A stretch of 34,237 nucleotides of DNA, taken from Bacteroidota bacterium (lineage in GTDB: Bacteria; Bacteroidota; Bacteroidia; B-17B0; Aurantibacillaceae). Position 1 is the first letter of the stretch. Each line of letters starts with the position of its first letter. Position numbers and translations under genes: made by a program. Shown here piece after piece: positions 1-34,237 of this stretch. Below the pieces are notes generated by a model that saw only the letters and a list, made by a program, of their open reading frames with translations, made no database searches and was not told the DNA's origin. Location: positions 1 to 34,237 of the forward strand of contig JACPOC010000006.1 of the NCBI GenBank assembly GCA_016185125.1. The letters are read 5' to 3'.

Positions 1-640
1 AAAAACAATTAGAAATTTGTCTCGGGAAGCATATTTGAGCGTTTTTGGTGTCCAAACGGAATAATTGTTTTTGATTTGTGTGGTAGCCCGTGCGAGTCGG
101 CCTTTAATTTATGAGTGTCGCCCGGCTTGGTTGCGCCTAACTACCTTATACCCGATATAAACCTTCGGTTAGCTCACTCACAGGTGCGAGATTGCCGAAT
201 GTTGGTAGCGGTGTGTTAAATTTAAACATTTTTTACAAATAATCAAATGGTGATACAATTTTTTGAATGCTTTTATTTCTCGGGTTGATCTTCTTTATCT
301 TTAAACTACCAATTTGTAATCCCAAATTCCTTATTTTGGCTCTTAAGCCTTCCACCTTTTTATTCATACAGCTTTTTCCACATTTGTTCATTTCAAAAAG
401 TATGCCTTGATCAGTCAATCCAACCAATTCACCCAATAATTGCCATATCAATCTTTAAAATCAGGTATGGCTGGTGCCATATCTTGAATTTCTTTTGGAA
501 CGGGGGTGAATCATCCCAATTAGCGCATTATCTTTCATTAATTGTTCTTTAGTAATTTACACTAAAGACCAGGAATATCTTTGTAAAGGACAAAAATATG
601 TATGTTAACACTTTGGAAAAGTCAAGAAACTATTTGGAGT
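1..640. other. Gene-poor left edge with structured element and decayed coding fragments
   Basis: No confident gene is visible. Positions 1-230 are richer in G+C than their surroundings and hold short inverted repeats (listed separately at 137-172), which looks like a dispersed intergenic element. On the minus strand a 72-codon open frame (451-233) begins at TTG directly after a stop. A second protein-like fragment, VPKEIQDMAPAIPDFKD followed by a stop (about 501-448), lies in another frame. Neither has a normal start or a recognisable family. I infer remnants of a decayed gene or non-coding DNA. A contig often begins in such repeated intergenic DNA. Confidence 0.4.
137..172. repeat. Nested inverted repeat in the left-edge element
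   Basis: CTAAC (137-141) pairs with GTTAG (168-172). Inside it TTATA (146-150) pairs with TATAA (156-160) around the loop CCCGA. The heptamer GCCTAAC seen here recurs at 7214-7220, and a variant, GCCTACC, occurs at 6541-6547, both beside other repeat elements in this window. The folding is seen directly; the function is unknown. Confidence 0.4.
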
Positions 641-724
641 AATGAGAAATTGGCTCGACATAAAAAATAAGATGCAAGTAAGCCAGATCAATTAATACGG
701 CTCTTATGCTATTGGAGAGAACTC

Positions 725-880
725 TTGTTAATTGACATCTTGAATGACATTGTTACCAGTTCCAATGCCAGGATTCCGATTGTGATTTTTGTTTTCATAG
801 TTGTTTGGTTTATCAACCAACTATATGAAAATACAGGTATATACATTGCCAGGATTGAAGAGGGGGAAGTAAATCCTTGA
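725..880 (+). CDS. Possible small membrane protein (about 51 aa, uncertain start)
   Basis: The frame is open from 671 to the TGA at 878-880. It lacks ATG; the first plausible start is TTG at 725, giving about 51 residues. It encodes a hydrophobic stretch (PIVIFVFIVVWFI) followed by a charged tail ending EEGEVNP, as in a one-pass membrane protein. The stop lies 21 nt before the terminator hairpin at 902-938, which is what a real plus-strand transcript would show. An ATG at 642 opens MRNWLDIKNKMQ in a different frame, so a longer gene could be frameshifted. The opposite strand is also open across this stretch, so coding strand is not secure. Confidence 0.2.
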   Translation: MLIDILNDIVTSSNARIPIVIFVFIVVWFINQLYENTGIYIARIEEGEVNP

Positions 881-901
881 TTTGGAAGAGTCCTATAAAT
901 G

Positions 902-938
902 AAAAAGGGTTTCACGTAATATTAGTGAAACCCTTTTT
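902..938. terminator. Bidirectional intrinsic terminator
   Basis: A perfect 14-bp inverted repeat pairs 902-915 with 925-938 around a 9-nt loop. The stem begins with five A and ends with five T, so either strand gives a hairpin followed by a U tract. On the minus strand it lies 55 nt beyond tRNA-Asp; on the plus strand it follows the possible small gene ending at 880. Confidence 0.8.
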
Positions 939-992
939 GTTAATCAAATCGATAAATAAGCTTTGCAACTTATTGATTATCAACACATTCTG

Positions 993-1066
993 CGGGCCGG
1001 ACGGGACTCGAACCCGCGACCTCCGCCGTGACAGGGCGGCATTCTAACCAGCTGAACTACCGGCCC
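993..1066 (-). tRNA. tRNA-Asp (anticodon GTC)
   Basis: Read on the minus strand, the gene starts GGGCCGG at 1066 and closes its acceptor stem with CCGGCCC (1000-994) plus discriminator G at 993, giving 74 nt. The T arm contains GGTTCGAGTCC, and the anticodon loop CTGTCAC carries GTC, read as aspartate. G at the discriminator position fits tRNA-Asp identity. The 3' CCA is not encoded (CAG follows). The gene lies 74 nt downstream of the peroxiredoxin fusion on the same strand, so it could be read from that operon or from its own promoter. The hairpin at 902-938 would end it. Confidence 0.97.
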
Positions 1067-1140
1067 TAGAATTGTACCTTCTCAAATTTAACTTTGAGGT
1101 TGCAAATGTAATAAAATTAATCTTTAATTCAAAATAAAAT

Positions 1141-2190
1141 TTAAGAAAGCGATAAAATTTGTTTTGCGTGATTTTCGCTTTGAACTTTATTAATGATTGT
1201 TTTTAAAATTCCGTCCGAATCAATAATAAACGTGGTTCTAACTATTCCATCATAAATGCGGCCTGCTAATTGTTTCTTACCCCAAACATCAAATGCGTTT
1301 ATTAGCTTTTTATCTACATCGGCAATTATGGGAAAAGGCAAACGATAAGCTTCCGCAAATTTGTTATGTGATTGAACATCGTCGGCACTCACTCCAACAA
1401 CGGCGTAATTATTTTTGTTCAGATATTGATACTCGTCCCTTAGGCTGCAGGATTGCGCCGTACAACCTTCGGTAAAATCTTTCGGATAAAAGTACAGGAT
1501 AAGTGTTTTTCCAATAAAATCAGTACTTTTAATTAAATGTCCGTTTTGATCCAAACCTTCAAAATAAGGAGCCGGGGTTCCTTCTCTTAGTTTAGTTGCG
1601 TGGGCTTTAAACCTATCGGGCTCTGTTTTATCATCCGAAGATTCTTCTTTTTTCTCATTATCAGAAGAATTTTTTTGAGTATTCTCTGAGGCGTTATCAG
1701 AAGTGTTTTCGGCTTTTGCCTCCTCATTTCTATGAGTTACTTTATCTACCACATTTTCAACCGCCGACTTTACAAAGCCACTGATAGCGCTGGTAATATT
1801 GCCTAACATACTATTAGATGAACTCTTTTTTGAAGAGGATTTTTTTGCTGCTTTTTTAATTACCTTTTTAACGGTTTTTACAGCCGGTTTTGAAGCAACT
1901 TTTTTCACCACTTTTTTAGCTGCCGCTTTTACAACTTTTTTTGCAGCTTTTTTAATAACTTTTTTAGCAAGCTTTTTTACTGTTTTTTTAGCAGCGGCGC
2001 CAGATGCTTTTTTAACCACTTTTTTAGCACGGCTTTTTAAATTTGTAACTTTTTTCTTAGCCGATTTAGCTGCTTTTTTTACACTTTTTTTAACAGCCGA
2101 CTTTTTTAACGGCTTTGCGCTTTTAGCAGCTTTTTTCGCTACCTTTTTTACAGCTTTTTTTGCTGATTTTTTTGCTGATTTTTTAGCCAT
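1141..2190 (-). CDS. Histone H1-like lysine-rich tail fused to PrxQ/BCP peroxiredoxin
   Basis: A 349-aa protein of three parts. Residues 1-125 are a Lys/Ala/Val/Ser tail made of AKK, VKK and KKAAKK motifs (50 lysines in the first 120 residues), like bacterial histone-H1-like proteins. A short amphipathic segment (126-152) and an acidic Asn/Ser/Glu/Asp linker (153-192) follow. Residues 198-349 are a complete thioredoxin-fold peroxiredoxin of the PrxQ/BCP type: the PxxxTxxC motif at 236-243, peroxidatic Cys243, resolving Cys248 five residues on (EGCTAQSCS), and a conserved Arg319. Typical PrxQ proteins are about 150 aa with no tail. The enzyme would reduce H2O2 or organic peroxides with thioredoxin. 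The tail is inferred to bind DNA or RNA, which would place the peroxidase on the nucleoid. The frame is continuous across the join, and nth lies 24 nt upstream on the same strand. Confidence 0.93.
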   Translation of the reverse strand: MAKKSAKKSAKKAVKKVAKKAAKSAKPLKKSAVKKSVKKAAKSAKKKVTNLKSRAKKVVKKASGAAAKKTVKKLAKKVIKKAAKKVVKAAAKKVVKKVASKPAVKTVKKVIKKAAKKSSSKKSSSNSMLGNITSAISGFVKSAVENVVDKVTHRNEEAKAENTSDNASENTQKNSSDNEKKEESSDDKTEPDRFKAHATKLREGTPAPYFEGLDQNGHLIKSTDFIGKTLILYFYPKDFTEGCTAQSCSLRDEYQYLNKNNYAVVGVSADDVQSHNKFAEAYRLPFPIIADVDKKLINAFDVWGKKQLAGRIYDGIVRTTFIIDSDGILKTIINKVQSENHAKQILSLS

Positions 2191-2214
2191 ATTATTTGAG
2201 ATTTAATTTTTCTT

Positions 2215-2880
2215 TTATGATAGTTTACTTTTTGCTTTATTCAATATATTTTTTTTAAAATAAGAGCAGTAATCGGTTAAAGGACATATTTCGCATTTTG
2301 GTTTTCTTGCCAGGCACACATACCTTCCATGCAATATTAACCAATGATGCGCTTTGGGTATTAATGCTTCTGGTATAAATTTAACTAATTGTTTTTCACA
2401 TTGCAAAGGATTTTTAGCATTAGTAGTTAACCCTAACCTGTTACTTACTCTAAAAACATGGGTATCTACCGCCATTGTTGGCTTGTTGAAGATAACCGAG
2501 GCTATAACATTTGCAGTTTTGCGGCCTACTCCCGGCAATTTTACCAATTCATCCACTTCACCGGGAACAACGCCCTCAAAATCAGTCATCAGCATTTTGG
2601 CCATGTTAACCAAATGTTTGGCTTTGTTATTGGGGTAACTGATGCTCCGGATATAAGTAAAAATAGTTTCGGCCGAGGCATGCGACAGGGCTTCGGCGTT
2701 CGGATAATGCTGAAAAAGTTTGGGAGTGGTTAAATTAACCCGTTTATCGGTGCATTGTGCGCTTAAAATAACTGCTACCAATAATTCATAAGGACTTTTA
2801 TACGAAAGTTCAGTTTCCGCCAATGGAACATTGTTTTCAAAATAATCAAGCACCGCTTTATATCTTTCCTTTTTAGTCAT
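2215..2880 (-). CDS. nth: Endonuclease III (DNA glycosylase/AP lyase)
   Basis: A 221-aa base-excision repair enzyme that removes oxidised pyrimidines and cleaves the abasic site by beta-elimination. The helix-hairpin-helix LPGVGRKTANVIA (115-127) contains catalytic Lys121, and Asp139 lies in AVDTHVFRVSNRLG, matching Lys120 and Asp138 of the E. coli enzyme. The C-terminal iron-sulfur loop has Cys189, Cys196, Cys199 and Cys205 with the standard Cx6Cx2Cx5C spacing. Length is normal for the family. It starts at ATG 2880, divergent from the GldI-like gene at 2945. The histone-tail/peroxiredoxin gene starts 24 nt after its stop, so the two are probably one transcript. Confidence 0.98.
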   Translation of the reverse strand: MTKKERYKAVLDYFENNVPLAETELSYKSPYELLVAVILSAQCTDKRVNLTTPKLFQHYPNAEALSHASAETIFTYIRSISYPNNKAKHLVNMAKMLMTDFEGVVPGEVDELVKLPGVGRKTANVIASVIFNKPTMAVDTHVFRVSNRLGLTTNAKNPLQCEKQLVKFIPEALIPKAHHWLILHGRYVCLARKPKCEICPLTDYCSYFKKNILNKAKSKLS

Positions 2881-2928
2881 TAAGATTGTAAAAATAGTTC
2901 TTTTAATATTTTATACATGAACATTTAT

Positions 2929-2936
2929 TATTTTTG
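2929..2936 (+). promoter_or_regulatory. Candidate -7 element (TATTTTTG) before the isomerase cluster
   Basis: It matches the Bacteroidota -7 consensus TAnnTTTG. No TTG is seen at the expected -33 spacing. It ends only 8 nt before the ATG at 2945, so a transcript from it would have almost no leader. It stands in the 64-bp divergent gap between nth and the first isomerase gene. Confidence 0.3.
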
Positions 2937-2944
2937 TAATTGAA

Positions 2945-3475
2945 ATGTACATTCGTTTATTAAAATTATTTATTCCTTCTTTAATTATTTTTATACTGTT
3001 TAATTGCCGGCCTGAAAATCCTGTAAAAAAACCTGTAATTTATAATAAAGACACGCTTCAAAAACAATTTATTAAAGCCAATCAGCAACTCATGCAAAAG
3101 GAGAATGATGAGATGGATTATTACGCCAAGAGCCATAATATGCCTTTTTACAGAACAACTTCCGGCATTCGCTATTATGTTTATGAACCCTCTCTAAAAG
3201 GCGACAGCATTAAAGATGATATGGAAATAACCATAGATTACGAAGTGAAATTATTAGATGGAACACTTTGTTATTCCTCAAAAACAGAAGGCAAAAAAAC
3301 ATTTGTGGTAGCGCATGAAAATATAGAAAGCGGTATTCACAAGGGTGTTACCTATTTAAAAAGAGGCGACAAAGCCCTGCTGTTGATTCCCTCTCCGTTG
3401 GCCCATGGCTTATTGGGTGATTTTAAGAAAATTCCACCGCAAATGCCCATTCTTTATGATGTTCAGATTCATTAA
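2945..3475 (+). CDS. GldI-like FKBP-type prolyl isomerase lipoprotein
   Basis: A 176-aa exported lipoprotein. A hydrophobic signal segment ends in the lipobox LFNC (Cys21), which supports the ATG at 2945. An FKBP-fold domain occupies about 75-176 (ITIDYEVKLLDGT at 95-107, then KRGDKALLLIPS and KIPPQMPILYDV). Order, length and the one-FKBP lipoprotein layout match GldI, the gliding-associated lipoprotein of Flavobacteria. The pocket is degenerate: the usual FD pair is CY (109-110), the central Trp is replaced (SGIHKGV), and the AYG tyrosine is His154. It may therefore bind prolyl peptides more than isomerise them. First gene of a four-gene isomerase cluster; the next gene overlaps its 3' end. 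Gliding itself cannot be inferred from this window. Confidence 0.8.
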   Translation: MYIRLLKLFIPSLIIFILFNCRPENPVKKPVIYNKDTLQKQFIKANQQLMQKENDEMDYYAKSHNMPFYRTTSGIRYYVYEPSLKGDSIKDDMEITIDYEVKLLDGTLCYSSKTEGKKTFVVAHENIESGIHKGVTYLKRGDKALLLIPSPLAHGLLGDFKKIPPQMPILYDVQIH

Positions 3476-4376
3476 TAATTTTTTTTTTATTGGAATATTG
3501 GTTATACTTACTTACAGTTGTAAGAGGCCAAGCGCTAAAAACTCATATACCAAAACTGCGGATGGTTATTGGTATAGTTTAGTGTCTTACAGTCAGGATA
3601 ATGATTCTGTAGCGCCGGCTTATTCCCGATGGGTAATTGCAGAGTTTAAAACGCAGCGCGATTCCGTTTTTTTTGATACTAAAAATGATTTAAGAGATCG
3701 TTTTTTTATAAAAAGTGCCGTATCATCCTCCGCTAATTATTTAAAAAAAGCAATTTCTTTTTGCGCGGAAGGAGACAGCATGAGCGTACTCATTCATCCC
3801 GCCGATTTTTTTATGCAGCAATTTAAAAGCCCCGTGCCCTTGTTTTGCCAAAAAGACAGCGTGATTAAGGTTAATTTTAAAGTCAAAAAATTACTCACCC
3901 AACAACAACTTGCTAAATTAACTCAAAATATAGCCAATGAAGAACAATTGGAAATAGAAACGTATTTCGGTTCGGCAAAAAAAGCTGAACTTTCAAAAGA
4001 TCCGCTTGGTTTCTATTGGGTTCAAAAGCCCGAATCTGCTGATACTTCAGGCGTTTACAAGGGCCAATTGATTACTTTAAGTTATTCCGGCGGATTTTTA
4101 AATGGCCGAATGATTGATCAGTCAACTGAAGAATTCAAATTAATTTACGGCACACCCGATCAATTAATAAAAGGCTTAAATATTGTTATTTCGAGGCTAA
4201 AAAAAGGACAGACTTCAAAAATAATATTACCTTCGCACCTCGCATTTGGAGAAAATGGAAGCAGTAACGGAAGCGTTCCTCCTTTTACACCAATGTTGTA
4301 TAAAATAAAGATAATTGATATAAAAACTAATCCTGAAGCAGATCAAACTCCTGTCAGAAAAAAAACAACAACATGA
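3456..4376 (+). CDS. Double-FKBP lipoprotein (partly degenerate prolyl isomerase)
   Basis: I place the start at ATG 3456 (or 3459), inside the end of the previous gene, because it gives a clean lipoprotein signal: MMFRFINNFFFIGILVILTYSC, written here as residues 1-22 with Cys22 as the lipid site. A longer frame upstream from 3405 would bury the signal. The 306-aa product has a diverged FKBP-like domain (about 30-150) and a clearer C-terminal FKBP domain (about 198-295; LSYSGGFLNGRMID, LPSHLAFGE, VPPFTPMLYKIKI). In the second domain the pocket Trp is Leu and the AYG Tyr is Phe, so activity is probably weak. It overlaps the next gene by ATGA. Confidence 0.8.
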   Translation: MMFRFINNFFFIGILVILTYSCKRPSAKNSYTKTADGYWYSLVSYSQDNDSVAPAYSRWVIAEFKTQRDSVFFDTKNDLRDRFFIKSAVSSSANYLKKAISFCAEGDSMSVLIHPADFFMQQFKSPVPLFCQKDSVIKVNFKVKKLLTQQQLAKLTQNIANEEQLEIETYFGSAKKAELSKDPLGFYWVQKPESADTSGVYKGQLITLSYSGGFLNGRMIDQSTEEFKLIYGTPDQLIKGLNIVISRLKKGQTSKIILPSHLAFGENGSSNGSVPPFTPMLYKIKIIDIKTNPEADQTPVRKKTTT

Positions 4377-5314
4377 AAAAAATCCCTGTACTTCTTTCTT
4401 CACTTGCTGCTGCCGCTATATTATTTAGCTCTTGCAACAACTCAAAATTTGAAGGTTATGAAATGGCCGATAACGGTTTGTATTATAAATTTTTTAAGCA
4501 TGATAAAGATGCTCCAACCGCAAAGGAAGGAGATGGCTTAAATATCCGTTATGTAATCATGAATCAAAAAAATGATTCTATTATACTTGATTCTAAAAAC
4601 GCCAGTCCCGATGGTTCGGGTTATTATAATTTCGGTTTAACAAAATCCAGTTTTAAAGGCAGTTTAGAAGACGGGATGATGATGATGGCAAAAGGCGACA
4701 GTGCATCGTTTATTTTTTCAGCCGATTCTTTTTTCTTAAAGACATTACACTCTAACGAACTTCCTAAACAAATTAAACAAGGCGATCATTTAAAAGCTTT
4801 GCTTTGCGTAAAGGAAATTACCGGAAAAACAGAAGTGGAGGCCAAACAGAAAAAAATGAAAGCCGAGCAAATGGAAGCTATGAAAGAAATGGAAGTGAAC
4901 GAAATTCCTTTACGCGATAAATATATTTCCGATAACAAAGTTACGGCTAAGCCAACCGCTTCAGGATTATATTATATTGAAACCAAAAAAGGAACAGGCT
5001 CTTCACCTAAAGAAACTGATATTGTAAAAGTGCATTATACCGGTAAATTGTTAGACGGAACTATATTTGACAGTTCGGTTGGTAAAGAACCTATAGAATT
5101 TCCTCTAAATCAGGTTATTAAGGGATGGACAGAAGGTTTACAATTAATGAAAAAAGGCGGTAAGGCTAACTTAATTATTCCTTCTTCCATTGGTTACGGC
5201 CCTCAGGGTGGCGGCCCAATTCCTCCGTTTTCAACTCTTTTATTTGAAGTTGAATTACTGGATTTTAAACCGGCTCCGGCAGGTGGCCCTCAAGGTGCGC
5301 CACAGCCTCATTAA
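4373..5314 (+). CDS. Double-FKBP lipoprotein with a canonical C-terminal isomerase domain
   Basis: A 313-aa lipoprotein; signal ends LFSSC (Cys21). The N-terminal half (about 30-150) is a diverged FKBP fold. A charged, Met/Lys/Glu-rich helical linker (151-180) leads to a C-terminal FKBP domain (about 195-298) with the full pocket: Tyr222 (VHYTG), Phe232-Asp233 (IFDSS), Val248-Ile249, Trp252 (VIKGW), Tyr275 (GYG), Ile283 (PIPP) and Phe291. This is expected to be an active prolyl cis-trans isomerase in the periplasm. Its architecture matches the preceding gene, which suggests tandem duplication with loss of pocket residues in the upstream copy. The ATGA overlap implies translational coupling. 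Confidence 0.9.
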   Translation: MKKIPVLLSSLAAAAILFSSCNNSKFEGYEMADNGLYYKFFKHDKDAPTAKEGDGLNIRYVIMNQKNDSIILDSKNASPDGSGYYNFGLTKSSFKGSLEDGMMMMAKGDSASFIFSADSFFLKTLHSNELPKQIKQGDHLKALLCVKEITGKTEVEAKQKKMKAEQMEAMKEMEVNEIPLRDKYISDNKVTAKPTASGLYYIETKKGTGSSPKETDIVKVHYTGKLLDGTIFDSSVGKEPIEFPLNQVIKGWTEGLQLMKKGGKANLIIPSSIGYGPQGGGPIPPFSTLLFEVELLDFKPAPAGGPQGAPQPH

Positions 5315-5356
5315 TTTTTGGCAGCAAATTTGTAATTAAATAGTAAACCAAGCAAT

Positions 5357-6418
5357 ATGAAAAAATTACTTTTAATAATTACTGCCCTATCCGCTTTTAA
5401 TTTTGGAGCGATGGCACAAAAAAAAGGAAAACAAAAAATAAGTAAAATGGATAAAGAATTTTTAAGCAAACAACCCGATGGCATCTACGCCAAATTTGAA
5501 ACCAGTAAAGGAAATATTTACACAGTTCTTGAACACAAGAAAACCCCGATGACGGTTGGTAACTTTGTTGGACTTGCTGAAGGTGCTATTAAAAACACAG
5601 CTAAGGCAGAAGGTGTTCCTTACTATGATGGATTAAAATTTCATCGTGTAATTCCTAATTTTATGATTCAGGGTGGCTGCCCCTTAGGCACAGGAACCGG
5701 CGATCCGGGTTATAAGTTTGGAGATGAATTCGACTCTACCTTAAAGCATAAAGGTCCGGGTATATTAAGTATGGCAAACGCCGGCCCTGGAACTAACGGT
5801 TCGCAGTTTTTTATTACTCACGTTGAAACTCCATGGTTGGATGGAAAACATACTGTATTTGGTCATGTGATAGAAGGCCAAGATGTGGTGAATAAAATTG
5901 TAGGTAACGATACTCTTAAAAAGTTAGTAATACTCCGTAAAGGAAAAGAGGCAGAAGCGTTTAATGCGGCCGCTACTTTTACCGCCGAGCAAGGGAATGC
6001 TAGTGCCAAACAAGCCGCTAAAGAAAAAGCAGAAACAGAAGCCGCAAAGGTCGCTTCAGAGTCAGCTTTGAAGGCATTCGCTAACTCAAAAACAACTGCT
6101 TCCGGTTTAAAATATATTGTTGAAAAAGAAGGCACGGGCGCAGCACCAACTGCAACCAGTAACGTAACCGTGCATTATACCGGTAAGTTTTTAGATGGTA
6201 AAGTGTTTGACAGCAGCGTACAACGCGGGCAGCCTGCTTCCTTTGGATTAAACCAGGTAATTAAAGGTTGGACAGAAGGTTTGCAGTTAATGAAAGAAGG
6301 AGCAAAATATACTTTTTACATTCCTTATTCTTTAGCTTATGGCGAACAAGGTTATCCGGGAGCAATTCCACCAAAAAGTGATCTTATTTTTGAGGTAGAG
6401 TTAATTAAGGTGAATTAA
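5357..6418 (+). CDS. Secreted cyclophilin-FKBP fusion prolyl isomerase
   Basis: A 353-aa exported protein with a signal peptide ending AMAQ (about 1-21). Residues 45-200 form a cyclophilin domain with its active-site signature: Arg97 ([13 protein letters not shown]), Phe102, Gln105, the SQFFI block, Trp160 and His165 ([12 protein letters not shown]). An Ala/Lys/Glu-rich helical linker (about 203-242) joins it to an FKBP domain (about 246-352) with a full pocket: Tyr274, Phe285-Asp286, Val301-Ile302, Trp305, Tyr328, Ile337, Phe345. Both domains should be active. Fusions of the two unrelated isomerase families are known as dual-family immunophilins. It is the last of four isomerase genes, 42 nt after the previous one. 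Confidence 0.94.
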
Positions 6419-6422
6419 AGGC

Positions 6423-6439
6423 GTAGGCTCGAGGCCTAC
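6423..6439. other. Short GC-rich hairpin after the isomerase cluster
   Basis: GTAGGC (6423-6428) pairs with GCCTAC (6434-6439) around TCGAG, starting 5 nt after the stop of the cyclophilin-FKBP gene. There is no T tract, so it could protect the 3' end or act as a weak terminator, but this is not certain. Confidence 0.35.
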
Positions 6440-6499
6440 CTGATGTATCGTGAAATAGCTGCCGCAAATGATGCCGATTTACGCGTATAAACCTGTGCT

Positions 6500-6547
6500 C
6501 CTGTATTAGGAATTGCAATTCTTGTATTAAACAGGACAATGCCTACC
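6500..6547. repeat. Solitary repeat unit with hairpin before the 6586 gene
   Basis: Positions 6508-6529 match a degenerate unit of the downstream array (7303-7324) at 18 of 22 positions. The unit is centred on the perfect palindrome GAATTGCAATTC (6510-6521) and enclosed by CCTGT (6500-6504) and ACAGG (6531-6535). GCCTACC follows at 6541, a variant of the GCCTAAC found at 7214. Thus the same sequence family lies on both sides of the gene at 6586-7206. Confidence 0.5.
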
Positions 6548-6585
6548 GTTAGCACAATAATAGAGACGATAATCACACAAGACCT

Positions 6586-7206
6586 ATGAAAAAACACATT
6601 ATTTTATTATTTATTTTCGGGTTAAGTTTATCAACATTTGCACAAGACTCCGTAAAAATCAGATCTAAAGAATATTATTTAACACTTGCGAACTTTTCTC
6701 CATTAACATTACAATTAAAGTATAAACAACAAATAGGTAAAAAGACCTATTTTAAAATAGGCCTTGTTAATTTATCCGCTTCTGGAAACTCGCAGGAAAA
6801 CTCATCGCCTATTTATTTTCCAACATATAACTCAGCCTACTCAGCAGGGCTGGAGGTGGGAATTGAATTTAGAAAACAATTGACTACAAAATTCCAGGTA
6901 TATCATGGACCAAATATAAGTTTTAGTTATAGACATAGTAGTTCAAGATTAACTGATCCTGCAATCCCGAGAAGTCAACAGAAAAATATTTCTGAATCAT
7001 ATAAAGGCTCTTTGCCTTATTCATTAGGTATATTGTTTAATATTAATTCAAATATATTAATTTCAGCAGAATTAAATCCCAACATTACTTACAGTTACCT
7101 ATACTACAAAAACGGACAAGAACCACAATCGAACAGAATCTCACAACACATAAGCATAGGGCTGGACAACAGAGTTGTATTAGTGTCTCTCGTATATAGA
7201 CGATAA
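6586..7206 (+). CDS. Secreted protein, probable small outer-membrane beta-barrel
   Basis: A 206-aa protein with a clear signal peptide (MKKHIILLFIFGLSLSTFAQ, residues 1-20). The mature part has alternating polar and hydrophobic residues with aromatic belts (YYLTLANFSPLTLQLKYK, YHGPNISFSYRHSSS, SAELNPNITYSYLYY) and ends in a strand-like VLVSLVYRR. These features suggest an 8-stranded outer-membrane barrel. I do not recognise a specific family. The gene is bracketed by repeat elements, and a 10-bp direct repeat, AGACGATAAT, flanks it (6564-6573 and 7198-7207). This is suggestive of a mobile or exchanged cassette but not proof. No clear promoter is visible. Confidence 0.7.
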   Translation: MKKHIILLFIFGLSLSTFAQDSVKIRSKEYYLTLANFSPLTLQLKYKQQIGKKTYFKIGLVNLSASGNSQENSSPIYFPTYNSAYSAGLEVGIEFRKQLTTKFQVYHGPNISFSYRHSSSRLTDPAIPRSQQKNISESYKGSLPYSLGILFNINSNILISAELNPNITYSYLYYKNGQEPQSNRISQHISIGLDNRVVLVSLVYRR

Positions 7207-7239
7207 TAACTGTGCCTAACAGCAAGCAATTATCGGGTT

Positions 7240-7324
7240 AAGAATTGCGGTTTCGTTATGAAGAATTACAATTGACGGGGTGAAAATTGCGATTATCGGA
7301 TGAATAATTGCAATTCCTGTATTG
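7240..7324. repeat. Degenerate 20-22 bp repeat units leading into the main array
   Basis: Four contiguous units: 7240-7260 (21 nt), 7261-7282 (22 nt), 7283-7302 (20 nt) and 7303-7324 (22 nt). Each contains an AATTGC/AATTAC core about 3 nt from its start. Their length varies, unlike the strict 21-bp units that follow. They look like older or diverged members of the same family. The region from 7207 to 7852 contains no convincing gene. Confidence 0.65.
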
Positions 7325-7744
7325 AGATTCACGAATTTCAAGCAGAGATTCACGGCTTTCAAGCAAAGATTCACGGATTTCAAACAGAGATTCACGAATT
7401 TCAAGCAGAGATTCACGAATTTTAATCAGAGATTAACGAATTTCAAGCAGAGATTCACGAATTTCAATCAGAGATTCACGAATTTCAAACAGAGATCCAC
7501 GAATTTCAAACAGAGATTCACGGATTTCAAGCAGAGATTCACGAATTTCAAACAGAGATTCACGAATTTTAATCAGAGATTAACGAATTTCAAGCAGAGA
7601 TTAACGAATTTCAAGCAGAGATTCACGAATTTCAAGCAGAGATTCACGAATTTCAATCAGAGATTCACGAATTTCAAGCAGAGATTCACGAATTTCAATC
7701 AGAGATTCACGAATTTCAAGCAGAGATTCACGAATTTTAATCAG
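7325..7744. repeat. 21-bp tandem repeat array, 20 units
   Basis: Twenty uninterrupted units of exactly 21 bp, consensus AGATTCACGAATTTCAAGCAG, fill 7325-7744, with a broken unit after it (GGATCCGCAATTTTCTGATC). Differences are concentrated at a few positions: AAG/AAA/AAT near the end, TTC/TTT in the middle, CAC/AAC, GAA/GGA. Because 21 is a multiple of 3, a frame reads through as RFTNFKQ heptads. It lacks an ATG (a TTG at 7322 is the only start), lacks a signal, and changes are often non-synonymous (N/K, F/L, F/S), so I treat it as non-coding. There are no spacers, so it is not CRISPR. The period equals two helical turns. It lies between converging genes ending at 7206 and 7853. Confidence 0.92.
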
Positions 7745-7852
7745 GGATCCGCAATTTTCTGATCTTTTGCAGAAATATCTTCTATTTGAGGCTCGACTAT
7801 TTAGTTAAATACTTGGTTTTAATTACATTTCCATTCTACAGAAGCAAATTTT

Positions 7853-9097
7853 TCAGCGGCCAAAATCTAAATAAATGTGGCCTTGTCGCCAATAATCCAC
7901 AGCGGTGTACCAGGGTTCTTTAAAAAACTGCGAACGTTGTAAAATAAAGTCGTTATCGCTAAAAGGATTAGCTGTTTTTTTAAACACAAAGCGCAAATGA
8001 TTAATGTTTGATTCCGAACCGTAAGTCCATATTTCGCTGTTATTACTTGTATAATTATTTGTAGGAGGCCCATAAACTACAAAAATCATCCCTCTGTCGG
8101 TTTTCCATCCCTGCGTATAACTGGTGTAATACTTATTCGCTTCCTTCACTCGGCCGTAATATTTTTTTAAAAGTTCGCGGGCGCGTTCGTTGCTGCCTCC
8201 AATGCTTATCCAAAAATTATCAATGCAATTTTTTTTATCGGAAGCAGTTTTGCATTCATCGTATTCATCTTTATTCATTAAATAGCGCGTGCAATCAATC
8301 ATCTCATCATTATCACTCACTCCCGGAAAAGTTTTATCAAACGTATATAAGGTTAAACCCTCATTATTAAATTCGTTGGCTTTGATGTGATAAAACCCTT
8401 TTACAGGCATGGTTAAACTAAAAATATTTTCTTTAACTTCCATAGTAAAAATACTATCGGGTATATATTTTGTTTCATCCGCGGGTTTCATAGAAAAAGG
8501 CGGCGCGGCCAAAGGAAAGTTTTTAGAAAAATATTCGACCCTAATTTTATTTAATGGAGCGTTTGATAAACTTATGTTCAACTTTTGATTTTGTATGAAA
8601 TTGTTTTTAAAAACTATTTGGTTGTTACTGCTTACCAAATAATTTTGCGCGCTGAAGTTATTGAGCTTATATATATTCATACCCATGTTATACTTGGTTC
8701 GTTTATTTATATCCAACACTTCAATATTCAGATAATAACTGTTTCCAAACCGCGCTTTTACATTAAATTTTGAGTGAAGGTTTTTGAGGGAAACACTCTC
8801 CCCCGCTCTATCATTAACGTAATACGAACTGCTGTCAATTATCTTCCTGGAATTTTGTTCTGAAAATAATTTATAAGAAACTTTTAATTCAGAATAAAAA
8901 GCGGCACTTGTATCTTGTCTGCGATAAATAAGGTTTTCATTCACCACTTCTAAAAATACGGTTGTTAAAGAGTCGTTGATGTGATGCGCCACAGCGTTAA
9001 CTTCTAACAAATCACTATCGGGATTAACAATGCTTTTAGAAGGTTTGCTGGTGTACGACCTTTTATTGGTTTGGCAGCTCAAAAGCAGAGTAAGCAA
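7853..9097 (-). CDS. GWxTD domain lipoprotein, start codon unclear
   Basis: About 414 aa. The C-terminal region carries the hallmark GWKTD (330-334) followed by RGMIFVVYGPPTN, as in the GWxTD family of Bacteroidota, whose function is not established. The N-terminal two thirds is beta-rich. A lipobox-like LLLSC is visible, so the product is probably a lipoprotein. The start is odd: no ATG exists in frame. TTG at 9097 gives only seven residues before the lipid Cys; ATT at 9112 gives a better signal (VWFILLTLLLSC after the start). An in-frame TAA lies at 9121-9119. Either a rare start is used or the start was lost. A TAAATTTG -7 candidate (9148-9141) lies just upstream. Confidence 0.85.
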   Translation of the reverse strand: MLTLLLSCQTNKRSYTSKPSKSIVNPDSDLLEVNAVAHHINDSLTTVFLEVVNENLIYRRQDTSAAFYSELKVSYKLFSEQNSRKIIDSSSYYVNDRAGESVSLKNLHSKFNVKARFGNSYYLNIEVLDINKRTKYNMGMNIYKLNNFSAQNYLVSSNNQIVFKNNFIQNQKLNISLSNAPLNKIRVEYFSKNFPLAAPPFSMKPADETKYIPDSIFTMEVKENIFSLTMPVKGFYHIKANEFNNEGLTLYTFDKTFPGVSDNDEMIDCTRYLMNKDEYDECKTASDKKNCIDNFWISIGGSNERARELLKKYYGRVKEANKYYTSYTQGWKTDRGMIFVVYGPPTNNYTSNNSEIWTYGSESNINHLRFVFKKTANPFSDNDFILQRSQFFKEPWYTAVDYWRQGHIYLDFGR

Positions 9098-9140
9098 AAT
9101 AAACCAAACAATATTTTTTTAGGTTGTAATTTCAAGACAA

Positions 9141-9148
9141 CAAATTTA
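9141..9148 (-). promoter_or_regulatory. Candidate -7 element (TAAATTTG) for the GWxTD gene
   Basis: Read on the minus strand this matches TAnnTTTG. It lies 29-44 nt upstream of the two possible starts of the GWxTD gene. No TTG is evident at the -33 position. Confidence 0.35.
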
Positions 9149-9161
9149 ATTATTTTAAAAC

Positions 9162-9169
9162 TATCTTTG
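9162..9169 (+). promoter_or_regulatory. Candidate -7 element (TATCTTTG) for the DUF2461 gene
   Basis: It matches TAnnTTTG and lies 94 nt before the ATG at 9264. It is 13 bp from the opposing element at 9141-9148, so the two divergent promoters would compete or be coordinated. No -33 TTG is evident. Confidence 0.4.
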
Positions 9170-9263
9170 TTTTATATAATTACAATTAAATTTATAATGA
9201 ATTTATATTTAATTACAGTAATGTCAAGCATTTCCGTAAAGCAATATCATAAATAAAATAAAA

Positions 9264-9914
9264 ATGAAACACATTTTTCCTTTTTTAAAGCAATTAAAAC
9301 TCAATAATAATAAAGATTGGTTTACCCAAAATAAAGAGCACTATTTAATTGTTAAAGAAGAGTTTGAAAATTATGTTGAAGGAATTGTGCATGGGATAAG
9401 GAAATTTGATAAAAAGATAGAACCTTCTTTAACAGCCAAACAATGCACTTTTAGGATTTATAAAGATGTACGCTTTAGTAAAGATAAAACCCCTTATAAA
9501 ACAAATATGGGAGCCAGTATTAATCCGGGCGGAAAAAAATCGGCCATTGCAGGTTATTATTTTCATTGCGAACCCGGCAATAGTTTTGTGGCGGGGGGCG
9601 TTTGGATGCCCGAACCCGAAATATTATCAGCCATTCGCCAAGAAATTGATTACAACACCGCGCCTTTATTAAAATTAATGAAAGCGCCTTCTTTTAAAAA
9701 TTATTTTAAAGGTTTAGATGAAGACGGAAAATTAAAAAGTTCACCAAAAGGTTATGATAAAGAACATCCGCAAGTGGAATTATTAAAGAACCGTCATTTT
9801 ATTGTTTCTCATGCTTTCAATGATAAGCAAATTACTGATACGGAAACGGTGCTTAAAGCCTTTAAAGCCATGTATCCTTTTATGGAATATTTAAGAACGG
9901 CGCAGGAGAAATAA
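9264..9914 (+). CDS. DUF2461 family protein
   Basis: A 216-aa soluble protein matching the DUF2461 family over its whole length: FPFLKQLKLNNNKDWF near the N-terminus (the usual opening FLxxLxxNNxxxWF), TFRIYKDVRFSKDKTPYKT in the middle, and the GVWMPEP block after it. The biochemical function of the family is not known. No signal peptide. The gene starts at ATG 9264 after an A-rich leader, and its 3' end converges with the 985-aa gene with a 9-nt gap. Confidence 0.93.
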   Translation: MKHIFPFLKQLKLNNNKDWFTQNKEHYLIVKEEFENYVEGIVHGIRKFDKKIEPSLTAKQCTFRIYKDVRFSKDKTPYKTNMGASINPGGKKSAIAGYYFHCEPGNSFVAGGVWMPEPEILSAIRQEIDYNTAPLLKLMKAPSFKNYFKGLDEDGKLKSSPKGYDKEHPQVELLKNRHFIVSHAFNDKQITDTETVLKAFKAMYPFMEYLRTAQEK

Positions 9915-9923
9915 TTTTAAACC

Positions 9924-12881
9924 TTACTCCAAAAAATACATATCATCATAAGGTGAATTTATTGGCGAGCCCATATTCACCGGCTTGGACCACTCGTTTT
10001 TCTCTTCCGAAAAAGTACTTTTAAAAATATCGTATCCACCCATATTGTCATACCCTTTCGAAGAAAAATAAAGTGTCTTTCCATCTTTTGATAAGGTCGG
10101 AAATTCTTCGTCCAACTCACTGTTAACCGCACTGATATTTTCAGGCACAGGACTCCATTTGCCGTTGCTTAATTTTCTCAGTCGATAAATATCTTTTCCT
10201 TTTAATTCATCTTCGCCGTAACTTGTATAAAGTAAGGTATTTTTATCAGCGGATAAAAACAATAAGGCGTTGTAGTTTTTCTTTTTATCAATGGCAGAGC
10301 GCATGTCATCGGTAAGCACTAAAACTTTAGCTCCCGATTCGGCATGTGTTAATGAATTTTGAAGCGCTTTTATATCAGCGTGCTTTCGTTCATGCACTTC
10401 CATTACCACCGGGTTATTTACCAATTGTATTCCATTATTACAATGCTCAATCTCCTTATTGATCTTAAGTTTTGCAGCTTCATCAGGCTTACAAAGTGCC
10501 GCAAATTTTGTATAGGCTTTTATGGATTCGGTAAACCGGTAACTTAATTGATTGGCTTTTGCTAAATGATAATAAACATCGGCAGGCACCAGTTTGGATG
10601 AAGAAGTTGATGCAGCCTCCAACGCCTTAATACAACCTGTTCTGTCTTTTTTAGTATGAAATAAAGATATTCCATAATTATATAAATGAAAAGGGTCAAG
10701 GTCTAAATGATATTCTAATGTTTGATACACTAAAGCGGCTTCCTGATAATTGGCGTTATCAACTAATTTTTTTGCCAACTGAAGATCTTCCTGATCCTTA
10801 ATTTTTTCATCAGGCGTTCTCTCTCTCTTTTTAGCTTTGCTTTCTTTTTTTGAAAGAGATTCCTTATTCACTTTCGTGTTTTCCTTGGACGGTGTTTCAT
10901 CAAAGGTTATGGCTGCAGCCTGATCTTCCATAAAATAATTATTTACAATCAAAGGTTTCTCTGCCTTTCTTTTTATTTTAATAATTTGCTTTAAAGTAAA
11001 CTCATTTTTTTTCGCGGGAATTTCAAAGCTGGAAGTATATTCTGCAAAGCCATCCGCCGATACGGTCATATCATATTTTATTCCTGCGGGTAAAATCATC
11101 AGATAATTTCCGGTGGCAGTGTTGGTGCGGTAAACTCCAGCAATTTCGCCCGAGTTTGAATTGTAAACAGAAATAATCGCATCCTTTACAGGAATAGAAT
11201 CCAGCGTTGAAAAATTTCCTTTTATAACTGAAGATGGCGGATTTCCTTGTGGTATTTTAAAATGGATCAGCTCATAGCTATTTCCTTTTCTATTCGAACA
11301 GAAAGAAGCATACTTACCTGCGGTATCCGGAATAAAAAGAATATCGTCGTAAGTGGAATTAATTGGATAACCTAAGTTTTCAGGTTTAGACCATGCGCTT
11401 AAAATATCAGCTCTGGTACTTTTAAAAATATCAAAGCCGCCCATACTGTTATGGCCTTTAGAGGAAAAATAAAGCGTGAGCCCATCCTTACTTATAAAAG
11501 GATAATCTTCATCTAAAGATGTATTAATTTCATTGCCTAATAATTCACTTTTACCAATATTACCTTGGGGAGTGAGTTTATTTTTATAAAGATCAGTTCC
11601 TGTAATTTCTTTTGCTCCGTAACTTGCGTGAATATATTCCTGCTTATTTAAATTACAGATTAATAATTTGGCGTTCTTCTTTTTATCTTCTGCTGAATTA
11701 AAAAAATCAGTTTTATAAGCTAATCGTTCGCTGATAAGGTCCGGATTATAATTCGCCAGAAAATTTGCCTCCTGCACTTTTATCCGCTTTATCACTTCCA
11801 TGTTTACGGGGTCAGACATAAGCATGCCTGCATTTTTACAATACTTGATCAGTTGTGGCACCTGATTACTTTCAAATTGCGCAGGCTGAGCGCGCTTTTT
11901 ATATTCTTCAAGTGCAAGAATGGCATCCTGAAAAATATAAGATAAGTGATAAGCCCTTCCTAAATAAAGAAAAACATCAACAGGAATTTCTTTATACCCC
12001 GAAGCAAGCTGTAATGAATTAATTGCTTTGGCTTTATTTTGATTAAGTTTTAATAAACTAACGCCGTAATAATAATTGGCGAAAGGATCGCCCGGATCAT
12101 TTTTAAGTAAAGCTTCATAATACAATGCGGAAGTTCTGAAATCATTTGATTTAAAGGCTTTAAGGGCTTCCACAGGTTTTTTATTTTCTTCCTCCACCTG
12201 CTTTTTAACCATGTCGTCGATGGTAGAATAGTTTTTTTCTTTTTTGTTAATCCCTTTCTCCTTTGCCTTATTGCTTGTTATCTGATCTTCAGCAAGCGTT
12301 TTTGAGGTATCGCCCGAGGCTTTAATGTAAAACATCTTTTCATTATCATCCGAAAAAAAATTGTTTACCACTAAAACGGGTTTCTTTTTTTCGTTGAGTT
12401 TCACTTTAAGAATCTGACGGCAGATTTCATAATCAATTTTTAAAGGCACTTCTACTTCTTCCTGCATGATGCCGTAGCCCGCTACTTCAACATGAAAAAT
12501 ATATTTAACATTAGCCACCAATACCAATATGTAATTGCCGGTGTAAGGGTTACTCGAAAAAATACCTACGCGCTCATTGTTGGAAGCGTTATAAACCGTA
12601 ATCCGCACTTTTTTTTGCGATGGATCTTCCACTACATCTATATGCCCTCTTACAATAATCACATGCGGAGGTTCGGCCATGGGCGTTATTTTAAAAATAT
12701 CAAAACGCTCGTCCTCACTCAAACGGTCAGATACGATGTAAGTGAATTTTCTTTTTCGAGATTGAAGAAATTCCTCCTTCACTTCTGTAGTTTTTTGAAG
12801 AAGACTGTCTTTTTTTTGCGCATGCAGCCCCGAAACACAAAGCGTAAAAAGGTATACTAATAAATAAGCGTATAATTTCAT
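9924..12881 (-). CDS. Secreted TPR and PD40/WD40-like repeat protein, internally duplicated
   Basis: A 985-aa exported protein (signal ends GLHAQ, about residue 22). It consists of two copies of one module. Copy 1: carboxypeptidase-regulatory-like beta domain (75-165), TPR segment (235-330), beta-propeller PD40 repeats (405-545; FSSKGHNSMGGFDIFKS). Copy 2: the same order at 551-650, 695-800 and 868-985 (FSSKGYDNMGGYDIFKS). Each linker carries the signature VVNNFF / IVNNYF. A similar domain order occurs in PorE-type proteins of the type IX secretion system and in other OmpA-linked Bacteroidota proteins, but here the C-terminal OmpA peptidoglycan-binding domain is absent. The role is likely a periplasmic or surface scaffold; this is inference. 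The gene stands alone on the minus strand, convergent with the DUF2461 gene. Confidence 0.88.
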   Translation of the reverse strand: MKLYAYLLVYLFTLCVSGLHAQKKDSLLQKTTEVKEEFLQSRKRKFTYIVSDRLSEDERFDIFKITPMAEPPHVIIVRGHIDVVEDPSQKKVRITVYNASNNERVGIFSSNPYTGNYILVLVANVKYIFHVEVAGYGIMQEEVEVPLKIDYEICRQILKVKLNEKKKPVLVVNNFFSDDNEKMFYIKASGDTSKTLAEDQITSNKAKEKGINKKEKNYSTIDDMVKKQVEEENKKPVEALKAFKSNDFRTSALYYEALLKNDPGDPFANYYYGVSLLKLNQNKAKAINSLQLASGYKEIPVDVFLYLGRAYHLSYIFQDAILALEEYKKRAQPAQFESNQVPQLIKYCKNAGMLMSDPVNMEVIKRIKVQEANFLANYNPDLISERLAYKTDFFNSAEDKKKNAKLLICNLNKQEYIHASYGAKEITGTDLYKNKLTPQGNIGKSELLGNEINTSLDEDYPFISKDGLTLYFSSKGHNSMGGFDIFKSTRADILSAWSKPENLGYPINSTYDDILFIPDTAGKYASFCSNRKGNSYELIHFKIPQGNPPSSVIKGNFSTLDSIPVKDAIISVYNSNSGEIAGVYRTNTATGNYLMILPAGIKYDMTVSADGFAEYTSSFEIPAKKNEFTLKQIIKIKRKAEKPLIVNNYFMEDQAAAITFDETPSKENTKVNKESLSKKESKAKKRERTPDEKIKDQEDLQLAKKLVDNANYQEAALVYQTLEYHLDLDPFHLYNYGISLFHTKKDRTGCIKALEAASTSSSKLVPADVYYHLAKANQLSYRFTESIKAYTKFAALCKPDEAAKLKINKEIEHCNNGIQLVNNPVVMEVHERKHADIKALQNSLTHAESGAKVLVLTDDMRSAIDKKKNYNALLFLSADKNTLLYTSYGEDELKGKDIYRLRKLSNGKWSPVPENISAVNSELDEEFPTLSKDGKTLYFSSKGYDNMGGYDIFKSTFSEEKNEWSKPVNMGSPINSPYDDMYFLE

Positions 12882-12951
12882 TTTAAAAATAAGATTTGAA
12901 TTTAGAAATTAAGAATGATGTAAACAAAATAAGATATTAGTTCTTATGTAA

Positions 12952-13200
12952 TTAATTAATTCCGGATTCAATAGTAAGATACTCCGCTTCGTTAATTTCG
13001 AGTGCCATCTCATTATAATCAAAAACAAGGTCATACACAAAATTTCTTTCCGGAAACTGAACAACATGCACATGCCTTTTTATTTTTTTACTGCCAATTA
13101 TCTGTATTTCTTCAAATAAGGCGGGGTGTATAATTTTAAAATAACTCTTGCAGTTTTTATACTTACGGTAAACAGGAAAGTTTATATCTTCAAATTTCAT
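12952..13200 (-). CDS. Small 82-aa protein of unknown function
   Basis: A soluble, mixed-charge 82-aa protein (MKFEDINFPVYRKYKN at the start) with alternating beta-like and helical segments and no signal or cysteine motif. I do not recognise a family. Its ATG (13200-13198) shares the tetramer CATG with the ATG of the divergent nuclease gene at 13199, so the two coding regions overlap by 2 bp and any upstream promoter must lie inside the nuclease gene. A canonical -7 element is found there at 13256-13249. Downstream, the 985-aa gene starts 70 nt after its stop. Confidence 0.7.
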   Translation of the reverse strand: MKFEDINFPVYRKYKNCKSYFKIIHPALFEEIQIIGSKKIKRHVHVVQFPERNFVYDLVFDYNEMALEINEAEYLTIESGIN

Positions 13201-16051
13201 GGCAGGCTCTTTTTTACAACAAGTTGCGCAATATATATACGAACATTACAAAGATAATGTAGAAAAGCTTTGCATTGTATTGCCTAATAAACGGGGTGCT
13301 TTATTTTTGAAACAGCATTTAGCTCAAGAATTCGGTAAAACCATCTGGCTACCCACAATTATCAGTGCCCAAGATCTTATCTCTGAAATAAGCGAATTAA
13401 AAACCATTGAAGAAATTGATTTGATTTGTTATTTATACGACAGTTATGCCACTTGTTATGGCTCAAAAGCTGAACCCTTTGATAGTTTTACCAAATGGGG
13501 GCAATTAATATTACAGGACTTTAACGAAATAGACCGTTATTTGGCCGATTCGGAGCAGTTGTATGAAAACTTAAAGGATATAAAAGTAATAGAAAACTGG
13601 AGCCTTAATGATGAAAAATTAACCGAATTTCAAATCAATTACCTTGAGTTTATGAATAGTTTAGGGACTATTTATAAGCATTTCACCCATTTTTTATTAC
13701 AGCATAAATATGCTTATCAGGGCCTGGCATATAAAGAAGCGGTTAAAAACATAAGCACTACCCCCTACACCGCACAGTTTGATAAACTATTGTTTTGCGG
13801 ATTTAATGCCTTAAACGCGGCCGAACTACAAATTTTCAATTATTTATTTCTACAAAAAAAAGCAGATATACTCTGGGACGCGGATAATTACTATTTGAAA
13901 AACACCATGCATGAAGCGGGACATTTCCTGCGAAATAATTTGGAGTTGTTTAAACAAAAGGAACCTTTATTTGTTGAAAATCATTTTGGTAACGCAAAAA
14001 ATATTGAAATAATTTCTGTTCCAAAACAAATAGGACAATCACAAGTAGTAAAACAATGCGTTCAAAAATACATTGACCAGCAGATTCCTTTGGATAAAGT
14101 TGCTATTGTGCTGGCCAATGAGAAATTACTGTGGCCTGTTCTGCAACAGTTGCCCGAAGCCGTGGAACATGTAAATATTACCATGGAATACCCGCTGCGC
14201 TACACTTCTACCTACGCACTGATAGATACTGTATTGCAAATTCAACTTAATTTTAAAAGGCAAAACCGCCAGCTTAAAACCGTTTATTACAAAGACTTTA
14301 TAACCTTATTACAACAACCTTTATTCAATAGTTTTTTAGAAGCGAATGAAATTACAATAGACATAAATAAAATTTTAAATGACTTAAACCAACGCAACAT
14401 TTCCTTTGTTTCACGCAGGCACTTAGAGTTTTTTTTCGGAAAAGATCTTTCAATTATTCTTTCTTTTTTATCAGAACCTACAGATGTATTGGCACTTTGC
14501 AACCATCTTACGCTCTGTTTAAAAACATTGCATGAACATTTTACCAATAAAAAAGGAAACAATAAAATTTTTCTTGAACTTGAATATTTAAATATTCTTA
14601 TCAATAATCTTAACCGCTTAAATGAAGTACTTCTTAAATATCCACATTTTAATAATCTAAATTCGTTCAAACAATTATTTAATCAGGTAGTGGGCAACAG
14701 CACTGCTTCTTTTATCGGAGAGCCTTTGCGCGGCCTACAAATAATGGGCGTGCTTGAAACACGAACCCTCGATTTTGAATATCTGATTATTATAAATGTG
14801 AATGAAGGGGTGTTGCCTTCCGGTAAAACAATCAATTCATTTATTCCTAACGATCTTAAACGCGCATTTGGGTTGCCTTTATATCTTGAAAAAGACGCTA
14901 TTTATTCCTACCACTTTTACCGTTTACTTCAGCGGGCAAATGAAGTAACCATAACGTATGACAGTGAAACGGATACCTTTGGAAAAGGCGAAAAAAGCCG
15001 TTTTATTACACAACTTCAATTGGAATTATCAGCATATAATCCGCAAATTAAAATTACAGAAAAAGTGGCCGGTACAATTGATGTTCCACCCCCATTAAAA
15101 AACACTATTGAAATAGAAAAAACAAGCAGTTCTTTAGAGCGAATTCTTAAAAAAGCGAAAGACGCCGGAAAATTCGGAAGCCTTTCCCCATCTTCGCTAA
15201 TCATGCATAAAGAATGCGGACTTAAATTTTATTTCAGATATGGCGCCGGACTAAAGGAAATAAAAAAGGTTGAAGAAAATGCCGAGTCCAACACATTTGG
15301 TTCTATTTTACACTTAAGCCTGCAATATCTTTATTCCGGTTTTACAAATAAAATTTTAAGTGTAGAACAATTAAAAGCGCAATTAAAAATAATTCCGCAA
15401 GTTGTTAAAAAGAGTTTTAGTGTGTTTTTTGATAGTGATGAATTAACCGGAAAAAATATTTTACAGGAAGAAGTTATCAAAGTATATGTAGAAAAACTTA
15501 TCAGGAACGATATAAAATGGATTGAATCTTTAGCAAATGAAAACCGCTATCTTACCTTAAATGCTTTGGAAAAAGAATTTTCGGCTTCGTTGGAAGTTCA
15601 CATTGGCGGAGCAACTGAAACAATTTTTATTAGAGGAACAATAGATCGCATTGATACATATGATAATAAGGTTCGTATTATAGATTATAAAAACTCACTA
15701 CAGCAATCAGATAAGTTTTCTTTTACCGGGTTTGAAGACCTGTTTGAAAACAGAAATACCAATAAGCAATTTCAAATAATTATGTATGCCTGGCTACTGT
15801 ATAAAAATAATTTTTGCATGCCAGAACAGATGCAGCCGGGCATTATTCCTTTTAAAGAATTTTTGAATGAACCCAAGTTTTTAACACTTGCAAAGGAGCA
15901 AATGCAATTTAATAAACCGTTTTTAGAGGAATTTGAACAGCATCTTATTGCCTTTATTCAAAGCATTTATAACCCGTTAACCCCCTTTTCACAAACCCCG
16001 GATACTGATATCTGTAAATACTGCGCCTATAACGTTGTTTGCAATAGGTAA
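13199..16051 (+). CDS. AddB-like PD-(D/E)XK nuclease/helicase-fold protein
   Basis: A 950-aa protein resembling the AddB subunit of AddAB/RexAB double-strand-break resection complexes. The N-terminal part (IVLPNKRGALFLKQHL near 26-41) and the block LRGLQIMGVLETRTLDFEYL, split here as GVLETRTLDF plus a following hydrophobic strand and NVNEGVLPSG, are typical of inactive UvrD-like helicase folds in AddB. The C-terminal nuclease has Asp816 (GTIDRID), Asp829-Tyr830-Lys831 (RIIDYKN) and a later Gln in KQFQIIMYAW. Four iron-sulfur cysteines are placed as in AddB: Cys673 (HKECGLKF) before the nuclease, and Cys939, Cys942, Cys948 at the end (CKYCAYNVVC). The partner AddA/UvrD-type helicase is not in this window. 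Its start overlaps that of the 82-aa gene. Confidence 0.88.
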   Translation: MAGSFLQQVAQYIYEHYKDNVEKLCIVLPNKRGALFLKQHLAQEFGKTIWLPTIISAQDLISEISELKTIEEIDLICYLYDSYATCYGSKAEPFDSFTKWGQLILQDFNEIDRYLADSEQLYENLKDIKVIENWSLNDEKLTEFQINYLEFMNSLGTIYKHFTHFLLQHKYAYQGLAYKEAVKNISTTPYTAQFDKLLFCGFNALNAAELQIFNYLFLQKKADILWDADNYYLKNTMHEAGHFLRNNLELFKQKEPLFVENHFGNAKNIEIISVPKQIGQSQVVKQCVQKYIDQQIPLDKVAIVLANEKLLWPVLQQLPEAVEHVNITMEYPLRYTSTYALIDTVLQIQLNFKRQNRQLKTVYYKDFITLLQQPLFNSFLEANEITIDINKILNDLNQRNISFVSRRHLEFFFGKDLSIILSFLSEPTDVLALCNHLTLCLKTLHEHFTNKKGNNKIFLELEYLNILINNLNRLNEVLLKYPHFNNLNSFKQLFNQVVGNSTASFIGEPLRGLQIMGVLETRTLDFEYLIIINVNEGVLPSGKTINSFIPNDLKRAFGLPLYLEKDAIYSYHFYRLLQRANEVTITYDSETDTFGKGEKSRFITQLQLELSAYNPQIKITEKVAGTIDVPPPLKNTIEIEKTSSSLERILKKAKDAGKFGSLSPSSLIMHKECGLKFYFRYGAGLKEIKKVEENAESNTFGSILHLSLQYLYSGFTNKILSVEQLKAQLKIIPQVVKKSFSVFFDSDELTGKNILQEEVIKVYVEKLIRNDIKWIESLANENRYLTLNALEKEFSASLEVHIGGATETIFIRGTIDRIDTYDNKVRIIDYKNSLQQSDKFSFTGFEDLFENRNTNKQFQIIMYAWLLYKNNFCMPEQMQPGIIPFKEFLNEPKFLTLAKEQMQFNKPFLEEFEQHLIAFIQSIYNPLTPFSQTPDTDICKYCAYNVVCNR
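13249..13256 (-). promoter_or_regulatory. Candidate -7 element (TATCTTTG) inside the nuclease gene
   Basis: On the minus strand this reads TATCTTTG, matching TAnnTTTG, 49 nt upstream of the 82-aa gene. It lies within codons of the AddB-like gene, as the overlap of start codons requires. No -33 TTG is seen at the usual spacing. Confidence 0.35.
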
Positions 16052-16089
16052 AATAGTAAAATATTTACTAAAAAACAATCCTATAAACA

Positions 16090-16120
16090 TTGGCTAAATG
16101 CCACTAATAGCTTATTTTTG
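16090..16120 (+). promoter_or_regulatory. Bacteroidota-type promoter for the DUF349 gene
   Basis: TTG (16090-16092), then 20 nt, then TATTTTTG (16113-16120), matching the -33/-7 pattern TTG-N20-TAnnTTTG. Transcription should start near 16127, giving a leader of about 14 nt before ATG 16141. Confidence 0.65.
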
Positions 16121-16140
16121 GAGTTCCTTTTAAATAAATA

Positions 16141-17856
16141 ATGAAAACTGAATTAATTGCAAAACTAGAAGAACTGCTTACAAAAGATGCAGGTGAGGTT
16201 GCTAACGAAGTGCGCGCTCTGCAAAAAGAGTATCAAAAGTTTTGGACACTTGAGTTTGAAAAAGCCAAACTTGCTTACGTAGAAGGCGGTGGCAAGGCTA
16301 AAGAATTTGAATATCCGAAGCAAGAAGAAGATATTGCATTTGAAAGTTTAAGTGAAAAATTCAGCAAGTTAAAAAAGGAAAACGAAGCAAAACAAGTCGC
16401 TGAGCAGTCTAAAAACCTTTCTATCAGACAGGAAATTGTTTCTAAAATAAAAGACCTTAGCAAACTTAGTGACAATGTAGGGGTTGCTATAAAAATGCTT
16501 CAGGGCCTGCAAACACAATGGAAAGAAACCGGAGCTGTTTCCTCCCATAAATACAAAGATGTTCAGGCCGAATATAGTAAAGCTATTGAAGACTTTTACT
16601 ATAATTTAAAAATTTACCGTGATCTTCAGGAACACGATCTAAAACGTAATTTCGAAAATAAAACAGAATTAATTGAAAAATTAAAGGCTGTGATTAATAT
16701 TAATAATATTAAAGAAGCTGAGCGTTTAATTAAAATTTACCGTAACGAATGGGAAGAAATTGGCCCTGTTCCCAATGAAAAATGGGAAGCTACCAAACAA
16801 AGTTACAAAACCGCTTTAGACGATGTTTACTCTAAAATTAAAACGCATTACAACGGCCTTGAAGAAAAGAAAGAAAATAATTTAAAATCTAAATTAGTTT
16901 TAATTGAAAAAGCGAAAGAAATTATCGCTTCAATGGAAAATGCCGGAATTAAAAAATGGAACGATGGTACCGATCAGATAATTGCTTTACAAGCTGAATG
17001 GAAAGGCGCCGGCAGAACAACAGAAAAAGACAACGAAAAAATATGGGCCGAATTCAGAGGCATATGCGACAGCTTTTTTGAAAAGAAAAAAGAGTTTTTT
17101 GCCACTATGAATGAGAAGTTTGCGGCTGCAAGAAAGTTTAAAAATGACTTGATAACAAAAGCAGAAGCTCTGCAAACCAGCACCGATTGGCAAAAAACAG
17201 GGTTAGCTCTTATAAAATTACAGGACGAGTGGAAAAAATATCCCGGTAATGGTGATAAAGAAGAACCACATTTATTCCAAAAATTCCGTAAGGCTTGTAA
17301 CACTTTCTTTGATGCTAAAAAAGCACATTTTGAAGGCGTGGATGCTTCTTTTGAAGATAATTTAAAAGTTAAAGAAGAAATTTTATCCAAACTTAATACC
17401 TATAACGAAAGTATAGGCCGCGAAGAACTAAGAGCCATTGCTGCAGAATGGAACAACGCAGGCATGGTTCCTATGAAAGATAAAAAGCGAATAAACGAAG
17501 CTTTTTATGCTAAACTAGACGAGCTTTATGATAAAATGAATATCAATAAAGAAGAGAAAGCCACCCTTCAGTTTAAAACTAAAATTGAAAGAATGGCCGG
17601 CTCTGAAAACGGCTTTGATTTATTACGTAAAGAATCTGAATTCTTGAAGAAAATAAGTGACGAAATAAATAACAACATCCGCACGTACGATAATAATTTA
17701 GGTTTCTTTAAGCATTCAAAGGGCAGTCCTTTAATGAAGGAGTTCGAAAACAAAATAGAACTGGAAAAAGCCAAATTAGCAGAGCTTAAGATAAAACGCG
17801 ATTTAGTTTCAGAAGAATTAAATAAAATAAGGGAAACTACTAAGTCAAACGCTTAA
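16141..17856 (+). CDS. DUF349 domain protein
   Basis: A 571-aa, highly charged, almost wholly helical protein composed of repeated DUF349 units, each with a W-containing core such as LQAEWKGAGRTTEKDNEKIW, LQTQWKETGAVSSHKYKDVQ and YRNEWEEIGPVPNEKWEATK. The spacing between units is about 70 residues. No signal peptide or membrane segment, so it is cytoplasmic. The function of the family is not settled; long multi-unit versions like this are common in Bacteroidota. A good promoter lies directly upstream. The downstream intergenic stretch contains the ydeI remnant. Confidence 0.93.
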   Translation: MKTELIAKLEELLTKDAGEVANEVRALQKEYQKFWTLEFEKAKLAYVEGGGKAKEFEYPKQEEDIAFESLSEKFSKLKKENEAKQVAEQSKNLSIRQEIVSKIKDLSKLSDNVGVAIKMLQGLQTQWKETGAVSSHKYKDVQAEYSKAIEDFYYNLKIYRDLQEHDLKRNFENKTELIEKLKAVININNIKEAERLIKIYRNEWEEIGPVPNEKWEATKQSYKTALDDVYSKIKTHYNGLEEKKENNLKSKLVLIEKAKEIIASMENAGIKKWNDGTDQIIALQAEWKGAGRTTEKDNEKIWAEFRGICDSFFEKKKEFFATMNEKFAAARKFKNDLITKAEALQTSTDWQKTGLALIKLQDEWKKYPGNGDKEEPHLFQKFRKACNTFFDAKKAHFEGVDASFEDNLKVKEEILSKLNTYNESIGREELRAIAAEWNNAGMVPMKDKKRINEAFYAKLDELYDKMNINKEEKATLQFKTKIERMAGSENGFDLLRKESEFLKKISDEINNNIRTYDNNLGFFKHSKGSPLMKEFENKIELEKAKLAELKIKRDLVSEELNKIRETTKSNA

Positions 17857-17903
17857 AACTTATAGACTTTAAGAATAAACCGTAATAAAATATTCTATTT
17901 TAA

Positions 17904-18046
17904 ATGGCTGTCTTTTTTTCAACCCAATCCGACTTTAGAATTTGGCTTGAAAAGAATCACGCGAAAAAAGTGCAAAACAAGAGGCCACCCGCGTAAAAAG
18001 AATCAAACTATTGATTGATGATAGTGCGGCTGAAAAAAATCAGTAG
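17904..18046 (+). pseudogene. Internally deleted ydeI-like (bacteriocin-protection family) remnant
   Basis: ATG 17904 opens MAVFFSTQSDFRIWLEKNHA, the typical N-terminus of YdeI/OmpD-associated proteins (usually close to 190-200 aa). The frame stops at 17994. From 17972 in another frame the sequence reads AKQEATRVKRIKLLIDDSAA then EKNQ and stop (18044-18046), the typical C-terminus of the same family. The two ends are joined directly, out of frame, with roughly 150 codons missing, so a deletion has removed the middle. It fills much of the 283-bp gap between the DUF349 and helicase genes. Confidence 0.8.
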
Positions 18047-18139
18047 AAGAATAATAAATACAATAAAAAAAATAAACTTTCGGCAAGTTAATCTGAACTG
18101 CGAAGCATAAAATACAAAAGCTTTTCCTAATTTCACTGA

Positions 18140-19567
18140 ATGGCTAAAGCACTTTCTATTCCTGAATTTGAAAGTCTGGTAAAACAAAATTTACCATTTA
18201 GTGCAAACAACGACCAACAGACAGCTATTGAAAAAATAAGCCATTTTATTTTTGACAATAATGAGCGAAATGTTTTTATTTTAAAAGGATACGCAGGAAC
18301 AGGAAAAACAAATTTAATTTCGGCATTTACAAAATCTTTACCGGCTATTAAATGGCGCAGCGTGTTGCTTGCCCCCACAGGAAGAGCGGCAAAGGTTATT
18401 GGCAATTATGCGCAAAAAGAGGCGCAAACAATTCATAAAAAGATCTTTAAAAAAATAATGGGTGAGGATGGAGTCATGCATTTCATTCTTGGCGAAAATC
18501 TTCACCGAAACACATTATTTATTGTAGACGAAGCCTCAATGATAAGCGCCGACAGTGTAAACGATAAAGGCTTATTCAATAATTTGCTTGATAATTTATT
18601 TGAATACGTGTACAGCGGTCACAATTGTAAATTAATTTTAATTGGCGATACCGCCCAGCTTCCACCTGTGGGTAGCAGCGATAGTCCCGCATTAGACCTT
18701 GATTATTTAAAAAATGCCTTTCATTTAAATATTTCTTTTTTTGAGTTAAAAGAAGTTGCCCGCCAGCAAAGTGAAAGTGGAATTTTATTAAACGCGACCA
18801 ATTTACGCACACTATTAATAAACGAACAAAAAATAATTCCGCAACTCATCTGCACGCCCGATGTTATAAATGTTGCAGGCGATGAATTGGAAGACACCTT
18901 GAATTCGGCACTGTCCAAGTTCGGCGAAGATAACGTAGTGATTATTACCCGCAGTAATAAACGCGCTAATCTCTTTAATCAAAACTTCAGAAACAGAATT
19001 AAATTGTACGAAGAAAATGTTTGCACAGGCGATAAAATTATGATTGTTAAAAATAATTATTATTGGGCAGGCGAAAAAAATCAGGAAATAAGTTTTATAG
19101 CCAATGGGGATATTGCCGAAATTACAAGAATAACCGCAAGAGAAACATTGTACGATTTTAATTTTATTGATTGTAATATTAAGTTTAGCGATTACCCCAA
19201 TCTGCCCGAACAGGAAGTGAAGCTACTTATTGATTGCCTTCATTCCGATACTCCTGCCCTGTCTCAGGAAGATCAGAAAAAATTGTATCAAAATGTTTTA
19301 CAGGATATGAATAATGAACCCTCGCGTTCTCTTAAAAATGCTTATGTAAAAAACAGTCCTTATTATAACGCTTTGCAGGTTAAGTTCAGTTATGCTATCA
19401 CTTGCCACAAATCTCAGGGCGGGCAATGGCCTGTGGTTTTTATCGATCAGGGATTTATAAAAGAAGAGGATATTGATAAAAATTACATTCGATGGTTATA
19501 CACTGCAATAACCCGAGCCACAGAAAAGGTATATTTAATCGATTTTAATGAACTGTTTTTCAATTAG
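18140..19567 (+). CDS. RecD/Dda-like superfamily 1B DNA helicase
   Basis: A 475-aa ATPase. Walker A GYAGTGKT (50-57, Lys56), APTGRAAKV (78-86, motif Ia), Walker B FIVDEASMI (127-135), motif III GDTAQLPPVGS (169-179), motif V region YAITCHKSQGGQW (418-430) and motif VI YTAITRAT (454-461, Arg459) are all present. This set is that of SF1B 5'-3' helicases such as RecD2 and Dda. At 475 aa it lacks the long N-terminal helical region of RecD2, so it is closer to compact Dda-type enzymes. It probably acts in repair or replication restart. The start at 18140 follows an AT-rich region with the ydeI remnant. Confidence 0.93.
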   Translation: MAKALSIPEFESLVKQNLPFSANNDQQTAIEKISHFIFDNNERNVFILKGYAGTGKTNLISAFTKSLPAIKWRSVLLAPTGRAAKVIGNYAQKEAQTIHKKIFKKIMGEDGVMHFILGENLHRNTLFIVDEASMISADSVNDKGLFNNLLDNLFEYVYSGHNCKLILIGDTAQLPPVGSSDSPALDLDYLKNAFHLNISFFELKEVARQQSESGILLNATNLRTLLINEQKIIPQLICTPDVINVAGDELEDTLNSALSKFGEDNVVIITRSNKRANLFNQNFRNRIKLYEENVCTGDKIMIVKNNYYWAGEKNQEISFIANGDIAEITRITARETLYDFNFIDCNIKFSDYPNLPEQEVKLLIDCLHSDTPALSQEDQKKLYQNVLQDMNNEPSRSLKNAYVKNSPYYNALQVKFSYAITCHKSQGGQWPVVFIDQGFIKEEDIDKNYIRWLYTAITRATEKVYLIDFNELFFN

Positions 19568-19660
19568 TTACACTTATTAACAAATTCTTAGCCATATATT
19601 GAGGCAACGTTATTCTATAAACCAAAAATAATGTTGTATTTTTAAACTGCCAAACTTTAA

Positions 19661-20599
19661 ATGAGAAAACTTTTTACATTCCTTGTACTGCTTGTATTTG
19701 CATTTAATCTGAAATCTCAGAATTTTTCTCGCCCGGGCGACTGGAAAAAGTATAGAAAAGAGGTTTTTGTGAGCATGGGGGCCTCAAATTTTTTGGGCGA
19801 TTTGGGAGGCTTAAATAAAGCCGGAACGCATAACAGTCCTGTAGATTTAGAGTTTTCTCAAACCCGCACTGCATTTGGTTTAGCTTACCGTTACAAAATT
19901 TTAAGATGGTTAAATGTAGCCTCAAAATTTAATTACCTGGTTGTAAAAGGTAATGATGCATTAACTGCCGATCCTTTTCGTAACAATAGAAATTTAAATT
20001 TTAAATCTAATATTTTTGAACTTTCGGGTCGGGTAGAAATTGGCTGGATGAGTAACAAAGTTGGAAACCGTTATGGTATTAAACGCACACTTACCAGAAG
20101 GATGAAAGGTAATAACACATCCTTATTTCTTTTCGCCGGAATTGGTGGTTTTTATTATAATCCTAAGGGACTGGGGCCAAATGGCTATGTAAAACTAAGG
20201 CCATTGCATACCGAAGGCCAAGGTTTGCCCGGAGGTCCGCCACAATATTCCAATTACAGTATTTGCATTCCTTTGGGTATTTACTATAAGTTAATTTTAC
20301 AAAAAATATGGACTATTGGCTTTGAATTTTCATACCGAAAAACCTTTACCGATTATATTGATGATGTGAGTACTCGCTATTACAATAAGGACGCTCTTGC
20401 GGCCGCGTATGGCCCGCTTTCAGCACAAATGGCCGATCCAAATAAGGGTAATATTCCGGGGGCTACTTCACCCGGCGGAGATGGACTTGCCGCCCAAAGA
20501 GGCGATATCGAGAAAGACTCCTACATAAGCCTTGAATTTACAGTTGGATATATCTTTAAACAAAAGCGTAAACGCGCAAGGCTAAGAAGTAAATTCTAA
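19661..20599 (+). CDS. PorG/DUF6089-like outer-membrane beta-barrel
   Basis: A 312-aa exported protein: signal MRKLFTFLVLLVFAFNLKSQ (1-20), then a barrel-like chain with an opening FVSMGASNFLGDLGG and the FSYRKTFTDYIDDVSTRYY block near 220-240. These are shared by DUF6089 and the type IX secretion protein PorG. It ends in a basic tail KQKRKRARLRSKF. Compared with typical PorG it is longer, with an extra Gly/Pro-rich loop (GNIPGATSPGGDGLAAQ) before the last strands. It probably resides in the outer membrane. Whether it works in type IX secretion cannot be decided here. Confidence 0.8.
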   Translation: MRKLFTFLVLLVFAFNLKSQNFSRPGDWKKYRKEVFVSMGASNFLGDLGGLNKAGTHNSPVDLEFSQTRTAFGLAYRYKILRWLNVASKFNYLVVKGNDALTADPFRNNRNLNFKSNIFELSGRVEIGWMSNKVGNRYGIKRTLTRRMKGNNTSLFLFAGIGGFYYNPKGLGPNGYVKLRPLHTEGQGLPGGPPQYSNYSICIPLGIYYKLILQKIWTIGFEFSYRKTFTDYIDDVSTRYYNKDALAAAYGPLSAQMADPNKGNIPGATSPGGDGLAAQRGDIEKDSYISLEFTVGYIFKQKRKRARLRSKF

Positions 20600-20688
20600 T
20601 TACTCTTATTTATACGTTTTTTATTAAAACAACTGCTCCTTAACAGCTTTTATTAGCAATAGTTTAAAGCACTTCTTATATTTACTTA

Positions 20689-21318
20689 ATGATTACTTAT
20701 ACTTTTTTAGGCCTAATTATTGCTTTTTCATTGTATTGTTTTAAGGATAAAAATGCAATGAATAAGTATATGTTTCATCCCTACTCTATTTATCATTATA
20801 AAGAGCATTACCGTTTTTTAACTCACGCATTTATTCATGGAGATTATCTTCATCTTGCATTTAATTGCCTGGCTTTATTCAGCTTCGGAGTTACGCTTGA
20901 AAACGGGCTTTTTCCGCAACTCTTTGATGAGAAATTAGGAAAGCTGTATTATCTGATTCTTTTTACCGGAGGAATTTACGCCGCTTCTATCACTGAATAC
21001 ATCAGAAATAGAAAAAATCCCGACTATTCTTCTTTAGGTGCAAGTGGGGCTATTTCTTCGGTTATGTTTTGCTGGATAATGCTTGTACCACAGGCTACCA
21101 TTGGCTTATTTTTTATACCTATGCCCGGCTGGGTTGCGGGAATTCTTTTATTAGGAGTAAGTTATTTTTTAATAATGCGTAAAAAAAAGTCAAATTATTC
21201 TGATAATATCAGTCACGAATCACACTTTTGGGGCGCTATATTTGGTATAGTATTTATTGTAATACTTAAACCCGCCGTTTTGAAGCATTTTTACACTCAA
21301 ATATTAAGCAATTTTTAA
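20689..21318 (+). CDS. Rhomboid family intramembrane serine protease
   Basis: A 209-aa polytopic membrane protein with the rhomboid active site: oxyanion-hole HLAFN (His55, Asn59), nucleophile Ser119 in GASG (117-120), and His179 in the last conserved helix (SHESHFWGAIFG). It has about six membrane segments and no extra domain, as in compact bacterial rhomboids. It would cleave membrane-spanning segments of substrate proteins. Its stop is separated by one nucleotide from the start of a small secreted protein (21320), and a second related one follows, so the three genes are probably one operon and the small proteins are natural candidates for functional partners. Confidence 0.93.
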   Translation: MITYTFLGLIIAFSLYCFKDKNAMNKYMFHPYSIYHYKEHYRFLTHAFIHGDYLHLAFNCLALFSFGVTLENGLFPQLFDEKLGKLYYLILFTGGIYAASITEYIRNRKNPDYSSLGASGAISSVMFCWIMLVPQATIGLFFIPMPGWVAGILLLGVSYFLIMRKKKSNYSDNISHESHFWGAIFGIVFIVILKPAVLKHFYTQILSNF

Positions 21319-21319
21319 T

Positions 21320-21682
21320 ATGAAACAATTTATTCTCCCCATTCTATTTGTATTTATCTGCATGTTAAGCCCGGCTCAGGCCATTCGAATTACAGTAAAC
21401 GAAAAATTTGGTGATGAAATTAAACCTTTAGCAAATGTAAAATTTGAGCTTACATTTAATGATACCATAAAAACAGAAATGACAAGTACTTCAGAAGGCA
21501 GTTTAGGTAAATTTGACTTAGAAAAAGGCGTATATAAAGTGGTATTATCCAATCCGGTATATGTTATTTCAGAAACTAAAAATGTAATAATAGAAGCTAA
21601 AAGAACAAATAATTTAGTGGTTACATGTGTTCGAAAATCTATTCCTGTGCCTGAAGTTAAAAAGCCTATTAAGAAAAAATAA
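21320..21682 (+). CDS. Small secreted beta-domain protein (paralogue A)
   Basis: A 120-aa protein with a signal peptide (about 1-21, ending AQA) and one beta-sandwich-like domain resembling carboxypeptidase-regulatory or CNA-B folds: FELTFNDTIKTEMT, EGSLGKFDLEKGVYKVVLS, then NLVVTCVRK. It ends with a basic tail KKPIKKK. The family is not recognised. It starts one nucleotide after the rhomboid stop. The next gene encodes a clear paralogue (NDT, GSLG, EKG, Y motifs in the same order). Confidence 0.75.
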   Translation: MKQFILPILFVFICMLSPAQAIRITVNEKFGDEIKPLANVKFELTFNDTIKTEMTSTSEGSLGKFDLEKGVYKVVLSNPVYVISETKNVIIEAKRTNNLVVTCVRKSIPVPEVKKPIKKK

Positions 21683-21688
21683 CTATTT

Positions 21689-22024
21689 ATGAAACAATTA
21701 TTCCTCTATTTATTTTTTATAACCGGTGTTTTAAAATCGCAGTGTATTTTTATTTATGCTGCCGAAAAAATTAAAACAGCCGAAATTCCATTGACGAAAA
21801 CTGATTTTACCGTAACTATAAACGATACTTTAAAATTAGTGCGAAGTTCGGATAACGATGGATCTTTAGGTCGGATTTCTGTTGAAAAAGGAAAATACAA
21901 TATTAAAATTAAAAGTGCAGGGTTTTCAGATGGATTTCAAAATGAGGTTGTTGTAAATGAATCACGTACTACTGATGTAACCATTATATTAACCAGAAAA
22001 CCCACAATTAAAAAAGAAAAATAA
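21689..22024 (+). CDS. Small secreted beta-domain protein (paralogue B)
   Basis: A 111-aa protein, 6 nt after paralogue A. A hydrophobic N-terminal segment (MKQLFLYLFFITGVLKSQ) acts as signal or anchor. The domain has FTVTINDTLKLVRSS, DGSLGRISVEKGKYNIKIK and VTIILTRK, aligned with paralogue A, and ends in a basic tail KPTIKKEK. The pair probably arose by tandem duplication. The basic C-termini would favour anchoring or binding at negatively charged membrane. No function is known. Confidence 0.72.
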   Translation: MKQLFLYLFFITGVLKSQCIFIYAAEKIKTAEIPLTKTDFTVTINDTLKLVRSSDNDGSLGRISVEKGKYNIKIKSAGFSDGFQNEVVVNESRTTDVTIILTRKPTIKKEK

Positions 22025-22053
22025 TTTTTTAAAGTAATGCGGGCAAAATAGCT

Positions 22054-22449
22054 CTAAACTTTATCTAAAACTTTTTTAATATCAGGCCTAAAATAAAGAT
22101 TCGATTTTAATACTTTACCATCTTCACGATAAATAGGCTGACCTTTTTCATCCAATTTACTCATATTGCTGCGATGGATTTCATCGTACACCTCTTCAAT
22201 TTTATGCTGAAGTCCGTGCTTTAAAATGGTGCCGAATAATATATATAATTGATCTCCCAAAGCATCCGCAATTTCAATAATATCACCTTTTTTGCAGGCA
22301 TCCAGGTATTCTTCATTTTCTTCCTTAATCAAGTTGTAGCGCAGTGTATAGTCCTTTTCATCAATCAATTTAATCTCTGAAGCATTCCCAATTTTAAAAG
22401 TGGTATGAAACTCTTCAACCGATTTTATTTTTTCGTACAGTTTGCTCAT
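22054..22449 (-). CDS. MazG-like nucleotide pyrophosphohydrolase family protein
   Basis: A 131-aa all-alpha protein. The motif EENEEYLDA (43-51) followed by EIADALGDQLYILFGT supplies the ExxE...ExxD metal-binding acidic residues of the MazG/PRA-PH all-alpha NTP pyrophosphatases. It also contains the common SNMSKLDEKG segment. It would hydrolyse (d)NTPs to NMPs plus pyrophosphate; the substrate is not predictable. Its ATG overlaps the stop of the OmpH/Skp gene by one base (TAATG), so the two are translationally coupled. Confidence 0.85.
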   Translation of the reverse strand: MSKLYEKIKSVEEFHTTFKIGNASEIKLIDEKDYTLRYNLIKEENEEYLDACKKGDIIEIADALGDQLYILFGTILKHGLQHKIEEVYDEIHRSNMSKLDEKGQPIYREDGKVLKSNLYFRPDIKKVLDKV

Positions 22450-23120
22450 TACTTTTTAATTTTTGATGAACTCTTTCTATTTTTATATTCCGCATTCACA
22501 TTCTCTATCACTTCCTTGGTAATATCCAATGAAGCATTTCCTAAAAGCATACTGGGAATAGCATTGCTATACGTTAAAATATAATCAAAACGGCCGTTAT
22601 TCCATTTCGCTAAAAATTGTTTTAACCCTTCCTGGAAAGCGGTATTTTTTTCATTTATGCTCATACTCAGGTTATCCATCTGAAGTTGTTTATTTTGCGC
22701 TTCACGTTCAATAGTCTGAATTTCTTTTGCTAACGCTTCCATATCGGCTTGTGAGCGTATACCGGCTTTTGCGGAAGCCTGGTATTCTTCCATTTTTGTT
22801 TGATACTTAATGCTCAAACTTTCTACACTTGCTTCAATATTTGTTTTTGAGCGCTTTGCTTCAGCTACCAGATCGTTTACTTCAGTACTTTGCTCATTAA
22901 TCTGATCAATATTTACAAAGGCTATTTTGCCTGTAACCGGGGTTGAAACTGAATTAATAGAACTTACTTTTATTATATCTTTATCTTTTTTTATTGGCTC
23001 TATTGTGTTGTCTTGCTTAACACTAACGTCGGTATCTGAACTTAAAGAATTTACTTTATAAAATAAAAAAGCAACCGCCGCAACCAGCAAAACATTTAAT
23101 CCAATTAATATTTTATTCAT
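22449..23120 (-). CDS. OmpH/Skp family periplasmic chaperone
   Basis: A 223-aa protein with an N-terminal membrane anchor or uncleaved signal (MNKILIGLNVLLVAAVAFLF), a low-complexity linker (about 27-62), then KIAFVNIDQINEQS, the usual opening beta strand of Skp/OmpH, and a long coiled-coil (about 80-165) rich in Glu, Lys and Gln. It ends with a short beta region and a basic tail. The family holds outer-membrane proteins unfolded in the periplasm. The anchored form and long linker differ from E. coli Skp, but are seen in Bacteroidota. A good promoter lies at 23167-23137. Confidence 0.87.
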   Translation of the reverse strand: MNKILIGLNVLLVAAVAFLFYKVNSLSSDTDVSVKQDNTIEPIKKDKDIIKVSSINSVSTPVTGKIAFVNIDQINEQSTEVNDLVAEAKRSKTNIEASVESLSIKYQTKMEEYQASAKAGIRSQADMEALAKEIQTIEREAQNKQLQMDNLSMSINEKNTAFQEGLKQFLAKWNNGRFDYILTYSNAIPSMLLGNASLDITKEVIENVNAEYKNRKSSSKIKK

Positions 23121-23136
23121 TTAATTTAAATTTATA

Positions 23137-23167
23137 CAAATATAAAATTACGTGGTAGTTTAAACAA
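23137..23167 (-). promoter_or_regulatory. Bacteroidota-type promoter for the OmpH/Skp operon
   Basis: On the minus strand, TTG (23167-23165), 20 nt, TATATTTG (23144-23137). The spacing equals that of the promoter at 16090. Transcription should start near 23130, about 10 nt before ATG 23120. Confidence 0.65.
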
Positions 23168-23223
23168 TTAATAAAATACAATTTGTGCTAAAATTACAGG
23201 AAGCTTTAAATTTAACCTTAAAC

Positions 23224-24351
23224 CTATTTAACGCTTAACTCATCGCCCGGGGTTTCCCCTTCCAAATCAGTTATCAGTAAGGCATCTTTAAGCGCTAAAT
23301 CTACCAAAACACTTTGATTAAAGTATTCTGAGTGCAATTCGTGGCGGCACCAGGAACTCACCTTTAAAACATAATAATTATCATTTCTATTACAAAAACT
23401 TTTTACATAAAGCGGCAATGCTTTAAAAGTGTTTTCCGAAATTTTTATATTTTCTTTGTCCGAATTTCCACTTTTAAAATTAGAAGACAAGGCACTTGGC
23501 CATCGCTTACTGTAATTCAACATGGGCATCATCCAAAAAGTAATAAGCACTATGTAAAATAAAGGCCTCTGAAACAATACCGTTAAACTGAAATAGCGCT
23601 GCTGCGTTTTACCAGAAAATAAAAACACCATCATAAACGCAAATACAATATTCATAAACCAAAGGGCGTAATTACTGTTATTTACCGAAGGAAATAGAAG
23701 AATAATAAGAAGAAAATGAAGGCCAATACCCAGGCTTATTGCCAGATATTTAACAGGTTTAACTAACAACCCAAAACCAATAAATAAGAATAAAAAAGGC
23801 ACCCCTTTTCCTATTTTTAAAAAGAATGCAAATTGCCGGTCGCTGACAATTTTTTCAAGAGGAAGTATGGCATCCCGAAAATCAGTTATAATAAAATAAG
23901 GATTTATTAGCTGACTAAGTCCGTTAAAAACATATACCGATGCCACAATCAATTGAATATAAATGAAAAACGAAGTAAATCTATTCGGATTATCTACCCT
24001 TCCATCGTAAAAAAGAAAAATAATAAGAATTACATTATAAATATAAAACCAAGGCTGAAGGCGGTTAAGATCAAAAAGCACCAATACACAATTAACAATA
24101 AGAGCCAAAAATATAAATGAACGGGTGGGTTTTAAAATAAGGGAACACAAAAGAAAAATTAAACTTAAAATAATAAGAGCGTAATCATAAGGAGGCATTA
24201 AAATAAAATTTTTTATAACCGGTATTGCAGGAAAAAATCTCTGTCCGCCCCACAAATTAAAACACAATAAAAATGAAATAAATAATCCAATTGTAACTAC
24301 TATTCTTAAATATTTTAAACGCCGGGGTATTGAAATTTCAAGTGCTTCCAT
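23224..24351 (-). CDS. Polytopic membrane protein, HTTM/gamma-carboxylase-like
   Basis: A 375-aa protein with about eight to nine hydrophobic segments up to residue 285 and a soluble tail of about 90 residues. The stretch YVFNGLSQLINPYFI with following FRDAILPL resembles the HTTM / vitamin-K-dependent-carboxylase-like membrane family, but the match is not strong enough to assign activity. The soluble tail contains two Cys (CNRNDNYYVLKVSSWC). It begins 3 nt after the stop of the NlpC/P60 gene and is probably co-transcribed with it. Confidence 0.6.
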   Translation of the reverse strand: MEALEISIPRRLKYLRIVVTIGLFISFLLCFNLWGGQRFFPAIPVIKNFILMPPYDYALIILSLIFLLCSLILKPTRSFIFLALIVNCVLVLFDLNRLQPWFYIYNVILIIFLFYDGRVDNPNRFTSFFIYIQLIVASVYVFNGLSQLINPYFIITDFRDAILPLEKIVSDRQFAFFLKIGKGVPFLFLFIGFGLLVKPVKYLAISLGIGLHFLLIILLFPSVNNSNYALWFMNIVFAFMMVFLFSGKTQQRYFSLTVLFQRPLFYIVLITFWMMPMLNYSKRWPSALSSNFKSGNSDKENIKISENTFKALPLYVKSFCNRNDNYYVLKVSSWCRHELHSEYFNQSVLVDLALKDALLITDLEGETPGDELSVK

Positions 24352-24354
24352 GAA

Positions 24355-24888
24355 TTAAGATGAATGTTTTAATCTGCCTGCCGAGTAAAAATTCTTTTTA
24401 TAATAAGCTTCATTAAGGCTGCTAATAATTACCCCTTTGCCGGTGCTTGAATGAACAAAAAAATCCTTCTTTAAATACACCCCCACATGCGATACGCTTT
24501 TGCCATTGGTAATAAAAAAAACAAGATCACCTTCTCTGATTTTCTCTGCATTTACTTTGTCGCAAGCCTTCATTATTTCAGAAGAGCTGCGTGCGGTTTT
24601 ACGGCCATAAACAGTTTCATATAAAATATCGGTAAAGCAACTGCAGTCTACTCCGCTTTTAGCACAGCCTCCGTATTTGTAGGGAGTGCCATACCATTCA
24701 GTTACAAAAGAATAAAGTTTGCTGTTTTTAATTTCTCCATTTGTCATTCCTAAACTGTTTTGCCAAGTGGCAACGGGGCTTTTTGAAGGAGCCGATGTTA
24801 CAGTTTGTACAACTTCACGCTTTTGCCGGCAGGAAAATATACTGCACAAAACAAATACAAATAATATGTACTTTTTCTTAAAAAACAT
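24355..24888 (-). CDS. NlpC/P60 (C40) cell-wall peptidase lipoprotein
   Basis: I choose ATG 24888 (177 aa) because it gives MFFKKKYILFVFVLCSIFSC, a clean lipoprotein signal with lipid Cys20; a longer frame reaches 24918. The catalytic domain (about 58-175) has nucleophile Cys82 (GVDCSCFT), His134 (SHVGVYL) and His146 (FVHSS), the Cys-His-His triad of NlpC/P60 endopeptidases that cut D-Glu-diaminopimelate links in peptidoglycan. The residue two after the nucleophile is Cys84, where Gly is usual (DCSGF); this is a local oddity. The gene is first in a two-gene unit with the polytopic membrane protein and is divergent from the E1 gene. Confidence 0.92.
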   Translation of the reverse strand: MFFKKKYILFVFVLCSIFSCRQKREVVQTVTSAPSKSPVATWQNSLGMTNGEIKNSKLYSFVTEWYGTPYKYGGCAKSGVDCSCFTDILYETVYGRKTARSSSEIMKACDKVNAEKIREGDLVFFITNGKSVSHVGVYLKKDFFVHSSTGKGVIISSLNEAYYKKNFYSAGRLKHSS

Positions 24889-24929
24889 TAAAAATAAAAT
24901 TACACTCCATTTTATCACTATTTAATACA

Positions 24930-24986
24930 TTGATTAACAGATTGTTTACACAAGATTGTTAATAAGTGTCATTTTTGTTAAAAACT
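24930..24986. other. Cluster of TTAACA/TGTTAA motifs in a divergent gap
   Basis: Within the gap between the NlpC/P60 and E1 genes are TGATTAACAG, TGTTTACACA, TGTTAATAAG and TGTTAAAAAC. The 14-mer ACACTTATTAACAA also occurs at 19570-19583, and here on the other strand at 24956-24969. TGTTAATAA differs from the DnaA box TGTGGATAA at two positions. It could be a regulator site or a weak DnaA-box-like cluster; the evidence is only sequence resemblance. Confidence 0.25.
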
Positions 24987-25089
24987 ATCTTTTCATCGCA
25001 AATTCACTTAAATAATTAAATTTCAACCATCCGGTTTTATAACAATTTTAAATTGAATTTCAGTATATTTAGCTTGTTAAACACACCTA

Positions 25090-27177
25090 ATGAAAACTTC
25101 TTCTGAGCCATTGAACCTGAAAACCAAAATCCCCATTGAAATATTAAAACAGGCTTTTGAGTTAATGTGCACGGCTAAAAGTATGGCCGAACTTTTTGAA
25201 GCCAACAAAGAAGTTACTGCCAAATATGTTCATGCAACAAGCCGCGGGCATGAAGCGGTGCAATTGGCATTAGGCTTACAATTATTACCGCAGGATTTTG
25301 TTAGTCCTTATTACCGCGATGATTCAATTTTATTGGGTATTGGTTTGCAACCTTTTGAATTAATGCTGCAGCTCCTTGCCAAAAAAAACGATCCCTTTTC
25401 AGGTGGAAGAACTTATTATTCGCATCCAAGTTTACGCCGTGCGGATATGCCAAAAATCCCCCATCAGTCAAGTGCAACAGGCATGCAGGCCATTCCTACA
25501 ACCGGCATTGCTATGGGAATGAAATACATGGAAGACGCAGGAATTGCTCAGCCCGTTTCTCAAAAACCATTAGCTGTTTGTTCGTTAGGTGATGCAAGTT
25601 GCACCGAAGGAGAAGTGTCGGAAGCCTTTCAAATGGCCGTTTTACGCAAACTACCAATTTTATATTTTGTACAGGATAATGAGTGGGACATTAGTGCGCA
25701 CGCCCGCGAAATAAGATCTCAGGATATTACCGAATTTGCCAAAGGATTTAAAGGCCTTGAAACCCGCACAATTGACGGCACCGACTTTATTTTAAGTTAT
25801 AATACAGTTAAAGAATGTTTGGATATAATTCGGGAAGAAAGGCGTCCGATGCTGATACACGCTAAGGTGCCTTTACTCAATCATCATACCAGCGGCGTTA
25901 GAAAAGAATGGTACCGCGATGATTTGGAAGAGGCCGGCAAACGCGATCCTTTGCCTCGCTTAAGAAATCAACTCATTATTGCCGGCGTTGACGCGGAAGA
26001 AATAAAGAAAATTGAAAATCGAGCAAAACAACTGGTTGAAACAGATTATCAAAAAGCATTAGCCGAGGAAGATCCACAGCCGGAAGACGTTATGTTACAT
26101 GAATTTGCCCCTACTCCGGTAACGGAGGAAAAAGGCCAGCGCACACCAAGTGGCAAGCAGCCAACCGTTATGGTGGATAGTGCCCTTTTTGCTATAAGAG
26201 AACTGATGACCAAACATCCTGAATGTTTATTGTACGGCCAGGATGTGGGTGCCAGGCTGGGCGGAGTTTTCAGGGAAGCTGCTACTTTGGCGCAGCAATT
26301 TGGCGATTACCGTGTTTTTAACACGCCAATACAAGAAGCATTTATTGTTGGTTCAACCGTGGGTATGAGCGCGGTAGGTTTAAAACCCATTGTTGAAGTT
26401 CAGTTTGCCGATTATATCTGGCCGGGGTTAAATCAATTGTTTACCGAGGTTAGCCGAAGCTGCTATTTAAGCAATGGAAAATGGCCGGTAAGCATGATCT
26501 TACGCGTGCCTATTGGAGCCTACGGCAGCGGCGGGCCTTATCACTCCAGCAGTATTGAAAGTGTTTTAACAAACATAAGAGGTATAAAAATAGCCTATCC
26601 AAGCACAGGGGCCGATCTTAAGGGCTTAATGAAATCAGCTTATTATGATCCCAATCCTGTGGTAATGCTGGAGCATAAAGGATTGTACTGGAGCAAAATA
26701 AAAGGAACGGAAGATGCCCGCACCATTGAGCCGGACGAAGATTACATTATACCTTTTGGTAAGGCGCGAATTGTGCAGGAAGCTTCTGAAGAAGAAATAA
26801 AAAAAGGAAAGTCGCTAACCGTTATAACATATGGCATGGGTGTTTATTGGGCTAAAAGGGCCGCTAAAAAATTTGAAGGCCGGGTGGAGATCATTGATCT
26901 TAGAACGCTTGCCCCGCTTGATGAAGAAGCCATGTTTGCAGGTGCTACAAAGCACAGCAAAGTTATGGTGTTAACCGAAGAGCCTGTGCACAACGGCTTC
27001 GCGCAGGGAATAGCCTCGCGTATCAGTCAACATTGTTTTAAATATTTGGATGCGCCTGTAATGGTGATTGGCGCCGAAAATCTTCCTGCCATTCCTTTAA
27101 ACTCAACATTAGAAAAAGCCATGTTACCAAATGCCGAAAAAGTTGAAAAAGCAATGGAAAAACTGTTGGCTTATTAA
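25090..27177 (+). CDS. 2-oxoacid dehydrogenase E1, fused alpha and beta subunits
   Basis: A 695-aa thiamine-diphosphate enzyme. Residues about 15-330 are the E1 alpha part (SRGHEAVQLALG, SPYYRDD, then the ThDP motif GDASCTEGEVSEAF with VQDNEWDIS). Residues about 360-695 are the E1 beta part (LYGQDVGARLGGVFREAATL, FNTPIQEAFIVGSTVGMS, VPIGAYGSGGPYHSSS). It decarboxylates a 2-oxoacid and passes the acyl group to lipoyl E2. Fused versions in Bacteroidota are usually annotated as branched-chain (2-oxoisovalerate) or generic dehydrogenase E1; substrate choice is not certain. No E2 or E3 gene is nearby. It converges with a small gene after a 9-nt gap. Confidence 0.95.
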   Translation: MKTSSEPLNLKTKIPIEILKQAFELMCTAKSMAELFEANKEVTAKYVHATSRGHEAVQLALGLQLLPQDFVSPYYRDDSILLGIGLQPFELMLQLLAKKNDPFSGGRTYYSHPSLRRADMPKIPHQSSATGMQAIPTTGIAMGMKYMEDAGIAQPVSQKPLAVCSLGDASCTEGEVSEAFQMAVLRKLPILYFVQDNEWDISAHAREIRSQDITEFAKGFKGLETRTIDGTDFILSYNTVKECLDIIREERRPMLIHAKVPLLNHHTSGVRKEWYRDDLEEAGKRDPLPRLRNQLIIAGVDAEEIKKIENRAKQLVETDYQKALAEEDPQPEDVMLHEFAPTPVTEEKGQRTPSGKQPTVMVDSALFAIRELMTKHPECLLYGQDVGARLGGVFREAATLAQQFGDYRVFNTPIQEAFIVGSTVGMSAVGLKPIVEVQFADYIWPGLNQLFTEVSRSCYLSNGKWPVSMILRVPIGAYGSGGPYHSSSIESVLTNIRGIKIAYPSTGADLKGLMKSAYYDPNPVVMLEHKGLYWSKIKGTEDARTIEPDEDYIIPFGKARIVQEASEEEIKKGKSLTVITYGMGVYWAKRAAKKFEGRVEIIDLRTLAPLDEEAMFAGATKHSKVMVLTEEPVHNGFAQGIASRISQHCFKYLDAPVMVIGAENLPAIPLNSTLEKAMLPNAEKVEKAMEKLLAY

Positions 27178-27186
27178 GGGGTTTAA

Positions 27187-27381
27187 TTATTCCTTACGCT
27201 TATCAGGCTTATCTTCCTCATTTTCACGCAATTTTTCATAAAAGCTTTTGCCTTCTTTGCGCCCTTCTGAATTTTCGTCGGTATTGTTAGATCCTATATG
27301 ATCGGCACCGGTTTCATCAAGCGGAGTTTCTTCTTCCGATTTATTTTTATCAGGATCCGGGTTTAAAATATGAGAATGCAT
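27187..27381 (-). CDS. Small acidic hydrophilic protein (64 aa)
   Basis: A 64-aa protein with no hydrophobic segment, rich in Asp, Glu, Asn and Lys (NPDPDKNKSEEETP, then KSFYEKLRENEEDKPDKRKE). Likely intrinsically disordered. No family recognised. It is convergent with the E1 gene and downstream of the response regulator on the same strand (60 nt gap). Composition and a normal ATG support it, though a gene this small cannot be certain. Confidence 0.55.
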   Translation of the reverse strand: MHSHILNPDPDKNKSEEETPLDETGADHIGSNNTDENSEGRKEGKSFYEKLRENEEDKPDKRKE

Positions 27382-27441
27382 ATTATTATTTTTAAAACAT
27401 TATAATAATATCATATAAAAATCATGCCATTAAAAGATAAA

Positions 27442-27891
27442 TTAAGCTTCCACAACATTAAAAATAAATTTTTTGCGAGAAGGACGGCTAAAATCTGATT
27501 TTATAAACATATTAAGAATTCGGTGGAGTGTAAACTTAAGTTCCATGTATTCCATTTTAGGCATATAATAATGCGCGCCCTGATCATAAAGTAAATCAGC
27601 AATTTCAAGGTGCAATTGATCGGAATAAACAATAACAGGAAATATTTTTAATTTTTTATCCTTTTTAATTTCCATTAAACATTGCGAACCATTTTTGCAT
27701 GGCATATTAAAATCCAAAAACAATATATCGGGAGGTGTATCCAAATGCTTTTCCAAATACTTCATTAATTCGCCGCCATTATTAACTGTTTTTAATTTAG
27801 TTTCAATGGGAATTTCATTTAAAGCTTTGGCAAAATACAAACAATCTTTCTTACTTTCGTCCCCTAATAAAATTTGTAATGGCTGTTTCAT
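27442..27891 (-). CDS. Single-domain response regulator (receiver only)
   Basis: A 149-aa CheY-like receiver: acidic pair Asp11-Glu12 (LLGDESKKD), phosphoacceptor Asp60 (ILFLDFNMP), Ser90 (VIVYSDQ) and Lys112 (YYMPKMEY). No DNA-binding output domain follows; about 25 basic residues close the chain (SRPSRKKFIFNVVEA). No histidine kinase is adjacent, so it probably serves a distant kinase or a phosphorelay. The 386-bp region upstream may hold its promoter. Confidence 0.93.
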   Translation of the reverse strand: MKQPLQILLGDESKKDCLYFAKALNEIPIETKLKTVNNGGELMKYLEKHLDTPPDILFLDFNMPCKNGSQCLMEIKKDKKLKIFPVIVYSDQLHLEIADLLYDQGAHYYMPKMEYMELKFTLHRILNMFIKSDFSRPSRKKFIFNVVEA

Positions 27892-28277
27892 ATTTTTAAA
27901 TTTTAAACAATAAAAGGGGATTATTGTATATTAATAATCAAAAAATTATACCTGTATTGGCCTCATTCATCCGGTAAAATAATACATACGTATAATAAAG
28001 ATAACGAAGTTTGGATAACTATCAAATTTAAATAAGTTAAAAATTTCAGTTATTTAAAATAGAGTTTCTTAGATGCGAGCTAAAAGGGTTTAATCCAGTA
28101 AAAAAATATACACTAATAAATTCGTGCATTTTTTTTTGGAATATTTATTTTTTTTTATTAATTTATAAGAATGGAAAGTTCAGAAAGTATTGGAAACCTC
28201 TTCTATTAACTTAAAAAAAAATCAGCGAAATAAATTTATTTTTATAAAACGTTTTTAAATTTTAAAGATAGGTCTTC
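27892..28277. other. AT-rich intergenic region before the response regulator
   Basis: There is no gene in these 386 bp. Seen: a candidate minus-strand -7 element TAAATTTG (28030-28023), 132 nt before the response regulator start and without a clear -33; an 8-bp palindrome ATACGTAT (27986-27993); and poly-T tracts near 28131-28160. Nothing else is recognised. Confidence 0.4.
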
Positions 28278-28736
28278 TCACTTAAATAATCCCCAAGTAT
28301 CGCTGTCTTGTTTATTTAATTTATCGAAGGTGTTAACCCAGGCAATAAATAATTTTCGGAATTCTTTTAAATCATCGCGCATTACTTTAATGTAATTTTT
28401 ATCGGTGCTTGTAAAGTTTAAAAGGCCTGTGGTGGATGTTACAAGGTATTGTGCATGATAACGGATAATAGAGGCGTTTTGCATGCAGATGAGCCAGTTA
28501 TCGGAGCCGTAAGCGCCCGCAATTTTAGGAGGAATCATCATAGCAGATTCGCGGAGAATAGCCGAATATAAATCGCTGTCTTCTTTGCTCATACTCGCTG
28601 ATAACGCGTCAACGGTTTCCAGCAATTCCATTGCCTTTATGTAAAGTGGAAATTTTTTTAGTTTTTCAAGTTTTGTTTCAAATTCAAAATTTCCATCATC
28701 CGAAAAATTAAAATCGTTATCATCAAAATTCATCAT
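28278..28736 (-). CDS. Helical protein resembling the S23 four-helix-bundle family
   Basis: A 152-aa protein. An acidic, Asn/Phe-rich N-terminus (1-20) precedes a helical domain. The run ILRESAMMIPPKIAGAYG followed by NASIIRYHAQYLVTS resembles the helix turn of the 23S-rRNA intervening-sequence (S23/four-helix bundle) proteins, in which a similar RRAAVSIPANIAEG block is found. The match is by eye and partial. S23-family proteins have no firm function. It starts 5 nt after the stop of the glutaminyl cyclase gene, so the two are probably in one operon. Confidence 0.55.
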   Translation of the reverse strand: MMNFDDNDFNFSDDGNFEFETKLEKLKKFPLYIKAMELLETVDALSASMSKEDSDLYSAILRESAMMIPPKIAGAYGSDNWLICMQNASIIRYHAQYLVTSTTGLLNFTSTDKNYIKVMRDDLKEFRKLFIAWVNTFDKLNKQDSDTWGLFK

Positions 28737-28741
28737 ACTGT

Positions 28742-29629
28742 TCAGGGGTTATTAATTTCAAATTGTATCTGATAAGTTTCAGGCCACATTTTACCACTAA
28801 TATATATTTTTTTAGCAACCGAATCGTAAGCAATGCCATTCATTTCTAAACTATTTGGATGTTTACTTTTTGCTTTTGCCATTAAGGCACTCAAATCAAG
28901 AATACCTGCAATTTTTCCATTCGCAGGATTAATTTTAATGATGTTATTGGTTCGCCAAACATTTGCGTAAATAAAACCGTTAATGTATTCCAGTTCGTTT
29001 AATTGATCGGGCATATCATACATATCGGTGTTAACAGAAAGGGTTTTAACAAAGCTTTGAGTGGTAGCGTCTAAATAAGTGAGCTCCCCGGTGCCATCGC
29101 TCATTATTAAAAATTTACCGTCAGTAGTTAAGCCCCAACCTTCTTTATTTTTATAGGTAAACTGACCGAGATTTTTAAAAGTAGAGGCATCATAAATAAA
29201 TCCTGTTTGATTTTGATAGGTGAGCTGAAAAAGTTTGTTATTCAATATAGCAATCCCTTCGCCGAAATATGTTTTGCGATCAAGCTCCGCCTTAATATCA
29301 ATTTTCCCTGTTTTTAAATTTACTATGCCAACATAAGATCTTGTTTTTGGAAGATTATCCGGCGCACCCGAACTTTCAAAAAGTTTCCCTTCGTGTACTA
29401 AAAGTCCTTCGGTAAAGCAAGTTGTATCGTGAGGAAAAGTTTCTGATAAAGTATAGTTTATTATAGCCAATGGCGGTTCCGTTACAGCTATTACATCGGT
29501 ACCCTTCTTTACGTCAGGAGTATTACAGCCAACTAAAAAAATGGTCAATAATAAAAGCAAAAAGATTTGACTATTTTTTGCCGCAGATTCCAACGATTTT
29601 CGCGGATATTTTTTCACGCTAAATTTCAT
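28742..29629 (-). CDS. Glutaminyl-peptide cyclotransferase, lipoprotein form
   Basis: A 295-aa protein. A lipoprotein signal is visible (LLLLTIFLVGC, Cys35) after an unusually long basic N-region (residues 1-20, KKYPRKSLESAAKN). The rest is the beta-propeller glutamine cyclotransferase: HDTTCFTEGLLVHEGKLFES, TYFGEGIAILNNKLFQLTYQ and DQLNELEYINGFIYANVW are the recurrent family blocks. The enzyme converts N-terminal glutamine of exported proteins into pyroglutamate. In Bacteroidota this suits proteins whose signal peptides are cut just before Gln, as in several secreted proteins of this window (ending AQ or SQ). It overlaps the end of the macro-domain gene by 11 nt and precedes the S23-like gene. 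Confidence 0.9.
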   Translation of the reverse strand: MKFSVKKYPRKSLESAAKNSQIFLLLLLTIFLVGCNTPDVKKGTDVIAVTEPPLAIINYTLSETFPHDTTCFTEGLLVHEGKLFESSGAPDNLPKTRSYVGIVNLKTGKIDIKAELDRKTYFGEGIAILNNKLFQLTYQNQTGFIYDASTFKNLGQFTYKNKEGWGLTTDGKFLIMSDGTGELTYLDATTQSFVKTLSVNTDMYDMPDQLNELEYINGFIYANVWRTNNIIKINPANGKIAGILDLSALMAKAKSKHPNSLEMNGIAYDSVAKKIYISGKMWPETYQIQFEINNP

Positions 29630-29952
29630 GAAGTTCCTTATTTATCAGATCATAATTTTCATCATCAAAACACACAAATGTTACTTTTTCGGGCTTGTGG
29701 TTTTCATTCAGAAATTTTATAACGGTTGTTACCGCAATTTTAGCTGCCTTATCTTTTGGAAAGCCATACACGCCGGTGCTTATGCCCGGAAAAGCCACTG
29801 AGTTACAATTATTTTCAGCCGCTATTTTTAAGGAGCTGTTGTAACAGGAAGTAAGTTTAGTTGCCTCATCATTATTGCCGCCCCGCCAAACGGGACCCAC
29901 CGTATGTATAACAAAATCGGCAGGTAAATTTCCGGCGGTAGTAATAACGGCT
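29619..29952 (-). pseudogene. Macro-domain protein, 5'-truncated
   Basis: The frame encodes [20 protein letters not shown], then [30 protein letters not shown] and the usual C-terminal helix: the C-terminal two thirds of a macro domain (ADP-ribose or ADP-ribosylated protein hydrolase fold). The N-terminal third, with the expected NAANSSLLGGGGVDGAIH loop, is missing: homology stops at 29952 and a stop codon appears at 29960-29958. A GTG at 29900 could start a 93-aa fragment, but this would lack the ligand-binding loop. The break coincides exactly with the end of a 141-bp repeat whose second copy is at the right end of the window. Confidence 0.85.
29812..29952. repeat. 141-bp exact direct repeat, left copy
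   Basis: Identical over all 141 bases to 34097-34237, in the same orientation. The flanking bases differ on the left (a versus g). It lies inside the macro-domain gene. The second copy is the last 141 bases of the window. Confidence 0.97.
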
Positions 29953-30085
29953 CTATTCTAAATCTTATTTTCTCTTGTTATGGTTTTAAAAAACATTCTT
30001 TTATACTGATGGCATGACACTCATTAACGGAAAAATTGTTTTCTGGCATAGTCTAATTATTCTTATTTTTACGTGTAAAAGCTGA

Positions 30086-30589
30086 ATGAAAAATTTATTA
30101 GTTTGTGGTGTAATTACCTTATTGTTTTTGAGTTGCAAAAATGACACAAAATACGAATATCTTATACCCGATTGGACGACAAGGAAAATAGAGCGAAAAA
30201 TTGACAGCTTAAATTCGCATAGAACATATCTGCCTCTATACGCTCAAATTTACCAAAGATCCCAGGATATTAAAGTTGATTTAACAGTAACCGTGAGTAT
30301 AAGAAATACTGATGTGCATAACAGAATTTTTTTAAAAAGCATTGACTATTATAATACCCAGGGTAAATTAATTAGAAAATATTTGGACTGGCCTGTTTTT
30401 GTAAATCCATGTGAAACAATTGAAATTATCCTCCCATCCAATGATAACGAAGGAGGTACAGGTGCTAATTTCGACTTCGAGTGGTTAGCTCCGCAAACTT
30501 CTTCAACACCGGTGTTTGAGTCAATAATGATTTCGACACAAGGGCAACAGGGTATTGCATTTACATGCCGAGGTGTAGATATAAAATAA
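30086..30589 (+). CDS. DUF3124 lipoprotein
   Basis: A 167-aa protein with a lipoprotein signal (ITLLFLSC, Cys17). The mature part matches DUF3124: LPLYAQIYQRS, DLTVTVSIRNTD, LKSIDYYNTQGKLIRKYLDW, then GGTGANFDFEW and a C-terminal QGQQGIAFTCRGV. Function of the family is unknown. The gene is on the plus strand between the truncated macro gene and the MMPL gene, with which it converges (10-nt gap). A TATTTTTA near 30060 resembles a -7 element but lacks the terminal G. Confidence 0.9.
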   Translation: MKNLLVCGVITLLFLSCKNDTKYEYLIPDWTTRKIERKIDSLNSHRTYLPLYAQIYQRSQDIKVDLTVTVSIRNTDVHNRIFLKSIDYYNTQGKLIRKYLDWPVFVNPCETIEIILPSNDNEGGTGANFDFEWLAPQTSSTPVFESIMISTQGQQGIAFTCRGVDIK

Positions 30590-30599
30590 TTTTTTCATT

Positions 30600-32939
30600 T
30601 TATTCATCTACAACATTTGCACTAATTAGTTTTTTATTACTCCTTTTATTATCGATTGACAATAATATTGCGGGCAATAAAATAATATTGGTAAACAAAG
30701 AAATTACAAGCGTTAAAGAGATTAATACACCTAAAGCGGCAGTTCCTCCAAAACTTGAAATAGAAAACACTCCAAATCCGAAAAATAATATTATAGTAGT
30801 ATAAACCATGCTTAAGCCTGTTTCTTTAATAGCAGCGGATATAGCCAGCGAAGCAATTCCTTTATTTTTAAGTAATTCCTGCCTGTATTTGGTTAACAGA
30901 TAAATTGTACCATCTGAGGATATGCCAAAAGCAATACTAAAAATTAAAATGGTGGAAGGTTTAAATCTGATATCCAAAAAGCCCATAATTCCGGCCGTTA
31001 TAATTAATGGAATTAAGCAAGGAATTTTTGATAATATAATAATTCTTACTGAGCGAAACAAAGCCATGCCCACAAGTGCTATTAAAATCACTTCAATTAA
31101 AAGGCTTTCTAGCAAATTGGACAATAGATAATCGTTACTTTTCAAAAAAACTAAACTATGACCGGTAAGACTTACATGATATTCTCCCGGGTCAAAGATG
31201 GAATCTATACGGGGTTTTAGTTCACGCGTTAATTCCTTGATTCGTTTAGATCCTATGTCGGCCATTTGATAGCTCACACGGGTTATGCGTTTGGGGTTGT
31301 CTAAAAACGATTTTAATTTGGCGTCCTGCCCGGTAAGCGATCCTGAATAATCCGAAAGAGATTTCAAGTCTGTAATGGCAGGCAACTTATAATATTTTTT
31401 ATTACCGCCTTTGAATGCTTGATAAGAAAATCTTATTGCTTCAACTATGGAAAGCGGTTTAGAAAATTCTTTATATTCAGAAAAAATATTCTGCATAGCC
31501 TTGATTTTGTAAACTGTTCTAGCATTATTAGCAAATAAGCCATTAGGTTTTTTGGTATCTATAGCAATTTCAAAAGGTAAAACTCCTTTAAAAGCGTTTT
31601 CAAAGAAATGAAGATCGGTGTATACCGGATCATTTTTTGGAAGATCATCAACTACGTAACCAATAAAATTAATTTTAAGCATTCCGACCAGTGAAAAAAG
31701 CGTTACTATTGCTGTTATTAAATAAATAGCTTTTCTCTTCTGGTGTACTATATTATCAACGAACCTTAATAATTGGGTAATTTTTTTACTATCGAGATGT
31801 TTGGTATGACGCGCTTTGGGCAAGGGTAAAAAAAGTAAAATCACAGGAATTAATATAAGTGTAATAAAGTATGTAGCCATTACACTTAAAGCGGCTACCA
31901 CACCAAACTCAACAAGCATTGAACTTTTTGTAAAATAAAGAACGCCAAAACCTATAGCAGTAGTAACATTTGCTAAAAATAAAGTTACCCCAATAGTATT
32001 AATCATTGCAGTGATGGCTTTTAACCTATTGCGATGTCGTAAAAATTCTATTTGATATTTATTTATTAAAAAAATGCAATTCGGTATGCCTATTACTATT
32101 ATTAAAGGGGCTATAAGACCAGATAAAACAGTGATTTTGTAGCCAAATAACTCGAGAAAACCCACAGACCAAATAACACCAACTGTTACTATTAATAAGG
32201 AAAAGAACACGTTTAGTACTGACCGAAAGAACAACCATAAAATAAAGCCGGTTATAATTATTGCTAAAATTAAAAATAGTGTCATTTCCTTTGATATCTT
32301 TTCCATCATCTGAGAGCGGATGTAAGGCATACCAGAGTAATGCATCGTTAAATGATGCTTTTGACCAAATGCTTCAATCAAAATTTTTATCTCTTTTACT
32401 AAGTCAATACGTCTTTTAGAATTTAACGATGCTTTGTTAAAAGTAATTGCCATTAAATTACTACCCAGTTCTTTATTATAAACAATGCCTTCATAAAAAG
32501 GTAATGCTAAGAAATCAACTTTGAGACTATCTACTTCTTTTTGAGATACGGGGAGTTTTGAAACTAAGGGTTTAAATTCCAGTTTCTCGATACTGTCATT
32601 TTTAACTACTTTATAAACCGTGGGCACAGATAGAACATCCTTTATTCCACTGATTATTTTGATGGTTTTACTTATGTGAAACCAATCATTAAATTTATTA
32701 AGTGTAAAGAAATTTTTGTCTTCAAAACCAATTACCATCACGTTACCATCTTCACCAAATTGTTTCTTAAAACGTTGGTATTCGATAAAAGTTTGGTCGT
32801 TTTCGGGAAGTATCTTGGCAAATTCATACGATAGTTCCATTTTTGAGGCCTTATAACCCATAAACATTGTCATTAAAACAATACCTATTGTGAAAGAAAA
32901 TTTATTCCTCAATAGAATCCGGGAAAAAGCTAGCCACAT
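30600..32939 (-). CDS. MMPL/RND family transporter
   Basis: A 779-aa protein with RND superfamily architecture: a first membrane helix (about 14-32), a large extracytoplasmic loop (33-220), a five-helix bundle (about 222-375), then a second copy of the same plan (helix near 405, loop, bundle about 620-765). The conserved helix-4 motif is GIPNCIFLINKY in the first half and GISSDGTIYLLTKY in the second. RND transporters usually carry an acidic residue there for proton coupling; it is kept only in the second half (Asp). At 779 aa it fits MMPL/HpnN-like lipid or hydrophobic-compound exporters. It starts 9 nt after the YitT stop, so the two are co-transcribed. Confidence 0.9.
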   Translation of the reverse strand: MWLAFSRILLRNKFSFTIGIVLMTMFMGYKASKMELSYEFAKILPENDQTFIEYQRFKKQFGEDGNVMVIGFEDKNFFTLNKFNDWFHISKTIKIISGIKDVLSVPTVYKVVKNDSIEKLEFKPLVSKLPVSQKEVDSLKVDFLALPFYEGIVYNKELGSNLMAITFNKASLNSKRRIDLVKEIKILIEAFGQKHHLTMHYSGMPYIRSQMMEKISKEMTLFLILAIIITGFILWLFFRSVLNVFFSLLIVTVGVIWSVGFLELFGYKITVLSGLIAPLIIVIGIPNCIFLINKYQIEFLRHRNRLKAITAMINTIGVTLFLANVTTAIGFGVLYFTKSSMLVEFGVVAALSVMATYFITLILIPVILLFLPLPKARHTKHLDSKKITQLLRFVDNIVHQKRKAIYLITAIVTLFSLVGMLKINFIGYVVDDLPKNDPVYTDLHFFENAFKGVLPFEIAIDTKKPNGLFANNARTVYKIKAMQNIFSEYKEFSKPLSIVEAIRFSYQAFKGGNKKYYKLPAITDLKSLSDYSGSLTGQDAKLKSFLDNPKRITRVSYQMADIGSKRIKELTRELKPRIDSIFDPGEYHVSLTGHSLVFLKSNDYLLSNLLESLLIEVILIALVGMALFRSVRIIILSKIPCLIPLIITAGIMGFLDIRFKPSTILIFSIAFGISSDGTIYLLTKYRQELLKNKGIASLAISAAIKETGLSMVYTTIILFFGFGVFSISSFGGTAALGVLISLTLVISLFTNIILLPAILLSIDNKRSNKKLISANVVDE

Positions 32940-32948
32940 ACTCTGTTA

Positions 32949-33920
32949 TTATTTATGAAGCGCCCTTTTTTTTACCATGCCGCCTTTGGTTTCTTTAATA
33001 CTGCTCATTGTAACAAATGCCTCTGCATCAATTTTTTCAATTTCCATTTTTAGATTCGTAACCTCTAATCTGGTTATCACAGTAAAAAGAATATCTATTT
33101 CTCCCCTCGCTTCGCCTTTTTTTCCGTAACCACGCATTCCTTTATAGATTGTTACGCCTCTGCCAAGTTTTTGGGTAATCATTTTACGAATTTCTCCGGC
33201 TCTGGCTGAAATAATGGTAACGCCGGTGTATTCCTCAATTCCTTCCAGAATAAAATCAATAGTTTTGGAGGCAGCAAAGTATGTAAGCATGGAATACAGA
33301 GCCACTTCTACCGAAAGTAGGTAAGCGGCAACCAAAAAGATAAAAACATTAAAAACCAACACTATATCGCCCAGGGAAAGCGTAGTTTTATTTTCCAGAT
33401 ACACTGCCATAACTTCTGTTCCATCCAATACACCGCCACCCCTGATAGCCAGTCCAATACCCGCACCAAGAAAAAAACCACCGAATATAGCTATCAATAA
33501 TTTATCATTTGTAAGAATAGGATAATCAACAACAGAAAGACAAAGTGCTAATCCGGTTATTCCAAAGGTTGTTTTTATAGCAAAATTTAATCCCATTTGT
33601 TTATAGCCTAAAACAATAAATGGAAGATTTAATAAAATGATAAGGAAGGGTAGAGAAACACCTGTTACTTTTGCCAAAAGCAATGAAATTCCAGTAATTC
33701 CCCCATCAATAAAACCGGCAGCCAATAAAAAGCTCTTTAATCCAAAACCCGCAAGAATAATTCCTATACTAAGTAGAAAAAAACCTAAAATTTCCCCTCT
33801 TAGTTTAATTCTATATTTCCGTAACTCTTCATTTATTTCTTTATTTATGGATGGATCATATTTCCGTTTTGGATTATTTTTGCCCTCATTAATAGCAATA
33901 TTTTGTAATATAGGATTCAT
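32949..33920 (-). CDS. YitT family membrane protein with DUF2179 domain
   Basis: A 323-aa protein. A charged cytoplasmic N-terminus (1-45) is longer than in typical YitT proteins (about 280-290 aa). Five to six membrane helices follow (about 45-215), with AAGFIDGGITGISLLLAKVT and AIRGGGVLDGTEVMAVYL, blocks typical of the YitT/DUF161 family. The C-terminal soluble domain is DUF2179 (TGVTIISARAGEIRKMI, RGVTIYKGMRGYGKKGEARG). Transported substrate is unknown. First gene of a two-gene unit with the MMPL transporter. The start at 33920 is the only ATG before the first helix. Confidence 0.92.
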   Translation of the reverse strand: MNPILQNIAINEGKNNPKRKYDPSINKEINEELRKYRIKLRGEILGFFLLSIGIILAGFGLKSFLLAAGFIDGGITGISLLLAKVTGVSLPFLIILLNLPFIVLGYKQMGLNFAIKTTFGITGLALCLSVVDYPILTNDKLLIAIFGGFFLGAGIGLAIRGGGVLDGTEVMAVYLENKTTLSLGDIVLVFNVFIFLVAAYLLSVEVALYSMLTYFAASKTIDFILEGIEEYTGVTIISARAGEIRKMITQKLGRGVTIYKGMRGYGKKGEARGEIDILFTVITRLEVTNLKMEIEKIDAEAFVTMSSIKETKGGMVKKRALHK

Positions 33921-34096
33921 TAGAACGGTTCTTGCTAAAATTAAGAAAATTAAAGGAATTTTTAAGTTATCGTTTATAAGTTATTTGAAAGGTATTGTTG
34001 GCAAATATCTTACAACTTGTCGAGGGCTTTTAGGTAGGTGTGGTTCCTGTAAGATTACAAATCTCCTGTTATTTTTTATTGCCTTTTAAAAAGCTG

Positions 34097-34237
34097 TTTT
34101 CAGCCGCTATTTTTAAGGAGCTGTTGTAACAGGAAGTAAGTTTAGTTGCCTCATCATTATTGCCGCCCCGCCAAACGGGACCCACCGTATGTATAACAAA
34201 ATCGGCAGGTAAATTTCCGGCGGTAGTAATAACGGCT
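34097..34237 (-). pseudogene. Macro-domain gene fragment at the right edge (second copy of the 141-bp repeat)
   Basis: Exact copy of 29812-29952. On the minus strand it encodes the middle of a macro domain entering from beyond the window edge ([10 protein letters not shown] onwards). After IAAEN the reading frame leaves homology and reaches a stop at 34071-34069, so this copy lacks the C-terminal part that the left copy keeps. The two copies are therefore complementary halves sharing 141 bp. The window ends exactly at the repeat boundary. Confidence 0.9.

Follow-up and report, generated by a model that had tools for sequence, protein, structure and literature searches.

A PrxQ peroxiredoxin on a lysine-rich, histone H1-like tail, encoded beside endonuclease III in uncultured Bacteroidia

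Hydrogen peroxide harms DNA mainly by way of iron that is on the DNA or close to it, and where a scavenger is located could matter as much as how much of it there is. We know of no solved PrxQ/BCP structure that carries a long lysine-rich tail, and to our knowledge the yeast nuclear thiol peroxidase Dot5 has no long H1-like tail either. Solved PrxQ/BCP chains run to ~150-180 aa, compared with 349 aa in the protein described here, which has the domain sequence, the two cysteines, and the fold in common with Sulfolobus Bcp1 (3drn) and Xanthomonas PrxQ (5iiz). Dot5, which is reported to act with Tsa1 against genome rearrangement (PMC2688748), is a functional analogue in that it is a thiol peroxidase located with the chromosomes, and its structure (2a4v) is among the structure matches of our domain, but it is placed by the eukaryotic nuclear compartment rather than by a tail. 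In the peroxiredoxin-nitroreductase fusion 4eo3 a PrxQ-like domain is also fused to another protein; there the partner is a different enzyme, and the description includes neither a cationic tail nor a repair enzyme. By analogy, the closest published principle is that of the H1-like tails of Pseudomonas AlgP and PhaF, which are reported to bind DNA or are thought to tether their proteins to the nucleoid (PMC9239181). AlgP and PhaF resemble our protein in that a protein domain carries a long cationic tail of the H1 type, but in them this tail is C-terminal and made of KPAA tandem repeats, whereas here it is N-terminal, consists of AKK-type runs, and has an enzyme as its cargo. HC2, Hc1, and other bacterial H1-like proteins share the Lys/Ala-rich composition of the tail, but their family models do not recognise our protein.

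The window, by which we mean the whole stretch of 34,237 nucleotides analysed, carries on its minus strand a fused ORF of 349 aa (1141-2190; ATG at 2190, stop codon at 1141-1143) in which a lysine-rich tail, a linker, and a PrxQ domain follow one another in a single uninterrupted frame, as the first-pass annotation had read it. The tail (aa 1-125; 1816-2190, minus strand) contains 52 lysines, 1 arginine, 27 alanines, and no aspartate or glutamate, giving a net charge of +53, and the earlier count of 50 lysines within 120 residues is reproduced over the first 120. By eye, the sequence consists of AKK-type runs in an N-terminal position. AlphaFold2, supplied with a 7-row alignment, predicts helices in the tail with confidence that ranges from low to good (pLDDT per block 50-91), to be read with the caution that predicted helices in Lys/Ala-rich sequence call for. 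Both other forward frames of the tail contain stops; one reverse frame is open, and an antisense ORF found there (1799-2206, plus strand) was dismissed as the shadow of the tail. Used as a query against its own genome at E values up to 10, the tail matched only the fused ORF, in a search whose composition correction may mask weaker matches. The H1-like model NF038053 gave the window protein 14.7 bits, below its cut-off of 80, and HC2 (PF07382) was absent from the protein's matches at E values up to 1. The tail is like H1-like tails in composition, and it reaches the cut-off of no named H1-like family model.

The linker (aa 126-193; 1612-1815, minus strand) consists of a helix predicted by AlphaFold2 at low confidence (aa 129-157), followed by an acidic stretch of Ser, Asn, Asp, and Glu; the whole linker is modelled at low confidence. 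Its net charge is -6 and its pI 4.6, with aa 126-152 neutral and only aa 153-193 really acidic. The suggestion that an acidic linker could control binding by the tail did not generalize: of 33 fused rows compared, only 5 have a net negative stretch ahead of PrxQ (the set, used also for extension length, includes G024 and omits G009), and we set the linker aside as a general switch. The domain that follows (aa 194-349; 1144-1611, minus strand) is a PrxQ by every feature of sequence and fold examined, with predicted thioredoxin-dependent peroxidase activity. Cys243 (1462-1464, minus strand) and Cys248 (1447-1449, minus strand) are the sole cysteines of the fused protein. They have the C-x4-C spacing that is the rule in PrxQ and are presumed to be the peroxidatic and the resolving residue, respectively. 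The first-pass description of a complete PrxQ domain with both cysteines is upheld. With 145.3 bits the protein passes the NCBIfam PrxQ/BCP model NF006960, whose cut-off of 140 the next PrxQ-like protein of the same genome, at 105.7, does not reach; Pfam AhpC-TSA matches the window protein at 3.2e-35. In the AlphaFold2 model (again from a 7-row alignment) most ten-residue blocks of the domain score above 90 and residues 308-315 below 50, and a Foldseek search matches the domain to structures of BCP/PrxQ proteins, with a TM-score of 0.87 (target length) and 37% identity to Sulfolobus Bcp1 3drn.

We surveyed the window's family in 87 genomes from 10 genera. With the E value limited to 1e-30, PrxQ was matched in 74 of them, at 75 loci in total. 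These comprise 33 fused tail-PrxQ loci, 8 with short tails (6-14 Lys), 12 in which tail and enzyme are split, 3 without a tail, and 19 triples, in which nth, a lysine-rich part, and PrxQ follow one another in a single open frame (in one of them, G024, nth is broken); the classes were set by script thresholds, with two rows corrected by hand, namely G009, counted as fused though cut by a contig end (as G453 is too), and G024, counted as a triple. Extension length among the fused rows ranges from 24 to 194 aa. A full-length relative (67% identity) is present in G003, and long matches were found in G021, G025, and G007. The recurrence of the architecture in related genomes, to which the first-pass annotation had looked for corroboration, is therefore found, with the fused frame present in independent genomes, and a chance origin of that frame is ruled out by this recurrence, by the stops in the other forward frames, and by a dN below dS in the extension. 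The expectation that tail and enzyme would not turn out to be two separate genes stood in part: 33 of the 75 loci are fused, and 12 carry the two as overlapping frames. Thirteen family genomes have no PrxQ match, among them G006, which is listed as 100% complete; 11 of the 13 also have no nth match at E 1e-40, which is compatible with a locus that fell into gaps of the assembly or was deleted whole. Separately, a locus from a MAG titled Chitinophagaceae (L066, 4920-5489) has a short lysine-rich PrxQ extension, with no nth found in 5.8 kb.

Split loci are of one kind throughout, the lysine-rich ORF and PrxQ lying in different frames that overlap in 12 of 12. By eye, the overlap holds an ATG start codon in nine of the twelve and a GTG in one. 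In G017 (L029) and G019 (L043) the stretch of the PrxQ frame from the upstream stop to the start of the domain contains neither ATG nor GTG nor TTG, so that translation would seem to need a frameshift or a rare start codon; these two loci have an AGGAGG run at the overlap in common. The arrangement suggests that the split lysine-rich ORF and PrxQ are probably translationally coupled. In a quick PrxQ tree, the fused G025/G007 pair is sister to the split G034/G020/G018 group (SH-aLRT 97), and the DNA of these two groups can be aligned across the junction; fused and split forms thus interconvert over short distances. The same tree, from which the outgroup rows L046, L054, and L059 were omitted (two of them wrongly classed, one lying in a long frame), has 89 inner branches, of which 45 stay open, and calls for at least five changes for the split form and at least six for the triple. 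Covalent joining of tail and PrxQ is not always kept, and at the split loci the tail protein may function independently. Two further features were seen at individual loci. The split lysine-rich proteins of L071 (G425) and L086 (G437) have a C-terminal His-rich acidic stretch in place of the Ser/Asn-rich acidic one, and in L059 (G052; 452-2614, plus strand) PrxQ lies in a 720-aa open frame with an upstream protein that by eye resembles an M23-type peptidase, either through fusion or through loss of a stop.

Directly upstream of the fused ORF lies nth (2215-2880, minus strand), which the first-pass annotation did not mention, encoding endonuclease III, for which the HhH-GPD, HHH, and iron-sulphur loop models all score over cut-off. 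A spacer of 24 nt (2191-2214, minus strand) runs from the nth stop to the start of the fused ORF, and the two genes share a reading frame, separated by the nth stop and by one more in-frame stop within the spacer. In 60 of the 75 family loci the gene precedes PrxQ in the same orientation, several of the other 15 being shortened by contig ends. No nth was found close to the long-tailed PrxQ of G426, G427, and G445. Because 4 of 20 loci of the class outgroup also have nth next to PrxQ in the same orientation, the nth-PrxQ pair may predate the long tail. In G059 an nth-like gene (39% identity) lies near PrxQ on the opposite strand. On the other side of nth in the window, and divergent from it, four successive ORFs (2945-6418, plus strand) resemble FKBP-type prolyl isomerases by eye, the last of them with a cyclophilin-like part as well.

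In a sister genus (g27), 17 of the 20 genomes searched have a PrxQ locus, and at 16 of these 17 loci one frame encodes Nth, then a linker and a lysine-rich stretch, and finally PrxQ. These triple frames measure 416-459 aa from stop to stop, with 11-27 lysines in linker plus tail, a region that has no in-frame stop in any of the 16, compared with 2 to 11 stops in the other two frames. From these open frames it appears that each may be made as one protein; all 16 also have an internal Met in the linker/tail region, and a second, shorter product is therefore possible. Similar frames are found in the window's own genus in G002, G027, and G024. In the last of these (L038), nth is broken by an upstream change of frame, after which its frame extends through the lysine-rich part to PrxQ, as a result of either sequencing error or decay. 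Pfam found both HhH-GPD and AhpC-TSA in all three triple frames scanned; all three endonuclease III models score over cut-off in G408, the iron-sulphur loop has no match in G460, and in G464 that model reaches 19.3 against a cut-off of 20.5.

The extension is under purifying selection, weaker than that on PrxQ in most pairs. Among 13 fused pairs, the dN of the extension lies below dS in 12, dS being undefined in one, and in most of the 13 it is two to six times the dN of PrxQ, which indicates that the extension is kept as a lysine-rich stretch and not residue by residue. For the closest fused pair compared (G209/G179), dN and dS are 0.016 and 0.126 in the extension and 0.011 and 0.219 in PrxQ. 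We considered whether the tail might be as strongly constrained as the enzyme; this is true only of the tail part in G025/G007 (0.042 and 0.640 over 116 codons, compared with 0.040 and 0.463 in the PrxQ domain and 0.210 and 0.950 in the linker), the extension mostly evolving faster than PrxQ over the 13 pairs. The G000/G003 tail has 0.343 and 1.856. The split lysine-rich ORFs gave dN and dS of 0.022 and 0.317 (G020/G018) and 0.136 and 0.766 (G020/G034), two more pairs being saturated. Linker plus tail in genus g27 is weakly constrained: among the 15 of 110 pairs listed, dN/dS exceeds 1 in 2, lies at 0.59-0.94 in 10, and at 0.20-0.35 in 3, and four chosen pairs gave 0.20-0.39 (dN 0.13-0.21 against dS 0.45-0.94).

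The tail looks family-specific in this sample, judged from the frames compared. A search of the phylum (395 genomes, 319 with a match) produced, among the matches listed, no other that starts before residue 171. Because a tail without a linker would not lengthen the match, 13 phylum loci with long frames or early starts were read directly; these, namely G659 and 12 loci from the list whose open frames exceed 205 aa, have 0-8 lysines ahead of the domain, counted for G148, G673, and G129 in a frame shorter than the one listed. In the class (395 genomes, 359 with a match), the two longest non-family frames noticed among the matches listed, G220 and G124, were read, and neither is lysine-rich. No description of a tail-PrxQ architecture was found among the papers listed in our literature searches, judged on titles and the starts of abstracts in a collection with few subscription journals and no preprints. 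We found no mention of fused or multi-domain forms in the main text of the peroxiredoxin atlas (PMC5302317); Deinococcus PrxQ is the subject of PMC6590489.

We lean toward a reading in which the polycationic H1-like tail keeps PrxQ on a polyanion of the cell, the chromosome being the likeliest, so that the enzyme removes peroxide near DNA beside endonuclease III. From its composition, such a tail would bind a polyanion of this kind, with DNA the probable ligand; the enzyme so held would clear peroxide close to DNA, with local protection as the presumed benefit; and endonuclease III, encoded directly upstream, would repair oxidised bases, so that scavenging and repair could be coordinated. The idea of a tether, put forward in the first-pass annotation, is plausible, and the linkage to nth strengthens it. 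Against this reading stand the 12 of 75 loci that are split, the 3 of 75 without a tail, the variable length and fast evolution of the extension, the weak constraint on linker plus tail in genus g27, the long tails of G426, G427, and G445 away from any nth found, and the low scores with H1-like family models. The case for it is based on recurrence, composition, and linkage, and the reading is no less likely for the generally weaker constraint on the tail. A bolder proposal, which we offer tentatively and hold to be somewhat short of probable, is a chromosome-bound enzyme that both prevents and repairs damage: with Nth, H1-like stretch, and PrxQ as one polypeptide in the sister genus and as adjacent genes in the window organism, a single nucleoid-held machine would remove peroxide and excise oxidised bases.

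The lysine-rich part may instead have been a separate H1/HC2-like nucleoid protein encoded between nth and prxQ, its fusion a by-product of overlapping, coupled genes that brings no gain for the enzyme. The 12 split loci of 75 with their overlapping frames are what such a history would leave behind, and the window linker aligns with the C-terminus of the split lysine-rich proteins (in 11 segments chosen by hand from 17 candidates, the alignment being weak for G001 and G016); the stand-alone lysine-rich ORF of G030 has an HC2 match of 19.3 bits, below the cut-off of 40. We nevertheless think this origin unlikely, given that the fusion is kept in 33 loci, a longer frame in 19 more, and the triple frame in 16 of 17 loci in genus g27, and that the G001 split ORF has no Pfam match at 0.05 and three split lysine-rich ORFs no NCBIfam match at 0.001. 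Somewhat less likely again is a tail directed to another polyanion, whether polyphosphate granules, RNA, or ribosomes. Polyphosphate comes into consideration as a ligand because AlgP is reported to sit on polyphosphate granules and to need its H1-like C-terminus for their spacing (PMC9239181), and the window's genome encodes a polyphosphate kinase, but in 60 of 75 loci the linked gene serves DNA repair, and this and the Nth-tail-PrxQ frames point to DNA. An artefact, in which misassembly or a frame error fused two genes in one MAG, we consider extremely improbable. The assemblies are mostly multi-contig, and the absence of nth from 11 of the 13 genomes without PrxQ looks as if assembly often breaks there, yet the same full-length join is present in G003 and in many more species, and selection acts across the extension. 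The first-pass annotation had wanted the join compared in independent genomes; it holds over its full length in G003, and misassembly of the join is excluded because the two-part architecture recurs in independent genomes.

Returning to the tethered enzyme, these loci suggest that in uncultured Bacteroidia, where PrxQ rides on an H1-like tail beside nth, the chromosome may be the place where both peroxide removal and repair are kept. Natural relatives that are fused, split, short-tailed, or tail-less offer a ready comparison for local protection. The boldest part of the finding is the Nth-tail-PrxQ frame, which would physically couple oxidant removal to base excision repair, provided that it is translated into a single protein.
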